Assembly: GCF_000732905.1 (NCBI RefSeq)
Contig: NZ_CP007588.1
Span: forward strand, 62,001 to 126,000
Source: Weissella tructae
Lineage (GTDB): Bacteria; Bacillota; Bacilli; Lactobacillales; Lactobacillaceae
Length of the DNA: 64,000 nucleotides
Direction of reading: 5' to 3'
This document shows, in pieces, positions 1 to 64,000 of this stretch (the first letter of the stretch is position 1; every line of letters starts with the position of its first letter). The translations under genes were made by a program, and so were the position numbers. The notes under the pieces were generated by a model that was not told where the DNA came from, searched no databases, and was given only the letters and a program-made list of their open reading frames with translations.

Positions 1-62
1 GCGCGTGTTCCGGTCGTCCCTTGGTCGATTGTTAAAATGAGTTCAGGGCGTTCGATTGCCAT
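1..62 (-). CDS. glpK: Glycerol kinase, N-terminal fragment (partial)
   Basis: Only the first 20 codons lie in the window; the gene runs off the left edge. The reading begins MAIERPELILTIDQGTTGTR, which carries the DQGTT phosphate-binding motif at the N-terminus of FGGY-family glycerol kinases. These phosphorylate glycerol to glycerol-3-phosphate in the cytoplasm. A GGAGAAA ribosome site precedes the ATG by a normal distance. Another FGGY sugar kinase cannot be excluded from so short a piece, but the motif fits GlpK best. It is divergent from purR. Confidence 0.72.
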   Translation of the reverse strand, partial: MAIERPELILTIDQGTTGTR

Positions 63-109
63 GGTTGTTTCTCCATCCCAGTACATGTACTTTTTAATTT
101 ATAGAACTC

Positions 110-134
110 AGTATACCAAATGAAAGGGTTTTCA
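110..134 (-). promoter_or_regulatory. glpK promoter with a candidate CcpA cre site
   Basis: On the minus strand a TATACT -10 box (110-115) precedes glpK. A near-palindrome TGAAAGGGTTTTCA (121-134) sits just upstream, where the -35 box would be. It matches the cre consensus TGWAANCGNTNWCA at all but one position. The -35 hexamer itself is poor. Catabolite repression of glycerol kinase by CcpA is well known in Firmicutes; its action here is inferred. Confidence 0.5.
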
Positions 135-248
135 CATAATCTAATTTAAATTCAGGGGTGTTGGGGCTGGTTGAGAGGTGATTAAGTGCGAATTATCAGC
201 CTATTTTTCGTGTTTTGCTTATAAAACAGATGATTAAATGAACGGATA

Positions 249-289
249 TGCTATAATTAGACCACTTATTATAAAAATAACCGAACGTT
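249..289 (+). promoter_or_regulatory. purR promoter (extended -10) and PurBox
   Basis: TGCTATAAT (249-257) is an extended -10 box with no good -35. Just downstream, 277-289 reads ATAACCGAACGTT, one mismatch from the Gram-positive PurBox AWWWCCGAACWWT. Its core CGAACGTTCG (282-291) is a perfect palindrome. The position between the start point and the ribosome site suggests PurR regulates its own gene. Confidence 0.55.
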
Positions 290-303
290 CGAGGAGCAAC
301 AAA

Positions 304-1155
304 ATGAAAACAAGTCGCAGTGGTCGCTTAGTCGACATGACATATTATTTATTGGAACGTCCTCGCACACTTGTGTCGCTATCATACTTTTCTGATCGAT
401 ACGACAGTGCGAAGTCATCCATTTCTGAAGATTTAACAATTCTAAAAAAGACGTTTGAAGAACGTGGAATTGGATTGTTGGAAACAATCTCTGGTGCCGC
501 TGGTGGTGCTCGTTTTACACCATATATGTTGCGTGAAGAAGCTGATGAATTTATTTCATCTATGACCAATGCAATTGATGATGACACACGTGTCTTGCCA
601 GGTGGATATGTTTATTTGTCAGACTTGTTAGGTGATCCACGCATGTTGAATCATATCGGTCGCTTGATTGCGACGCAATATTTGCGTGAACCTATTGATG
701 CAGTTATGACAGCTGCTACAAAGGGTGTGCCGGTTGCACAAGCTGTTGCTAATGAATTGAATGTGCCATTTGTTATTGTTCGTGACGACACGAAAGTGAC
801 GGAAGGACCTACCATGTCAGTTAATTATGTAACTGGACAATCACAGCGACTAGAAAAGTTGGAACTATCACGTCGCTCATTGCCAATGGGATCACGTGTT
901 TTGATTGTGGATGACTTTATGAAGGCTGGAGGAACTATTCGTGGAATGGCTTCTTTGGTTAAGGAATTTGAAGGACAAGTTGTCGGGACAGCTGTTGTCG
1001 CAGAAGGTTACGCTGAGAGTCGTGTGATTGATAAGTACACATCATTGGTCCGTGTCGATGCAAACCAAGAAAATGGTGGTGTGACGGTAGCGCCTGGGAA
1101 TTATGCAACTGAAATTTACATTGGTAATGAACCAATTGGATTGCGTAACGTGTAG
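304..1155 (+). CDS. purR: Pur operon regulator PurR
   Basis: 283-residue DNA-binding regulator of purine synthesis genes that senses PRPP in the cytoplasm. Residues 1-70 form the winged-helix domain (starting MKTSRSGRLVDM and continuing with a typical PurR LLERPRTLVSLSYFSDRY stretch). Residues about 120-275 form a phosphoribosyltransferase-like domain with the PRPP loop VDDFMKAGGT at 202-211. The start at 304 is chosen because GAGGAG lies 8 bases upstream and the homology begins here; an in-frame ATG at 238 lies before the promoter. It is followed by glmU after 40 bases, the arrangement seen in many lactic acid bacteria. Confidence 0.95.
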   Translation: MKTSRSGRLVDMTYYLLERPRTLVSLSYFSDRYDSAKSSISEDLTILKKTFEERGIGLLETISGAAGGARFTPYMLREEADEFISSMTNAIDDDTRVLPGGYVYLSDLLGDPRMLNHIGRLIATQYLREPIDAVMTAATKGVPVAQAVANELNVPFVIVRDDTKVTEGPTMSVNYVTGQSQRLEKLELSRRSLPMGSRVLIVDDFMKAGGTIRGMASLVKEFEGQVVGTAVVAEGYAESRVIDKYTSLVRVDANQENGGVTVAPGNYATEIYIGNEPIGLRNV

Positions 1156-1195
1156 TGACCTCAACTAGGAAACAGAAAAAAGGGGAGAAAATAAT

Positions 1196-2587
1196 ATGGA
1201 ACGTCATGTCATTATTTTAGCTGCGGGTAAGGGAACTCGTATGAAGTCAGACTTACCAAAAGTTTTGCACCAAGTAGGTGGAAAGCCAATGGTAGAACTA
1301 GTGTTGGAAACAAGTCAAAAAGCCGGTGTTTCAGAAATTGTAACGGTTGTTGGTCATGGCGCTGAACAAGTTGAAGCGGTTATCGGTGACCGTAGCGCCA
1401 TTGCACTACAAGCAGAACAATTAGGAACAGGGCATGCCATTTTAATGGCAGAACCACAATTGGGTGGTAAAGAAGGGATGACATTGATTGCGTCTGGGGA
1501 TGCGCCTTTGTTTACTATTGATACATTTGAAGCTTTGTTTGCAAGTCATGCGGCTTCTGGTAATGCGGTGACTGTATTGACAGCGGATGCACCAAATCCA
1601 ACAGGATACGGACGTATTATCCGTGACGAATCTGGTAATGTTTTGCGCATTGTAGAACAAAAAGATGCCAATGCGGCTGAACAAGCAGTTCATGAAGTAA
1701 ACACAGGGGTTTATGTGTTTGATAATAAGCTTTTGTTTGAAAGTTTGCATGAAGTGACAAATGACAATGCGCAAGGTGAATACTACCTACCAGATACATT
1801 GGAAATTTTGCGTAAGCAAGGCCAAACGGTTGGTGCTTTCCAAATGGATGATTTTGATGAATCAATGGGTGTAAATGATCGTGTTGCCTTGGCGCAAGCA
1901 AACCGTGTTTTGCGTGATCGTATCAACACGATGCACATGCGTAATGGTGTTACATTGACTGACCCAAGTACGACTTACATTGAAGGTGATGTTGTTATCG
2001 GACAAGATACAATCATTGAACCAAATGTTATGTTGCAAGGAAATACAACGATTGGTAGCCGTGTTGTCTTAACAGCGGGCACAAAGATTGTTGATTCTGT
2101 TGTTGAATCAGAGGTTCGTATTGACTCATCTTACATTGAGTCTTCAGTAGTAAAGTCTCACGCAACGATTGGACCTTACGCACACTTGCGTCCTAAGTCA
2201 ACAATTGAAGAGTCAGCCCATGTTGGAAACTTCGTAGAAGTGAAGAATGCGACATTAGGTGTTAACTCTAAGATGGGTCATTTGACATATCTTGGGGATG
2301 CGACCGTCGGTGAAGACGTAAATATCGGAGCCGGAACAATTTTTGTTAACTACGATGGTCTACACAAGGCCCATGCTACTGTAGGGGACCGTGTATTTAT
2401 TGGTTCTAACACAAAGATTGTGGCACCAGTAACGATTGGAGACGAGGCGGTTACGGCTGCAGGGTCAACAATTACTGACGATGTACCATCTCATGCAATG
2501 GGGATTGCGCGTACGCGTCAAACAACTAAAGAAGATTATTGGAAGCGTACACCGTTATTTGAAAAATTCGGTCAATCTGAACAATAA
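1196..2587 (+). CDS. glmU: Bifunctional UDP-GlcNAc pyrophosphorylase / GlcN-1-P acetyltransferase
   Basis: 463 residues, normal length. It makes UDP-N-acetylglucosamine, the precursor of peptidoglycan and wall polymers, from glucosamine-1-phosphate in two cytoplasmic steps. The N-terminal nucleotidyltransferase domain starts with [11 protein letters not shown] (about 8-18). The C-terminal half from about 250 is a left-handed beta-helix of hexapeptide repeats, with the acetyltransferase histidine near 362 in MGHLTYLGD. The start has an AGGGGAG site. It is probably co-transcribed with purR and is closed by the terminator at 2592. Confidence 0.97.
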
Positions 2588-2591
2588 TTAC

Positions 2592-2628
2592 AAAAAGTTC
2601 AAGTCGAATAGCTGACTTGAACTTTTTT
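2592..2628 (+). terminator. Terminator after glmU
   Basis: A GTTCAAGTC/GACTTGAAC stem with an 8-nt loop is followed by six T. Confidence 0.85.
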
Positions 2629-2727
2629 ATTATTCTCATACTAAAATCAGATTGAAGAAATGTGCGAAAGAGGTTAAAATAAAAAGTGACAAAGAACGTA
2701 TAAATCACATAATTTATGGAGGCAGAT

Positions 2728-3735
2728 ATGGCGACCTATGGCGACGCTCATTTGAAAATTTTTTCATTAGGCAGTAATCGGCCGTTAGCTGAGAAGATTG
2801 CTGAATCAGTTGGCGTGGAGTTATCTGAAATTAACTTGGCGCGTTTTAGCGATAATGAAATTCAAGTTAACATCGATGAATCTGTACGAGGGGACAATGT
2901 GTACATCGTACAACCTACATCAGCTCCTGTTAACGACAATTTGATGGAGTTGATGATTACCATCGATGCTTTGCGTCGTGCAAGCGCAAAGTCAATTAAC
3001 GTTGTTATGCCTTATTACGGGTATGCACGTCAAGATCGTAAGGCACGTTCACGTGAACCAATCACGGCGAAGTTAGTTGCAAACATGCTACAAATGGCAG
3101 GTGCAACACGTGTTCTTGCATTGGATTTGCACGCAGCGCAAATTCAAGGATTCTTTGATATTCCAGTTGATCACATGTTAGCCTCACCATTGTTGGCAGA
3201 ATATTTGGTGACGTCTGGAATTGCTAATAACAACACAGTTGTTGTGTCACCGGACCACGGTGGTGTAACACGTGCACGTGCATTAGCAGAATTGATCGGT
3301 TCAGAAGAACCGATTGCGATTATCGATAAGCGTCGTCCTAAGGCGAATGTTGCTAAGATCATGAACATCATTGGTGATGTTAAGGGCAAGCGTGCCATCA
3401 TGATTGATGACATGATTGATACTGGTGGAACTATTTCACAAGGTGCTCAAAAGCTTATTGATGAAGGTGCGTCAGAAGTGTATGTTGTTGCAACACACGC
3501 TATTTTCTCTGGAAATGCACCTAAGATTTTGGAAGAATCAGCGTTTGAAAAGGTTATCGTAACTGATTCAATCTTCTTGCCTGAAGAACGCCACTTCGGT
3601 AAGTTGGTACAAGTAAGTACTGCTGGTTTGATTGGTGAAGCGATTAAGCGTATCAACGAAAATCGTGCCGTTTCACCGTTGTTTAAGACGCGTTTCCATG
3701 ATGAAAACGCAGAATTTACAACAGGAAAGCAATAA
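2728..3735 (+). CDS. prs: Ribose-phosphate pyrophosphokinase (PRPP synthetase)
   Basis: 335 residues. It makes PRPP from ribose-5-phosphate and ATP, feeding purine, pyrimidine, NAD, His and Trp synthesis. The class I signature is present: N-terminal [14 protein letters not shown], the [14 protein letters not shown] flexible-loop region, and the PRPP loop DDMIDTGG at 227-234. The start at 2728 is preferred over the in-frame ATG at 2716 because GGAGG (2718-2722) lies 5 bases before it and overlaps the upstream ATG. Its product is the effector of PurR, encoded nearby. It is closed by a terminator at 3742. Confidence 0.96.
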
Positions 3736-3741
3736 TCTTTG

Positions 3742-3779
3742 AAAACCTGAAATTAGGCAACTGATTTTCAGGTTTTTTT
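3742..3779 (+). terminator. Terminator after prs
   Basis: An AAAACCTGAAA/TTTTCAGGTTTT stem is followed by a T run. Confidence 0.85.
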
Positions 3780-3815
3780 GTATCCATTTTTTATAAATGA
3801 AATGAGGAATTTCTG

Positions 3816-4409
3816 ATGTTTAAAGATACTGATTTTAATGTGTTTGATGACCCAACCTTAGACGGGCGTATGGATAAAATTCGTACAATCATTGACCCGA
3901 CGTTTGAAGAATTCGCAGCAGCGGCATTGCCAATGCTGTTAGCTGACGGGCAAGAATGGTATGCGCATGTCGCAAAACACATTATGCGTAAGACGAACCC
4001 GGTTGATAACACTTGGGTGGCTTTTGCACCTAATAAGCGTGGTTATAAAATGATGCCTCATTTCGAAATGGGGATGTGGGCAGATCATATCTACCTATAT
4101 ATTGCCGTTGAAGAAAACATGAAACCAAAGCAAACGGCAGAAATTGTACCTAAGTTACAGGCTGTCGCACCGTTGGTTGCTGAATTACCATCGGCGTTTT
4201 CAATCAGTCAACAACACATGATTAATGCAAATGTACCATTAGAAGAGTATGCGGCAACTTTGGCACGATTTGAAAAGGTGAAGTCTGCTGAGGTCTTGGT
4301 TGGAGTGCGTATTGATCGTGGAGATGACCGTTTTGGGACTGAAAAATTGCAAGAAGACCTTCTGTCTGCGCTACAAGCGTTGTTGCCTATTTATGAAGGG
4401 TTAAAGTAA
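3816..4409 (+). CDS. UPF0637 / DUF1054 family protein (YktB-like)
   Basis: 197 residues, soluble, no signal peptide. The N-terminus (FNVFDDPTLDGRMDKIRTII) and the overall length fit the DUF1054 family (B. subtilis YktB), which is widespread in Firmicutes and has no established biochemical function. The ribosome site is a modest ATGAGGAA. It stands alone between the prs terminator and a hairpin before the rpsF operon, so context gives no clue to its job. Confidence 0.8.
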   Translation: MFKDTDFNVFDDPTLDGRMDKIRTIIDPTFEEFAAAALPMLLADGQEWYAHVAKHIMRKTNPVDNTWVAFAPNKRGYKMMPHFEMGMWADHIYLYIAVEENMKPKQTAEIVPKLQAVAPLVAELPSAFSISQQHMINANVPLEEYAATLARFEKVKSAEVLVGVRIDRGDDRFGTEKLQEDLLSALQALLPIYEGLK

Positions 4410-4441
4410 GCGTGTACTTTGTGTTTTTACAAAAAACACGC
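4406..4441 (+). terminator. Possible terminator after the UPF0637 gene
   Basis: AAGCGTGT and ACACGCTT pair around a 20-nt loop that can itself fold (GTGTTTTT/AAAAACAC). There is no clear T run after it, so termination strength is uncertain. Confidence 0.4.
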
Positions 4442-4470
4442 TTGCTAATTCTTGTAAAAATGTGTAAACT
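4442..4470 (+). promoter_or_regulatory. Candidate promoter of the rpsF operon
   Basis: TTGCTA (4442-4447), a 17-bp spacer, then TAAACT (4465-4470). It predicts a 5' leader of about 80 nt. Confidence 0.45.
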
Positions 4471-4504
4471 TATCTTCTGTGAGTATCGGTGAATTGTCAC
4501 TGTG

Positions 4505-4546
4505 CTCCTTGCTGGCTCATGAGAGTCAGCCATAGACCAAAAGGAG
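4505..4546 (+). promoter_or_regulatory. rpsF leader: hairpin that can hide the ribosome site
   Basis: An 8-bp stem, GCTGGCTC/GAGAGTCAGC region, closes a 4-nt loop (4511-4530). The flanking CTCCTT (4505-4510) is exactly complementary to AAGGAG (4541-4546), the Shine-Dalgarno of rpsF. Autogenous control of rpsF operons by S6:S18 binding to a leader RNA is known in bacteria. I did not find the CCG bulge typical of that motif, so the ligand is inferred only. Confidence 0.5.
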
Positions 4547-4555
4547 GATTATATA

Positions 4556-4852
4556 ATGGCATACGAATTAACGTACATCATTCGCCCTGACATGGACGCA
4601 GACGCTAAGAAGGCGTTGGTTGAGCGTTTTGACAAGATTTTGGCGGATAACGGCGCAACGGTGGCTGAGTCTAAGGACTGGTCATCACGTCGCTTTGCAT
4701 ACGAAATTGATGGTTACCGTGAGGGAACTTACCACATCGTCAACTTCACTGCTGAAGATTCAGCTGCACTTAACGAATTTGATCGTTTGGCCAAGATCTC
4801 AGAAGACATCTTGCGTCACATGATCGTTAAGCGCGATCTTGCTGAAGCTTAA
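4556..4852 (+). CDS. rpsF: 30S ribosomal protein S6
   Basis: 98 residues, normal length. S6 binds 16S rRNA with S18 in the platform of the small subunit. The sequence has the typical [12 protein letters not shown] start and an ...RHMIVKRD end. A strong AAGGAGG ribosome site precedes it, part of a possible regulatory hairpin. First gene of rpsF-ssb-rpsR, a nearly universal bacterial operon. Confidence 0.98.
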
Positions 4853-4903
4853 TTTAAATTAAGCAATTAATGCTTTTGAACAAATCTAGAAAGGAACTTT
4901 CCG

Positions 4904-5440
4904 ATGATTAATCGTGTTGTATTAGTAGGGCGTTTGACGCGTGATGTTGAATTACGCTATACAACTTCAGGTGCAGCGGTTGGTACATTCTCATTGGCGG
5001 TTAACCGTCAATTTACGAATGCCAACGGTGAACGTGAAGCGGATTTTATTAACTGTGTTATCTGGCGCAAGTCAGCAGAGAATTTTGCTAACTTTACTTC
5101 AAAGGGATCTCAGGTCGCTGTTGAAGGACGACTACAAACACGTAATTACGAGAATCAACAAGGACAACGTGTCTATGTGACTGAAGTTGTTGTTGATAAC
5201 TTCTCATTGTTGGAAAGTCGTGCTGAAAGCGAGCAACGTCGTGCTTCTACTGGAAACACAGCGCCTGCTGGTAATCAAAACAATAACTTTGGTGGTCAAC
5301 AAAACGCCAATGCACAACAAAACCCATTTGGTGCACCTGCATCAAACGGCGGAAATGTGTTTAACGCGTCTAGTTCATCAAATGATCCTTTCGGTGGTGG
5401 TCAAGAGATTGATATCTCTGATGATGATCTACCGTTCTAA
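4904..5440 (+). CDS. ssb: Single-stranded DNA-binding protein
   Basis: 178 residues. It coats single-stranded DNA in replication, repair and recombination. Residues 1-108 form the OB fold, beginning [21 protein letters not shown] low-complexity Gln/Asn/Gly linker follows (about 115-165). The acidic tip DISDDDLPF is the usual docking site for partner proteins. It sits between rpsF and rpsR as in most Firmicutes, with an AAAGGAA ribosome site. Confidence 0.98.
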
Positions 5441-5487
5441 GCGAAACTTGTCTAACGACAACAGTCTATATATAGGAGGAATCAATC

Positions 5488-5733
5488 ATGGCACAACAAC
5501 AACGTCGTAGCGGTGGACCTCGTCGTCGCCGTAAGGTTGACTTTATTGCAGCCAACCACATCGAATACGTGGATTACAAGAACACTGAATTGTTGGAACG
5601 TTTCATTTCTGACAATGGTAAGATCTTGCCACGCCGTGTAACTGGTACATCAGCTAAGAACCAACGTAAGGTGACTGCTGCTGTTAAGCGCGCACGTATT
5701 ATGGGTCTTTTGCCTTTCGTTGCAGAAAACTAA
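5488..5733 (+). CDS. rpsR: 30S ribosomal protein S18
   Basis: 81 residues, basic, with the typical core [23 protein letters not shown]18 pairs with S6 in the 30S platform. A strong AGGAGGA site precedes the ATG. Last gene of the operon, closed by the terminator at 5743. Confidence 0.98.
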
Positions 5734-5742
5734 CATAAATTA

Positions 5743-5775
5743 AAACACCAAGTCTTCGGACTTGGTGTTTTTTTG
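5743..5775 (+). terminator. Terminator after rpsR
   Basis: A 12-bp AAACACCAAGTC/GACTTGGTGTTT stem with a TTCG tetraloop is followed by T. Confidence 0.92.
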
Positions 5776-5890
5776 TTGGATTTAATAGATAGGTGATGTT
5801 GAAGTATTGCAAGTGTATCGCGAGTCTCTTGTTAGATGTCGTGAAACGGCGTAGTAGACGCTGTGAGAGGGTTTTGTATCATTAGTGAGA

Positions 5891-5981
5891 GAAGAGAAGA
5901 GAAGAGAAGAGAAGAGAAGAGAAGAGAAGAGAAGAGAAGAGAAGAGAAGAGAAGAGAAGAGAAGAGAAGAGAAGAGAAGAG
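5891..5981 (+). repeat. GAAGA pentanucleotide microsatellite, 18 perfect copies
   Basis: Positions 5891-5980 are 18 uninterrupted copies of GAAGA (90 bp). The region between the rpsR terminator (5775) and the first tRNA terminator (6001) has no convincing gene. Open frames through the repeat exist on both strands simply because the repeat lacks stop codons. Read on the minus strand, the array gives a hydrophobic LLFSS repeat. The copy number may vary by slippage in replication. Confidence 0.95.
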
Positions 5982-6000
5982 GTAAATGTTTTGAAAGCAC

Positions 6001-6030
6001 AAAAAAACCACCAACCGAAGTTGATGGTTT
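6001..6030 (-). terminator. Terminator after the downstream tRNA-Lys copy
   Basis: On the minus strand CCATCAAC and GTTGGTGG pair around TTCG and are followed by seven T. It lies just past the 3' end of the tRNA at 6037. Confidence 0.8.
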
Positions 6031-6036
6031 AAAGGA

Positions 6037-6109
6037 TGGACAAGCTGGGGCTCGAACCCAGGACCCACGGATTAAGAGTCCGTTGCTCTACCAGCTGAGC
6101 TACTTGTCC
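6037..6109 (-). tRNA. tRNA-Lys (anticodon CTT), copy 1
   Basis: 73-nt cloverleaf on the minus strand: acceptor GGACAAG/CTTGTCC, D stem GCTC/GAGC, anticodon stem ACGGA/TCCGT with loop CTCTTAA (anticodon CTT, lysine AAG), and T stem CTGGG/CCCAG with TTCGAGC. The discriminator is A. CCA is not encoded. Its sequence is identical to the second copy 190 bp away. Confidence 0.96.
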
Positions 6110-6139
6110 AAAACGTTTGTTGTTTTAACAACAGATATT

Positions 6140-6168
6140 AATATATCACCTTTTAAGCTTGATGGCAA
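6140..6168 (-). promoter_or_regulatory. Promoter of tRNA-Lys copy 1
   Basis: On the minus strand TTGCCA (6163-6168), a 17-bp spacer, then TATATT (6140-6145). A hairpin AAGCTTG/CAAGCTT followed by seven T on the + strand (6154-6177) overlaps the -35 box. Confidence 0.6.
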
Positions 6169-6226
6169 GCTTTTTTTAAAGGTTTTTACAAAAATAATTT
6201 TTGAAGTAATCTCGGTTATTTTTGAA

Positions 6227-6299
6227 TGGACAAGCTGGGGCTCGAACCCAGGACCCACGGATTAAGAGTCCGTTGCTCTACCAGCTGAGCTACTTGTCC
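6227..6299 (-). tRNA. tRNA-Lys (anticodon CTT), copy 2
   Basis: Identical 73-nt cloverleaf to the copy at 6037. The upstream flank is also conserved (AAAACGTTT, then TTGTTTTAACAACAGAT read on the + strand), so the tRNA and its leader were duplicated together. It lies between the other copy and walR and reads away from walR. Confidence 0.96.
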
Positions 6300-6330
6300 A
6301 AAACGTTTTGTTGTTTTAACAACAGATAAT

Positions 6331-6359
6331 AATATACAATTTTTTGAGCGTGTTGACAA
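6331..6359 (-). promoter_or_regulatory. Promoter of tRNA-Lys copy 2
   Basis: On the minus strand TTGTCA (6354-6359), a 17-bp spacer, then TATATT (6331-6336). Confidence 0.65.
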
Positions 6360-6393
6360 CCCTTTTTTTGAAAAAAATTCAAAATTTCTTAAA

Positions 6394-6423
6394 TTGGCTC
6401 ATATTGGCCCATGATGATATAAT
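6394..6423 (+). promoter_or_regulatory. Candidate walR promoter
   Basis: TTGGCT (6394-6399) and an extended -10 TGATATAAT (6415-6423), spaced by 18 bp, give a leader of about 30 nt before walR. Confidence 0.6.
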
Positions 6424-6460
6424 ATGAACAAACACACCGACCGTCTGGGAGGACTTAAAT

Positions 6461-7165
6461 ATGACAAAAATTTTAGTAGTTGATGACGAGAAGCCAATCT
6501 CGGACATTATTAAATTTAACTTGAGTAAAGAAGGCTATGACGTTGTTGTAGCAATGGATGGTAAAGAAGCTTTGGAAGTATTCGAAGTGGAATCACCTGA
6601 CTTAATTTTATTGGATCAAATGTTACCTGAAGTAGAAGGAACAGAAGTATTGCGTCAAATTCGAACAACTTCTCAAGTTCCTATCATTATGGTGACGGCT
6701 AAGGACTCTGAAATCGACAAAGTTCTAGGATTAGAGATGGGGGCAGATGATTATGTCACCAAGCCATTCTCAAATCGTGAATTGTTGGCCCGTGTAAAAG
6801 CGAACTTACGTCGACAGGCTCCAATGGCAGTTGCAGTAGATGAAGTAGAAGCTGGAGATATCAAGATTGGTTCATTGATTATTCATCCAGATGCATATAT
6901 GGTTGCTAAAGATGGTGAAGACATTGAATTGACTCACCGTGAGTTTGAATTGTTGCACCATTTGGCAAAGCACATTGGTCAAGTGATGACCCGTGATGAT
7001 TTGCTACAAACGGTTTGGGGATTTGATTACTTTGGAGATGTCCGTACAGTAGACGTTACCGTACGTCGAATTCGTGAAAAGATTGAAGAAGCACCAAGTC
7101 ATCCACAAATTTTGATGACGCGACGTGGTGTCGGATACTACCTCAAGGTGGCTGAAGACGCTTAA
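6461..7165 (+). CDS. walR: WalR response regulator (YycF)
   Basis: 234-residue OmpR-type regulator, the essential controller of cell-wall turnover in low-GC Gram-positives. The receiver domain has the acidic pair D8-D9, the phosphoacceptor D52 in LLDQMLP and K101 in VTKPF. Residues about 135-230 form the winged-helix DNA-binding domain, ending in the typical [16 protein letters not shown] stretch and [15 protein letters not shown] site precedes the ATG. First gene of walRKHIJ, which here leads to htrA. Confidence 0.97.
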
Positions 7166-7233
7166 GGCGTGCGAAGTTGATAACGAGCGCTTTGCATTTA
7201 GCAAGCGCTCGTTTTTAGATATAGGGGTTAGTT

Positions 7234-9093
7234 ATGAAACGGAAATGGAAAGGTTGGAATTGGCATCGGATTTTTTCGTCAATCTATGTCAAAATCGCAG
7301 TAGTATTCACATTGACGCTATTGGTGACGTTAGAAGTTATCGGTACGTTTTTTGTTAAGCAATTAGAAAATCAAAATTTAGAACAACTGCGTACGCAGAT
7401 TGCGTTAAAACCATATGTAACCGATTCGTTGACTGAAGATTTGTCGGAGAATAATGACGAGGCGATGCAACGAATGTTGACGTCTATTAATAATCCGGCT
7501 ATTACTGAAATTTTGGTTATTGACTCAAGTGGTATTATTCGTGCGACTAATAATGTTAATAGCCAAGATCGTATTGGTAAGAAAACAACACATACAGATG
7601 TTAAAGCAGCTTTGGCAGGGAGTGATTACAATCGCACGCCGATTGAATTACGAGGCGATGAACGTTACCAATTGACAATCCGTCCGTTAATTCATGCATC
7701 TAATGGGCAGAATCGAACGGTTGGTGTGGTTGTTGTTCGTGCTAATCTAAAAAGTGTTTACGATAACTTGAATAATATTTCGATGATTTTCCTTTCGGCG
7801 TCTATTTTGGCGATTGTATTGGGATTTGTTATGGCGATTATTATTTCACGCAGTTTGGCGCGTCCAATTACAGAAATTAATGATCGAACCGTTCGTATTG
7901 CGCGTGGTGACTATTCAGGAACTATTGAAGTTCGTACGAATGACGAAATTGGTCAATTAGCACAAAATGTTAATACTTTGGCATCTCGTATTGAAGAAAC
8001 CACTAACTCTATTGATTTTGAACGCCGTCGATTAGACTCCGTTTTGGAATACATGACAGATGGTGTCTTAGCTACTGATCGACGTGGAAATATCAATATG
8101 ATTAATTCTATGGCGGTTCGTATGCTGGGAGTCGAAGACGGGAATGATGCAATTGGTAAGTCTATCCTGTCATTGTTGGGGATTGAAGACGAATACACTT
8201 TGCGTGATTTACTAGGTGAGCAACAAGAATTGATGCTAGATTTGAGTGATGCGTCAACGACTTTGTATCTAAAAGCGTACTTTAGCTTGATTCAACGTTC
8301 ATCTGGATTTATATCTGGGTTAGTAATCGTGCTGCATGACGTTACTGAGCAATACAAGATTGAAACAGAACGACGTCAATTCGTTTCGAATGTGTCGCAT
8401 GAATTGCGTACCCCGCTAACGTCCGTGAAATCATATGTTGATGCTTTGCAAGAAGGTGCCATAGAAGACGAAGAGTTATCTCGCAACTTCTTGAGTGTTG
8501 TTGAAGACGAAACGTCACGTATGATCCGAATGATTAATGACTTGTTGGAATTGTCTCGTATGGATTCCTCAACGCTAAAGTTGGATTCAGAATATGTCAA
8601 TATTGGTGAATTATTTAATTATATTTTAGACCGATTTGATATGATCATCGCGAATGATGAACAACCAGAAAAACGTTATACCATTTCGCGTGACATTTCA
8701 TCTGTACCTATTTGGGTAGAACTTGATCCTTCGAAATTTACACAAGTGGTTGATAATGTGATGAATAATGCGATTAAGTATTCTCCTGATGGTGGGGTTA
8801 TTAGCGTTGAGATGGTGGATCATGGTAATCGTGTTGTGCTGAGTGTGAATGACCAAGGATTGGGAATTCCAGCAGCAGATTTGAAGCATGTCTTTGACCG
8901 ATTCTTCCGTGTTGATAAAGCACGTTCTCGTGCCCAAGGAGGAAGTGGATTAGGGTTGGCTATTTCAAAGGAAATTATCGAACGTTTTGGTGGTCGCATC
9001 TGGGTGGAATCTGTTGAAGGACGTGGGTCAACATTCTATATTTCATTGCCGTATGAAGCGTACGATTTAGGCGAGGATGACTGGGATGAATAG
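7234..9093 (+). CDS. walK: WalK sensor histidine kinase (YycG)
   Basis: 619 residues. It is the membrane kinase partner of WalR. Order of parts: transmembrane segment about 15-38, an extracellular sensor region about 39-180, a second membrane segment about 182-204, HAMP about 205-257, PAS about 265-370, the HisKA H-box with phospho-His389 in SHELRTPL, then the ATPase domain with NDQGLGIP and GSGLGLAIS. The 68-base gap after walR holds an imperfect GCGCT-rich hairpin (about 7169-7214). The 3' end overlaps the start of walH. Confidence 0.97.
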   Translation: MKRKWKGWNWHRIFSSIYVKIAVVFTLTLLVTLEVIGTFFVKQLENQNLEQLRTQIALKPYVTDSLTEDLSENNDEAMQRMLTSINNPAITEILVIDSSGIIRATNNVNSQDRIGKKTTHTDVKAALAGSDYNRTPIELRGDERYQLTIRPLIHASNGQNRTVGVVVVRANLKSVYDNLNNISMIFLSASILAIVLGFVMAIIISRSLARPITEINDRTVRIARGDYSGTIEVRTNDEIGQLAQNVNTLASRIEETTNSIDFERRRLDSVLEYMTDGVLATDRRGNINMINSMAVRMLGVEDGNDAIGKSILSLLGIEDEYTLRDLLGEQQELMLDLSDASTTLYLKAYFSLIQRSSGFISGLVIVLHDVTEQYKIETERRQFVSNVSHELRTPLTSVKSYVDALQEGAIEDEELSRNFLSVVEDETSRMIRMINDLLELSRMDSSTLKLDSEYVNIGELFNYILDRFDMIIANDEQPEKRYTISRDISSVPIWVELDPSKFTQVVDNVMNNAIKYSPDGGVISVEMVDHGNRVVLSVNDQGLGIPAADLKHVFDRFFRVDKARSRAQGGSGLGLAISKEIIERFGGRIWVESVEGRGSTFYISLPYEAYDLGEDDWDE

Positions 9094-10402
9094 GCGTAAA
9101 TGGCGTGCTTTATTAAAACAATATTTGTTGATTGTGGTACTGATGATTTTAGTGGCCGTGAGTTTGATGTTGTCATTTGGTATCTGGAGTTCTCTAGGGG
9201 ACCGACCATTATACATTGCGCCTAGTGAATCAGCGGATTCAGATAAGCGATTGGTGTCGGAAAAAGACATCGTGTCCGTCTATGACTTTGATAATGTTGT
9301 GGTTAATCAAAAGGGTAAACAACAACTCGTGATGAACTCGCGTAGTATTACGCGTGAAGTTTTAGCGGTAATGGGTGACTGGCAGATTAATACGGTTACT
9401 GCGGAAAAGTTAGATGAAAAGCAATATCTAAAATTGATGAACGAAAAAAATACTGTCTTATTGGGATATCCTGACCAAGTTGTAGGTAGTTTAGTCGAAT
9501 CACGATTAAACTTGGGGATTGGATTGACAGATGATGATCGTGTTGACCGTGTGCAATTGCCACTGAGTGGTAAGGGACAAGTTCGTTTCTTTAACGACCG
9601 AACACGTGATGTTTACACGGCTTCTATCATGACGCCTGGAACGTCGTTGGACGACATTAAATGGCCTAAAAATATGACAGATGTCAATTTTGAATGGCGC
9701 CAAAATCGTTTGCGTATGAACTATTTATCTGAAACGAAATTGAAGACAAAGAGTTATTTGTTAGATGAATCTAAACGAGCTGATGTTGTGGCTACTGCCT
9801 TTAAATCCGCGCGTGTTACACCGTATTTGGTAGATACGCCGGATGATAAGGTTGAATATACTGATGGTGATACGCGACGTTTGGTGTTGAATAAACAGTC
9901 TGGAAATGTTGAAATGACGGAATACGATAGTAAGACAATGCCACGTGCGATGAGTAGTAATATGACTCATGCATATGACACGTTGGTTGCGTTGAAACAA
10001 GTTCCGGAAAACATGTATTACTTTGAAGAGTTAGAGGACGGAATGAAATTGTCATATCGTCTCTACGTTGAAGGGTTGCCGATGTTTATGTCAGAGAATT
10101 TTGATTTTGGAACAATTTCGGTTACGTATGAATCCAATCGTCAAACTGTAGATTATTCTGTTTATGGTATTCAGGTGCCGTTACCTGATAAAAATGAAAA
10201 GACGATTACGTTAGATAATACTGAAACGGTGATGGAGAAGTTAACTGATGCTGGTGTTGATACGAAAAAAGTTCAAGGGTTAACGATGGGTTATAGTTGG
10301 CTTGAAAACGACGAAGAAGGTTATATCACATTGCAGCCAGCTTGGTTTGTACAAATGAAGGATGAGTGGCTACCTGTGACATTCTATACAGGAGCTGTTT
10401 AA
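9086..10402 (+). CDS. walH: WalH, regulator of WalK (YycH family)
   Basis: 438 residues. A short cytoplasmic N-terminus and one membrane anchor (about 11-33) lead to a large extracellular YycH domain. In B. subtilis YycH and YycI contact WalK in the membrane and tune its activity. The start at 9086 is chosen over the ATG at 9077 because GAGG (9073-9076) abuts the latter but lies 9 bases before the former. Overlaps the end of walK, so translation is probably coupled. Confidence 0.9.
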   Translation: MNRRKWRALLKQYLLIVVLMILVAVSLMLSFGIWSSLGDRPLYIAPSESADSDKRLVSEKDIVSVYDFDNVVVNQKGKQQLVMNSRSITREVLAVMGDWQINTVTAEKLDEKQYLKLMNEKNTVLLGYPDQVVGSLVESRLNLGIGLTDDDRVDRVQLPLSGKGQVRFFNDRTRDVYTASIMTPGTSLDDIKWPKNMTDVNFEWRQNRLRMNYLSETKLKTKSYLLDESKRADVVATAFKSARVTPYLVDTPDDKVEYTDGDTRRLVLNKQSGNVEMTEYDSKTMPRAMSSNMTHAYDTLVALKQVPENMYYFEELEDGMKLSYRLYVEGLPMFMSENFDFGTISVTYESNRQTVDYSVYGIQVPLPDKNEKTITLDNTETVMEKLTDAGVDTKKVQGLTMGYSWLENDEEGYITLQPAWFVQMKDEWLPVTFYTGAV

Positions 10403-10430
10403 TATATGGAATAAGTGGGGAGGAAAGCAA

Positions 10431-11237
10431 ATGAATATCAGAAAAATGTTGTGGACCTTTCTATATTTGTTTCTAATTGTGGATGGCATTTTGTTGTATC
10501 AATGGGTCAGCGTCAATGACACGGTAGTGGACCCAGCATCTGCGAAAAATATTCAACAAGAAATCCGTATGGATGGTATTTCATTTGATTCGCTAGATGC
10601 ACATGTACCATCAGGAGCCTATTACTCAGGTGAAGATGGTGGTTCGTATTTGAATAAACAAAAAAATCAAATTTCAGATGATTGGCGAGTGAATGTATCT
10701 GGTGAGAAGTTACGTGCGACGCCTAAAGAGCCTGTTGACTTAGGTGACAGCATGAATAGTGCGAAAGAAACCTTGGAGAAATTAGTGTCGGATGAACGGA
10801 ATGTCATTTCCGGTGAAGATTATGTGTATGATCCTGAATTAAGTAGTAATGATAATCAAGATGGTTTGCGTGTGATCGTTTTTTCTCAGAAAATAGGACA
10901 AGAAACTTTTGTATCATCCCGTGGACAAATTCAGTTCAGTTTTGATGAATATTTCAATCTAAAAAGTTATACACAGACATATGTGACGGGAATTCAGCTT
11001 TTGAGTGAAGTGCCCGCAATTTTGTCGGAACGTAGTGCCTTTTTTAATGCGTATCAATTTAATGAAATTCCAAATAACTCGACATTGGATTGGCGAAAGC
11101 CGGGATATGCAACTTTGATGGATGTCCGTGGTGAAACAATTTATATTCCTGTTTGGACGTTTTCATTAACAAATGCGGCAGGTGAGAAAACGATGGTTCG
11201 CATTAATGCGTTAAATGGTTCGTTGATAAAGAATTAG
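10431..11237 (+). CDS. walI: WalI, regulator of WalK (YycI family)
   Basis: 268 residues. A membrane anchor at about 6-26 (ending LLYQWVSV) is followed by an extracellular YycI domain. It forms a complex with WalH and WalK in related species. GAGGAAAGC precedes the ATG. Its order between walH and the MBL-fold gene is the conserved one. Confidence 0.9.
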   Translation: MNIRKMLWTFLYLFLIVDGILLYQWVSVNDTVVDPASAKNIQQEIRMDGISFDSLDAHVPSGAYYSGEDGGSYLNKQKNQISDDWRVNVSGEKLRATPKEPVDLGDSMNSAKETLEKLVSDERNVISGEDYVYDPELSSNDNQDGLRVIVFSQKIGQETFVSSRGQIQFSFDEYFNLKSYTQTYVTGIQLLSEVPAILSERSAFFNAYQFNEIPNNSTLDWRKPGYATLMDVRGETIYIPVWTFSLTNAAGEKTMVRINALNGSLIKN

Positions 11238-11262
11238 CAGTATAGAGAAGAGGTTGAATGTA

Positions 11263-12060
11263 GTGAGTGATTTTAAAGCCTCGATGTTAGCGTCGAGTAG
11301 TACGGGTAATGTGACGTACGTAGAAACCCCAGGGCGAAAAGTTTTATTAGACGCTGGTTTATCTGGTAAAAAAATTGAGGGGTTAATGCAAGAGGTGGAT
11401 CGTTCATTGGCGGATGTAGATTCTATTTTTGTCAGTCATGAACATTCAGATCATATTGCGGGAGTTGGTATCTTGTCGCGTAAATATGACATGGATATTT
11501 ATGCGAATGAGGAAACCTGGGCTGCTATGGCACCTAAGATTGGTAAGATTGCGCCGGAACATATTAAAATCTGTCGTCCTGGTGAGGTTATTGACTTGGG
11601 TGACTTGGAAGTTGAAAGTTACTCCGTATCGCATGATGCGGCTAATCCACAATTTTATTCTTTTCACCACGCAAATAAGACGTTTGCAGCGTTGACAGAT
11701 ACTGGGTATGTCAATGACCGTATGTTGTCATCATTACGCAATGCAGATGCGTTGTTGTTTGAATCTAATCATGATTATGAAATGCTACGCATGGGGAGTT
11801 ATGCTTGGTCTTTAAAACAACGTATTTTAGGTGATAAAGGCCACTTGTCTAATGAAGATGGTGCGTTGGCGTTGGCTGAAGTTATTGGTTCTAGGACGAA
11901 GAATGTCTTTTTGGGGCATTTGAGTCAGGAAAATAACCAACAAGAATTGGCGTATTTGACGGTTAAAGGGATTTTGGAAGCGAAAGACTTTGCGGTTAAT
12001 CACGACTTCTTGATGCATAACACAGAACCTCTGTCTGCATCAAGATTAATTGATATTTAA
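11263..12060 (+). CDS. walJ: WalJ, metallo-beta-lactamase-fold hydrolase (YycJ)
   Basis: 265 residues from a GTG start. It has the metal-binding motif SHEHSDH (H59, H61, D63, H64) and later LTDTGY, HDYEML and FLGHLSQENN. YycJ proteins are putative nucleases or phosphodiesterases linked to DNA repair and wall control. AGAGG at 11249-11253 is 9 bases before the GTG. A TTG at 11254 is in frame but abuts that site, and the ATG at 11258 is out of frame. Confidence 0.93.
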   Translation: MSDFKASMLASSSTGNVTYVETPGRKVLLDAGLSGKKIEGLMQEVDRSLADVDSIFVSHEHSDHIAGVGILSRKYDMDIYANEETWAAMAPKIGKIAPEHIKICRPGEVIDLGDLEVESYSVSHDAANPQFYSFHHANKTFAALTDTGYVNDRMLSSLRNADALLFESNHDYEMLRMGSYAWSLKQRILGDKGHLSNEDGALALAEVIGSRTKNVFLGHLSQENNQQELAYLTVKGILEAKDFAVNHDFLMHNTEPLSASRLIDI

Positions 12061-12111
12061 TAAGCCGTTTTAAAATTTTAAGATTAATTTGAAAAATGTA
12101 TGCTTTTTAGC

Positions 12112-12140
12112 TTGTTACCCAAATTAAGGTATGCTACAAT
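12112..12140 (+). promoter_or_regulatory. Strong promoter upstream of htrA
   Basis: TTGTTA (12112-12117), an exact 17-bp spacer, and extended -10 TGCTACAAT. Start point predicted near 12147, about 200 bases before htrA. Confidence 0.7.
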
Positions 12141-12146
12141 AAATCT

Positions 12147-12284
12147 TGGGAACGGGAAGTTTTATCAATATGAGTAGTCCTTACGAAATTAAGTAAGGGT
12201 TAAAAATCGGGAGCATCAAGAAATTGGTGCTTTTTATTTTAAATAATAAGGATCTGCCACTGATTGTGGCAGGTCCTTTTTTTG
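12147..12284 (+). ncRNA. RNA leader or small RNA before htrA, with two terminators
   Basis: From the promoter at 12112 an RNA would run through CCTTAC/GTAAGG (12179-12198), a GAAA-capped terminator (12212-12235) and a second 11-bp terminator GGATCTGCCAC/GTGGCAGGTCC with seven T (12250-12284). I see no other promoter between 12285 and htrA, so htrA may depend on read-through. A short frame MSSPYEIK (12170-12196) has GGGAAG 10 bases before it and could be a leader peptide. I do not recognise this RNA as a known family. Confidence 0.55.
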
Positions 12285-12350
12285 TTAAGCCAGCTTAAAG
12301 GGAATCGACCTACCATGAACTCATACGAAACGAAGGGGAGTGGAAGTGAC

Positions 12351-13490
12351 ATGAAAAAAACGATGAAGACAGTCGTTATTGCGCTGTTGGCTGGATTGAT
12401 TGGTGGTGGACTTTCTGTAGGGCTTGGTGCTTATTATGGTGTCTTTGAACCTAAAACAGAAAAAGTAGTTAATTCATCAGATACGAAAGTAGCAGATACA
12501 GCAGTGAAAGATGATTCGAAAGCAACGCAAGCCTTTAAATCGGTGTCTGGTGCAATTGTGTCAGTTATCAATCTCCAAGGTAGCCAAAATAGTGATGAGT
12601 TGTTAGAGACGGCGTCAGAGGGGTCAGGGGTTATTTATAAGAGCTCTGGTCGTGATGCGTATGTCGTGACGAATAATCACGTTGTAGATGGATCTAAGAA
12701 AATACAAATCTTAATGCAAGATGGAACGAAAGAACCGGCCGAATTAGTTGGGACAGATGTTGAAACTGATTTGGCGGTGTTGAAGATTTCGAATAAAGCG
12801 GTGAAAGATGTCGCTAAATTTGCAAATTCTGATCAATTGCAACCTGGTGAAACAGCATTGGCGATTGGGTCTCCATTAGGATCGGAATACGCTACTTCTG
12901 TGACGGAAGGAATTATTTCTGCGCCAAAACGTGAAATTGAAACGCAAGCACCGAATGGACAACGTCTAGGAAAAACAACGGTTATTCAAACTGACGCAGC
13001 GATTAACCCAGGAAACTCTGGTGGTGCATTGGTTAATCTGGCGGGGCAAGTTGTTGGGATTAATTCAATGAAGTTGTCAACGTCACAATCCGGAACGGCA
13101 GTTGAAGGAATGGGATTTGCGATTCCAGCGAATACGGTTGTGAAAATTATTGAAGCATTAGAAAAAGATGGTAAAGTCACACGACCAAGTTTGGGTGTTT
13201 CTTTGTATGATTTGAGTAATATTTCTTCGGTCGATCAAGCGGATGTATTAAAATTGCCAACGAAAGTGAAGACTGGAGTTGTTGTGATCAAGACGACCCG
13301 CGATGGTTCAGCTGAAAAGGCTGGGCTGAAAAAGTTTGATGTCATTACGAAGTTGAATGATATTTCAGTTTCTGATGCAAATGACTTACGTAATGCGTTA
13401 TATAAGTTCGATGTGAATGAAAAAATCACCGTAACATATTATCGTGATGGTAAAGAACAGACGGTTCAATTGCAGTTACAGTCGAATTAA
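12351..13490 (+). CDS. htrA: HtrA/DegP-type membrane-anchored serine protease
   Basis: 379 residues. Surface quality-control protease that degrades misfolded exported proteins. One membrane anchor (about 6-28) precedes a trypsin-like domain with the triad H110, D140 and S223 (GNSGGA). A C-terminal PDZ domain covers about 285-375. The start at 12351 follows AAGGGGAG by 10 bases and places the anchor at the N-terminus. Upstream in-frame ATGs (12264, 12315) lack a good site. It follows walJ, as in many lactic acid bacteria. Confidence 0.94.
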   Translation: MKKTMKTVVIALLAGLIGGGLSVGLGAYYGVFEPKTEKVVNSSDTKVADTAVKDDSKATQAFKSVSGAIVSVINLQGSQNSDELLETASEGSGVIYKSSGRDAYVVTNNHVVDGSKKIQILMQDGTKEPAELVGTDVETDLAVLKISNKAVKDVAKFANSDQLQPGETALAIGSPLGSEYATSVTEGIISAPKREIETQAPNGQRLGKTTVIQTDAAINPGNSGGALVNLAGQVVGINSMKLSTSQSGTAVEGMGFAIPANTVVKIIEALEKDGKVTRPSLGVSLYDLSNISSVDQADVLKLPTKVKTGVVVIKTTRDGSAEKAGLKKFDVITKLNDISVSDANDLRNALYKFDVNEKITVTYYRDGKEQTVQLQLQSN

Positions 13491-13522
13491 TACACAGACT
13501 CACATAAGTTTTAAAAAATAAG

Positions 13523-13552
13523 TTGGTTCGGCTTTTGGATAAACGTTATACT
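13523..13552 (+). promoter_or_regulatory. Promoter of the C-loop RNA
   Basis: TTGGTT (13523-13528), an 18-bp spacer and TATACT (13547-13552). Start point predicted near 13559. Confidence 0.55.
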
Positions 13553-13558
13553 TAATGT

Positions 13559-13736
13559 TGTCAACGATAGTTGAACACCATTACTCCCCGAGGTAATGTA
13601 ACAATTATGTGGTCCCCACCACATAATTATAGTTAGGTTGTCCCCGAAAACGACCTAACAGATATTGTGGCCACAACCCCCTTGTGGTCATGAAAAAGAA
13701 AAAACCTAGCCCAATTGGACTAGGTTTTTTCTTTTT
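13559..13736 (+). ncRNA. Small RNA with four hairpins displaying C-rich loops
   Basis: Between htrA and the convergent DUF1934 gene lies an RNA-like segment with promoter and terminator. After a small TCAAC/GTTGA hairpin come four in a row: CATTAC/GTAATG with loop TCCCCGAG (13579-13598); a 10-bp stem with loop TCCCCA (13603-13628); an 8-bp stem with loop TCCCCGAAAA (13633-13658); and a 9-bp stem with loop CCCCC (13668-13690). The terminator (13703-13736) ends it. Repeated UCCC loops are the mark of small RNAs that pair with Shine-Dalgarno sequences, such as Listeria LhrC or staphylococcal Rsa RNAs. Function here is inferred. Confidence 0.65.
13701..13736. terminator. Bidirectional terminator between the C-loop RNA and the DUF1934 gene
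   Basis: An AACCTAGCCC/GGACTAGGTT stem (one mismatch, AATT loop) is flanked by A-rich and T-rich tracts on both sides, so it can serve both convergent units. Confidence 0.85.
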
Positions 13737-13744
13737 GTGCAATT

Positions 13745-14173
13745 TTATACAGTTGTGTAGTTTAAAGCGAAATCGTAGTGACCAATAAGGTCGTCGCCTG
13801 ACTTAAGAGCGTAGGCGACATGGCATGTACCATCGGTTGTGTTGATTGATAATGCGCTTGTGTGAATATCAAATACGAAGTTACCGACTGCAGTGCGGTA
13901 GTGAGTTGTTGTAGGTTGTGTTAAATCAAACGTTAAGCGTGCGTTCGCAGCACCTGAACGACGAATTTGCAATGTGTTATCGTCTGCAAGTTTGATGGTC
14001 ACGTTTGTCTGTAAAGTGGTGTCATCAACAGAGGTTTCTTCAATGTAACGGATGTAGGTTGCGTTGGCCATCTCGGTAGCAGTTCCTGAGGTAACTGTTT
14101 CGATGGTTTCGCTTTGGTTTTCTTGTGTGATTTTACTGATGGCAGTTAGGGCGATGGCAGTTTCTTGCGGCAT
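13745..14173 (-). CDS. DUF1934 family beta-barrel protein (YwiB-like)
   Basis: 142 residues, soluble. The alternating beta pattern and the ending GHYDFALNYTTV fit DUF1934 (B. subtilis YwiB), a small lipocalin-like barrel family without an assigned ligand. The start at 14173 is set by AAGGAG 7 bases upstream; the open frame continues upstream without coding character. One of only a few minus-strand protein genes here, convergent with the C-loop RNA and divergent from the HD gene. Confidence 0.82.
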   Translation of the reverse strand: MPQETAIALTAISKITQENQSETIETVTSGTATEMANATYIRYIEETSVDDTTLQTNVTIKLADDNTLQIRRSGAANARLTFDLTQPTTTHYRTAVGNFVFDIHTSALSINTTDGTCHVAYALKSGDDLIGHYDFALNYTTV

Positions 14174-14348
14174 GGTGAGCTCCTTGGTGTGAATATTATA
14201 GAGTTTATTATACGCTCGTAGCCGATGAATAGTAAGGTATGGTTGGTGATAAAGCCAGACAAGGAAGTGGGGATGATGATATAATAAGGCTTTAAGAAGC
14301 GTTTTAATGTTTATTACATAGTAATTGCGATGAAAAAGGAGGCAGACA

Positions 14349-15713
14349 ATGGCAGAAGTTAATAAAGAAACAATTTTTCGTGACCCAGTTCTGAACTCAG
14401 TTGTCGTCAAAGATCAACTTATTTTAGATTTAATCGGCACAACTGAATTTCAACGTCTACGCCGAATTAAGCAATTAGGCAGTGCAAATTCTGTTTTCCA
14501 CGGTGCGGAACATTCTCGTTTTTCCCATTCGCTAGGTGTATACGAAATTGCCCGTCGTTTTTCAGAACAATTAGCAGAATTTCACGCGACTAAAGTCCCT
14601 GGTGATGGTTTGTGGGACCCGAATGAGCGTATTGTGTTATTGAGTGCAGCGTTGCTGCATGACTTAGGTCACGGACCATACTCACATACATTTGAGCATA
14701 TTTTTGGTACAAATCATGAAGATTATACACGCGCAATTATTACTGAGCCAGGAACTCAGATTAATACGGTGTTGAAAGCATATGATCCTGAACTACCGCA
14801 AAAAGTGGCAGATGTGATTAATAAGACATATGCCAACCGTCAAGTGGTGCAATTGATTTCTAGTCAAATTGATGCGGATCGAATGGATTATTTGTTGCGA
14901 GATGCGTATTATACCGGTGCGACCTATGGTGAATTTGATTTAAGTCGAATTATTCAGATGGTGCGCCCTTACGAGGGTGGAATTGCGTTTGAAGAAAAAG
15001 GATTGTATGCCATAGAAGATTACGTTGTTTCACGTTATCAAATGTATGTACAAGTGTACTTCCATCCGGTTTCTCGTTCGTTGGAGATATTATTGACGCA
15101 TTTATTAGAGCGTGCGCAATATCTCTTTGAGGAAGATGCCAAATCAACACGTATTGATAAGAATTTTATTTCGCCTGCTTTACAAGTCGCGTTTAAGCAC
15201 CAGGATGCAATTCCGGTGTCAGAATACCTGCGTTTAGATGACAATGTCTTGTTAGCTGACATCAGCCAATGGCGATTCCATTCAGATGCGGTGTTAGCAG
15301 ACTTGGCGACTCGTTTTATTGATCGTCATCCGTTGAAGTCAATTGAAGTGACTGATGAGACCCGTCATTTGTTACCTACGTTACGAGCGTTGATTAACGA
15401 CGCGGGGTTTGAACCGCGTTACTACACGGCTGAGAATGATAGTTTTGATCAACCGTATAGCGATCATCAACTCCAAGGGAAGAGTCCAAAGACGCAAATT
15501 GAGTTGATTGCACAAGATGGTACCCTGACTGATCTATCAAATGGTAGTGCAGTTGTCTCTACCTTGATGGGGCGAGCTTTTGGGGATGCACGTTTCTTCT
15601 TCCCTAAGGAAATGTTACAAACGGATGCAACGGGTGATTTGATGGCGGATGTCTACACTGATTTTCAGCGATATGTCCGTAATGGACGCCTAGTTGTGCC
15701 AACTGATAAGTAA
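14349..15713 (+). CDS. HD-domain phosphohydrolase (YwfO-like)
   Basis: 454 residues, cytoplasmic. The HD domain has HSRFSHSLGVYEIA, then the metal pair H104-D105 in LLHDLGHGPYSH, and later SSQIDADRMDYLLRD. This set is typical of the dGTPase-like YwfO branch, which includes (d)NTP triphosphohydrolases; the substrate here is not known. AAAAAGGAGG precedes the ATG. The next gene, a HAD phosphatase, starts 29 bases later and is probably in the same transcript. Confidence 0.88.
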   Translation: MAEVNKETIFRDPVLNSVVVKDQLILDLIGTTEFQRLRRIKQLGSANSVFHGAEHSRFSHSLGVYEIARRFSEQLAEFHATKVPGDGLWDPNERIVLLSAALLHDLGHGPYSHTFEHIFGTNHEDYTRAIITEPGTQINTVLKAYDPELPQKVADVINKTYANRQVVQLISSQIDADRMDYLLRDAYYTGATYGEFDLSRIIQMVRPYEGGIAFEEKGLYAIEDYVVSRYQMYVQVYFHPVSRSLEILLTHLLERAQYLFEEDAKSTRIDKNFISPALQVAFKHQDAIPVSEYLRLDDNVLLADISQWRFHSDAVLADLATRFIDRHPLKSIEVTDETRHLLPTLRALINDAGFEPRYYTAENDSFDQPYSDHQLQGKSPKTQIELIAQDGTLTDLSNGSAVVSTLMGRAFGDARFFFPKEMLQTDATGDLMADVYTDFQRYVRNGRLVVPTDK

Positions 15714-15742
15714 TAATTATTAATGAAATAGAGGGTTTTGGG

Positions 15743-16555
15743 ATGATTAAATTAGTAACAATTGATATTGATGACACATTGGTAAATTCTGCCAAAGAAA
15801 TCACGCCTCGTGTTAAGGCTGCGGTTCAAGCAGCAACTGCAGCTGGTGTGAAGATCGTTTTGACAACAGGTCGTCCCATTACAGGTGTGCAAGCATACCT
15901 GGATGAATTGGGATTGAACAATTTGGAAGACCAATATGTGGTGACATATAACGGTGCTATGATTCAAACGACAGCAGGGACAACAATTGGTGGAAATCCT
16001 TTGAATCATGCGGCCTATGTTAAGTTAGCTGACTGGGCTGTTGAACATGACTACTATATTCAAGTTGAGAGTTCAGCAGAAGCATTTACGCCAAGTCGTA
16101 AGGTGAACCCAGCAGCGAGTGGTGAAAATTACATGATTAACATGCCATTGAACATCGTTGATGTGGCAGATATGGACCCAGAATTAGCCTATGTTAAGTT
16201 TATGTTCATTGAACCTGCTGCGCGTTTGCAAGAAGTTCGTGCTGATTTAGATAAGACTGATTTTGCACAAGAATTTACATTTGTACAATCAAGTACACAA
16301 TTCTTGGAAGTTTTGAACCAAGCCGCAAGTAAGGGTAATGCATTGCGTACCTTGGCTGGACACTTGAATGTAGATATTTCAGAAACAATGGCTATTGGGG
16401 ACCAAGCTAATGACCTAACAATGATTGAAGCTGCTGGTTTGGGTGTTGCCATGGGTAATGCGGTGCCTGCTATTAAGGCAGCTGCGCAAGAAGAAACAAC
16501 AACGCAAAACGAAGATGGTGTCGGGGTTGCGTTGGAAAAGTTTGTTTTAGCATAA
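15743..16555 (+). CDS. Cof-type HAD-IIB sugar-phosphatase-like hydrolase
   Basis: 270 residues. Motif I is DIDDTLVNS with nucleophile Asp8 region, motif II lies at TTGRP, and the C-terminal motif is GDQANDLTMIEAAGLGVAMGN. A cap domain sits in the middle. Members of the Cof/YidA group dephosphorylate sugar phosphates or flavin-type substrates with low specificity; no specific substrate can be given. Confidence 0.88.
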   Translation: MIKLVTIDIDDTLVNSAKEITPRVKAAVQAATAAGVKIVLTTGRPITGVQAYLDELGLNNLEDQYVVTYNGAMIQTTAGTTIGGNPLNHAAYVKLADWAVEHDYYIQVESSAEAFTPSRKVNPAASGENYMINMPLNIVDVADMDPELAYVKFMFIEPAARLQEVRADLDKTDFAQEFTFVQSSTQFLEVLNQAASKGNALRTLAGHLNVDISETMAIGDQANDLTMIEAAGLGVAMGNAVPAIKAAAQEETTTQNEDGVGVALEKFVLA

Positions 16556-16586
16556 AGAGAATGCTTGACTAATTGTTGGTTGAGTG

Positions 16587-16615
16587 TTGCTCAAATGTGT
16601 GAGATATTGTATTAT
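16587..16615 (+). promoter_or_regulatory. rpoE promoter
   Basis: TTGCTC (16587-16592), an exact 17-bp spacer and TATTAT (16610-16615). Confidence 0.65.
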
Positions 16616-16652
16616 TAGACATTGAGTAAAACTGCGAAAGGACGTGCTTGAT

Positions 16653-17234
16653 TTGGCGATTACACAATTTGAAGGTCAAAATAAGTCAGAATTATCAATG
16701 ATTGAAGTGGCGCGGGCAATTTTGTCTGACCGTCACGAAACAATGGCGTTTTCTGATTTGTTAAATGAAGTTCAATCATTTACGGGAAAGACGGATGATG
16801 AAATCCGCGCCCGTTTGGCACAATTCTATACTGATTTAAATATTGACGGGTCATTTATCTCATTGGGAGATAATGTTTGGGGGCTACGTTCATGGTATCC
16901 TATCGATTCTATTGACGAAGCTGTCCACTTGGACCTTGAAGAAGAAGAAGCAACAGCAAAGCCTAAGAAGAAGCGTAAGAAGATTAACGCCTTCTTGGCC
17001 GACGTTGCGGATGATGACGATGTGATCGACTACAATGATGACGATCCTGAAGATGATGACTTTGGTGCGGTTGAAACGTCAAAGAATGAAGATGAAGACG
17101 CTGAAGCAGCGGATGATGATTCAGATGACGATTCAGACGACGACTTTGATGAAGTTGCGGGTGGTATCGGTGAAGAAATTGGTGGAATTGCACCAGTTGA
17201 TGACGATTACGGCTCAGGTGACATCGAAAAGTAA
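16653..17234 (+). CDS. rpoE: RNA polymerase delta subunit
   Basis: 193 residues from a TTG start. Delta is a Gram-positive-specific subunit that speeds polymerase recycling and sharpens promoter choice. Residues about 12-95 form the folded HARE-HTH domain ([13 protein letters not shown]). A basic KKKRKK patch follows near 108-114. The rest is an unstructured Asp/Glu tail ([14 protein letters not shown]), as expected. AAAGGA lies 10 bases before the TTG; the in-frame GTG at 16644 is too close to it. It precedes pyrG, the usual order in Bacilli. Confidence 0.93.
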
Positions 17235-17254
17235 AGTTATGAAGAATTTCTATG

Positions 17255-17283
17255 TTGACAAAACAGAACTTTATCTGTATTAT
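17255..17283 (+). promoter_or_regulatory. pyrG promoter
   Basis: Consensus TTGACA (17255-17260), a 17-bp spacer and TATTAT (17278-17283). The start point is probably the G run GGGCTC at 17292. Confidence 0.8.
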
Positions 17284-17291
17284 TAAGTTCC

Positions 17292-19012
<1,721 letters not shown>

Positions 19013-19021
19013 TTCACATGA

Positions 19022-19052
19022 AAGTTGGTAGAGAAATCTACCAACTTTTTTT
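19022..19052 (+). terminator. Terminator after pyrG
   Basis: An AAGTTGGTAGA/TCTACCAACTT stem with a GAAA loop is followed by T. Confidence 0.92.
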
Positions 19053-19285
19053 GTGTATTTATTAAGTATTCAATTTTCTCTTAAATTTTAGGTGAAAATA
19101 AGGTACACTAGTAGAAGTGCCTAGTGAAAATTAATTCATTTATTAATGATAATGTCTGAGATTGTGACATTTAGATAATGAATGCCTTTTCGTCTTATAT
19201 CTAGAGTGCACAGAATTATAGAACAAATAAAAATGAAAGCCTAATCGGCGCGGGCGTAATGTCTGCATTTAAGAGGATACACACA

Positions 19286-20548
19286 ATGAAGAAGCTAGTT
19301 ATTCGTGGGGGCCGCCCTTTGAGCGGTGAAGTCACAATTGGTGGAGCGAAAAACTCAACAGTTGCCTTGATCCCAGCGGCAATTTTGTCAGAAGATCCAG
19401 TTCGTTTTGATAACGTGCCTGATATCTTGGATGTTTACAACCTACAAGTTATTTTGGAATCAATGAACGTGAAGTCTGACTTTACGGATGGTGTCTTGAC
19501 GATTGATCCAACACAAATCGTTGAAGCTGAATTGCCATCAACAGCAATCAAGAGTTTGCGTGCCTCATACTACTTCATGGGATCATTGTTGGGACGTTTT
19601 GGACGTGCGACAGTGACTTTCCCAGGTGGAGATAACATCGGACCTCGTCCAATTGATCAACACATTAAGGGATTTGAAGCCTTGGGTGCGACTGTTACTG
19701 AAGAAAATGACACAGTACATATCGTTGCTGAAAATGGTTTGAAGGGTGCACGTATCTTCTTGGACATGGTCTCAGTTGGTGCAACAATGAACATCATTTT
19801 GGCCGCTGTTCATGCCGAAGGAACAACAATTCTAGAAAACGCTGCTAAGGAACCAGAAATTATTGATTTGGCAATGTTCTTGAATAACATGGGTGCTGAT
19901 GTGCGTGGTGCGGGAACAGATGTTATCCGTATTGCAGGAGTTGAACATCTTGGTTCACAAGCAACACACACAATTATTCCTGACCGTATTGAAGCTGGGA
20001 CATACCTTTCAATTGCGGCTGCGCAAGGTGAAGGTGTCTTGGTTAAGAACGTGATTCCTGAACATATGGAAGCCTTCATTTCAAAGATGATTGAAATGGG
20101 AGTTGAACTTGATGTTCGTGATGACAGTATTTATGTGCCTGCTTCAAAGGACTTGAAGCCAATCACAGTGAAGACTGCACCATACCCAAGTTTCGCGACT
20201 GACTTGCAACAACCAATCACACCATTGTTGAGCCGTGCACAAGGTGAAAGTAAGATTGTTGAAACAATCTACCCAGCTCGTACACGTCACGTGCCTGAAC
20301 TAAATAGTTTGGGGATGGTTATCGAATCAAATGAATCAGGATTGATTACAATTGGTCACACTGACAAGATGGAAGGAGCTGTTGTTAAGGCTGCTGAAAT
20401 TCGCGCCGGAGCAGCTTTGGTGATCGCTGGATTGATGTCTGATGGTGAAACAATCGTTGAAGATGCAGAACACGTTTTGCGTGGATATGACCACATCATC
20501 ACTAAGTTGACTAACTTGAATGCAGATATTGAAATAGTAGAAGACTAA
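19286..20548 (+). CDS. murA: UDP-N-acetylglucosamine 1-carboxyvinyltransferase (Cys-to-Asp variant)
   Basis: 420 residues. First committed step of peptidoglycan synthesis: transfer of enolpyruvate from PEP to UDP-GlcNAc, linking it to glmU in this window. The fold's inside-out repeats and GGAKNS start are present. The active-site loop reads [10 protein letters not shown], so residue 116 is Asp (codon GAT, 19631-19633) where most MurA proteins have the Cys attacked by fosfomycin. AAGAGGA precedes the ATG; the in-frame ATG at 19259 adds nine non-homologous residues. A possible TACACT -10 at 19104 would give a leader of about 170 nt. Confidence 0.95.
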
Positions 20549-20562
20549 TTTAAATATGTGGT

Positions 20563-20598
20563 AAAAATCTCAAATCATAGGGTTTGAGATTTTTATTT
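20563..20598 (+). terminator. Terminator after murA
   Basis: An AAAAATCTCAAA/TTTGAGATTTTT stem with a T-rich tail. Confidence 0.85.
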
Positions 20599-20618
20599 TG
20601 CTTTGTTTATATTAGCCC

Positions 20619-20647
20619 TTGCAAAATGATGGATATAACGATAGACT
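20619..20647 (+). promoter_or_regulatory. cshA promoter
   Basis: TTGCAA (20619-20624), a 17-bp spacer and TAGACT (20642-20647). Predicts a 5' leader of about 117 nt. Confidence 0.55.
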
Positions 20648-20689
20648 AGACAAGTTACAAAAAAATCGTAAAACAACTAAGCGCATCAC

Positions 20690-20755
20690 GGGCACCGGAT
20701 TGTGCCTAGCTTGGATTGTTTAAAAACAATGTAGGACAATACACCCGGTATTGTC
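20690..20755 (+). promoter_or_regulatory. Structured 5' leader of cshA
   Basis: Three hairpins in a row: GGCAC/GTGCC (20691-20706), ATTGTT/AACAAT (20715-20730) and GACAATAC/GTATTGTC (20735-20755). The last ends 3 bases before the GGAGG ribosome site. Long structured leaders are common on cold-shock and helicase genes; a role in control is inferred. Confidence 0.45.
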
Positions 20756-20770
20756 ATCGGAGGAAAAATT

Positions 20771-22357
20771 TTGAAGTTTTCAGAGTTGGGTCTAACAAAA
20801 GACCTATTAACAGCCATTGAAAAGCATGGTTATGAAGAAGCAACACCTATCCAAGAAAAGACAATTCCATTGACTTTGGATGGAAAAGACGTCATTGGTC
20901 AAGCCCAAACAGGTACTGGTAAGACAGCTGCCTTTGGTCTACCAATCTTGGAAATGATTGACACGACAGATACTAAGCCTCAAGCCTTGGTTGTCTCACC
21001 AACACGTGAATTGGCAATCCAAACACAAGACGAATTGTTCAAGCTAGGACGTGAAAAGCGCGTTCGTGTACAAGCTGTCTTTGGTGGAGCTGACATCCGT
21101 CGCCAAATCAACGGTTTGCAACATGGTGCACACATCGTTGTGGGAACACCAGGTCGTTTGATCGACCACATTCGTCGTGGAACAATTGATTTGTCACAAG
21201 TTAAGACATTGATCTTGGACGAAGCTGACGAAATGTTGAACATGGGATTCTTGGATGATATCGAAGCAATCTTGAAGGCAGTGCCAGACCAACGTCAAAC
21301 ATTGCTATTCTCAGCAACTATGCCACCAGCTATCAAGCGTATTGGTGTGCAATTCATGAAGGATCCTATTCACGTCCAAATCGAAGCGAAGGAATTGACA
21401 ACTGACTTGGTTGAACAATTCTACGTACGCGTTAAGGAAAGTGAAAAGTTTGATGCTTTGACTCGTATTTTGGACGTGCAACAACCTAAGTTGGCTATCA
21501 TGTTCGGACGTACAAAGCGTCGTGTTGACGAATTGACTCGTGGTTTGGAACTACGTGGTTACAAGGCCGCTGGAATCCACGGTGACTTGACTCAACAAAA
21601 GCGTTCTCAAGTTTTGAAGCAATTCAAGAACCACGAACTACGTATTTTGGTTGCGACTGACGTTGCTGCCCGTGGTTTGGACGTTTCAGGTGTGGACTAC
21701 GTCTACAACTTCGATATTCCACAAGACCCAGAATCATACGTTCACCGTATTGGACGTACTGGTCGTGCCGGAGCCGAAGGAACTTCTGTAACTTTCGTTA
21801 CAAGTGCCGAAATGGACTACTTGAAGGACATTGAAAAGTTGACTAAGAAGCGCATGACGCCTTTGAAGCCAGCTACTTATGAAGAAGCTGTATCTGGACG
21901 TCTAGGTGCTGCAACTGATCGTGTTGAAAAGTTGGTTAAGCGTGCAAACGTAAGCTTGGCTGAAGAAGAAATCAACAACTTGGTTGAAAAGTACGACGCA
22001 CAAACATTGGCTGCTGCCCTATTGGGTGCCGTAGCTGATATTTCAGATATGGAAACACCAGTTACACTATCACACGAACGTCCATTGCCACGTAAGCGTG
22101 GTGGACAAGGTGGTGGTCGTGGTGGATACCGTGGCGGAAACCGTAATGGTGGACGCGGTGGTGACCGTGGTGGAAACCGTCGTGAAGGTGGTCGTGGTGG
22201 ATACCGTGGTGGAAACCGCAACGGTGGACGCGATGGTGGCCGTGACGGTGGATCACGTCGCGAAGGTGGAAACCGTAATGGTGGATCATCACGTCGTGAA
22301 GGTGGAAACGGTGGACAACGTCGTTCACGCGATTTCGTAATCCGTAACAACGATTAA
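20771..22357 (+). CDS. cshA: DEAD-box RNA helicase CshA
   Basis: 528 residues from a TTG start with GGAGG 7 bases before it. Cytoplasmic ATP-dependent RNA helicase involved in mRNA decay, ribosome assembly and cold adaptation. Motifs in order: Q motif TPIQEKT, Walker A AQTGTGKT, PTRELA, DEAD at 150-153, SAT, and HRIGRTGRAG. The C-terminal tail from about 440 is a basic RGG-like repeat (GGYRGGNRNGG units) followed by RREGG repeats, probably an RNA-binding or condensate-forming tail. The tail DNA is itself repetitive. Confidence 0.95.
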   Translation: MKFSELGLTKDLLTAIEKHGYEEATPIQEKTIPLTLDGKDVIGQAQTGTGKTAAFGLPILEMIDTTDTKPQALVVSPTRELAIQTQDELFKLGREKRVRVQAVFGGADIRRQINGLQHGAHIVVGTPGRLIDHIRRGTIDLSQVKTLILDEADEMLNMGFLDDIEAILKAVPDQRQTLLFSATMPPAIKRIGVQFMKDPIHVQIEAKELTTDLVEQFYVRVKESEKFDALTRILDVQQPKLAIMFGRTKRRVDELTRGLELRGYKAAGIHGDLTQQKRSQVLKQFKNHELRILVATDVAARGLDVSGVDYVYNFDIPQDPESYVHRIGRTGRAGAEGTSVTFVTSAEMDYLKDIEKLTKKRMTPLKPATYEEAVSGRLGAATDRVEKLVKRANVSLAEEEINNLVEKYDAQTLAAALLGAVADISDMETPVTLSHERPLPRKRGGQGGGRGGYRGGNRNGGRGGDRGGNRREGGRGGYRGGNRNGGRDGGRDGGSRREGGNRNGGSSRREGGNGGQRRSRDFVIRNND

Positions 22358-22368
22358 TATCAAATGAA

Positions 22369-22399
22369 AACCTCAAGTGTATACCACTTGGGGTTTTTT
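22369..22399 (+). terminator. Terminator after cshA
   Basis: AACCTCAAGTG/CACTTGGGGTT (11 bp) is followed by six T. Confidence 0.88.
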
Positions 22400-22473
22400 G
22401 TTTGTGAAAATCACGCTAAATAGTGCCACAGATAAAGGCCTGTATAGTATAATCAAGATAGAGGAATATTGTC

Positions 22474-22845
22474 ATGATTTTAGGCCATGGAGTAGATGTA
22501 CAATCGATTACAGCTGTTGCAAAAGTGGTGGAACGCCAAGCGCGCTTCCCGGCCACTATTTTGACTACGGCTGAAATGGCACTCTATGATCGAAAACGTG
22601 GCAAGCATCAAAATGAATTTTTGACAGGTCGTTTTTCGGCTAAAGAAGCGTTTAGTAAGGCTATCGGCACGGGTATGAGTCAAGGATTAGGTTGGCATGA
22701 CTTGGAGATTGTTACTGGCGAGTCAGGTGAACCGGTGTTTGTTAAATATCCGAATCAAGAAGAGATTCGCGTTCATGTGTCTATTTCGCATAGCGCTGAC
22801 ACGGTCTTTACCTCAGTGATTTTGGAGCGAGAAGATGAAAGATAA
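22474..22845 (+). CDS. acpS: Holo-[acyl-carrier-protein] synthase
   Basis: 123 residues. It transfers 4'-phosphopantetheine from CoA to ACP, activating fatty acid synthesis. The family signature GHGVDVQ at the N-terminus and FSAKEAFSKAIGTG in the middle carry the metal-binding Asp and Glu. It overlaps alr by 11 bases, the conserved acpS-alr pairing in Bacilli. Confidence 0.95.
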   Translation: MILGHGVDVQSITAVAKVVERQARFPATILTTAEMALYDRKRGKHQNEFLTGRFSAKEAFSKAIGTGMSQGLGWHDLEIVTGESGEPVFVKYPNQEEIRVHVSISHSADTVFTSVILEREDER

Positions 22846-23971
22846 TGAAATGATGGGTGCGCCAATTGCGGTACATCGCCCGGCTTGGTTAGAAATATCT
22901 GAGTCAGCATTAATACATAACGTGAAATATGTTCGACAATTGACAGATGCGAAGCGATTTTGTGCGGTTGTGAAGGCTAATGCTTACGGGCATGGTTTAG
23001 CGCAAGTTGTACCAGCAGTATTGAAAGCTGGAGCGGATTGTTTAGCAGTTGCGACAATGGATGAGGGTATTTGGTTACGTCAATTTGGCGTAAGTGTTCC
23101 TGTGTTTATTTTAGGAATTACAGATGCGAAGCATGCACGTTTACTGTCAGAATATAATCTAATTCCAGCGGTAGCTACTAATGCGTGGTTACTTGAAGCT
23201 AATGAACAATTGCATATGGATGATGAGCTTCAAATTGCCCTTGTTGTTGACACGGGTATGGGACGTATCGGATTTACCGATAATGAACAATTATTGCAGG
23301 CTGCGGAATGGGTCAACGCCTCTGATAAAATGCGTATTCAATCTATTTGGACGCATTTTGCCACAGCGGATGAGACGAGCGATTCATATTTCCAGAAGCA
23401 ATTAACTACGTGGCATGAACGTGTTGATGGGCTACCTTTATCAGACGATGTTTGGCGTCATTTGGCAAATTCAGCGACATCATTGTGGCATGAACAACCA
23501 AGTGATGACATGATTCGTGTTGGTGCGGCTATGTACGGATTTGATGCCTCGCAAGGAGCGCTTCCAAATCGTGATTTACAACCAGTGATGAGTTTGAAGG
23601 CGGAGCTTGTACATATTAAACATGTTCCGGCGGGTACTTCAATTTCATATGGAGCCACGTATACAACGGAAACTGATGAATGGATTGCTACGGTGCCAAT
23701 TGGCTATGCGGATGGGTATCGTCGTGCTTTACAGGGAACATATGTATTATTGCCGGACGGACGTAAAGCGCCTGTTGTAGGGCGTGTTGCGATGGATCAA
23801 ATGATGATTCGTTTGCCTGAAGAACTACCATTAGGGACGGTAGTCACGTTATTGGGGTCAGTCGACAATGAAGTAATTAGCTTGGAAGATTTAGCGGATG
23901 AATTAAATACAATTCCGTATGAAATTGCGACAAGTATGGCACAACGCCTACCACGTCGAGTTATTGAGTAG
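22835..23971 (+). CDS. alr: Alanine racemase
   Basis: 378 residues. PLP enzyme that makes D-alanine for peptidoglycan and teichoic acids. The PLP lysine is K47 in VVKANAYGHG, and the second catalytic region lies at SYGATYT near 270. The start overlaps the end of acpS, so translation is probably coupled. The mazF-like gene follows 27 bases later. Confidence 0.96.
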   Translation: MKDNEMMGAPIAVHRPAWLEISESALIHNVKYVRQLTDAKRFCAVVKANAYGHGLAQVVPAVLKAGADCLAVATMDEGIWLRQFGVSVPVFILGITDAKHARLLSEYNLIPAVATNAWLLEANEQLHMDDELQIALVVDTGMGRIGFTDNEQLLQAAEWVNASDKMRIQSIWTHFATADETSDSYFQKQLTTWHERVDGLPLSDDVWRHLANSATSLWHEQPSDDMIRVGAAMYGFDASQGALPNRDLQPVMSLKAELVHIKHVPAGTSISYGATYTTETDEWIATVPIGYADGYRRALQGTYVLLPDGRKAPVVGRVAMDQMMIRLPEELPLGTVVTLLGSVDNEVISLEDLADELNTIPYEIATSMAQRLPRRVIE

Positions 23972-23998
23972 AATGAATTATTTAGGAGTAGTGATGGG

Positions 23999-24358
23999 AT
24001 GGGTAAAGAAGTAGAAGTAAAAAGAGGCGATGTCTTCTTCATTAATTTAGACCCGGTTGTAGGATCGGAACAAGGTGGACAACGTCCAGCTGTGATTATT
24101 CAAAACAATGTGGGGAATCGTTATTCACCAACGGTGATTGTTGCGCCAATTACGGCACGAATTTCTAAGCCGAAAATGCCAACACATGTGGCATTGCCAG
24201 CTGAGACAAAGCTAACCGGAGTGAATCGTAATTCTGTTATTTTGTGTGAACAAATTAGAACGATTGATAAGCAACGTCTGCAAGATAAAATCGGTATGTT
24301 ACCGGGGAAAATTGTGACGGAACTGAACAAGGCTATCGCAGTTAGTGTGAATGTATAA
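23999..24358 (+). CDS. mazF: MazF/PemK-family endoribonuclease toxin
   Basis: 119 residues. Typical MazF start VKRGDVFFINLDPVVGSEQGG, with RPAVIIQN and the TKLTGVNRNSVILCEQIRTID core; the fold cleaves single-stranded mRNA at short motifs. AGGAG is 10 bases before the ATG. In Bacillus the antitoxin gene sits between alr and the toxin. Here the 27-base gap leaves no room and none follows, so the antitoxin is missing or elsewhere. A terminator at 24367 closes the operon. Confidence 0.92.
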   Translation: MGKEVEVKRGDVFFINLDPVVGSEQGGQRPAVIIQNNVGNRYSPTVIVAPITARISKPKMPTHVALPAETKLTGVNRNSVILCEQIRTIDKQRLQDKIGMLPGKIVTELNKAIAVSVNV

Positions 24359-24366
24359 AACAATAA

Positions 24367-24395
24367 AAGGTATTGGGGAACCGATACCTTTTTTG
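24367..24395 (+). terminator. Terminator after mazF
   Basis: AAGGTATTGG/CCGATACCTT with a GGAA loop and T tract. Confidence 0.9.
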
Positions 24396-24418
24396 CATAC
24401 TTTGAAAAGGAGTCGACG

Positions 24419-26713
24419 ATGGAAGAGCAAGAATGGCAGTTGGAACGTCAGCGTTTAGTAGTTGTGAATGAAGAATTGGCCACACAATTGGTTGATAGTG
24501 AGTTGGAATATGAGAAAGCTCATGCAGAAACTAGTGCCGTTGAACGAAATTATGGTGCGAATACGTCTATTAATACTCTTGAAGAAGACGATTCCATGGA
24601 AACCAACGCTGAAATTCAGCAACAACGTAATATTGTGGCACGTGTTACTGAAACCGAAAACATTATGCAGAAAAAGCTGCAAACATTGAAAACTTTGACG
24701 GGAAGTCCTTATTTTGGTCGCGTTAACTTAGTGGAAGATGGTTATAAAGAAAAATTATATATTGGTTTAGCGTCTTTGCAGGGAGAAGACGGTGACTTTT
24801 TGATTAATGATTGGCGCGCGCCGATTAGTGGAGTCTATTATAACGGGGTCTTGGGGAAAGTTACATATCCAACACCCGTAGGGGAACAAGAAGCGTTTTT
24901 GGAAAAGAAGCGTCAATTCACCATCGAAGACGGTGAAATTGTGAATATGTTTGATACGGATGTGACCATTGGTGACGAAATGCTGCAATATACATTGGGG
25001 CAACAAAACGATGACACAATGCATAATATTGTGGCGACGATTCAACAAGAACAAAATCGTATTATTCGAGATACGGAAAGTGATTTGTTAGTTGTTCAAG
25101 GAGTTGCTGGGTCGGGGAAGACGTCAGCGATTTTGCAACGAATTGCATTTTTACTTTTCCATGCACGTGAAGAATTAAACTCTGATCAAATTGTTCTCTT
25201 TTCACCGAATCGATTGTTTTCAAGTTATATTGCGGATGTTTTACCCTCATTGGGTGAACGAAATATGCGTCAGGTAACGCTACATGAATTTTTGAGCGCT
25301 CGTCTACAAGGGTTGCAAGTACAGACTCTGTTTGAACGTTATGAACATGCTGATGAAGTCGTACAAACAGCTCGACAAGCGATGACAACAGCCATAGAAG
25401 CCCCTGAATTGTATGACTGTTTGGTGAATTATTTATCTCAGGTACGCCCGCAAGAAGTTCGTTTTGCGGATGTTTATTTTGATGATGAAATTTGGTTTAG
25501 CGCCGATGAATTTAAAGAGGTGTTTGCTTCGTTCCCGGCAGCGTATTCTTTCGTGGAACGCATGAAAATGACGCAAGAGGTCTTTTTGGAGCGCCTGACG
25601 GAACAATATACTGAGTTAATCCATGATGAATGGGTTGAGTTGGGATTGGATGCATTGAGTAATCAAGAGTATCAAGCCCTACGATTGAATCAAGATGGTG
25701 ATTTAATGGATGATGAGGATACTCATGCCATTCATGAAGAGGTTGCACAACGATATGTTGCTGAGCGCTTACGTAGTGTAGATGATGCAGTTTATAATTT
25801 TGCTTTTGTTGATGTATACGCGCAATACGCTGATTTTCTTGTGGCGCTTGGCGACATGCAATATGCAACTCTGAATGCGGATTGGTGGGCATTGAAGGCG
25901 GAACGCTATAGCCAACAATTAGAGCTGCATAAAATTGATTATGAAGATGCGATTCCGGTTTTGTATCTACGTGATTTAATGACTGGTGCTGGAACTAACC
26001 AATATATGCAGTATATCTTTGTGGACGAGATGCAAGATTATACACAATTGCAGATGTTGTATTTGAAACACGCCTTCCCGCGTGCGAAATTTACATTGTT
26101 AGGTGATGCAGAACAAGCGTTATTCCGTGCGGTAGAAACACCTAGTGAGCTCCTAGGAAAGTATAAAACAATCTTTGGTGATCAACGCGTAAGTTTCGTG
26201 CAATTAAATAAGTCGTATCGTTCAACGACTGAGATTATGGATTTTGCCAAAGCGTTGTTACCTGATGGGGATGAGATTGTTAGTTTTGAACGTCATGGTG
26301 CCAAACCTGAATTAAGTGTGTTATCTATGGATGATATTTCTGAAGAATTGGCCACTTTGATTGGCGATATTCAAACGAGGCAGCAAACTGTTGCGGTTGT
26401 GACTAAGACACAACAGGATGCGCATATTGTAGGTGAAGCGTTACGTCGTTTTGAGATTCAACATCAAGTTATTGAAAATGAAGATCGAACACGTGATGAA
26501 CATGTCTTGGTTTTGCCGATTTATTTGGCTAAAGGATTAGAGTTTGATGCAGTTGTTGGATACGATGTTTCAGCTGAAAATTATCCAGATGATGAATCAG
26601 TTGGTTTGTTGTATACTTTGGCCTCTCGAGCAATGCATGAATTGCATTTGATTTCTAAAGGACCTGCAACACCATTGCTTGAAACGGTTATGTCGTATAT
26701 AACTTTAAAGTGA
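24419..26713 (+). CDS. helD: HelD-type superfamily 1 helicase (RNA polymerase recycling)
   Basis: 764 residues. An N-terminal charged coiled coil (about 1-90) is followed by the HelD region YFGRVN...DWRAPISGVYY, Walker A GVAGSGKTS (228-236), a helical insertion, DEMQDYT (motif II), LNKSYRST and KGLEFDAVVGYD. HelD uses ATP to pry stalled RNA polymerase off DNA in Firmicutes. AAAAGGAG precedes the ATG. It may be called UvrD/Rep-like by general tools; the N-terminal arm supports HelD. Confidence 0.9.
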   Translation: MEEQEWQLERQRLVVVNEELATQLVDSELEYEKAHAETSAVERNYGANTSINTLEEDDSMETNAEIQQQRNIVARVTETENIMQKKLQTLKTLTGSPYFGRVNLVEDGYKEKLYIGLASLQGEDGDFLINDWRAPISGVYYNGVLGKVTYPTPVGEQEAFLEKKRQFTIEDGEIVNMFDTDVTIGDEMLQYTLGQQNDDTMHNIVATIQQEQNRIIRDTESDLLVVQGVAGSGKTSAILQRIAFLLFHAREELNSDQIVLFSPNRLFSSYIADVLPSLGERNMRQVTLHEFLSARLQGLQVQTLFERYEHADEVVQTARQAMTTAIEAPELYDCLVNYLSQVRPQEVRFADVYFDDEIWFSADEFKEVFASFPAAYSFVERMKMTQEVFLERLTEQYTELIHDEWVELGLDALSNQEYQALRLNQDGDLMDDEDTHAIHEEVAQRYVAERLRSVDDAVYNFAFVDVYAQYADFLVALGDMQYATLNADWWALKAERYSQQLELHKIDYEDAIPVLYLRDLMTGAGTNQYMQYIFVDEMQDYTQLQMLYLKHAFPRAKFTLLGDAEQALFRAVETPSELLGKYKTIFGDQRVSFVQLNKSYRSTTEIMDFAKALLPDGDEIVSFERHGAKPELSVLSMDDISEELATLIGDIQTRQQTVAVVTKTQQDAHIVGEALRRFEIQHQVIENEDRTRDEHVLVLPIYLAKGLEFDAVVGYDVSAENYPDDESVGLLYTLASRAMHELHLISKGPATPLLETVMSYITLK

Positions 26714-26721
26714 AATAGTCG

Positions 26722-26750
26722 TTGAGATTACGTGTGAAAACTCTTACAAT
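26722..26750 (+). promoter_or_regulatory. trpS promoter
   Basis: TTGAGA (26722-26727), a 17-bp spacer and TACAAT (26745-26750). The leader is only about 35 nt, so no T-box is present. Confidence 0.65.
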
Positions 26751-26792
26751 AAAAGAGACGAGTAACTCTACAGGCATGAAAAGGAAAATATC

Positions 26793-27809
26793 ATGACAAA
26801 TAAAAAAGTACTATTAACAGGTGATCGCCCAACTGGGCAATTGCACATTGGGCATTATGTTGGTTCATTAAAGAACCGTGTTGCGATGCAAAATTCAGGT
26901 GACTATACACCATTTATTATGATTGCGGATAAGCAAGCATTTACAGACAATGCTCGCGACCCAGAAAAGGTTCATAATTCAGTATTGCAAGTTGCGCTAG
27001 ACTACCTTGCTATTGGGATTGATCCAAGTAAGACAACTATCTTTATTCAAACTTCTGTCCCTGCGTTGTCAGAATTAACAGAATATTTCTTGAATTTGGT
27101 GACAGTTGCACGTTTGCAACGTAACCCAACTGTGAAGGCGGAAATTCAACAAAAAGGATTTGGTAGTTCAATTCCAGCTGGATTCTTTACATACCCAGTT
27201 TCTCAAGCAGCGGACATCGCCTTGTTTAAGGGTGAAGTTGTCCCGGTTGGGGATGACCAAGAACCGATGATTGAACAATCTCGTGAAATTATCCGTACAT
27301 TTAACAACTATTACGGAGATATTTTGGTTGAGCCAGAAGCAGTTTTCCCACCAAAGGGACACGGGCGTATTCCAGGGCTTGATGGGGATGCTAAGATGTC
27401 TAAGTCATTAGGAAATGCTATTTACTTAGCTGATGACGAAGAAACATTGTGGACTAAGGTTAAGTCAATGTACACTGACCCAACACACCTTCATGTGGAA
27501 GATCCAGGACACGTTGAAGGAAACATGGTATTCACATACTTGGATATCTTTGATCCTGATACTGAAAAGGTTGCGGAGTTGAAGGCTCAATACCAAGCTG
27601 GTGGTTTGGGTGATATGAAGATTAAGAAGTACTTGTTTGAAGTATTGAACAATGAATTGGGCCCAATTCGTGAACGCCGTGCAAAGTTAGCTGAAAATCC
27701 TGAAGCAGTTATGCAAATGTTAGCTGAAGGATCAGCTAAAGCGCGTGCTGCTGCTGAAGTAACCATGCAAGAAGTTCGTGATGCAATGGGAATTAACTAC
27801 TGGAACTAA
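26793..27809 (+). CDS. trpS: Tryptophanyl-tRNA synthetase
   Basis: 338 residues, class I aminoacyl-tRNA synthetase. It has the HIGH-type motif at GQLHIGHYVGS and KMSKS at 201-205. AAAGGAAA precedes the ATG. The Ppx/GppA gene follows after 16 bases and is likely co-transcribed. Confidence 0.97.
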   Translation: MTNKKVLLTGDRPTGQLHIGHYVGSLKNRVAMQNSGDYTPFIMIADKQAFTDNARDPEKVHNSVLQVALDYLAIGIDPSKTTIFIQTSVPALSELTEYFLNLVTVARLQRNPTVKAEIQQKGFGSSIPAGFFTYPVSQAADIALFKGEVVPVGDDQEPMIEQSREIIRTFNNYYGDILVEPEAVFPPKGHGRIPGLDGDAKMSKSLGNAIYLADDEETLWTKVKSMYTDPTHLHVEDPGHVEGNMVFTYLDIFDPDTEKVAELKAQYQAGGLGDMKIKKYLFEVLNNELGPIRERRAKLAENPEAVMQMLAEGSAKARAAAEVTMQEVRDAMGINYWN

Positions 27810-27825
27810 AGTAAGGATAAATGAC

Positions 27826-28758
27826 ATGGGAAGTTATTTAGCGATTGTTGATTTAGGATCTAACTCAACCCGAATGGTGGTCGAAGAACTACAAGGTGAT
27901 GGTGAATTCCGAGAGTTGAAGCGTCGAAAGATTGATACGCGTCTTGCTGAAGGGATGCAAGAAAATGCAGGCGCTTTGACGACTGATGCAATTAACCGTG
28001 TCTTGGATGCCTTACGTGAATTTCAAGATGTTTACATGCAATATCCGAATGTTAAAGTTCGAGGAATTGCAACTGCTGCAGTACGTGAAGCAACAAATCA
28101 AAGTGAATTTTTAGCACATGTAAAGCAAGCGATAAATCTTGATATTCAAGTCTTGTCAGGTGATGAAGAGGCTTATTATGATTATTTAGGTGTTGTAACA
28201 TCATTGCCAGACGTCGAAGATGCCTGGTTACTAGATACAGGTGGTGCTAGTGTTGAATTAGCTGATATTGTGTCGCAGGCAGATCAAAATTTAACAAGTT
28301 TACCATTTGGGGCTGTGAATTTATCTGAAAAATTCAATTTGAATTTGGAAACGGTTGAATTGTCTTCAGTTGAAAGTGCAATGAAATCTGTGCAGCAACA
28401 ATATTTCGATTTAGGCTGGATTAAGCCGCAAGGAGACCGACCTGTGGTGCTTCTTGGTGGCGCAAACCGTGTGCTAGCTAGACTGGATCGTGAACGTAAA
28501 GGTCTTTCAAACTCAAATGATTTTCATGGGTACAGGATGCAGGCGGCTGATATTATCCAAATTTTTAAAGAGATGGTCTTGATGCCGTGCTCAGAACGTC
28601 GTGTATTGTTGAATAAAGATGCTAATCGTGCCGACATTATGTTGGGTGGGTTGGTGCCTTTAGTAGTGCTTTTGAATCAAACTGGGGCAAAAGAAGTTTT
28701 GTTTTCATCTTCTGGCGTACGTGAAGGTTTGTTGCAAGAATACAAAAAACAATACTGA
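27826..28758 (+). CDS. ppx: Ppx/GppA phosphatase (exopolyphosphatase family)
   Basis: 310 residues. The actin-like ATPase fold begins AIVDLGSNSTRMVV and has LLDTGGASVELA and FGAVNLSEKF. Enzymes of this family remove phosphate from polyphosphate or from pppGpp; which one applies cannot be told from sequence. The start at 27826 (AAGGA 9 bases upstream) matches the conserved start of the fold. No polyphosphate kinase gene is nearby. Confidence 0.88.
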   Translation: MGSYLAIVDLGSNSTRMVVEELQGDGEFRELKRRKIDTRLAEGMQENAGALTTDAINRVLDALREFQDVYMQYPNVKVRGIATAAVREATNQSEFLAHVKQAINLDIQVLSGDEEAYYDYLGVVTSLPDVEDAWLLDTGGASVELADIVSQADQNLTSLPFGAVNLSEKFNLNLETVELSSVESAMKSVQQQYFDLGWIKPQGDRPVVLLGGANRVLARLDRERKGLSNSNDFHGYRMQAADIIQIFKEMVLMPCSERRVLLNKDANRADIMLGGLVPLVVLLNQTGAKEVLFSSSGVREGLLQEYKKQY

Positions 28759-28776
28759 TAATATTTATATTATATA

Positions 28777-28810
28777 AAGGTTGCGATGGATGACGTCGTA
28801 ACCTTTTTTA
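28777..28810 (+). terminator. Terminator after the Ppx gene
   Basis: AAGGTTGCGA/TCGTAACCTT stem followed by six T. Confidence 0.85.
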
Positions 28811-29127
28811 TATGAAAAAATAGTTATATTGAATGTGTTTTTTCATATCGGTCTTTGTGAAAATGTGGAGAAAAATATCTGATATTATGTGAATTTATTA
28901 GTGAAAAACATTGAAAACGATATTTAAACTATATTATATAGATTATGTGAAACGTTTTACTATCTACTATTCAGACGTATAGTATCAAAAAATATTGAAA
29001 AAAGAATGTGAAATTGAAAAAAGGTTGAGGTAGCGCGTTTGTGAAAACAAATGCGCTTTTTTTTATGAAAGAAGAAAAACACAAGCTGGCGCACTCTCTA
29101 AAAGTAAGTTAATTTAATGTATGTTAA
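28811..29127. other. Gene-free AT-rich stretch with a second terminator
   Basis: No credible coding frame. A strong 11-bp hairpin with GAAA loop and eight T ends at 29065, far from the Ppx gene, which already has its own terminator. A weak promoter-like pair (TTGAAA 28911, TTATAT 28934) could drive a short RNA of about 115 nt ending at this hairpin. Confidence 0.4.
29032..29065 (+). terminator. Orphan terminator upstream of the first LPXTG gene
   Basis: AGCGCGTTTGT/ACAAATGCGCT with GAAA loop and T tract. It may end a small RNA or block read-through into the adhesin gene. Confidence 0.85.
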
Positions 29128-29149
29128 TTTTTGCAAGGAATTGCAAAAA
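29128..29149. promoter_or_regulatory. Perfect inverted repeat upstream of the first LPXTG gene
   Basis: TTTTTGCAA and TTGCAAAAA are separated by GGAA. It lies about 30 bases before a TATAAT box (29178-29183), the usual place for an activator or repressor site. No T run follows in a way that suggests a terminator. The regulator is unknown. Confidence 0.45.
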
Positions 29150-29211
29150 CAAATCGAATGCCGTAAGGCAATACATATATAATTTGAAAACTTTATTGGG
29201 AGGGTAGACGA

Positions 29212-31971
29212 ATGATTAACAAAATGAAAATTTCAGGACGTTTAATGACAGTAGTCGTTACAGTTGTACTTGGTTTATTTGTGGGGACACATGTTCAAGC
29301 GAATGTTATTGATGCCTCACCCTTCATGGATAAGGTTTCGACGAATGTGAAAGAATTCCACCCACGTGAAACGGGTGAAATTACAATTGAATTTAGTGAA
29401 AAGAATGGGCACACATTTAAGCCTGGAGATGAAATTGTCTTTAAGTTGCCAGCAGAATTAAAGGGATTTGGGCAAAATATGTGGCTAGACGATTTTGCGC
29501 AGGTGCGTGTCTTAAAGGATCGCGTTGTTGTGAAGTTTACTGGTAAGATTCATGACCGTAAGAATACTAAGATTAAGATTAGTTTTGGAGTAAAAGGTTC
29601 TGAAGATGTTGCACGTGGAAGTCATCGAGATGTGCCGCTTCATTTGGGAACGGCCATGGCTGATTACCCAAGTGTCTTGGTTCATGGATACCCTGAAGAA
29701 AACAACCAACAACAAGGTGATGTTGATTTTGCGTATAAGGGTGGAAGCGTTAACGAAGATGATGCTCGTTTGATTGACTGGTACATTGTTGTTAATCCAA
29801 TGAATTTACAAGTTGCTGATGATGTATTTATTCGTGATGTTTTAGGATTTGGTCATGAACTGGTACCAGGATCAATTATGATTGATGGAGAGCCAGTGCC
29901 GGAAAAGCAAGATGTTTTAAATGCTAAGAAGCGTTCGTTTGATTTAGTGTTGAGCCAATCATTTGTAAATGGACGTGGTGTAGGTATTTTTTATCAAACA
30001 CGTTTAAACAGTGTTGGGGAAAGCATGAAAAACCTAACCAATTCATTTACTGCAGATTTCCAGATTAAAAATGCTCGCAAGGATCAAATTACAGATTCTG
30101 CCTCAGTTAGTAACGTTTTGATGTCAGGATCTCTTGGTGGAGATATGGTGGAGCATCATGCTAACCAAGACGAAGAAGTTATTCCTGACGAATCAGGTAA
30201 TCTAGAGACGTTGGAAGATGTTGAATCAGGCAATGCAACTGAAACAGAAGTTGAAAACCACGCAACGGAAAACGTTGAAACAAATCAACCAGAAATTCAC
30301 GTTGATGTACGTGAAGAAGAGATTCCCGATGAATCAGATAAGTGGGAAGAACTAGAAGAGATCGAAACAAACAACGCGACTGAAACAGAAGTTGAGAACC
30401 ACGCAACAGAAAATGTTGAAACAAACCAACCAGAAATTCACGTTGATGTACGTGAAGAAGAGATTCCCGATGAATCAGATAAGTGGGAAGAACTAGAAGA
30501 AATCGAAACAAACAACGCGACTGAAACAGAAGTTGAGAACCACGCAACAGAAAATGTTGAAACAAACCAACCAGAAATTCACGTTGATGTACGTGAAGAA
30601 GAAAAGGCTGATGAATCAGACAAGTTGGAAGAATTAGAAGAAATCGAAACAAACAACGCGACTGAAACAGAAGTGGAAAATCACGCAACGGAAAACGTTG
30701 AAACAAATCAACCAGAAATTCACGTTGATGTACGTGAAGAAGAAAACGTTGATGAATCAGACAAGTTGGAAGAACTAGAAGAGATCGAAACAAACAACGC
30801 GACTGAAACAGAAGTGGAAAATCACGCAACGGAAAATGTTGAAACGAACCAACCAGAAATTCACGTTGATGTACGTGAAGAAGAAAACGCTGATGAATCA
30901 GACAAGTTGGAAGAATTAGAAGAAATCGAAACAAACAACGCGACTGAAACAGAAGTTGAAAATCACGCAACGGAAAATGTTGAAACGAACCAACCAGAAA
31001 TTCACGTTGATGTACGTGAAGAAGAAAATGCTGATGAATCAGACAAGTTGGAAGAACTAGAAGAAATCGAAACAAACAACGCGACTGAAACAGAAGTTGA
31101 AAACCACGCAACAGAAAACGTTGAAACGAACCAACCGGAAATTCACGTTGATGTACGTGAAGAAGAAAACGTTGATGAATCAGACAAGTTGGAAGAGTTT
31201 GATGAATCAGGTAATTTGAAGGATTTGGAAGACTACACTACGGGTGAAGATGATAACTTAGGTGTTCATCTTGAGACACATGAAGAGTTATTGGATGAAT
31301 CAGACAAGTTGGAAGAACTAGAAGAAATCGAAACAAACAATGCGACTGAAACAGAAGTTGAAAATCACGCAACAGAAAACGTTGAAACAAACCAACCGGA
31401 AATTCACGTTGATGTACGTGAAGAAGAAAACGCTGATGAATCAGACAAGTTGGAAGAACTAGAAGGAATCGAAACAAACAACGCGACTGAAACAGAAGTT
31501 GAAAACCACGCAACAGAAAACGTTGAAACAAACCAACCGGAAAATCATGTTGACGTACGTGAAGAAGAAAATGCTGATGAATCAGACAAGTTGGAAGAAT
31601 TAGAAGCAATCGAAACAAACAACGCGACTGAAACAGAAGTTGAAAACCACACAACGGAAAACGTTGAAACAAACCAACCGGAAATTCACGTTGATGTACG
31701 CGAAGAAGAAAACGCTGATGAATCAGACAAGTTGGAAGAATTAGAAGCAATCGAAACAAACAACACGACTGAAACAGAAGTTGAAAACCACGCAACAGAA
31801 AACGTTGAAACAAATCAACCGGAAATTCACGTTGATGTACGTGAAGAAGATGAGAATGTGACAGGGCATGAAGAATTACCTATGACTGGGTCAAAATCCA
31901 ATTATTGGATCGTGTTACTAGGGGTTCTTATGATGTTTGGGCTTTTGTTTAAGCGTCGTATATTAAAGTAA
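29212..31971 (+). CDS. LPXTG-anchored adhesin-like surface protein with 11 acidic 47-residue repeats
   Basis: 919 residues. Signal peptide (about 1-30, cleavage after VQA). Two beta-rich domains follow (about 33-160 and 170-310), with the LIDWYIVVNP pattern typical of the Ig-like domains of Gram-positive MSCRAMM adhesins. From about 342 there are 11 copies of a 47-residue acidic repeat whose core is NHATENVETNQPEIHVDV. A divergent insert lies after copy 7 and the last copy is cut short. The C-terminus has the sortase signal LPMTG, a membrane helix and KRR. GGGAGG precedes the ATG. The ligand is unknown; the binding part is probably the N-terminal pair of domains. Confidence 0.9.
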   Translation: MINKMKISGRLMTVVVTVVLGLFVGTHVQANVIDASPFMDKVSTNVKEFHPRETGEITIEFSEKNGHTFKPGDEIVFKLPAELKGFGQNMWLDDFAQVRVLKDRVVVKFTGKIHDRKNTKIKISFGVKGSEDVARGSHRDVPLHLGTAMADYPSVLVHGYPEENNQQQGDVDFAYKGGSVNEDDARLIDWYIVVNPMNLQVADDVFIRDVLGFGHELVPGSIMIDGEPVPEKQDVLNAKKRSFDLVLSQSFVNGRGVGIFYQTRLNSVGESMKNLTNSFTADFQIKNARKDQITDSASVSNVLMSGSLGGDMVEHHANQDEEVIPDESGNLETLEDVESGNATETEVENHATENVETNQPEIHVDVREEEIPDESDKWEELEEIETNNATETEVENHATENVETNQPEIHVDVREEEIPDESDKWEELEEIETNNATETEVENHATENVETNQPEIHVDVREEEKADESDKLEELEEIETNNATETEVENHATENVETNQPEIHVDVREEENVDESDKLEELEEIETNNATETEVENHATENVETNQPEIHVDVREEENADESDKLEELEEIETNNATETEVENHATENVETNQPEIHVDVREEENADESDKLEELEEIETNNATETEVENHATENVETNQPEIHVDVREEENVDESDKLEEFDESGNLKDLEDYTTGEDDNLGVHLETHEELLDESDKLEELEEIETNNATETEVENHATENVETNQPEIHVDVREEENADESDKLEELEGIETNNATETEVENHATENVETNQPENHVDVREEENADESDKLEELEAIETNNATETEVENHTTENVETNQPEIHVDVREEENADESDKLEELEAIETNNTTETEVENHATENVETNQPEIHVDVREEDENVTGHEELPMTGSKSNYWIVLLGVLMMFGLLFKRRILK
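30235..31845 (+). repeat. Coding tandem repeat, 141-bp unit, 11 copies
   Basis: Units are 141 bp (47 codons), nearly identical, and start at the codon for the first Ala of ATETEVENHA. Copies 1-7 are contiguous. A 96-bp divergent piece (about 31198-31293, encoding DESGNLKDLEDYTTGEDD) separates copy 7 from 8. Long minus-strand frames across the array are by-products of the repeat, not genes. Confidence 0.95.
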
Positions 31972-32020
31972 TTCCTAGGACATTTATTAATTTACGTGTT
32001 GGGTTTAGAATGTGACATAA

Positions 32021-32069
32021 AAAGCACCTAATTTTTTCGAATTGAAGAAATTAGGTGCTTTTCTTTTTT
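32021..32069 (+). terminator. Terminator after the first LPXTG gene
   Basis: AAAGCACCTAATTT/AAATTAGGTGCTTT, a 14-bp stem with T-rich tail. Confidence 0.9.
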
Positions 32070-32583
32070 GAAAAACGAATATTTTGTAATTGGTATAGTC
32101 CGTAATGTGTGTTTTTTTGAATTTTTTGATGCTATACAGGTTTTTTGTTTTGTTTTCTGCTGCATACTAATTTATATGTTTTGATGTTGTTTTATGATGT
32201 GTTTGGATTCCTTTTGTGAATTTAATGTTGATTAAACGGCTCTGTGTAGCTTTATTGTATTTTTGTATACATTGTTCATATAGTTTATTGTAAACGGTGT
32301 CAATTATATGTTTTTATATCATTTGATGATTTAAATACGGTGTGCACTGTTTTAATATTCACGATTTTATTTTAAAAATAAATTACTTTGTCCTATGTAA
32401 ACATTGATTTATAGCGGTTTTTTCTTCTTTTTTGATGTTTTTTTTTAAAAAACCGAAAATTTAAAAACTGGTATATGTTGTCTAGGCACTGTATCTTTAA
32501 TTAAGTTGATAAGGACATATGAGTATCACATAGAAAACTTATTAAAAAATATTTTAAAAATAAATGTATGAGGAAGTAGTAAT
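32070..32583. other. 514-bp T-rich gene-free region between the adhesin genes
   Basis: No coding frame, tRNA or recognisable RNA. The + strand is very T-rich. A long hairpin CGGTTTTTT/AAAAAACCG (32415-32455) is the clearest structure. TTGTCT at about 32479 could be a -35 box for the second adhesin gene, but no good -10 was found. The ribosome site is GAGGAAG just before 32584. Confidence 0.6.
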
Positions 32584-34287
32584 ATGAAGAACGCAATGAT
32601 CACACGACCAATTTGGGTTGTTATGGCAGTATTTAGTTTTGTGATTGCAATGTTTGTAGGTGTGAGCGCACATGCAAGTGTAATCGATTCATCTCCATTT
32701 GTGGATAAAATCACGTCATCTCAAAATGTATTCCAACCACGAGAAATTGGTGAGATTAGTATGGAGTTTAGTGAAAAGGAAGGACATGAATTCCAACCGG
32801 GAGATGAACTTGTTTTCACTCTTCCAGAAGAATTTAAGGGTTTCGCTAACAAGATGATGTTGGAAGACTATGCGGAAGTTATCGTTGAAGCAAACCGCGT
32901 ACGTGTTATCTTTAATGATAAGGTTACAAAGAAAAACCACATTAAAGGAAGTTTGAAGTTTAGTATTAAAGCTACTGAAAATATTGAACGCGGAACATCA
33001 AAGGAAGTTAACCTAGACTTAGGTACTAAGGCTAACCCATTCCCTAACGTAACCGTGCATGGATATCCTGTTGCGAACGAAGGTGATGGTGGTAATCAAA
33101 CTGCGCCTGACTTTGCTTACAAGGGTGGAAACGTTAATGAAAACGATGCAGAATTGATTGACTGGTACATTGTTGTGAATGCAGGCCGTTTGCAAGTGTC
33201 AGGAGATACACTAGTCCGTGACACGCTTGGTAAGGGTCACGAATTCGTAGAAGGGTCAATCACAATCAATGGGCAACCGCTGACTGCAGAACAAGGTAAG
33301 TTAGTTGTAAACGGTAATTCATTCGAAATGACTTTGCGTGATGCAGCTGTTAGTGGAAACACAATCGGAATTAACTACCAAACACGTTTGACTGAAGATG
33401 GTAAGAAGCAAAAGACGTTGTCAAATGACTTTAAGGCTGATTACCAAATCTTGAACGAATCACCAACTTCAATTGAAGGGGCATCAAGTGTTAAGAATGT
33501 TTTGATGTCAGGTGCCATTGAAGGTGATGAAGAAGAAGAAAAGACACCAACTGAAGAAACAGAAGAAATTCCATTTGAAGAAGTCGAAGAACTTGAAGAA
33601 GTAACACCAGATCACGGAAACGTTACTGAAGAAGAAGATAACATGCATAATGTGGACGAACCTAAGAAGGAAGAGATTCACGTTGATGAAACTGAAGAAG
33701 AAGTACCATTTGAAGAATTGGAAGAACTTGAAGAAGTAACACCAGATCACGGAAACGTTACTGAAGAAGAAGACAACATGCATAATGTGGATGGATCTAA
33801 GGAAGAAGAAATTCACGTTGATGGAACTGAAGAAAATGTACCGTTTGAAGAAGTAGAAGAACTTGAAGAAGTAACACCAGAAAATGGAAACGTTACAGAA
33901 CAAGAAAACAATGCAAATGAATCAGCTGAAGTAACACAACCAGAAGTTCACGTTGCGCCAGAAGAAACAAAGCCAACTCCAGAAGTAATCGAACCTAAGA
34001 AGGAAGAAAAGGTTACTCCTAAGAAGGAGAACAAGACTACTCCTAAGGTGACTGCACCTAAGAAGGAAAACAAGACTACTCCTAAGACAGTTAAGGCAAT
34101 CGTTCCTGCTAAGAAGGAAGAAAAGACAGTTGCGCCAGTATCAAAGAAGACTGTTGCTAAGTCAGAAACTGTTAAGGCTGCAGAATTGCCAAACACAGGT
34201 TCAGAAGATAACAAGTTGTTTGCAGTTGTTGGACTAGTATTGATGGCATTTGCTGGATTGTTGTTCCGCCGTCGTTCAGCTAAGTAA
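32584..34287 (+). CDS. LPXTG-anchored adhesin-like surface protein, paralogue with short acidic and Lys-rich stalk
   Basis: 567 residues. Signal peptide (about 1-31, cleavage after AHA). The two N-terminal domains are clearly related to those of the preceding LPXTG protein (VIDSSPFVDKI, LIDWYIVVN, NVLMSGAIEGD). The stalk has three 45-residue acidic repeats (EELEEVTPDHGNVTEEED core) and then a Lys/Pro/Thr-rich wall-spanning part. It ends in LPNTG, a membrane helix and RRR. A gene duplication followed by different stalk growth is the simplest reading. Ligand unknown. Confidence 0.9.
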   Translation: MKNAMITRPIWVVMAVFSFVIAMFVGVSAHASVIDSSPFVDKITSSQNVFQPREIGEISMEFSEKEGHEFQPGDELVFTLPEEFKGFANKMMLEDYAEVIVEANRVRVIFNDKVTKKNHIKGSLKFSIKATENIERGTSKEVNLDLGTKANPFPNVTVHGYPVANEGDGGNQTAPDFAYKGGNVNENDAELIDWYIVVNAGRLQVSGDTLVRDTLGKGHEFVEGSITINGQPLTAEQGKLVVNGNSFEMTLRDAAVSGNTIGINYQTRLTEDGKKQKTLSNDFKADYQILNESPTSIEGASSVKNVLMSGAIEGDEEEEKTPTEETEEIPFEEVEELEEVTPDHGNVTEEEDNMHNVDEPKKEEIHVDETEEEVPFEELEELEEVTPDHGNVTEEEDNMHNVDGSKEEEIHVDGTEENVPFEEVEELEEVTPENGNVTEQENNANESAEVTQPEVHVAPEETKPTPEVIEPKKEEKVTPKKENKTTPKVTAPKKENKTTPKTVKAIVPAKKEEKTVAPVSKKTVAKSETVKAAELPNTGSEDNKLFAVVGLVLMAFAGLLFRRRSAK

Positions 34288-34360
34288 TTAGTCGTTGCAT
34301 ATCTAATGAAATTTTTAACACATAAGTAAGACCACATACGTCTTAGGGTGTATGACACAT

Positions 34361-34397
34361 AAAAAGCTCTAGCAAATATACTTGCTAGAGCTTTTTT
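34361..34397 (+). terminator. Terminator after the second LPXTG gene
   Basis: AAAGCTCTAGCAA/TTGCTAGAGCTTT followed by T. Confidence 0.92.
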
Positions 34398-34472
34398 CAT
34401 TGCATGATAAAGATAGTTATTTAACAAACAAGTGATATAATAGTATCTAATTAAATGATGGAGGCGAATGTT

Positions 34473-35897
34473 ATGACAACAGAGCAAGGTAAGTGGTTAT
34501 CAAATTCTTTAAAGTATGAAGATGCTTTACTAACAGATTTGAAGGAAATGTTGGCAATTGAGTCAGTTCGTGATGATGCGGCAGCGACTGAATTGGCACC
34601 GTTGGGACCTGGTCCCGCAGCGGCTTTGGATAAGTTTGTTGCTTTAGCAGAACGCGATGGATTCCGTACAGGAATGTTTAAGAACCTAGTAGCATATGCA
34701 GAAATGGGACCAGAAGATGCAGAAGAATCTGTAGCCGTTATTGGTCACTTAGATGTTATGCCGGCCGGAGACGGTTGGACTAAGGATCCATTTACACCTA
34801 CTATCGAAGATGGTCGTTTGTATGCTCGTGGCGCATCAGATGATAAGGGGCCTACTTTTACAGCGTACTATGCAATGAAGATGCTTAAAGACATGGGTGT
34901 TCCTTTGAAGCGTAAGATCACTTTTGTTGTGGGAATCGATGAAGAATCTGACTGGACTGGAATGGATGAATTCTTTGCAGAATATGGGGAACCAACAATG
35001 GGATTCTCACCTGATGCAGAATTCCCAATCATTAACGGTGAAAAGGGAAATGTTTCAGTTGTAACTCGCTTTAGCGGTGAAAATGGATCAGGTGATTACT
35101 TGGTTTCATTTGCTGCTGGTGAACGCCCAAACATGGTTCCAGGAACTGCGATTGCGGTTGTTAAGACTGATGCAGCAGCTGCAATGGTTGAATCTATGGA
35201 AGCCTACTTGGCGGCTGAAACTCGTGTAACAGGAGAAGCTTCTGTGGATGGTGATCAAGTAACATTTAAGTTCTTTGGTCGTCAAGTTCACGGTGCTAAG
35301 CCTGAAACTGGTTTGAATGCTGGGACATTCTTGGCGAACTTCCTACAAACTAAGAATTTTGATGCAGATGCAGCTGGATTCTTGGCTTTGCTAGGGGATA
35401 AGCTACATGATGATACAGTAGCTGAAAAGATTGGTGCAGCAACTCATGATGATTTGATGGGTGATTTGTCAATGAACGTTGGTATTCAACGTTTTGCTGC
35501 TAACGAAGATGGATTTATTGATGCTAACTTCCGTTACCCTCAAAATATTACAGCCGCACAAATCGAAGCTGATTTGCGTGATGCCTTGCCAGCGAAGTTT
35601 GCTGCAAGTGTTGCAATTGAAGGACACGGAATGACGCCGCACTACGTACCAGGGAATGATCCTCTTGTAGAAACGTTGCTACGTGTTTACCGTGAACAAA
35701 CAGGATTGCCTGCAGGAGAACTTGTTATCGGTGGTGGAACATTTGGTCGTCTATTGAAGCGTGGAGTTGCGTTTGGAGCGATGTTTGAAGGTGTACCTGA
35801 TACAATGCACCAAGCAGATGAATTCTACCCAGTAGCTGATTTGACACGTTCAATGGCTATTTTTGCACAATCAATGAACGATTTGGCTAATTATTAA
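34473..35897 (+). CDS. pepV: Xaa-His dipeptidase PepV (M20 family)
   Basis: 474 residues. Zinc dipeptidase that completes peptide use in lactic acid bacteria. Metal ligands lie in VIGHLDVMPAG (H92, D94) and in the EESDWTGMD region; HGAKPE and FGRLLK follow. The start at 34473 has GGAGG (34460-34464) 8 bases upstream; the ATG at 34455 overlaps that site. A TGATATAAT extended -10 lies at 34433-34441. It fits functionally with the Opp peptide transporter about 8 kb downstream. Confidence 0.95.
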   Translation: MTTEQGKWLSNSLKYEDALLTDLKEMLAIESVRDDAAATELAPLGPGPAAALDKFVALAERDGFRTGMFKNLVAYAEMGPEDAEESVAVIGHLDVMPAGDGWTKDPFTPTIEDGRLYARGASDDKGPTFTAYYAMKMLKDMGVPLKRKITFVVGIDEESDWTGMDEFFAEYGEPTMGFSPDAEFPIINGEKGNVSVVTRFSGENGSGDYLVSFAAGERPNMVPGTAIAVVKTDAAAAMVESMEAYLAAETRVTGEASVDGDQVTFKFFGRQVHGAKPETGLNAGTFLANFLQTKNFDADAAGFLALLGDKLHDDTVAEKIGAATHDDLMGDLSMNVGIQRFAANEDGFIDANFRYPQNITAAQIEADLRDALPAKFAASVAIEGHGMTPHYVPGNDPLVETLLRVYREQTGLPAGELVIGGGTFGRLLKRGVAFGAMFEGVPDTMHQADEFYPVADLTRSMAIFAQSMNDLANY

Positions 35898-36036
35898 GAA
35901 ACTAATGATTGCTTGATGAGTAATGAATAATTAGGAGTGAAATTCAAAGGGATTTCACTTCTTTTTTTATGAGCTTTTTAAGGTGAAAACTGCTAAAATA
36001 AATGCAAATAATCAAAAAAATCGGGGGAAAACCAAC

Positions 36037-37008
36037 ATGTGGAAAAAGGTTGGAACAATTGTGTTAACCACTGTGGTATTGGGTGGTTTGGTGGGGACTA
36101 GTCATGTTTCTGCGATGGCAACTGGAGAGCAACAACGTGCGTTAAATAAGCCATATGTTGTATATGGAGATGCGGCACAGCAAAAGCATCAAATTGCACA
36201 AACGTTAGGTGTGACATCGAACTATACACAACTAACGACTAAAGGTAGTGATGCTGCGTATCTTGGCTTGCAAGGGGTAAGTGATAGTGTCATGATTAGT
36301 TCGGTTGCGTTGGCACCAGGAAAAGCAGGTGCAGGAACATTGGTTAATATTGAAGCGTTTGAAGCGAAGAACAATATTACACAAGTTACAGCCCAACAAT
36401 ATGCAATGGCGGCGACGATGGCAGGTGTTAAAGATGTTATTATCACTGTTACAGCTAATGTACCTGTTTCAGGAGAAGCAGCGTTGGCGGGTGTCTATAA
36501 AGCATTAGAAGCCGATGGTGTAGATTTAAACAATGAAAATACAACCGCAGCGAATGATGTTTTGTCATCTACATCAGCAGCCATTTCAGAAAATGCGAAT
36601 GATGGTAAGTATGCGGGAAAACTAACATCGGCAGTAACACAAACAACTAGTGATTTAGCTGCGGATAAGCAAGCAGGTAAAAATATTACGATCAACATTA
36701 TTATCGACAAGTTGATTGTTAATTTGGATAAGCAAGGGATTAAAGACCAAACAGGTGAAGCAAACATTAATGCAATTGCGAATTCAATTCAATTAGTCAA
36801 TAATGCACCGATTTCAGATTCAGCGGACTTTGTGAAGTCAGCGAATAACTTAGCGGATACTTTATCTAATTCTGCTGGTGATTTGATGGCAAAAGCAAAA
36901 GACTTTGCGAATTCTCAAGACGCAAAAGAAGTTGCGAATTGGTTTACGATTAATATCTGGGAACCAGTTAAGAATTTCTTTAGTGGACTCTTTGGTGGTA
37001 ATCAATAA
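36037..37008 (+). CDS. Secreted DUF1002 protein (YpuA-like)
   Basis: 323 residues. Signal peptide (about 1-25, cleavage near VSA). The rest fits DUF1002, seen in B. subtilis YpuA, an exported protein of unknown function in Firmicutes. Key stretches are YVVYGDAAQQKHQIAQTLGV and VKDVIITVTANVPVSGEAAL. No wall-anchor or lipobox is visible, so it is probably released or wall-associated. GGGGGAAAA precedes the ATG; the in-frame ATG at 35983 is too far from homology. An 11-bp ATATCCTATTG hairpin (37021-37046) follows the gene. Confidence 0.85.
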   Translation: MWKKVGTIVLTTVVLGGLVGTSHVSAMATGEQQRALNKPYVVYGDAAQQKHQIAQTLGVTSNYTQLTTKGSDAAYLGLQGVSDSVMISSVALAPGKAGAGTLVNIEAFEAKNNITQVTAQQYAMAATMAGVKDVIITVTANVPVSGEAALAGVYKALEADGVDLNNENTTAANDVLSSTSAAISENANDGKYAGKLTSAVTQTTSDLAADKQAGKNITINIIIDKLIVNLDKQGIKDQTGEANINAIANSIQLVNNAPISDSADFVKSANNLADTLSNSAGDLMAKAKDFANSQDAKEVANWFTINIWEPVKNFFSGLFGGNQ

Positions 37009-37075
37009 TTGAACAAATGTGATATCCTATTGGTGACAATAGGATATTGTTGTTTATTGCCAATGTATCGGTGAT

Positions 37076-37663
37076 ATGGAAAGAGAAAAGGTGAAGAATT
37101 TGCAACGTCGCGTCTTTGTAGTAACAGGAAATACAGGAACAGGAAAGACAACTGTTACAAAGTACCTGAATGAATTTTATGAAATGCCAAAAGTGATTAC
37201 ACACACTACACGTCCGCCTCGTGAAGGTGAAGAAGATGGCGTGGACTATTATTTTGAATCAAATGATAGTTTTGATCGTAATCATTTTTTGGAAGAAGTG
37301 AGTTACAGTGGTTATAAATATGGTTCTTCTGTTGAAGGGCTAGAGCGTGCGTGGGAAAAGAATCAATTAATTACAATTGTGCTAGATCCAATGGGCGCTG
37401 TGACTTATTTACAAGATTTACCAGAAGGTGAAGTTGTTGTTATTTATCTAGATGTCAGTGAACGAGCAGATTTGCTGGAACGTCTGGAAAAGCGTGGAGA
37501 TGATGTTGAAGCAATTGCACAACGATTAAACAGTGAAGAATATCAACGTGATTTAATGATTTTGCCAGGATTAAAAGAACGCGCACATGTCGTGATGAAT
37601 GATGATTGGGATGCGGCGCGTTCAGAAATTGATGAGATTGTACAATCGGCGATTAGAGTCTAA
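37076..37663 (+). CDS. Guanylate-kinase-like protein
   Basis: 195 residues from the ATG. P-loop GNTGTGKTT, then THTTRPPREGEEDGVDYYF, the guanylate-kinase signature for GMP binding, and a lid with ERLEKRGDD. It could phosphorylate GMP to GDP, but it departs from standard Gmk in several places and may be a second, specialised copy. The start is uncertain: a TTG at 37100 has AAAGGTGA 6 bases upstream and begins nearer the P-loop. The next gene starts 18 bases after its stop. Confidence 0.8.
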   Translation: MEREKVKNLQRRVFVVTGNTGTGKTTVTKYLNEFYEMPKVITHTTRPPREGEEDGVDYYFESNDSFDRNHFLEEVSYSGYKYGSSVEGLERAWEKNQLITIVLDPMGAVTYLQDLPEGEVVVIYLDVSERADLLERLEKRGDDVEAIAQRLNSEEYQRDLMILPGLKERAHVVMNDDWDAARSEIDEIVQSAIRV

Positions 37664-37681
37664 CGTACAAGGAGGTATGTC

Positions 37682-38062
37682 ATGAAAAAAAGAACACCAC
37701 CATTTATTACTCCCGTTGCCTTGTTGTCACTCATAATTGCATTGAGTGCAGGGAATGCCGTGGTAAATGTTTCAACTAACACTCGTAATGGTGCGCCGGT
37801 TAAGGAAACGTCTGAGAAAAAGGATACTTCTTCTTTGAGTACGGAATCCGCTAACGAGGAAACAACTTCAAATAATACGACTAGTGAAACTTCAAGTGCA
37901 GTATCGAAGAGTCCGAATGACATCTCTGAGTCTGAATCAACTGTTAGTGGACAGAGTAATTCAGAATCTTCCGTGTTACCATCTGAATCATCATCATCGG
38001 TGACTTCAAGTTCATCTAGCTCAGAAGTTGTCGCAGACGTTGCGAAGAAGGAGGCGGAGTAA
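37682..38062 (+). CDS. Small membrane-anchored Ser/Thr-rich protein
   Basis: 126 residues, no family recognised. Residues about 8-28 are hydrophobic (signal anchor or signal peptide). The rest is almost only Ser, Thr, Glu and Asn, ending in a Ser run and KKEAE; it is surely unfolded. AAGGAGG gives a strong start. The stop is 1 base before the next ATG, so the two are translationally coupled and may act together at the cell surface. Confidence 0.72.
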   Translation: MKKRTPPFITPVALLSLIIALSAGNAVVNVSTNTRNGAPVKETSEKKDTSSLSTESANEETTSNNTTSETSSAVSKSPNDISESESTVSGQSNSESSVLPSESSSSVTSSSSSSEVVADVAKKEAE

Positions 38063-38063
38063 T

Positions 38064-38852
38064 ATGTTTTCGCTTTTAGATCTTTTTAATAGCTATTTTA
38101 GTGTCTTTAACGTAAATTCTCGGTTAAAGGGTCGCATCTATACGATTATCGACTTTTTTGGAGTCGCTTATTTGGCTCATCTAACATATGCGTATTTCAA
38201 GAATCAAGCATATATGCAAGGTGCGTTGTTGGGTTTGGCGATGTTGTTGATTTTTTACGTGGCACTTATTAATTTCATGTATTACTTTACAGAAAAATCT
38301 GTCAAATGGGATATTTCACCATTATTTGCGAAATATGTAGCCAATCCAGACGCTGCCGCAGGGAATAATGTCCAATTTGTACCAGCGAGTGGGTTGTATA
38401 GAACGGAAGATGTATTACCAGCGTTGGTCATATCTGAAGGGGAGCACCAAAAATATTTAGAAGAAATTGTAAATAAATTGGACGAACATGGATTGATTGA
38501 AGATGCATATGATAATCTTTCGGTTAAAGAGCAAGTCAAAGTTCTGAAAAATGGGAAAAACGTTTTATATGCGAACAATCGGATAGAGTTACCCTTTTAT
38601 CGTTTGGAAAACGATGGTAATCGATTGATTGTGGTCGGTGGACTAAATGAAATGACGGCGCAACAATTGGGCCATGTTGAACAGGTTGGATTACAACCTG
38701 TTTCGATGGCTATGAAGCAATACGACTTTTTCGTCGCAACCGTTGGTATATCAGGCGGTACGGCTCATGAAATGGGTCGTAATGGGCTGTCTGAAGTGAA
38801 ATATCCATACGAATTAAAGGTCGAATTAGCATACAAAAATAAAGAAGTCTAG
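38064..38852 (+). CDS. Membrane protein of unknown function (possibly DUF6681)
   Basis: 262 residues. Two membrane segments (about 27-45 and 53-76) are followed by a cytoplasmic or extracellular domain with no motif I recognise; IVVGGLNEMTAQQLGHV is its most ordered stretch. Similar proteins occur in other Lactobacillaceae; DUF6681 is my recollection, not verified. GGAGG precedes the ATG. The terminator that follows includes the stop codon in its stem. Confidence 0.75.
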   Translation: MFSLLDLFNSYFSVFNVNSRLKGRIYTIIDFFGVAYLAHLTYAYFKNQAYMQGALLGLAMLLIFYVALINFMYYFTEKSVKWDISPLFAKYVANPDAAAGNNVQFVPASGLYRTEDVLPALVISEGEHQKYLEEIVNKLDEHGLIEDAYDNLSVKEQVKVLKNGKNVLYANNRIELPFYRLENDGNRLIVVGGLNEMTAQQLGHVEQVGLQPVSMAMKQYDFFVATVGISGGTAHEMGRNGLSEVKYPYELKVELAYKNKEV

Positions 38853-38873
38853 CCAAAAGGCTAGGCTTTTTTT
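38845..38873 (+). terminator. Terminator overlapping the stop codon
   Basis: AAGTCTAGCC/GGCTAGGCTT with an AAAA loop and seven T. The TAG stop at 38850 is inside the left arm. Confidence 0.9.
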
Positions 38874-38908
38874 AATGCCTAAAAATGTAAACTTATATCA
38901 CATACTGA

Positions 38909-38937
38909 TTGACAATGTTCGGAATTTTGAATACTAT
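38909..38937 (+). promoter_or_regulatory. Promoter of the GlnQHMP-type operon
   Basis: TTGACA (38909-38914), exactly 17 bp, then TACTAT (38932-38937). The leader of about 80 nt ends in a small GCTAAC/GTTAGC hairpin before GAGGAGG. Confidence 0.75.
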
Positions 38938-39024
38938 GGGATAAAGTTCACTGGAAACCTCACAATGGTAGTAGTGATGTTTAATTAATAGAAAAAGCTA
39001 ACGGTTGTTAGCGAGGAGGCCCAA

Positions 39025-39759
39025 ATGTCAATGATCGAGTTTAAAGATGTCGAAAAGTATTATGGAAAGTTCCATGCTTTGAAAAACATTAATTTAGAAA
39101 TCGATGCAGGTGAAACAGTGGTCTTGCTTGGCCCATCTGGGTCAGGTAAGTCAACATTAATTCGTACAATTAACGGACTAGAAACAATTGAATCAGGTCA
39201 ATTAATTGTTAATGATCGTGATTTGGCAGATGAACACACGGACTTGAATATGATTCGTAAAGATGTGGGAATGGTATTCCAACATTTTAATCTATATGCA
39301 AATAAGACAATTATTGAAAATATTATGCTTGGCCCTCGTTTAGTTTTGAAGCGTGACGAAACTGAAAACCGTGAAATTGCAATGGCTTTGCTAGAACGTG
39401 TTGGATTGGCTGATCAAGCAGAAAAGTTCCCATCAGCGCTTTCTGGAGGACAACAACAACGTGTTGCGATTGCGCGTTCATTGGCAATGAAACCTAAGGC
39501 CATCTTATTTGACGAACCAACATCAGCGTTGGATCCGGAAATGGTTAATGGTGTTTTGAAAATTATGCGTGAAATCGCGGAAGATTCTTCAATGACCATG
39601 GTCGTTGTGACACATGAAATGGGATTTGCTAAGCAAGTTGCAGACCGTGTTATCTTTATGGCAGACGGTGAAGTCTTAGAAGATGCGCCAACTGCACAAT
39701 TCTTTGAACATCCAAATGAACCACGTGCACGTCACTTCTTGTCACAAATTGTGCATTAG
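39025..39759 (+). CDS. glnQ: Amino-acid ABC transporter ATP-binding protein (GlnQ-like)
   Basis: 244 residues. Walker A GPSGSGKST, Q-loop VFQHFNLY, signature LSGGQQQRVAIAR, Walker B ILFDEPTSALDPE and H-loop VTHEM are all present. It is closest to the polar amino-acid (glutamine/glutamate) importers. GAGGAGG lies 7 bases before the first ATG; the ATG at 39031 is also possible. First of four genes glnQ-glnH-glnP-glnP. Confidence 0.95.
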   Translation: MSMIEFKDVEKYYGKFHALKNINLEIDAGETVVLLGPSGSGKSTLIRTINGLETIESGQLIVNDRDLADEHTDLNMIRKDVGMVFQHFNLYANKTIIENIMLGPRLVLKRDETENREIAMALLERVGLADQAEKFPSALSGGQQQRVAIARSLAMKPKAILFDEPTSALDPEMVNGVLKIMREIAEDSSMTMVVVTHEMGFAKQVADRVIFMADGEVLEDAPTAQFFEHPNEPRARHFLSQIVH

Positions 39760-39769
39760 GGGGCTAGTT

Positions 39770-40621
39770 ATGAAAAGTAATACAAAAAAGCTATTCACTT
39801 GGGGCGCAGTTGTATTGGTCGCTCTAGGTGCTTGGGCAGCAGTTAACCAATTGAGCGCAAATAAAGCACGTGCGTCACAAAAGAACGTTGCATATGATCG
39901 TGTGATGGAATCTGACGTTATGACTTGGGGAATAAAAGGGGATACAAAATTAATTGGTGTGATGGACATTGCGTCTGGTGAATACCAAGGATTTGAAGTT
40001 GACCTTGCTAAGGAATTAACAAAGCGTATTAACCCAAATGCAAAAGCTGAATTAACACAAGTTACAGCGGGTACACGAGTACCAATGTTGTTGAATGGAA
40101 ACATTGATACCATTATTGCCACAATGACGATTACAGACGAACGTAAAAAGGTCGTTAATTTCTCAGATCATTACTTTAAGGCTGGGCAATCAATCATGGT
40201 ACCAGACAATAGTAAGATTAAGTCGGTTGAAGATGTGAATTACAAAGGCGCTAAGATTTTAGCCGTAACTGGAACTAATTCAGCTGAGAATATTAAGGAA
40301 TTTGCACCTAAAGCACAAGTTGTTGGTTTACCTGATTATGCGACAGCTATGACTGCGTTGGAATCAGGGCAAGGAGATGCCATTACTAGTGACAACACAA
40401 TTTTATTTGGATTAGGCGCTGATAAGCCTAATTTGAAGATTGTTGGTGGCGCGTTTACATCTGAAGAATATGCAATGGCGTTTTCAAAGAACGAACCTAA
40501 GTTGGAAGCCGCAACAAACAAGGCTTTGGCCGAAATGCGTGCAGATGGTAGCTACGATAAATTAGCTGAAAAATGGTTTGGTGAAGTACGTGGACTTGAT
40601 TGGAAGGAGGTAACTAAGTAA
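39770..40621 (+). CDS. glnH: Amino-acid substrate-binding protein (GlnH-like), no lipobox
   Basis: 283 residues, a family 3 solute-binding protein. The N-terminal hydrophobic segment (about 8-28) ends in LSANKARAS with no cysteine, so it cannot be a normal lipoprotein and is probably held by an uncleaved anchor or released. The binding fold shows GFEVDLAKELTKR and NIDTIIATMTITDERKK. The stop overlaps the next start (TAATG). It probably captures glutamine or glutamate. Confidence 0.93.
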   Translation: MKSNTKKLFTWGAVVLVALGAWAAVNQLSANKARASQKNVAYDRVMESDVMTWGIKGDTKLIGVMDIASGEYQGFEVDLAKELTKRINPNAKAELTQVTAGTRVPMLLNGNIDTIIATMTITDERKKVVNFSDHYFKAGQSIMVPDNSKIKSVEDVNYKGAKILAVTGTNSAENIKEFAPKAQVVGLPDYATAMTALESGQGDAITSDNTILFGLGADKPNLKIVGGAFTSEEYAMAFSKNEPKLEAATNKALAEMRADGSYDKLAEKWFGEVRGLDWKEVTK

Positions 40622-41268
40622 TGTGGACACTATTTACAGAACACTCAGATGCCTTCATAACAGGATTTGGTTGGACAATCTTGGCAAGTTTAATTGCTTT
40701 GGTTGGTGCCACTGTCTTAGGGACATTATTTGCCTTGATGCAAGTAATGCCAAACCGCTTTGCGAATAAAGTCGCAAATATTTACGTAGAAATTGTTCGT
40801 AACATTCCTTTGTTGGTGATTACAATGTTTTTCTATGTTGTTGTCGCACGTGTGTGGCATTTGGATGGATTTGCGTCAGGAACGTTAGGGCTAACATTGT
40901 ATAGTTCAGCGTTCATCGCCGAGACTGTGCGTGCCGGAATATTGGCAGTACCAAAGGGGCAATTAGAAGGTTCAATGTCTAATGGTTTGAACTGGTATCA
41001 AAGTATGTGGCATGTTGTATTGCCACAAGCCTTTAAGTTGGTTATTCCCCCATTGGGAAATCAATTCATCAGTTTGATCAAAAATTCATCAGTGTTGGCT
41101 TTCGTCGCAGGAATGGATTTGATGTATCAAGCCAATGCAATTTCGCAAACGACTTTTGATACATTCGGTCCATATATTATTGTGGCTGTATTCTATCTAA
41201 TCCTAACGATGCCGTTAAGTTACTACATGCGTCATCTAGAACATAAATTAGTCGGCGGGGGTAACTAA
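40621..41268 (+). CDS. glnP: Amino-acid ABC transporter permease 1
   Basis: 215 residues, about five membrane helices. The permease-ATPase contact loop is NGLNWYQSMWHVVLPQA, the EAA motif. Its start overlaps the glnH stop by one base. It forms a heterodimeric channel with the next gene, as in B. subtilis GlnM/GlnP. Confidence 0.93.
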   Translation: MWTLFTEHSDAFITGFGWTILASLIALVGATVLGTLFALMQVMPNRFANKVANIYVEIVRNIPLLVITMFFYVVVARVWHLDGFASGTLGLTLYSSAFIAETVRAGILAVPKGQLEGSMSNGLNWYQSMWHVVLPQAFKLVIPPLGNQFISLIKNSSVLAFVAGMDLMYQANAISQTTFDTFGPYIIVAVFYLILTMPLSYYMRHLEHKLVGGGN

Positions 41269-41269
41269 C

Positions 41270-41926
41270 ATGCAAGATTTTCTACAAGCATTTTCATGGT
41301 TGAACCTACGCTTCTTATTGATGGGACTATGGGTGACGATTCAAGTTTCCGTTGTTTCAATTGTATTTAGTTTTATTATTGGATCATTGTTGGGGATTAT
41401 TCGTTACTTGAATATCCGCGTCGTATCACCAATCGTCGGCTTTATTATTGATATTATTCGAAACTTGCCGCTATTGTTGATTATTTTCTTTACGTACTTT
41501 GCATTGCCAAAGATTGGTATCCATTTTAATGTCATGGCATCTACGATTATTGCGCTGACGGTGTTTGAATCAGCGATGATTGCTGAAATTGTGCGTTCAG
41601 GTATTATTGCAGTACCGAAGGGACAATTAGAAGGTGCACGTTCTAATGGTTTGAATATGCGTCAGACGTTGATTCAAATTCTGTTACCACAAGCGTATAA
41701 GAAGATGATCCCACCATTGGTATCACAGTTTGTGTCATTGATTAAGGACACATCATTGGCAACTATTATCATGTTGCCGGATGTAACATATCGTGCGCAA
41801 ACAATTTATGCACAAAATCCAAATCAAATCGTGCCGATGTTTATCATGTTGGCTTTGTTGTATTTTGTGTTGAACTACACTATTTCTCAATTCGGACGTT
41901 ACATGGACCGACGAATGAAGGCATAG
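41270..41926 (+). CDS. Amino-acid ABC transporter permease 2
   Basis: 218 residues, about five membrane helices, EAA loop RSNGLNMRQTLIQILLPQA. It starts 1 base after the first permease and is the second half of the channel. A GlnM/GlnP type assignment between the two is arbitrary. Closed by the terminator at 41936. Confidence 0.93.
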   Translation: MQDFLQAFSWLNLRFLLMGLWVTIQVSVVSIVFSFIIGSLLGIIRYLNIRVVSPIVGFIIDIIRNLPLLLIIFFTYFALPKIGIHFNVMASTIIALTVFESAMIAEIVRSGIIAVPKGQLEGARSNGLNMRQTLIQILLPQAYKKMIPPLVSQFVSLIKDTSLATIIMLPDVTYRAQTIYAQNPNQIVPMFIMLALLYFVLNYTISQFGRYMDRRMKA

Positions 41927-41935
41927 TAACAATTT

Positions 41936-41971
41936 GAGATTCTTGTTTTTTGAGCGAGGGTCTCTTTTTTT
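41936..41971 (+). terminator. Terminator after the Gln transporter operon
   Basis: A 10-bp stem GAGATTCTTG/CGAGGGTCTC (some GU pairs) followed by T. Confidence 0.85.
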
Positions 41972-41977
41972 ATAACC

Positions 41978-41992
41978 ATTTTTCTGAAACTG
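41978..41992. promoter_or_regulatory. Weak CodY-box-like site upstream of oppA1
   Basis: ATTTTTCTGAAACTG matches the CodY box AATTTTCWGAAAATT with three mismatches. CodY commonly controls peptide uptake genes in Firmicutes; whether this organism has CodY is not visible here. Confidence 0.3.
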
Positions 41993-42125
41993 TAGTTAAT
42001 TTCATTTATAAAATATATATATGTAGTTAATGTTAGATTTATTTACAATATTCAACAGCTTTGTGGTGTTTTCTTAGTATGGTATTAAGAAGCACGGGGG
42101 ACCGCACTAATATGGAGGGGTATAT

Positions 42126-43772
42126 ATGAAGTCGGGAATGAAAAAATTTACGTATATAGCTTTAGCGGCATTGGCCGTCGGGGGTATTGGCACAGCTATT
42201 ACGAGTTCAGTTGCGAAAGCTAAATCAACCCAAAACGATGATATGATTCGTTGGGTTGATAAGGCACCGCTAACAACAATGGATCCATCGAAAGTGTCAG
42301 CCAATCAAGATTTTACTGGTATGACAGCGGTGAGTGATGGTTTGTATCGTCAAGATATGAAGGGAGTACCGGAATTATCTTTGGCAGAATCAGTAGATAC
42401 GAATGATGCGAAAACGGTGTATACCTTTAAACTACGACCAGATTTGAAATGGTCAAACGGGGATGACCTAACGGCACATGATTTCGTATATGGTTGGCGT
42501 CGAACAAACGATCCAACGACAGCGGCTGAATATGCCTACTTGTTTGAAGGTATTAAGAATGCTGATAAAATTCAAACCGGTAAAATTACTGATTTGACAC
42601 AATTGGGTGTAAAAGCACTTGATGATCGTACATTGGAAGTGACGTTAGACCAACCAATGGCAGCGCTGAAAGATTTGTTAACAATGCCGCCATTCTTCCC
42701 ACAAAACCAAAAATTTGTTGAAGAATCAGGTAAGCAATATGGATCAGAAGCAAAATATGTTTTGGCATCAGGACCATACACAATTGAAAATTGGTCAGGA
42801 GCAAGTGATGAATATTACTTGAAAAAGAATAAGTTCTACTATGATAGTGACGTTGTGAAGACAAATGAAATTCGTGTTCGTTCTGTCCAACAAGGAACAG
42901 GATATAACCTGTTCCTGTCAAATGCGACAGATTTCGCTGAACTATCAACATTGCAAGCAACTGGATCGAAACATGATCGTGCTTACATTAATAATCCAGG
43001 TGGTTCAACAGCATACATTCAAATGAACCGTAAGCAAGTGAAGGCTTTGGACAATGTCGACATTCGACGTGGATTATCATACGCCATTGACCGTGAAACA
43101 TTCACGGACAAGGTGTTAGGTGGAACAGCAATTCCGGCGGAAACATTAGTGCCGAAGGGATTGGTTACAGACCCTAAGACAGGTAAGGACTTTACAGACC
43201 TTTCAAAGACAGATGGCGCAATTGGATATGACCTAGAAAAGGCACGTCAATTGTTTGCGAAGGGAATGCGCGCTGAAGGATTAACAGAATTAACATTAGA
43301 ATTAGCAACTGATGACACAGATGCTGCTAAGAACTCAGCGCAATATCTACAATCACAATTGCAAGAATTAGAAGGGCTAACAATCAACATTAAGATTGTA
43401 CCGTTCAAGCAACGTATTGCAATGCAAGAAACACGCACATTTGATTTGATTATTACCATTTGGGGAGCTGACTATGCTGACCCATCAACATTCTTGGACC
43501 TATTCCAAACGGGCGGTTCATTTAATGGAGGTTCTTGGTCAAATGAGGAATATGATAATTTGATTAAGAAAGCTATTATAACAGATGCAAGTGACGCCGA
43601 AAAACGTTACCAAGATTATGTTGAAGCAGAAAAAGTTTTGACTGATCAAGTGGGAGTTATTCCAATGTATCACCGATCAACGCCAGCCTTAGAGCGAACT
43701 GACATTGAAGACATGGCGTACCATGCTGCTGGTGCAACATTTGACTTCAAATGGATTAAGCGTGTCAAGTAA
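42126..43772 (+). CDS. oppA: Oligopeptide-binding protein OppA, copy 1, no lipobox
   Basis: 548 residues, family 5 solute-binding protein. The hydrophobic N-terminus (about 8-28) ends in SSVAKAKS without cysteine. The mature part opens with DMIRWVDKAPLTTMDPSKV and has the family signature region NGDDLTAHDFVYGWRR. GGAGGGG precedes the ATG. It delivers peptides to OppBCDF encoded downstream. No clear terminator separates it from the second copy, which has its own promoter. Confidence 0.93.
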   Translation: MKSGMKKFTYIALAALAVGGIGTAITSSVAKAKSTQNDDMIRWVDKAPLTTMDPSKVSANQDFTGMTAVSDGLYRQDMKGVPELSLAESVDTNDAKTVYTFKLRPDLKWSNGDDLTAHDFVYGWRRTNDPTTAAEYAYLFEGIKNADKIQTGKITDLTQLGVKALDDRTLEVTLDQPMAALKDLLTMPPFFPQNQKFVEESGKQYGSEAKYVLASGPYTIENWSGASDEYYLKKNKFYYDSDVVKTNEIRVRSVQQGTGYNLFLSNATDFAELSTLQATGSKHDRAYINNPGGSTAYIQMNRKQVKALDNVDIRRGLSYAIDRETFTDKVLGGTAIPAETLVPKGLVTDPKTGKDFTDLSKTDGAIGYDLEKARQLFAKGMRAEGLTELTLELATDDTDAAKNSAQYLQSQLQELEGLTINIKIVPFKQRIAMQETRTFDLIITIWGADYADPSTFLDLFQTGGSFNGGSWSNEEYDNLIKKAIITDASDAEKRYQDYVEAEKVLTDQVGVIPMYHRSTPALERTDIEDMAYHAAGATFDFKWIKRVK

Positions 43773-43787
43773 CCTGCCTTTTCTCAT

Positions 43788-43816
43788 TGTTTTTTAATTT
43801 AAACTCCAGTATACTA
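43788..43816 (+). promoter_or_regulatory. Promoter of the second oppA / oppBCDF
   Basis: TTGTTT (43788-43793), exactly 17 bp, then TATACT (43811-43816). Confidence 0.6.
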
Positions 43817-43867
43817 TTCGAAATACATTAGAAATCTCTCATAAATGAAAATGGTGGAGGGTAGCAT

Positions 43868-45496
43868 ATGAACTGGGGAATGAAGAAAATAACAACAGTT
43901 GCAGCGGCAATCGCTGTGTTTAGTGGAGTCGGTGTCGTAGGTGTCCATGCCGCGGTTAAAAATAATAATATGATTCGTTGGGTGGATAAGGCACCTCTAT
44001 CAACGATGGATCCATCTAAGGTGTCCGCTGCACAAGACTTTAATGGATTGACAGCAACGGGGGATGGATTAACAAGACAAGATAAAGATGGTGAACCAGC
44101 ATTAGCGTTGGCGGAATCATATAAGACAAGTGAAAAAGGGACGGTTTACACATTTAAACTTCGACCAGATTTGAAGTGGTCGAACGGGGATGACCTAACG
44201 GCCCATGATTTTGTCTATGGTTGGCGCCGAACAAACGATCCGAAGACTGCTTCTGAATATGCATATCTATATGCAGGTGTGAAGAATGCAGAAGCCATTC
44301 AAAGTGGTGAAGAAAAAGACCTAACCAAGCTAGGGATTGAGGCGTTGGATGACCGTACATTGAAGGTGACATTGGATCAACCAATGCCTGCATTGTTAGA
44401 TATTATGACAATGCCTCCTTTCTTCCCACAAAATGAAGCATTTGTTGAAAAGGCGGGAAAGAAGTATGGAACAGAAGCTAAGTATGTCCTATCTTCAGGT
44501 CCGTTTGTATTGAAGAAGTGGTCAGGATCAAGTGATGAATATTTCTTACAAAAGAATAAGTTCTACTATGATAGTGATGTTGTGAAGACGAAGGACATTC
44601 GTGTTCAAGCAGTACAGTCAGGAACAGGATATAACTTGTTTATGTCTAATGCGACAGACTACGCAGAACTATCAACACTACAAGCTAATGCATCAAAGCA
44701 TGATCGTTCATTTTTGAATAATCCAACTGCGACGACAGCCTACATTCAAATGAATGAAAAGAAGGTAAAGGCGCTAGGTAATACGGATATCCGTCGTGCA
44801 CTATCATATGCAATTAATCGTGAAGTCTTTACTGATAAGGTGTTAGGTGGAACGGCGCAACCGGCGACAACTTTGACACCAAAGGGACTAATTACAGATC
44901 CGAAAACTGACAAAGATTTCACTGAAATTTCAACGGTGGAAGGCGCAGTTGGCTATGACTTGAAGCAAGCAAAAGAACTTTTTGCGAAGGGAATGCGCGC
45001 TGAAGGGTTAACAGATTTGACATTGGAACTAGTTACTGATGACACAGATGCAGCGAAGAGCTCAGCTCAATTCTTACAATCACAATTGCAAGAATTAGAT
45101 GGTTTGAAGATTAACATTAAGATTGTACCGTTTAAGCAACGTTTGGCTTTGACACAAAGTAAAGATTTCGACCTAGTCATCTCACTTTGGGGTGCGGATT
45201 ACCCGGACCCATCATCATTCTTGGACTTGAACCTGACTGGTGGAGCATTTAATGCCGGTGGTTGGTCAAATGAAGAATATGATGCATTGATTAAGAAGGC
45301 GAACACAACTGACGTTAATGATGAGAAAAAGCGTTACCAAGATTATGCAGACGCTGAAAAGATTAGTTTAGAAGAGATGGCTGTTATTCCAATGTACTAC
45401 CGTGCAACACCTGCGTTGCAACGAACAGACATTGCGGACATGGTCTACCATCCTGCGGGAGCTCTCTTTGATTGGAAATGGGTATATCGTAAGTAA
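43868..45496 (+). CDS. Oligopeptide-binding protein OppA, copy 2, no lipobox
   Basis: 542 residues, clearly a paralogue of the preceding OppA along its length (shared MIRWVDKAPL, NGDDLTAHDFVYGWRR and FAKGMRAEGLT). The signal sequence ends VGVHAAVK, a normal signal-peptidase I site (AHA-type) without lipobox cysteine. It directly precedes oppB. The two copies probably differ in peptide preference. Confidence 0.93.
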   Translation: MNWGMKKITTVAAAIAVFSGVGVVGVHAAVKNNNMIRWVDKAPLSTMDPSKVSAAQDFNGLTATGDGLTRQDKDGEPALALAESYKTSEKGTVYTFKLRPDLKWSNGDDLTAHDFVYGWRRTNDPKTASEYAYLYAGVKNAEAIQSGEEKDLTKLGIEALDDRTLKVTLDQPMPALLDIMTMPPFFPQNEAFVEKAGKKYGTEAKYVLSSGPFVLKKWSGSSDEYFLQKNKFYYDSDVVKTKDIRVQAVQSGTGYNLFMSNATDYAELSTLQANASKHDRSFLNNPTATTAYIQMNEKKVKALGNTDIRRALSYAINREVFTDKVLGGTAQPATTLTPKGLITDPKTDKDFTEISTVEGAVGYDLKQAKELFAKGMRAEGLTDLTLELVTDDTDAAKSSAQFLQSQLQELDGLKINIKIVPFKQRLALTQSKDFDLVISLWGADYPDPSSFLDLNLTGGAFNAGGWSNEEYDALIKKANTTDVNDEKKRYQDYADAEKISLEEMAVIPMYYRATPALQRTDIADMVYHPAGALFDWKWVYRK

Positions 45497-45551
45497 GAAA
45501 GTTACATGTTGGTTTTTGCAAAGGTAATCACACAAAGAAAGGTTTTCTGCG

Positions 45552-46472
45552 ATGTTTAAATATATTCTAAAAAGACTCGGCATTATTTTGCTGACCCTCT
45601 TTATTGTTATTTCGGCAACATTCTTCTTGATGAAGTTGATGCCAGGGTCACCGCTAGCGAATGCTGAACGTTTGGCACCAGAGCAACGAGCGATGATCGA
45701 AGCGCAATATGGATTGAACAACCCGTTGTGGGTGCAATACTGGGACTACTTAACAAATGCGTTCCGTTTGAATTTTGGGGATTCATTCCAATTCCAAAAT
45801 CAACCCGTTATGAAGTTGATTGGGGAACGAATCGGACCCTCAATTCAATTAGGACTTGAAGCCTTGGTATTCGGTGTGATTGCCGGTATTGGACTAGGAG
45901 CTTCTGCCGCAATGCACGCAAATACAAAGCGTGACACATTGTTGTCAATTATTGCGGTGCTAGGAGTTTCTATCCCATCATTCGTGTTTGCCACATTGGC
46001 ACAATACTTTGTTGGATTGAAGCTAGGTTGGTTGCCAATTGCTGGTTGGGATGGATTCATTTACACAATCTTGCCAGCCGTAGTATTGGGAATGGCGCCA
46101 TTAGCGATTACAGCACGATTCATTCGTACTGAAATGGTGAACGTGATGAATTCTGATTACATTGAATTAGCACGTGCTAAAGGATTGTCACGTAACGAAG
46201 TGGTTTACAAGCACGCATTACGTAATTCATTGATTCCGTTGGTAACATTGATTGGACCTATGGCAGTTAATTTGATGACTGGATCAATCGTGGTTGAGCA
46301 AATCTTTGCGATTCCTGGAATTGGTGGACAATTCGTTTCATCAATTTTGACGAATGATTACCCAGTTATCATGGGAACAACAATTGTGTACTCAATGATG
46401 TTGATGGTGGTCTTGTTGATTACTGACATCTTGTACGGATTGATTGACCCACGTATCCGTTTGAACAAATAA
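45552..46472 (+). CDS. oppB: Oligopeptide ABC permease OppB
   Basis: 306 residues, six membrane helices expected. N-terminal KYILKRLGIILLTLFIVI and the EAA loop ARAKGLSRNEVVYKHALRNS are typical of OppB. It forms the channel with OppC. AAAGG precedes the ATG. Confidence 0.95.
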   Translation: MFKYILKRLGIILLTLFIVISATFFLMKLMPGSPLANAERLAPEQRAMIEAQYGLNNPLWVQYWDYLTNAFRLNFGDSFQFQNQPVMKLIGERIGPSIQLGLEALVFGVIAGIGLGASAAMHANTKRDTLLSIIAVLGVSIPSFVFATLAQYFVGLKLGWLPIAGWDGFIYTILPAVVLGMAPLAITARFIRTEMVNVMNSDYIELARAKGLSRNEVVYKHALRNSLIPLVTLIGPMAVNLMTGSIVVEQIFAIPGIGGQFVSSILTNDYPVIMGTTIVYSMMLMVVLLITDILYGLIDPRIRLNK

Positions 46473-46483
46473 AGGAGGCAACT

Positions 46484-47509
46484 ATGGCTGAACAATATAC
46501 AAACCTAAATGCAGCTGATTTCCAGTTGCTTCCGCAAAAGTCAACTGCGGACTTGGATGCAATTCAAACCAAAGATGTGAGTTTCCGTAAGGATGCTTGG
46601 CGTCGATTGAAGAAGAATAAGGGAGCCTTCATCTCATTGTGGGTTCTGATTGTGATTTTCTTTGCTGCCTTTGCGTCAGTGCCATATGCGACACCTGATG
46701 CGATTGCTAAGCAAGATGTGATGCAACAAAACTTGCCACCAAAGTTACCAGGAAATATTCCTGGTTTGGACGGTAAGGTTAAAGAAGGTGGCGAAGTTGT
46801 TGATAAGTACGAAGCAGCTGGTGTACCATCTGATACATTCTACCTATTTGGAACTGACCAATTTGGTCGTGACTTGTTCAAGCGTGTCCTATATGGAACA
46901 CGTATCTCACTAGAAGTTGCTTTGATAGCTGCTTTGATTGACTTGTTCATCGGGGTAACCTATGGAATCATCTCTGGATGGAATGGTGGCCGACTAGATA
47001 CGTTGATGCAACGTATTGTTGAAGTGCTATCATCAATTCCTAACTTGGTTATCTTCGTGTTGTTGATTTTGGTTATGCAACCAGGAATGTTCTCAATTGC
47101 GTTAGGAATTGGGTTGACGTCTTGGATTGGAATGTCCCGATTAGTCAGAGCCCGGGTGCTTTCAATTAAGGAGCAAGATTACATCTCTGCTGCGCGTACA
47201 TTAGGATCATCACCATGGCGTATTGGTGTACGTCACTTGATTCCAAACTTGTCATCAACAATTATTGTGCAATTGATGTTTACAATTCCATCAGCTATTT
47301 TCTTCGAAGCCTTGTTGTCATTTATCGGACTAGGAATTCCTATCCCTATGGCGTCACTTGGAACTTTGTTGAATGATGGAACTAAGGCATTCTTGTTCTA
47401 CCCTTACCAATTGGTTGTGCCAGCCGTGATTCTATCAATGATCATGATTGCCTTTAACTTACTTGGTGACGGATTACGAGATGCATTTGACCCACGAACA
47501 CGACGTTAG
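46484..47509 (+). CDS. oppC: Oligopeptide ABC permease OppC
   Basis: 341 residues. A cytoplasmic N-terminal extension of about 45 residues precedes the first membrane segment (FISLWVLIVIFFAAF). The EAA loop is AARTLGSSPWRIGVRHLIPN. AAAGGAGG precedes the ATG, 12 bases after the oppB stop. Confidence 0.95.
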   Translation: MAEQYTNLNAADFQLLPQKSTADLDAIQTKDVSFRKDAWRRLKKNKGAFISLWVLIVIFFAAFASVPYATPDAIAKQDVMQQNLPPKLPGNIPGLDGKVKEGGEVVDKYEAAGVPSDTFYLFGTDQFGRDLFKRVLYGTRISLEVALIAALIDLFIGVTYGIISGWNGGRLDTLMQRIVEVLSSIPNLVIFVLLILVMQPGMFSIALGIGLTSWIGMSRLVRARVLSIKEQDYISAARTLGSSPWRIGVRHLIPNLSSTIIVQLMFTIPSAIFFEALLSFIGLGIPIPMASLGTLLNDGTKAFLFYPYQLVVPAVILSMIMIAFNLLGDGLRDAFDPRTRR

Positions 47510-47518
47510 GAGGCCGAA

Positions 47519-48616
47519 ATGTCAGAACGTATTCTTGAAGTTGAAGATTTAAAAATTAATTTCCATACAGACAACGGTGAAGTCCAAGCGATTCGTGATA
47601 TTTCATTCGCGTTGAACAAAGGTGAAACACTAGCAATTGTTGGTGAATCTGGATCTGGAAAGTCTGTTACAACACGCGCCATCATGGGATTACTTGCCAA
47701 CAACTCAGAAGTTGTGAAGGGAAATATTACTTTTGATGGTCGTGAAATCATCCATATGGGTGAAAAGGAATTACAAAAGATTCGTGGTTCTGAAATTGCC
47801 ATGGTTTTCCAAGACCCAATGACATCATTGGACCCAACGATGAAAATCGGGATGCAAATTGCCGAACCATTGATTAAGCACCAAGGATTGTCACGTAAAG
47901 AAGCATTGGCACGTGCACTAGAAATGATGAAGGATGTTGGTATTCCAAATGCTGAAGAACATTTGAATGATTACCCACACCAATTTTCAGGTGGAATGCG
48001 TCAACGTATTGTTATCGCAATTGCATTGATCAACCGACCTGATATTCTAATTGCGGACGAACCAACAACAGCGTTGGACGTTACGATTCAAGCGCAAATT
48101 TTGGACTTGATGAAGGAAATTCAAGCTGAAACAGAGTCATCAATTATTTTCATTACCCACGACCTTGGTGTCGTAGCGGGAATGGCTGATCGTGTAGCCG
48201 TTATGTATGCTGGAAAGATTGTTGAAATTGGGACAATTGATGAAGTGTTTAACTTCCCACAACATCCATATACATGGGGATTGTTGAATTCAATGCCAAC
48301 TGTGGATACGCAAAGTGGGCAACTACAAGCAATTCCAGGAACGCCACCAGATTTGGTACACCCACCACATGGGGATGCCTTTGCGGCGCGTAATAAGTAT
48401 GCGTTGTCAATTGATAAGAAGGAACAACCACCTTACTTCCAATTAACACCAACTCATTTTGCAGCAACTTGGTTGTTGGACGAACGTGCACCTGAAGTAG
48501 AACTACCAGCGGAAATCCAAAAGCGTTGGGCTGCATATATTGCGGAAAACCCAGATGCTATGGCACAACGCGAAACGGCCAAGCCGGTTCGTTCAGACGC
48601 TATCTTAGCAGAATAG
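47519..48616 (+). CDS. oppD: Oligopeptide ABC ATPase OppD
   Basis: 365 residues. Walker A GESGSGKS, Walker B ILIADEPTTALD, signature FSGGMRQR, and the C-terminal oligopeptide-transporter domain from about 240. It pairs with OppF to power uptake. The C-terminal 60 residues, rich in Glu and Ala, run past the usual OppD end. Confidence 0.95.
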   Translation: MSERILEVEDLKINFHTDNGEVQAIRDISFALNKGETLAIVGESGSGKSVTTRAIMGLLANNSEVVKGNITFDGREIIHMGEKELQKIRGSEIAMVFQDPMTSLDPTMKIGMQIAEPLIKHQGLSRKEALARALEMMKDVGIPNAEEHLNDYPHQFSGGMRQRIVIAIALINRPDILIADEPTTALDVTIQAQILDLMKEIQAETESSIIFITHDLGVVAGMADRVAVMYAGKIVEIGTIDEVFNFPQHPYTWGLLNSMPTVDTQSGQLQAIPGTPPDLVHPPHGDAFAARNKYALSIDKKEQPPYFQLTPTHFAATWLLDERAPEVELPAEIQKRWAAYIAENPDAMAQRETAKPVRSDAILAE

Positions 48617-48626
48617 GAGAGACGCG

Positions 48627-49577
48627 ATGGCAGAAGAAAAGAAGAAGTTGATTGAAGTTAAGAATGTTGACATTACATTCAACGCCGGGCGTAAAAATGA
48701 AACGAAGGCTGTTCAAAATGTATCCTTTGATATTTACGAAGGGGAAACGTTTGGATTGGTTGGAGAATCAGGTTCTGGTAAGACAACTATCGGTCGTGCA
48801 ATTATGAAATTGCAACCAATTTCTGGGGGGCAAATTTTGTCTAAGGGACAAGATATTGCGACGATTAAGAAAAAGGCAGATCGTAAGGCGTTTAATAAGC
48901 AAGCGCAAATGATTTTTCAAGATCCGCAAGCCTCATTGGACTTGCGAATGAAGGTTAAAGACATTGTTGCTGAAGGAGTAGACGCCAATAACATGGCTCG
49001 TAGCTCAGAAGAACGTGATGAAATTGTGGCAAAGCAATTGGAAACAGTTGGTTTGAATAAAGAACATGCTAATCGTTACCCCCATGAATTTTCTGGAGGA
49101 CAACGTCAACGTATCGGTATTGCTCGTGCGTTAGCGATGGAGCCACAATTTATTATTGCGGACGAACCAATTTCTGCCTTGGACGTTTCGATTCAAGCGC
49201 AAGTGGTTAATCTGATGCAAGACTTACAAAAGAAGAAGAAATTGACGTATTTGTTTATTGCGCATGATCTTTCAATGGTTAAGTATATTTCTGACCGAAT
49301 TGGTGTCTTGCACTGGGGACAAATGCTTGAAATTGGTCCTGCGGATGAAATTTACGATCACCCACTACACGATTACACACGCTCATTGTTGAGTGCTATT
49401 CCGGTGCCGGACCCGGCCGTGGAGAAAGCGCGTGTGCCATTGGTTTACGATGCAAGTCGTGAAACAGACGGACAAAAGCGTGAACTAGTTGAAATTGCAC
49501 CAGGACACTTTGTGTCTGCGACACCAGAAGAAATTCCGATGTATGAAGAACGTGCACGTGAAGCTGGTTTGATCTAA
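48627..49577 (+). CDS. oppF: Oligopeptide ABC ATPase OppF
   Basis: 316 residues. Walker A GESGSGKTT, Walker B FIIADEPISALD, signature FSGGQRQR, and the C-terminal Opp domain. Last gene of the operon, followed by the terminator at 49583. Confidence 0.95.
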   Translation: MAEEKKKLIEVKNVDITFNAGRKNETKAVQNVSFDIYEGETFGLVGESGSGKTTIGRAIMKLQPISGGQILSKGQDIATIKKKADRKAFNKQAQMIFQDPQASLDLRMKVKDIVAEGVDANNMARSSEERDEIVAKQLETVGLNKEHANRYPHEFSGGQRQRIGIARALAMEPQFIIADEPISALDVSIQAQVVNLMQDLQKKKKLTYLFIAHDLSMVKYISDRIGVLHWGQMLEIGPADEIYDHPLHDYTRSLLSAIPVPDPAVEKARVPLVYDASRETDGQKRELVEIAPGHFVSATPEEIPMYEERAREAGLI

Positions 49578-49582
49578 TCAAA

Positions 49583-49612
49583 AAGCACTATCCGCGAGGG
49601 TAGTGCTTTTTT
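49583..49612 (+). terminator. Terminator after oppF
   Basis: AAGCACTATCC/GGGTAGTGCTT with a GCGA loop, then T. Confidence 0.92.
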
Positions 49613-49681
49613 GTGTCCACCTTTTGTTTCGTGGTATAATATTCGTTAATATAAAACACGATAGTAAGGAGTCATATTCTA

Positions 49682-51718
49682 GTGAAAACAGAAAAGAAAA
49701 AAACAGAATTGCCACTCGTGTTTCAGAACAGAAAATTAACTTTTGTTGCACTATTAGTTGCACTATTGGGGATTATTGGTGTTGTACTTGCCTTTATGAT
49801 CAGCTGGATTATTGGTGCCGTGTGGGTTGTTATTGTACTGGGTGCTTTGGCAATTATTTTTTACACATTAAAAGATGTTAGTGAAGATACAAGTAACTAT
49901 ATTAGTAATTTGTCATATCGTGTGGAGCGTGGTGAACAAGAAGCGACGTTGCAAATGCCGGTGGGGATTTTGCTTTACAACGATAAAGGTTATATCAATT
50001 GGGTAAATCCGTGTCTGCAAGCGTGGGCAGGTAAAGACTATTTGGTAGGGGAACAACTAGATGTTGTATCTCCTGAGATGGTTAAAAATATTGATAAGTG
50101 GATTGAAACGCGCGACAAACAGGCTAATGGTGATGATTTGCCATTGGAACTATTTGATAAGCAATTCAAGATGCGTGTGCAGACAGATATTAAAGCAGTC
50201 TATCTATTTGATGTTTCCGAAAACGTCGAATTACAACAAACATTATCCGATCAACAATTGATGGTGGGACAAGTGTCTGTTGATAATTACGCGGAAGTAA
50301 GTGAGCGTCTAAATGATACGGATGCATCAGCATTACGTACATTTGTGACGCGTTCATTAACAACTTGGATGGCTGGGCATGATATTTATACACGTCGAAT
50401 TACGGCAGATAAGTATATGTTAATTGGGTATCAAAAGGGATTAAATGAAGCCGCGGAAGATAAATTCACCATTTTAGACAATGTTCGTGAAGCAACTTCT
50501 GCACAGAACATGCCTGTTACCTTGAGTATGGGGATTTCATATGGTGATATCTCAATTGATAAATTGGCAACCGAAGCACAATCTAATTTGGATTTGGCCT
50601 TGGGACGTGGTGGAGATCAGGTTGTTATTAAATCTGATGATTCAGATGCACAGTTCTTTGGTGGAACGACTAATCCAATGGCAAAGCGTACGCGTGTCCG
50701 TGCCCGTGTTATCTCACAAGCATTAGGAGATCTAATTAGTCATGCGGACCAGGTGTTCATTATGGGACACATCAGGCCAGACATGGATTCATTTGGAGCT
50801 GCCTTAGGGGTAAGACGTATTGCAACGATGCATAATCGTCCGGCATGGGTTGTATACGATGAAAATGACGCTGCTCATTCTGATATCCAGCTGTTGTTAA
50901 AGGAAGTTAAAGAAGAAGAGGGTGAAGATTACGCTATTTTGTCTTCAAGTGAGGCAATGGCGCAATTAACATCGCACAGTTTGTTAATCATGGTTGATCA
51001 TTCAAAGCCATCAATCACCGAAAGTACCGATGTTTATGATGCTTTGGAAGATAATGTGGTCGTGATCGATCATCATCGTCGAGGTGAAGAATTCCCTACC
51101 CAAGCACAATTGGTTTATGTGGAATCTTATGCTTCATCAACAGCTGAGTTGGTGACAGAATTGTTCGAATACCAACCTAATAATGTTCGTGGATTAACGC
51201 GCATCGAATCAACGTCATTATTGGCGGGGATTCAAATTGATACAAAGTCATTCACGGTTAGTACTGGAACACGTACGTTTGATGCGGCGAGTTATTTGCG
51301 TTCAGTTGGGGCAGATGGTCGTTTGATTCAAAAGTTCATGAAGGAATCATTGGAATCTTATCGTGATAGGTCACATTTGATTGAGCGTGTAAGTTTGCGC
51401 GACCAAGCAGCCGTTGTTATCGGTGAAGATGATGTGAAGTACGATTCAGTTATTGCAGCGCAAACCGCCGATGAATTGATGCAATTGATTGGGGTTCACG
51501 CATCTTATGTCATCACACGTCGTGACGATCAAACCGTTGCCATTTCTGCGCGTTCAGATAGTACAGAAAATGTACAAGTTGTCATGGAAAAGTTGGGTGG
51601 CGGTGGTCACTTAAATAACGCGGCAACACAAATGCAAAACATTTCAGTTGAAGAAGCATATACGCAATTAACTGCAATCTTAGATGAGCAAAATAAGCCA
51701 TCTAGTGATGCAGAGTAG
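49682..51718 (+). CDS. gdpP: Cyclic-di-AMP phosphodiesterase GdpP
   Basis: 678 residues from a GTG with AAGGAG 9 bases upstream. Two membrane helices (about 20-65), a PAS-like region, a degenerate GGDEF domain (about 175-300), then the DHH-DHHA1 catalytic part: H363, D367 and D369 in [10 protein letters not shown]463-H464-H465, and [10 protein letters not shown] near the end. It hydrolyses c-di-AMP to pApA and so controls potassium, osmotic and wall stress. gdpP-rplI-dnaB is the conserved order. Confidence 0.96.
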
Positions 51719-51732
51719 AAGGAGATAGTATT

Positions 51733-52185
51733 ATGAAGGTTATTTTTTTGGAAGATGTTAAGGGTCGTGGTAAGAAGGGTGAAGTTAAGGATGTTCCTGA
51801 TGGATACGCCAACAACTTCTTGATTAAGAACAAGAAGGCTGAGCCTGCAACAAAGCAAAATGTGTCAGCTAGCCAAGGTAAGAAGAAGGCGCATGATCGC
51901 GAATTAGCCGAAGAAAAGGCTGAAGCGCAAACATTGAAGGAACGTCTAGAAGCTGAAGATGTTGTCGTTGAAATGCAAGCTAAGGCTGGAACAGACGGAC
52001 GTTTGTTCGGTGCTATTTCATCAAAGCAAGTTGTTGAAGCTGCCAACAAGCAATTGGGGATTAAGCTAGACAAGCGTAAGATGGATATGAAGGAACCAAT
52101 CAAAGCGTTGGGATACCGTACTATCAGCATTAAGTTGCACAAAGATGTTGATGCTGACTTGCGTGTGCACGTATCAGAAGCATAA
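51733..52185 (+). CDS. rplI: 50S ribosomal protein L9
   Basis: 150 residues, with the usual [19 protein letters not shown] start and YANNFLI, a long central helix and C-terminal domain. It binds 23S rRNA and helps keep the frame. Between gdpP and dnaB. Confidence 0.98.
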
Positions 52186-52218
52186 AACATCAGATAAATA
52201 GCGCCTGAAGGAGAGAAC

Positions 52219-53640
52219 ATGATGGCTGACTTTGCAAATTCCCCAGTTAATGGGGCGCCGCATGATTTAAACGCGGAACAAGCCGTATTGGGCTCAATTT
52301 TTATTTCAACTGATCCAACCGATTTGATTGCGCAAATCTCAACAACATTAGCGCCGGAAGATTTTTTCCAAACGAGTCACCGTTTGATTTACGCGGCGAT
52401 GTTAAGTTTGGATGCGAACCAATCATCTGTTGATGTTATCTCTGTTAATAATGAATTAGACCGTATTGGCCAACAAGAGAATGCAGGTGGTATCACATAT
52501 CTGACTGAATTAGCAGGTGTTGTGCCTATTGCAAGTAATGCACCTTACTATGCCGAAATTGTTAAGGAGAAATCTGTCCGCCGAAACTTGATTGATACTT
52601 TGCAAGATGGAACGCAAGGTTCGTATGAGGGGATGTCTAGCGTTGAAGACTTGGTTGCTGATATCAGTACTAAGTTGGACACGTTGGGGTCTGGTGGTGC
52701 GACAGCTGACTTTAAAAACATTCGTGATGTTGCGGAACGTTCATTCCAACAAATTGAACAAAATTCGCGTACAAACGACCCAATTACAGGGTTGGCATCA
52801 GGATATCCAGCATTAGATGCATTAACAACAGGTTTCCATGGTGGTGAAATGATCATTGTGGCGGCACGTCCTGCCGTTGGTAAGACAGCGTTTGTCTTGA
52901 ATATCGCGCAAAAAGTAGCAGTAGCAAACAATGACTTACCGGTTGTTGTGTTTTCACTTGAAATGCCAGATACATCATTGGTTAATCGTATGTTGGCCGC
53001 TGAAGGGAATATTAATTCCCAGAACATGCGTACAGGTCAATTAGCTGATGATGAATGGCGAAACTTGACTGTCGCAATGGGGACGTTATCAAACACGAAA
53101 ATCTTTATCGACGACACTGCCGGAATTAAAGTTACGGAGATTCGTTCTAAATTACGTCGTTTGCAAAAGAAAGAAGGTCAGCTAGGGCTGGTTATTATCG
53201 ATTATTTGCAATTGATTGAAGGAACTGGATCAGAAGGTCGTCAACAAGAAGTGTCTGCCATTTCTCGTGCAATTAAGAAGATGGCTATGGAATTAGATGT
53301 ACCGATTATTGCATTGTCACAGCTATCACGTAGTGTGGAACAACGTCAGGACAAGCGTCCGATGCTTTCTGATATTCGTGAATCTGGATCAATTGAACAA
53401 GACGCCGACATTGTGGCATTCTTATATCGTGAAGACTATTATGAAAATGCCAATGATGACGACGATAATCAATCTGACCCGCGTGATGATGAACAAGCGG
53501 ATGTCGGTGAAATTGAAGTTATTTTAGAAAAGAACCGTTCTGGTGCGCGTGGAACAGCTCGCTTGTTGTTTGTTAAGTCATACAATAAGTTTTCAAATAT
53601 TGAATACCGCGCAGATGAAATGGGCAATAATTTTGGATAG
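52219..53640 (+). CDS. dnaB: Replicative DNA helicase DnaB
   Basis: 473 residues. The N-terminal helical domain begins PHDLNAEQAVLGSIF. The RecA-like motor has Walker A with K222 (RPAVGKTAF), VFSLEMP and VIIDYLQLI. It unwinds DNA at the replication fork (called DnaC in B. subtilis). AAGGAGA precedes the ATG. A 15-bp hairpin follows the gene. Confidence 0.97.
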   Translation: MMADFANSPVNGAPHDLNAEQAVLGSIFISTDPTDLIAQISTTLAPEDFFQTSHRLIYAAMLSLDANQSSVDVISVNNELDRIGQQENAGGITYLTELAGVVPIASNAPYYAEIVKEKSVRRNLIDTLQDGTQGSYEGMSSVEDLVADISTKLDTLGSGGATADFKNIRDVAERSFQQIEQNSRTNDPITGLASGYPALDALTTGFHGGEMIIVAARPAVGKTAFVLNIAQKVAVANNDLPVVVFSLEMPDTSLVNRMLAAEGNINSQNMRTGQLADDEWRNLTVAMGTLSNTKIFIDDTAGIKVTEIRSKLRRLQKKEGQLGLVIIDYLQLIEGTGSEGRQQEVSAISRAIKKMAMELDVPIIALSQLSRSVEQRQDKRPMLSDIRESGSIEQDADIVAFLYREDYYENANDDDDNQSDPRDDEQADVGEIEVILEKNRSGARGTARLLFVKSYNKFSNIEYRADEMGNNFG

Positions 53641-53642
53641 AT

Positions 53643-53680
53643 GAGTCAGTTAAAAGGAAATCCTTTTAGCTGATTCTTTA
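53643..53680 (+). terminator. Probable terminator after dnaB
   Basis: A long imperfect stem (TCAGTTAAAAGG/CCTTTTAGCTGA) ends in a short TTTAG, so it is a weaker terminator. Confidence 0.6.
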
Positions 53681-53695
53681 GTTAGGAGGTTCTGT

Positions 53696-54892
53696 ATGCA
53701 AAAACAAGGAATGAATATTAAGTGGTTATTGATTGCCAGTTTTATTAATAATTTTGCCTTTGGTTTTATTTGGCCAGTTGCCACAGTTTATTTACATAAT
53801 GAATTGAAACAAAGTTTGGTTATTGTTGGTTGGGTAATGCTAGCCAATGCTGTTGGGCAAGCAATTGGGTCATTAGTTAGTGGTCAATTGTTTGATCGTT
53901 TCCATCCGTACCGTTTGATTCAGGGTGGTGTGATTGCGATGATTGCCCTACAAGTGTTTTTCATGTTCCAACATGGTTGGCCATTCTATGCGCTTAATTT
54001 GACGCTAGCTGGTTTCTTAGGTGGTTGGAATATGGCGTTGATTAATGCATACGGAACACGTGTGATTAATCATGATGGACGTTTCGTGTTTAACATGTTG
54101 TATTTCACTAATAACTTTGGAATGGTGTTTGCCACTGCCTTAGTTGGTGTGATTTTCCCACTAGGGATTACATGGTTGTTCCTGTTAGCCTTGGTGCTAT
54201 ATATTGCCTTGCTGTTTGTCATCAAGACGAAATTCAACTTGCCGTTTGAGAAGCATGAAACACAGCAAGATGAAAAACCAGCAACGTTACCACGGTGGAA
54301 TCTACGATTGATTTATACGGCGGTCTTTGCCTTGGTTGTACTGTGGATTGCCTATTCACAATGGCTAGGTAATCTATCGGTGTACATGACAAATGATTTG
54401 AATTTGCCGTTGTGGCAATATTCATTGTTGTGGACAATTAATGGTGTGTTGATTGTGGTTGTTCAATTATTGATGAACATCTTCAATGTATCAGCTAGTC
54501 GTACAGCGATGTGGGTACAAATTTTTGGTGGACTAATTATGTTTGGATTGGCATTCTTGATTTTGCCGTTCGTACAAACATTTAATGGGTTTGCCATTGC
54601 AATGATTATTACGACATTAGGTGAAGTAACCGCGTTTCCAATGATTCCAGCGTTGATTAATGAGTTGACGCCGGCGTCACTAAAAGGACGTTATCAAGGA
54701 TTGGCCGCTGCTGCACCATCAATTGGGCGTGCAATTGGACCTTTGCTAGGTGGATTGGTGATTGAAAAGCAAGGATATTACTTGTTATTCTTTGGTGGAT
54801 CAGGACTAGTATTCATCGCCTTTTTGATTATCTTAGCGACAATGATTATTGGTTACCCAAAGGTCACTAATTACGGAACCGGAACGGAATAG
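53696..54892 (+). CDS. MFS transporter (drug-efflux type)
   Basis: 398 residues, 12 hydrophobic segments. The loop 2-3 signature is GSLVSGQLFDRFHPYR and the second-half match is LTPASLKGRYQGLA. These fit multidrug-efflux MFS proteins; no substrate can be given. TTAGGAGG precedes the ATG. The FUSC-like gene starts 11 bases after the stop. Confidence 0.88.
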   Translation: MQKQGMNIKWLLIASFINNFAFGFIWPVATVYLHNELKQSLVIVGWVMLANAVGQAIGSLVSGQLFDRFHPYRLIQGGVIAMIALQVFFMFQHGWPFYALNLTLAGFLGGWNMALINAYGTRVINHDGRFVFNMLYFTNNFGMVFATALVGVIFPLGITWLFLLALVLYIALLFVIKTKFNLPFEKHETQQDEKPATLPRWNLRLIYTAVFALVVLWIAYSQWLGNLSVYMTNDLNLPLWQYSLLWTINGVLIVVVQLLMNIFNVSASRTAMWVQIFGGLIMFGLAFLILPFVQTFNGFAIAMIITTLGEVTAFPMIPALINELTPASLKGRYQGLAAAAPSIGRAIGPLLGGLVIEKQGYYLLFFGGSGLVFIAFLIILATMIIGYPKVTNYGTGTE

Positions 54893-54903
54893 GAGAATTT
54901 CTC

Positions 54904-55482
54904 ATGACAGTAGGGCGTTTTCGCTTTGGTATGCGAACATTAAAGACAGGATTATCAGTGATGGTAATCGTGATTTTCTTTTTAGTGTTTCAACGTGGTA
55001 ATCCTATGATTGCCTGTTTATCAGCTGTCTTTTCGTTGCGTCAAGATTTTGAATCAACCCTTACTTTTGGAGTGTCTCGTGTTATTGCCAATATTATAGG
55101 TGGGGCATGCTCGATTGCTTATCTAGTGATTTGGCAGGCCACTAATCAAGCTGATTGGGCGGAAATTGTTTTCATTCCATTGCTATTGATGATTGTGATT
55201 ATTATTAATGATGGCATCAACAATAAAACAGGGATTATTGGTGCCTCCGCTGCCTTTTTGATGATTGCGTTTACGTTACCACCAGATGGTGATTTTATGT
55301 ATGCGGTTGCCCGTGTTGTGGACACTTTTATCGGACTGGCTGCAGCAATTGTGATGAATATCGGGGTACACCCACATAAGTCAGCTGAAACTCACGCGCA
55401 GTTAAGTGAAACGGTTCGTGCAGCAGAAGCTGAATTGAAAGCCGATATGGCGTCGTTTAAACAACAAGAAGATGGCGAATAA
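54904..55482 (+). CDS. FUSC / aromatic acid exporter family membrane protein
   Basis: 192 residues, several membrane helices, then a short helical tail (SETHAQLSETVRAAEAELKADM). The core matches the short ArAE/FUSC family, proposed aromatic-acid or small-molecule exporters. It lies in the same transcript as the MFS gene. Substrate unknown. Confidence 0.82.
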   Translation: MTVGRFRFGMRTLKTGLSVMVIVIFFLVFQRGNPMIACLSAVFSLRQDFESTLTFGVSRVIANIIGGACSIAYLVIWQATNQADWAEIVFIPLLLMIVIIINDGINNKTGIIGASAAFLMIAFTLPPDGDFMYAVARVVDTFIGLAAAIVMNIGVHPHKSAETHAQLSETVRAAEAELKADMASFKQQEDGE

Positions 55483-55534
55483 TGGAGTATGTCAAACAGA
55501 CGGTTTCATGGTGATGATTGGAAATTGAATCAAT

Positions 55535-55571
55535 AAAAAAGCCTTAAGTGAAAACTTAAGGGCTTTTTTAT
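55535..55571. terminator. Bidirectional terminator between the FUSC gene and the YbaN gene
   Basis: A GCCTTAAGT/ACTTAAGGGC stem with GAAA loop lies between A-rich and T-rich arms, and serves both convergent genes. Confidence 0.88.
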
Positions 55572-55954
55572 TAGTGATTACGGAACCAGTTGTTCATGAA
55601 CCAACCACGATAGAAACCTTCCATACTAATGATTTGGGATAGTGAACATCCGATTAGGACAACACGTAGCCAAAGTTTCGGAACTAGGAAGAATGGGATG
55701 GCCATAAAGGCGGCAGAAAATATGTAAATCATGATTCGCTTATTTTGTGATAATTCTCGGTGATAAACCCCTTGAACTACATACTCTTGATAGTATTTAT
55801 TGGCTTTTAACCAAGCTAGTAAACGTGGTGATGAGCGAGTCCAACAAAAGGCTGCTAGGACATAGAATCCGGTTGTGGGGATACCAGGAATCCAAATAGC
55901 AGCTGTTCCAATTCCGAATGCAATGCATCCGAATAGGATATAAAGATAGCGCAT
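55571..55954 (-). CDS. YbaN / DUF454 family inner-membrane protein
   Basis: 127 residues, minus strand. Hydrophobic N-terminus (YLYILFGCIAFGIGTAAIWIPGIPTTGFYVLAAFCW) with the conserved PGIPTTGF motif, then an HRELSQNKR stretch and a second pair of helices. DUF454 proteins have no known function. A GGAGACT site precedes the ATG. Confidence 0.87.
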   Translation of the reverse strand: MRYLYILFGCIAFGIGTAAIWIPGIPTTGFYVLAAFCWTRSSPRLLAWLKANKYYQEYVVQGVYHRELSQNKRIMIYIFSAAFMAIPFFLVPKLWLRVVLIGCSLSQIISMEGFYRGWFMNNWFRNH

Positions 55955-56153
55955 TGATGAGTCTCCTTACTGAAAATACGTCGTAGCGTCTATCATATCC
56001 TACTTAGAATGTGGTTGTAAAGTTTTTCACATTGTGAATGCCGGAGAACTGAACGCAGGCGATAGTTCGTATTGATGGACTAGCTATTTCGCTTCGCTCC
56101 GACAATTGCTATAATTAGCGTAAGTAGATATTTAACAAGAAAGGGATAGCGGG

Positions 56154-57011
56154 ATGGAAGTGTTGGAGCGAGCATACGCTAAATTGAATATTAGTTTAGA
56201 TACACCGTTTATTCATAATGATGGTCAACATGAATGGGATATGTTGATGGTGTCAATTGATTTAGCTGACACCGTTATAATCAAAACAACGGATGAGCAT
56301 CAACAAATCCGTGTAGAGTCAACGAGTGGTTTGTTGCCTTTGAATGAAAAGAATCTCGCTTATCAAGCTGCGATGTTAATGCGTGAATACGCACAAGAAG
56401 CAGCTGGTGTGGAGATTCATATCGATAAGCGTATTCCAGTAGCAGCTGGTATGGGTGGTGGTTCATCAGATGCGGCTGCCGTATTACGTGGTTTGAATAA
56501 AATTTGGGAGCTGGGTCTAAGTAATGCTGAGTTAGCAGAAATTGGACTGAAAGTTGATGCGGATGTCCCATACTGTGTTTATAGTCGACCTGCGTTGGTT
56601 ACAGGGCGTGGAGAAATTGTGACACCGTTAGAAACTAAATTTCCGTCACTTTGGTGTGTTGTATCAAAGCCAAACATCAGTGTGTCGACACCTAAGATTC
56701 TGAAGATGATTGATTATGACAATCTAGATCATGGGGACATGACCGCTTTGATGGATAATGTTTTGACGGGTCAATTATCAGGTATTTATGAGACAATGTT
56801 CAATGTCTTAGAACCAATTACGACAGCCAAATACCCTGAAATTAAGACGCTTAAGGATAAGATGGTTAAATTTGGGGCACCTGTTGTCCAGATGTCCGGA
56901 ACAGGGCCAACAGTCTTCGCTTTGACTGACAAAGAATCCAAAGCGAAGCGTATTTATAATGGTGTTCGTGGTTTTGTACAAGAAACGTACGTTACACACA
57001 TCATTCAATAA
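56154..57011 (+). CDS. ispE: 4-diphosphocytidyl-2-C-methyl-D-erythritol kinase
   Basis: 285 residues, GHMP kinase family. N-terminal ERAYAKLNISLDT and the ATP-binding glycine loop PVAAGMGGGSSDAAAVLRG near 95-112. In organisms with the MEP route it phosphorylates CDP-ME in isoprenoid synthesis. Lactic acid bacteria usually use mevalonate but often keep this gene, so its true role may differ. An extended -10 TTGCTATAAT lies at 56107-56115. Confidence 0.9.
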   Translation: MEVLERAYAKLNISLDTPFIHNDGQHEWDMLMVSIDLADTVIIKTTDEHQQIRVESTSGLLPLNEKNLAYQAAMLMREYAQEAAGVEIHIDKRIPVAAGMGGGSSDAAAVLRGLNKIWELGLSNAELAEIGLKVDADVPYCVYSRPALVTGRGEIVTPLETKFPSLWCVVSKPNISVSTPKILKMIDYDNLDHGDMTALMDNVLTGQLSGIYETMFNVLEPITTAKYPEIKTLKDKMVKFGAPVVQMSGTGPTVFALTDKESKAKRIYNGVRGFVQETYVTHIIQ

Positions 57012-57029
57012 GAAAAACGGAGAATTATC

Positions 57030-57809
57030 ATGGCAGAAGAAATGCAAACAATCAACAATGCGCCTCTATTGGCAGCGTTGGAAGCACTACGAGTAAATCA
57101 AAATGAACAAACTGACCAAGCCTACACACAAGCATTGTTGGAAGCGCAATTTATTGCACCAGTAAACTATAAGCAAGCACCTAAGCAAAACGATGCGGGT
57201 GAATTAGAAATGCCTGAAGGGGCAGAAATTGCATTAGTAACGCTAGTCGCTGGTGAAGGTGAAGAAGTATTCCCTATTTTTACAGATATGGATGCTTTTA
57301 ATGCCCAACCAGAAACAGATGGGGCACAAAAGATTCACCCATGGGTGATGTCAATTTCTGATTACTTCCCGTTGATTCTAAACGAAGCTAATCCTAAGAT
57401 TGTGGGAATGGCGTTAAATCCATTTAGCGATGGTATGCCTATTTCTCGTGACAACGTTGAATACTTAGCAGCAATGAGCGAAGCCCTACAAGGTGGTCAA
57501 GTTGAAGTGAAGTCAGGTGATGATGTTGCGTCTAACGAATTACGTTATGAATTGATTGGATTTGGGGATGATCATCCTGAAGCAATTAATAAGATGACGC
57601 TTTTGCGTTTGGTGACAGAAACAGAAGGGCAATACTTGTTGGTTGTCGGTGGTGAAGATGAAGCCGCTGTTTCAATGTTGTATCCAGAATTGGAAGCCAT
57701 TTTTGAAGAATATGCAGGCGAAGAAGGGCCAGCATTTAGTTTGATGATGGAACAAAATTTTGATGCTGATTTGTCAGAATTTACAGCATTGTACAACCGT
57801 GAAGGTTAA
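57030..57809 (+). CDS. SseB-family protein
   Basis: 259 residues, soluble and acidic. The N-terminal half (LLAALEALRVNQ, VTLVAGEGEEVFPIFTDMDAF, PWVMSISDYFPLI) fits the SseB domain; the second half is a further alpha/beta domain seen in Lactobacillaceae homologues. Function is unknown. It lies 18 bases after ispE and 18 before the reductase, so it is part of the same unit. Confidence 0.78.
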   Translation: MAEEMQTINNAPLLAALEALRVNQNEQTDQAYTQALLEAQFIAPVNYKQAPKQNDAGELEMPEGAEIALVTLVAGEGEEVFPIFTDMDAFNAQPETDGAQKIHPWVMSISDYFPLILNEANPKIVGMALNPFSDGMPISRDNVEYLAAMSEALQGGQVEVKSGDDVASNELRYELIGFGDDHPEAINKMTLLRLVTETEGQYLLVVGGEDEAAVSMLYPELEAIFEEYAGEEGPAFSLMMEQNFDADLSEFTALYNREG

Positions 57810-57827
57810 TTTTGAAAGGACATTTGC

Positions 57828-58817
57828 ATGCGTGATGTGACAATTGTAGGTGCAGGACCTGTAGGTCTATTTACAGCGTTTTATGCAGGTTTACGTGAAC
57901 TAGACGTTGTATTGTTAGATAGTTTGGAGATGGTCGGGGGGCAAGTAGCGAGCTTGTATCCACATAAGCAAATCCTAGATATTGCAGGATTTCCAGCAAT
58001 AACGGGACTTGCCTTAATTGAACAACTCACACAACAAATGACGCAATTACCTGTAGATGTACAGTTGAATACAACCGTGGAAGATATTGTGCCAAATTCT
58101 GATGGATTTATGATTAAGACGAATCAAGGCGAATTTGAAACAAAGAAGGTCATTATGGCGACGGGTGGTGGTGCTTTTGAACCAAGAACGTTACCCATTG
58201 AGATACCGGATTCAGAGGCAGTGCACTACTATGTCAGTGACCCTGCTCGTTTTACCAATCGCCATGTGCTAGTTGCGGGCGGTGGGGATGCTGCGTTGGA
58301 TACCGCGTTGGCTTTAACTGAGGTTACGAAGCAGGTTACTTTGACACATCGTCGGGCTAATTTCCGAGCGTTAGAACACACCGTAAGTCAAGTTGCTGCA
58401 TCAGCAATTGACGTGCAAACGCCGTTCAATATTTTGTCTGTCGAAGAATTGAGCGATGGTAAGTTGTCAGTAATCTTAGAAGAATTCCGTGGTGATGTGA
58501 AGCAAGAGTTGATTGTTGATGATTTAATCATTAATTACGGTTTTCAATCCGACCATCGTGAATTAACGGAATGGGCCATTCATCCTGAACAAGACCGTCA
58601 GCAATTTATTGTTGATCGTCAGATGATGACGAGTGTCTCTGGTGTGTATGCAGTAGGAGATATTGCAGGATATGCTGGTAAAGCGGCTCTTATGGCCACT
58701 GGCTTTGGTGAAGGACCGTTGGCGATTAATGCGATTATGCAACAACTAAAACCGGAAGATGCCGTGCCGATGCACTCATCTAGCGTACGTCTTGAAAATG
58801 GTCATGTTGCAAAGTGA
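57828..58817 (+). CDS. Ferredoxin/flavodoxin-NADP reductase (thioredoxin-reductase-like)
   Basis: 329 residues. FAD site VGAGPVGLFTAF at the N-terminus, MVGGQVASLYPHKQILD, a second nucleotide site VAGGGDAALDTALAL, and VYAVGDIAGYAGK near the end. No CxxC pair is present, which separates it from thioredoxin reductase. It moves electrons between NADPH and ferredoxin or flavodoxin. Confidence 0.92.
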   Translation: MRDVTIVGAGPVGLFTAFYAGLRELDVVLLDSLEMVGGQVASLYPHKQILDIAGFPAITGLALIEQLTQQMTQLPVDVQLNTTVEDIVPNSDGFMIKTNQGEFETKKVIMATGGGAFEPRTLPIEIPDSEAVHYYVSDPARFTNRHVLVAGGGDAALDTALALTEVTKQVTLTHRRANFRALEHTVSQVAASAIDVQTPFNILSVEELSDGKLSVILEEFRGDVKQELIVDDLIINYGFQSDHRELTEWAIHPEQDRQQFIVDRQMMTSVSGVYAVGDIAGYAGKAALMATGFGEGPLAINAIMQQLKPEDAVPMHSSSVRLENGHVAK

Positions 58818-58844
58818 TGAAATTGGCTAGCTTGTGACTGGTTG

Positions 58845-58862
58845 AACAGACGGTAATCTGTT
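58845..58862. promoter_or_regulatory. Inverted repeat over the likely gpmA promoter
   Basis: AACAGA and TCTGTT flank CGGTAA and the right arm touches TATAAT (58861-58866). It could be an operator; no regulator is assigned. Confidence 0.35.
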
Positions 58863-58903
58863 ATAATTAAAAAGATAAAATTTATATAAAAGAGGTAGCG
58901 ATA

Positions 58904-59620
58904 ATGGCTAAGTTAGTTATGATCCGTCACGGACAAAGTGAATGGAACGCAAAGAACCTATTTAACGGATGGGTAGACACAAAGTTGAGCCCTGTTGGAA
59001 TCGAACAAGCAAAGACTGCTGGTAAGATGTTGGCAGAAGCTGGTATTGATTTTGATCAAGCGTACACATCAGTTTTGACACGTGCGATTGAAACATTGGA
59101 TTTGACATTGTTCGAAGCTGGACAAATGTTTATTCCAGAAGAAAAGTCATGGCGCTTGAACGAACGTAACTACGGTGCGTTGCAAGGATTGAACAAGGCA
59201 GATGCTGCTGAAAAGTTCGGTGCTGACCAAGTTTTGCAATGGCGTCGTTCATACGATGTTTTGCCACCACTTCTAGAATCAGCTGAAGAAACAGTTGAAG
59301 TTGAAGGGCAAACTTACGCATCATACGACCGTCGTTACGCTGAAGTAGCTGCTGAAGAATTGCCATTGGGTGAAAACTTGAAGGTTACTTTGGAACGTGT
59401 TATGCCATTCTGGAACGAAAAGATTTCTGCAGACTTGAAGGCTGGTAAGAACGTTGTGATTGCTGCCCACGGAAACTCACTTCGTGCATTGGCAAAGCAT
59501 ATCGAACAAATTTCAGACGAAGACATTCTAGGTCTTGAAATTGCGAACGCACAACCAATCATCTACGACTTCGATGGTGACTTGAACGTGCTTTCAAAGG
59601 ATATTTTGACAGCCGAATAA
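58904..59620 (+). CDS. gpmA: 2,3-bisphosphoglycerate-dependent phosphoglycerate mutase
   Basis: 238 residues. Glycolytic mutase (3-phosphoglycerate to 2-phosphoglycerate). The phosphohistidine is H9 in IRHGQSEWN, and the second histidine H189 lies in AHGNSLRAL. AGAGGTAG precedes the ATG. It has its own promoter and terminator. Confidence 0.97.
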   Translation: MAKLVMIRHGQSEWNAKNLFNGWVDTKLSPVGIEQAKTAGKMLAEAGIDFDQAYTSVLTRAIETLDLTLFEAGQMFIPEEKSWRLNERNYGALQGLNKADAAEKFGADQVLQWRRSYDVLPPLLESAEETVEVEGQTYASYDRRYAEVAAEELPLGENLKVTLERVMPFWNEKISADLKAGKNVVIAAHGNSLRALAKHIEQISDEDILGLEIANAQPIIYDFDGDLNVLSKDILTAE

Positions 59621-59626
59621 TTTTTT

Positions 59627-59658
59627 AAAAAGCATACCCATTTTGGGTATGCTTTTTT
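59627..59658 (+). terminator. Terminator after gpmA
   Basis: AAAAAGCATACCCA/TGGGTATGCTTTTT with a TTT loop. Confidence 0.92.
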
Positions 59659-59750
59659 GTTTATATAAGGTTTCAATGGTAGAATAATAAGGATAGTGTT
59701 GGCTATGCATAAGCAACAGCCAAACAAATTGACATGAATGGTGGAGTAGG

Positions 59751-60812
59751 ATGTTGGAAAATAAAGTAAAAGTAAATGGTGAATTTCTGACAAAGCGCTA
59801 TGAAATGGCTCCAACACGCGCTGATAAAGTGAAGGCACTTTTGCTGGGGAAAACATACCCTAATTTTTGGGCTTTACGTGGGATTGATTTCCAAGCGATG
59901 GCAGGGGAGAGTGTTGCCGTTATTGGAACGAACGGATCTGGAAAATCTACGCTGATGAACATTATTTCAGGGGCAACCGATGCAACAACGGGTGGTTTCT
60001 CTGTTGATGGTGTCGTGTCTTTGATTGCGGTACAGACTGGGCTAAAAGGTGACTTATCTGGTCGTGTAAATATTCGCATGAAAGGTTTGATGATGGGGAT
60101 GTCTGAGGCAGAGATTGATGCAAAGACAGACGACATTATTGCGTTTTCAGAATTAGGTGTTTTTATTGATCAACCGGTTAAAACGTACTCAAGTGGGATG
60201 CGTTCAAAATTGGGATTTTCTATCTCAGTTCATTCTAATCCAGATGTTTTGATTGTGGATGAAGCGTTATCTGTTGGAGATGCAACTTTTACACGAAAGT
60301 CATTGGACAAAATGAAAGACTTTCAAAAGCAAGGAAAAACGATTTTCTTTGTTAGTCATTCATTGGGACAAGTACGTGAGATGGCCGACAAAGTACTGTG
60401 GATTGAACGTGGTGAAGTAAAGCAATTTGGCCCCACTGCAGATGTGTTACGTGCATATGGCGAATTTGTGGATGCCAATAAAAAAATGTCAAATGTAGAG
60501 CGTAAATTATTGCAAACGACAGAACGCTACGAACAAACCAACTTTACTTTGGATAATTTAATGACCAAAGAAATGTTAATGAATGGTGCCAAAACGCGTG
60601 CTGAAAAGAAAGAAATTGAACAACGCTCAAAGTTAATCAATGAACCTGATGGAATGTCTTGGCAGGGATGGTTAGGTCTAGGATTAGGAATCGGAATATT
60701 AGTTCTGATGGCATTTATGCTTATCTTGCAGTTGTCAATTTCAGATGTATTAACAAATCCAAGTCGGTTGATAACTGATTGGGGAAATATTCGAACATTA
60801 AGCGCACGTTAA
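59751..60812 (+). CDS. tagH: Teichoic acid export ATP-binding protein TagH
   Basis: 353 residues. ABC ATPase part (1-245) with Walker A GTNGSGKST (59-67), signature TYSSGMRSK and Walker B VLIVDEALSVGD. A charged coiled coil and then one membrane helix (about 305-325) with an outside tail follow; this C-terminal extension is typical of TagH. It exports wall teichoic acid polymers with TagG. Confidence 0.93.
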   Translation: MLENKVKVNGEFLTKRYEMAPTRADKVKALLLGKTYPNFWALRGIDFQAMAGESVAVIGTNGSGKSTLMNIISGATDATTGGFSVDGVVSLIAVQTGLKGDLSGRVNIRMKGLMMGMSEAEIDAKTDDIIAFSELGVFIDQPVKTYSSGMRSKLGFSISVHSNPDVLIVDEALSVGDATFTRKSLDKMKDFQKQGKTIFFVSHSLGQVREMADKVLWIERGEVKQFGPTADVLRAYGEFVDANKKMSNVERKLLQTTERYEQTNFTLDNLMTKEMLMNGAKTRAEKKEIEQRSKLINEPDGMSWQGWLGLGLGIGILVLMAFMLILQLSISDVLTNPSRLITDWGNIRTLSAR

Positions 60813-60840
60813 TTGTGCCAGAGAAGTAGGAGATAGATTA

Positions 60841-61647
60841 GTGCAAAATGTGAAGAAATTTATACAAGAAATCATGGCTAATCGGGTAGTAAGTCACCGT
60901 TTAGCCCGATTTAATGTAGATAATAAATGGGCGAATAGTTATTTAGGCGATTTTTGGGACTACCTGGAGCCGATGTTGTTTATCGCGACTTATTTTTTGG
61001 TTTTTGGTTTAGGGTTCTATCAAGGAAGTGTTTCAGGGCAACCATATTTATTGTGGTTAATCACCGCTATTATCCCCTGGTTTTACATCCAAGGTGTATT
61101 TAATCGTGGATTAACAAGTGTTAAAGATCAGGTCAAAACTTTATCTAAAACACGTTTTCCGTTTAGTATCGCTGTGATTATCCCAATGATTGAAGAATTT
61201 CGTCGATATGTTGTCATGACAATTGGATTTGTAGGGATTCTGTTAATCTATGGATACCATCCATCTATTTATTGGTTACAATTTCTTTATGCCGTTTTTG
61301 CAATGGTTATGATGTTAATAGCGATGAATTTAATTAATTCAACTTTAACTATCCTGATCCCGGATTATAAAGCGGCCATGAGTGCCTTGTTCCGGTTGAT
61401 TTTTTACTCATCAGGGGTGATTGTAAATTTGAATTCAGATTCTATGCCGTATATCGTTACAGCTGTTTTGAAATTGTCACCATTTAATTATGTTGTTAAT
61501 ACATTTCGAGATACATTTTTGTATCACCAATGGTTTTGGGAAACACCAGGATATACCCTGTTTTTCTGGGGCCTAGTTGCATTGATGATGTTTGTGGGTG
61601 CATTTATGCATATCCGCTTCCGAGGGTCATTTACAGAACTTGTCTAA
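60841..61647 (+). CDS. tagG: Teichoic acid export permease TagG
   Basis: 268 residues from a GTG. ABC-2 type permease with about six membrane helices; NSYLGDFWDYLEPML is the typical cytoplasmic start and LSPFNYVVNTFRDTFLY the typical late segment. Directly after tagH and before the unrecognised 589-residue gene. Confidence 0.93.
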   Translation: MQNVKKFIQEIMANRVVSHRLARFNVDNKWANSYLGDFWDYLEPMLFIATYFLVFGLGFYQGSVSGQPYLLWLITAIIPWFYIQGVFNRGLTSVKDQVKTLSKTRFPFSIAVIIPMIEEFRRYVVMTIGFVGILLIYGYHPSIYWLQFLYAVFAMVMMLIAMNLINSTLTILIPDYKAAMSALFRLIFYSSGVIVNLNSDSMPYIVTAVLKLSPFNYVVNTFRDTFLYHQWFWETPGYTLFFWGLVALMMFVGAFMHIRFRGSFTELV

Positions 61648-61678
61648 AGACATGGTGTTTTCATAGAAAGGAACAATG

Positions 61679-63448
61679 ATGAAAGCTGATTTACGTGTTG
61701 AAATGGGGACTCACGTACTTACTTTAAAGAGCTCACGCATGCTGGAAAACTTACGTATCAGCATGAAAAAGCGAGAGCTTGATTGGTTATGTGAAACGTC
61801 AGGCAACGAATTTATCTATACGTTAAGTTATGACCAAATTGGTGCCTTCTTTGAAGGACAAAAAATGGAAATGGCAACGATTAGTTATCAAGATGATGGT
61901 CAATGGACCATGTTATCTGTGAATGATTTCAATATGACATTCGGTGAGACGCTAACGCACGTTTTTGAAAATAATAAAATTTCAATGTACGTCAGTATGT
62001 TAGCAACTCTCCGAGTAGGCTGGAATTGGTTTGGTGCTACGGCAGCATTGACTGACCAACGAAAAATCCAACATTACGAAATGACATCAGAAGGTCTTTT
62101 GATTGATTTTATGATTGAGACACGCTATTTCAAACCAGTGTGTGTGGATGTCGTGGCGGTGGGAGAGTTACTGGATGCACCCATACGTTATGCTGTTAAG
62201 GATATTCAAAGTAGTAAAGTGTCTGCAGAAAAATATGTGAATACGTTGAAAGTACTTGTTCCTGAACGCGATTTAGATATGATGCGCCAAAAAGTATCAC
62301 AATTTGAATTAGTACAAAAAAAACTTCAGTTCAAATTTAATATTGTCCTTTCCGAGTATCCTCTTAGCAAAGAAACGCAGGCTTGGACCATTGATGAGAA
62401 TGTAATCTTGGAAAATCCATTAATTGGAACATCTATTGATGACAAGAAGGTACTAAGTTTTGCGAGTTCCTTGTCTAACGATGGCAATCTTGTGTTTATG
62501 CCAAGTGTGGTAGCCCATGATGAATTTGAAAAGCAACGTCAGTGGTTGTTGAATAATCATGGAAAAATTGAGACGAATAAAATTGTGTTAGTTGACCAAG
62601 GGTCGGAAAACGGCCGCACAGAGATTAGAGAATTATTTAAGTCATTGATTGCGCTGGGACATCAGAATGTTTATTTGATTACGGATGATCAATTTAAGGT
62701 AATATGGACGCAATCGGAATTACCATATGTCGTTTACAGTCACACCATGGCACACTTGGAGTTATATCCAGAGATTAAAACCGTCATTTGGTCTGATACC
62801 CCCCGTAGTTTAGTACCTTTAGGTGCGCAAAAAATGAAGAAGTTACCAGAAATAAAGCAACATATGTACCTTGTTTTTGATTTGGAATCACAAATCAAAG
62901 ATGAAGGGTTCAATCCGGTAATGACAGATGGTGTCCATTTTATCGTTGGAAACAAGCAGACTAAGCATTTAGTTAAACAAGTATATCCTAATGCGAAGAA
63001 AATTCATCTGACAGGCCTACCATCATATTCAAAACTAGAAAAAAACAATCCAATGATTCAATCTAGCGGGATTGGGCTGTCTGTGACGACTGAAATGGCG
63101 GAACTACTTCGAAATGTTAATTCTGAAATAATCTTTAGCACAGTCAAAGAGCGTGATAATTTGAGGCAATATCATGTTATTTTAACGGATAACTATGTAG
63201 TGGCTAAAAAAGCTAGTGTTTTGGGTGTTCCAGTAGTTTATATTGATAGTGCCTTAACAGCTGAAACTGTGGATCATTTTTATCGTTTATCAGGTCCTGT
63301 TATTCGTGATATTCAAACTGGATGGCCAATTCTACGTGAAGTATTTTCGGAGGCCTTTGATTTTAAGCCGTATATTACACATGCGCAAAATAATTTGAAT
63401 GAATTCCATGATGATAACGCATCACAACGTATCTCAGAAATTTTGTGA
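61679..63448 (+). CDS. Unrecognised 589-residue protein of the tagHG cluster
   Basis: Soluble, no signal or membrane segment. I do not recognise the first 240 residues. The second half (about 255-560) has an alternating helix/strand layout and stretches such as VLVDQGSENGRTEIRELF, YVVYSHTMAHLELYP and YHVILTDNYVVAKKASVLGVP that look like a GT-B glycosyltransferase or TagB/TagF-like fold, without clear catalytic residues. Placement after tagHG suggests a wall-polymer role. ATG at 61679 is preferred over 61676 because AGAAAGGA is better spaced. Confidence 0.7.
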   Translation: MKADLRVEMGTHVLTLKSSRMLENLRISMKKRELDWLCETSGNEFIYTLSYDQIGAFFEGQKMEMATISYQDDGQWTMLSVNDFNMTFGETLTHVFENNKISMYVSMLATLRVGWNWFGATAALTDQRKIQHYEMTSEGLLIDFMIETRYFKPVCVDVVAVGELLDAPIRYAVKDIQSSKVSAEKYVNTLKVLVPERDLDMMRQKVSQFELVQKKLQFKFNIVLSEYPLSKETQAWTIDENVILENPLIGTSIDDKKVLSFASSLSNDGNLVFMPSVVAHDEFEKQRQWLLNNHGKIETNKIVLVDQGSENGRTEIRELFKSLIALGHQNVYLITDDQFKVIWTQSELPYVVYSHTMAHLELYPEIKTVIWSDTPRSLVPLGAQKMKKLPEIKQHMYLVFDLESQIKDEGFNPVMTDGVHFIVGNKQTKHLVKQVYPNAKKIHLTGLPSYSKLEKNNPMIQSSGIGLSVTTEMAELLRNVNSEIIFSTVKERDNLRQYHVILTDNYVVAKKASVLGVPVVYIDSALTAETVDHFYRLSGPVIRDIQTGWPILREVFSEAFDFKPYITHAQNNLNEFHDDNASQRISEIL

Positions 63449-63562
63449 ATCAATTGAAAAAATAATTTTTTTCAGGCTCATTTAATACTTGCCCCGTATA
63501 TTAATTATTCTGTATAGCCCATAAAACGGTTTGACGCTATGAGCGTAGAAATGAGGAATATA

Positions 63563-64000
63563 ATGGAGCAGTTTATTGAGACCGCAATCAGCCAATATGG
63601 TTACTTGGCCATTGCCCTTTTGATTACCCTAGAGAATGTGTTTCCACCGATTCCATCTGAATTAATTTTAACTTTTGCTGGATTTGTGACCTATTCAACT
63701 GACTTGTCAATTGTAGGGGCGGTGCTAGCAGCAACAGTTGGTGCTGTTTTAGGTGCGACGATTCTGTATTGGATTGGAACGTATCTAGACATGGAACGTT
63801 TAGAACAATTGGTTAATAGCCGCTTAGGACGTATTTTACGATTGCGTTTGGCTGATTTCCAAAAAGCAGAAGAACATTTCATGAAGCATGGACGTGCGGC
63901 GGTGTTCTTTGGTCGTTTCGTACCGATTGTGCGTAGCATGATTTCTGTTCCAGCAGGAATGACAGGGATGCCATTTGGTCGTTTCTTGATGTACACAACA
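63563..64000 (+). CDS. DedA family membrane protein, N-terminal part (partial)
   Basis: First 146 codons; runs off the right edge. Begins MEQFIETAISQYGYLAIALL and has the DedA hallmarks NVFPPIPSELIL near 27-38 and GRFVPIVRSMISVPAG near 117-132. DedA proteins are membrane flippases/scramblases for polyprenyl phosphates or phospholipids; the family is broad. TGAGGAA precedes the ATG. Confidence 0.9.
   Translation, partial: MEQFIETAISQYGYLAIALLITLENVFPPIPSELILTFAGFVTYSTDLSIVGAVLAATVGAVLGATILYWIGTYLDMERLEQLVNSRLGRILRLRLADFQKAEEHFMKHGRAAVFFGRFVPIVRSMISVPAGMTGMPFGRFLMYTT

Follow-up and report, generated by a model that had tools for sequence, protein, structure and literature searches.

A conserved small RNA gene with C-rich hairpin loops downstream of htrA in Weissella, probable founder of an undescribed Lactobacillaceae family

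Few small RNAs have been characterised in Lactobacillaceae. The closest described systems come from Listeria, streptococci and staphylococci. In the LhrC RNAs of Listeria, C-rich UCCC motifs, placed in loops or in single-stranded stretches, pair with Shine-Dalgarno (SD) sites, and the stem opens, with the loop and the 5' arm pairing with the target (PMC4132741). The Weissella RNA described here resembles LhrC1-5 in its repeated UCCC motifs, which give several redundant sites per RNA. Control of LhrC by the LisRK two-component system in envelope stress and its multicopy occurrence, as for our RNA in genus g55, are further points of likeness (PMC4132741). The csRNAs of streptococci, controlled by CiaRH, are similar in their combined anti-SD and anti-AUG (CAU) elements and in an upstream direct-repeat box with a 5-nt spacer, often with several copies (PMC3091779). 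The htrA gene is also reported to be CiaR-regulated (PMC10197876). In IsrR of staphylococci, several C-rich regions pair with SD sites and their use depends on the target; the likeness here lies in C-rich regions that are exposed at several places, two of the three in stem-loops, in the end terminator and in SD pairing (PMC9410917).

The RNA gene lies in the window (the whole 64-kb stretch of Weissella tructae DNA that was analysed) downstream of a walR operon and htrA. The features are as follows.

6461..12060, + strand: walR, walK, yycH, yycI, yycJ-like operon, upstream of htrA (Pfam)
12335..12341, + strand: GGGGAGT in the leader of htrA, able to pair with ACUCCCC in hairpin B (candidate target site)
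12351..13490, + strand: htrA, trypsin-like protease with a PDZ domain, upstream of the RNA (Pfam PF13365, PF13180)
13523..13552, + strand: promoter, TTGGTT (weak -35, 13523-13528), 18 nt, TATACT (-10, 13547-13552) (sequence)
13559..13736, + strand: small RNA gene, about 178 nt (fold z -10.5; conserved in Weissella and other genera)
13559..13577, + strand: hairpin A, 5' end, loop without a C run (fold)
13579..13598, + strand: hairpin B, CATTACTCCCCGAGGTAATG, CCCC loop, nearly invariant, with anti-AUG (CAU) and anti-SD (ACUCCCC) (fold, genus pattern search)
13603..13628, + strand: hairpin C, CCCC loop (fold)
13632..13659, + strand: hairpin D, loop UCCCCGAAAA with CCCC (fold)
13666..13692, + strand: hairpin E, CCCCC loop (fold)
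13693..13736, + strand: Rho-independent terminator (fold; T tract)
13745-14177, - strand: convergent gene downstream of the RNA (position)

The minimum free energy of 13559-13736 was -70.9 kcal/mol, compared to a mean of -32.4 (sd 3.67) for shuffled sequences (z -10.5), and none of 200 shuffles folded as well. The four C-loop hairpins claimed by the first-pass annotation, together with hairpin A, whose loop has no C run, were confirmed by the fold, and the case proved stronger than first stated. When both strands of the 64-kb window were scanned by folding 178-nt segments, only one of 2,128 contained four CCCC loops, namely the RNA locus itself; the two other + strand stretches with at least two CCCC loops both overlapped it. 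The absence of a coding frame also held. The only + strand reading frames of at least 20 amino acids in 13559-13736 had 21 and 34 codons, none of them convincing, and the indels among homologues were not multiples of three; a coding capacity of the region was therefore rejected. The promoter pair is present, not within the RNA region where it had first been placed but just upstream of it, with a poor -35 that the consensus scan left unscored. Likewise, the terminator was seen in the fold with its T tract and was missed by a simple terminator scan; it probably serves the convergent gene too. A -10-like hexamer (at least 5/6 match) was found upstream of hairpin A in all 28 Weissella copies (shuffled mean 13) and in 15 of 16 copies from other genera (shuffled mean 8), at a mostly constant distance from the hairpin.

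The RNA was found in all 28 Weissella genomes. In 27 it follows htrA directly, among them W. viridescens, W. cibaria, W. muntiaci, W. oryzae and W. minor; several further genus genomes carried copies identical in sequence to those of named species. The exception, G004 (66% complete), has an htrA neighbourhood that looks rearranged. Among relatives, blastn gave a single match in the genus, the sister genome, because the stems change freely, and pattern and covariance searches were therefore needed. The pattern of hairpin B matched in 27 of 28 genus genomes. One match in G012, away from htrA, looked like a chance match and was rejected; the true copy of this genome and that of G005 were found downstream of htrA.

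Hairpins A to E were kept in the 24 distinct Weissella sequences that were folded. In alignment A1, compensatory changes occurred in 37 of 50 pairs, and 81% of cells paired, compared to 34-45% when the partners were slid. Such changes were seen in 8 of 8 pairs of hairpin A, 8 of 9 of hairpin C, 9 of 11 of hairpin D and 11 of 13 of hairpin E. Thus the homologues keep the stems and the C-rich loops, which was the test that the first-pass annotation had set for itself. Hairpin B was nearly frozen in both sequence and structure, with (nearly) invariant columns in alignments A1 and A2; it showed little covariation, and its stem therefore rests on invariance. Variation was lowest in two loops, UCCCC of hairpin B and CCC-CUCUU of hairpin E, the latter nearly invariant in the genus as CCC(C)UCUU. 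The C-rich loop of hairpin C was present in most relatives and lost in L124, L135 and L150, and the C run of hairpin D occurred only in the sub-clade of the window and its sister G021, the D hairpins of other Weissella having none. Hairpin E doubles as the terminator in most relatives. In the 1.3-Mb genome of G012 (locus L150), hairpin B lacked the C run (CTCTTCAAAG), hairpin C had none either, and the loop of E was intact; these losses possibly reflect decay or a shift of targets.

With covariance models, the RNA was recovered from four or more further genera of Lactobacillaceae: in all seven genomes listed of g34 (E down to 1e-20), in 4 of 5 genomes of g36, in one genome of g8 and in all seven genomes listed of g33 (E about 1e-4 to 1e-6). 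Model R2 was trained on group members found with model R1, and the E-values of R1 are therefore the independent ones; these ranged from 1e-4 to 1e-10 in g34, g36 and g8, and those of g33 were weak, at about 0.005-0.04. Several R1 or R2 matches (L193, L194, L195, L236 and L249) were judged false on sequence. By sequence inspection, the order of the hairpins was the same in the other genera, with B as TTCATTACTCCCC..AGTAATG and C with a CCCCC loop, and the terminator loop was C-rich in g34, g36 and g8. The neighbours were different: the RNA mostly follows rplS in g34, a transporter-like gene with CBS domains in g36 and a GntP-type permease gene in g8, and in g33 it has a CPBP-protease gene on one side and metabolic genes on the other. 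The unrelated neighbours in each genus indicate that the RNA gene is free-standing and that the link to htrA is a feature of Weissella. A class-level sample of 200 genomes, searched with the short covariance model R3, gave a match in the window's own genome only.

Distant look-alikes were present in three more genera (g3, g50 and g55), with hairpin B kept as TTTCATTTACTCCTCCAAAGTAATGAAA or nearly so; their putative homology depends mainly on this hairpin. The g55 genomes held two to five RNA loci (among them L245 and L246 on contig 17 of genome G624, L256 and L240), some in tandem or as neighbouring pairs, and the L240 copy had an additional large structured domain and more C loops. The g33 copies (L225-L235) were almost invariant; their 5' part is extended (GTGAGGCTTCTGTCCTCAT), and the linker CCTTACTC precedes a terminator without a C loop. 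Outside the family, in locus L239 of genome G350 (1011-1148), TTCATTACTCCCCAAGTA precedes a terminator whose loop is TTCCCCT; the middle part is different, and the locus may be a member of the RNA family outside Lactobacillaceae.

An unbiased count of hexamer-N5-hexamer repeats over 62 RNA leaders showed enrichment of TGTAAC/TGTAAT and TTCACA, in 17 leaders compared to 0.3-2.5 expected, and the 5-nt spacer was strongly preferred over other spacings. The exact form TGTWAH-N5-TGTWAH, which is the published WalR motif (PMC6624279), stood upstream in 5 of 28 Weissella leaders (shuffle mean 0.2) and in 3 of 19 g34/g8 leaders (shuffle mean 0.14), counts in which related leaders are not independent of each other; about 180 kb of flanks contained no exact match. 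In g34, the half-sites occupied a fixed position and the spacer varied. The promoter of the window copy itself had no clear WalR box. Given the kinship of the leaders and the missing box in the window, we treat WalR control as a hypothesis with some support and not as a result. With less confidence than for the RNA itself, we suggest from these repeats that transcription is under an OmpR-type response regulator, which may be WalR in at least some lineages. The first-pass annotation had argued for a link to envelope stress from gene position only; WalR-type boxes in relatives whose RNA lies away from walRK support this role independently of position, a point that does not extend to the window copy.

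Rfam 15 at gathering score, with LhrC among the families considered, gave only tRNA in the window and nothing in ten homologous loci, and permissive thresholds gave nothing credible in the window or in six homologous loci. RsaE/RoxS (RF01820), whose likeness consists in C-rich motifs in Firmicutes and a weak sub-threshold match in the window, was rejected as a parent family: it scored 25.1 bits compared to a gathering score of 79, and was not among the permissive-scan matches of the six loci. Like LhrC, the RNA has several UCCC motifs, with four C-run loops of which those of B, C and D are preceded by U, kept in relatives. However, LhrC is built of two stem loops with three motifs, as opposed to five hairpins and an anti-AUG arm in the Weissella RNA, some copies of which have WalR-type boxes upstream and which matched no Rfam model. 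Like the csRNAs, it combines anti-SD with anti-AUG, in CAUUACUCCCC of hairpin B with an invariant CAU. However, the promoter box of the csRNAs reads NTTAAG-N5-TTTAAG, their target-pairing segment is left unpaired whereas that of our RNA is in hairpins, and CiaRH is reported as streptococcal only. No CiaR box was seen in the promoter of the window copy, and the enriched leader repeats were TGTAAT/TGTAAC-N5 and TTCACA-N5 instead. IsrR differs in being Fur-controlled and iron-related, and no sequence relation to it was seen. By the tests run, the Weissella RNA is a member of none of LhrC, csRNA and IsrR, although on present evidence it would work like one of them. No published description of the RNA or of the hairpin B sequence was found in the open literature searched, and the view that it belongs to no described family holds for that literature and for Rfam 15. 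For L. casei BL23, 307 putative small RNAs have been reported from sequencing (PMC8220740), and the g33 copy may already be among them as an unnamed transcript.

These data make it probable that the locus, a gene standing on its own, encodes a small regulatory RNA that acts in trans. It would found a new, undescribed Lactobacillaceae family within a known kind of RNA. By analogy with the known systems, it most likely acts in trans, its C loops binding G-rich SD sites and blocking translation. The pairing would be seeded by the loops, which read CCCC in Weissella and the majority of relatives and CCUCC in some others, and it would hinder ribosome binding on several mRNAs; the csRNA, LhrC and IsrR precedents favour such blocking of several mRNAs. 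The CAUUACUCCCC segment of hairpin B is the complement of GGGGAGUAAUG, i.e. an SD, a short spacer and AUG. Hairpin B, CAUU(UU)ACUCC(C/U)C, would open, the loop pairing with the SD and the 5' arm (CAU) with the start codon, and such two-part pairing would explain why the stem of B is frozen whereas the other stems vary. Control by an OmpR-type regulator would make the RNA part of the cell-envelope response. We offer only tentatively the fuller picture of a core Lactobacillaceae small RNA family under WalR-type control, with a frozen anti-AUG and anti-SD hairpin echoed as C loops, tying the wall two-component system to post-transcriptional control.

The window's genome contained 112 GGGGAS-ATG sites, compared to 48 in a reversed control. 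A target search by G-rich SD, as first proposed, thus finds such sites to be frequent, and targets cannot be chosen by complementarity alone; no orthologue recurred as a target across species by loop complementarity, the TTGGGGAGT-ATG sites of 7 Weissella genomes lying in different genes, and GGGGAGTA-ATG sites clustered among close species only. An enrichment of signal peptides among GGGGAGTA genes (17/63 vs 8/100) was rejected because other genes with G-rich SDs gave 33/127. Candidate targets, as leads only, are htrA in the window clade, rpsL-, rpsG- and metK-like genes and, in other species, surface and wall proteins without specific enrichment. The GGGGAGT of the htrA leader occurred, besides the window, only in the sister genome G021, and a general autoregulation of htrA through this site was rejected since it is restricted to the window clade. 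A GGGG run lay near the start codon in 13 of 27 scored Weissella htrA leaders (12330-12353 in the window), and htrA may be a target in some species, not generally.

It is unlikely that the locus is a 3' UTR element of the htrA mRNA, made of stabilising hairpins and a terminator, or an RNA cut from the htrA transcript that acts mainly on htrA. The position directly after htrA in 27 of 28 genus genomes, the fit between loop B and the htrA-leader GGGGAGT, seen in the window and in the sister genome, and the 13 leaders with GGGG are in its favour, but half of the htrA leaders have no GGGG, a conserved -10 stands immediately before hairpin A, regulator boxes sit between htrA and the RNA, and other genera carry the same RNA beside other genes. 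The C-rich loops could instead bind a protein or titrate another RNA. The alternation of CCCC and CCUCC, each SD-complementary, and the separate C-loop hairpins with unrelated stems, which suggest that only the loop sequence matters, argue against this and make it improbable in our view, even though the stem and loop of hairpin B are both frozen, as in a protein site, and the complementarity search yielded no conserved mRNA target. A reading of the locus as nothing more than a double terminator, or as a structural spacer separating two convergent genes, its C loops having arisen by chance, is very hard to credit: the RNA does end in a terminator facing the convergent gene, but conservation contradicts this reading, with covarying stems and near-invariant loops over several genera, independent gene contexts and a C-loop count unique within the window.

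One conserved family over Weissella and several other genera, multicopy in some, offers a defined point from which to study how RNAs regulate genes in bacteria of food and the gut. Should WalR indeed drive the RNA, an essential wall regulator would gain an RNA arm, which is testable. The RNA would then connect this two-component system with control after transcription, much as LhrC and the csRNAs do for other systems. The operon at 6461..12060 gave Pfam matches to a response regulator, Cache_WalK, YycH, YycI and Lactamase_B. Upstream of walR, a perfect tandem repeat of the 5-base unit AGAGA (18.8 copies, 5888-5981) adjoins two minus-strand tRNA genes (6037-6109 and 6227-6299) and is likely a slippage site.
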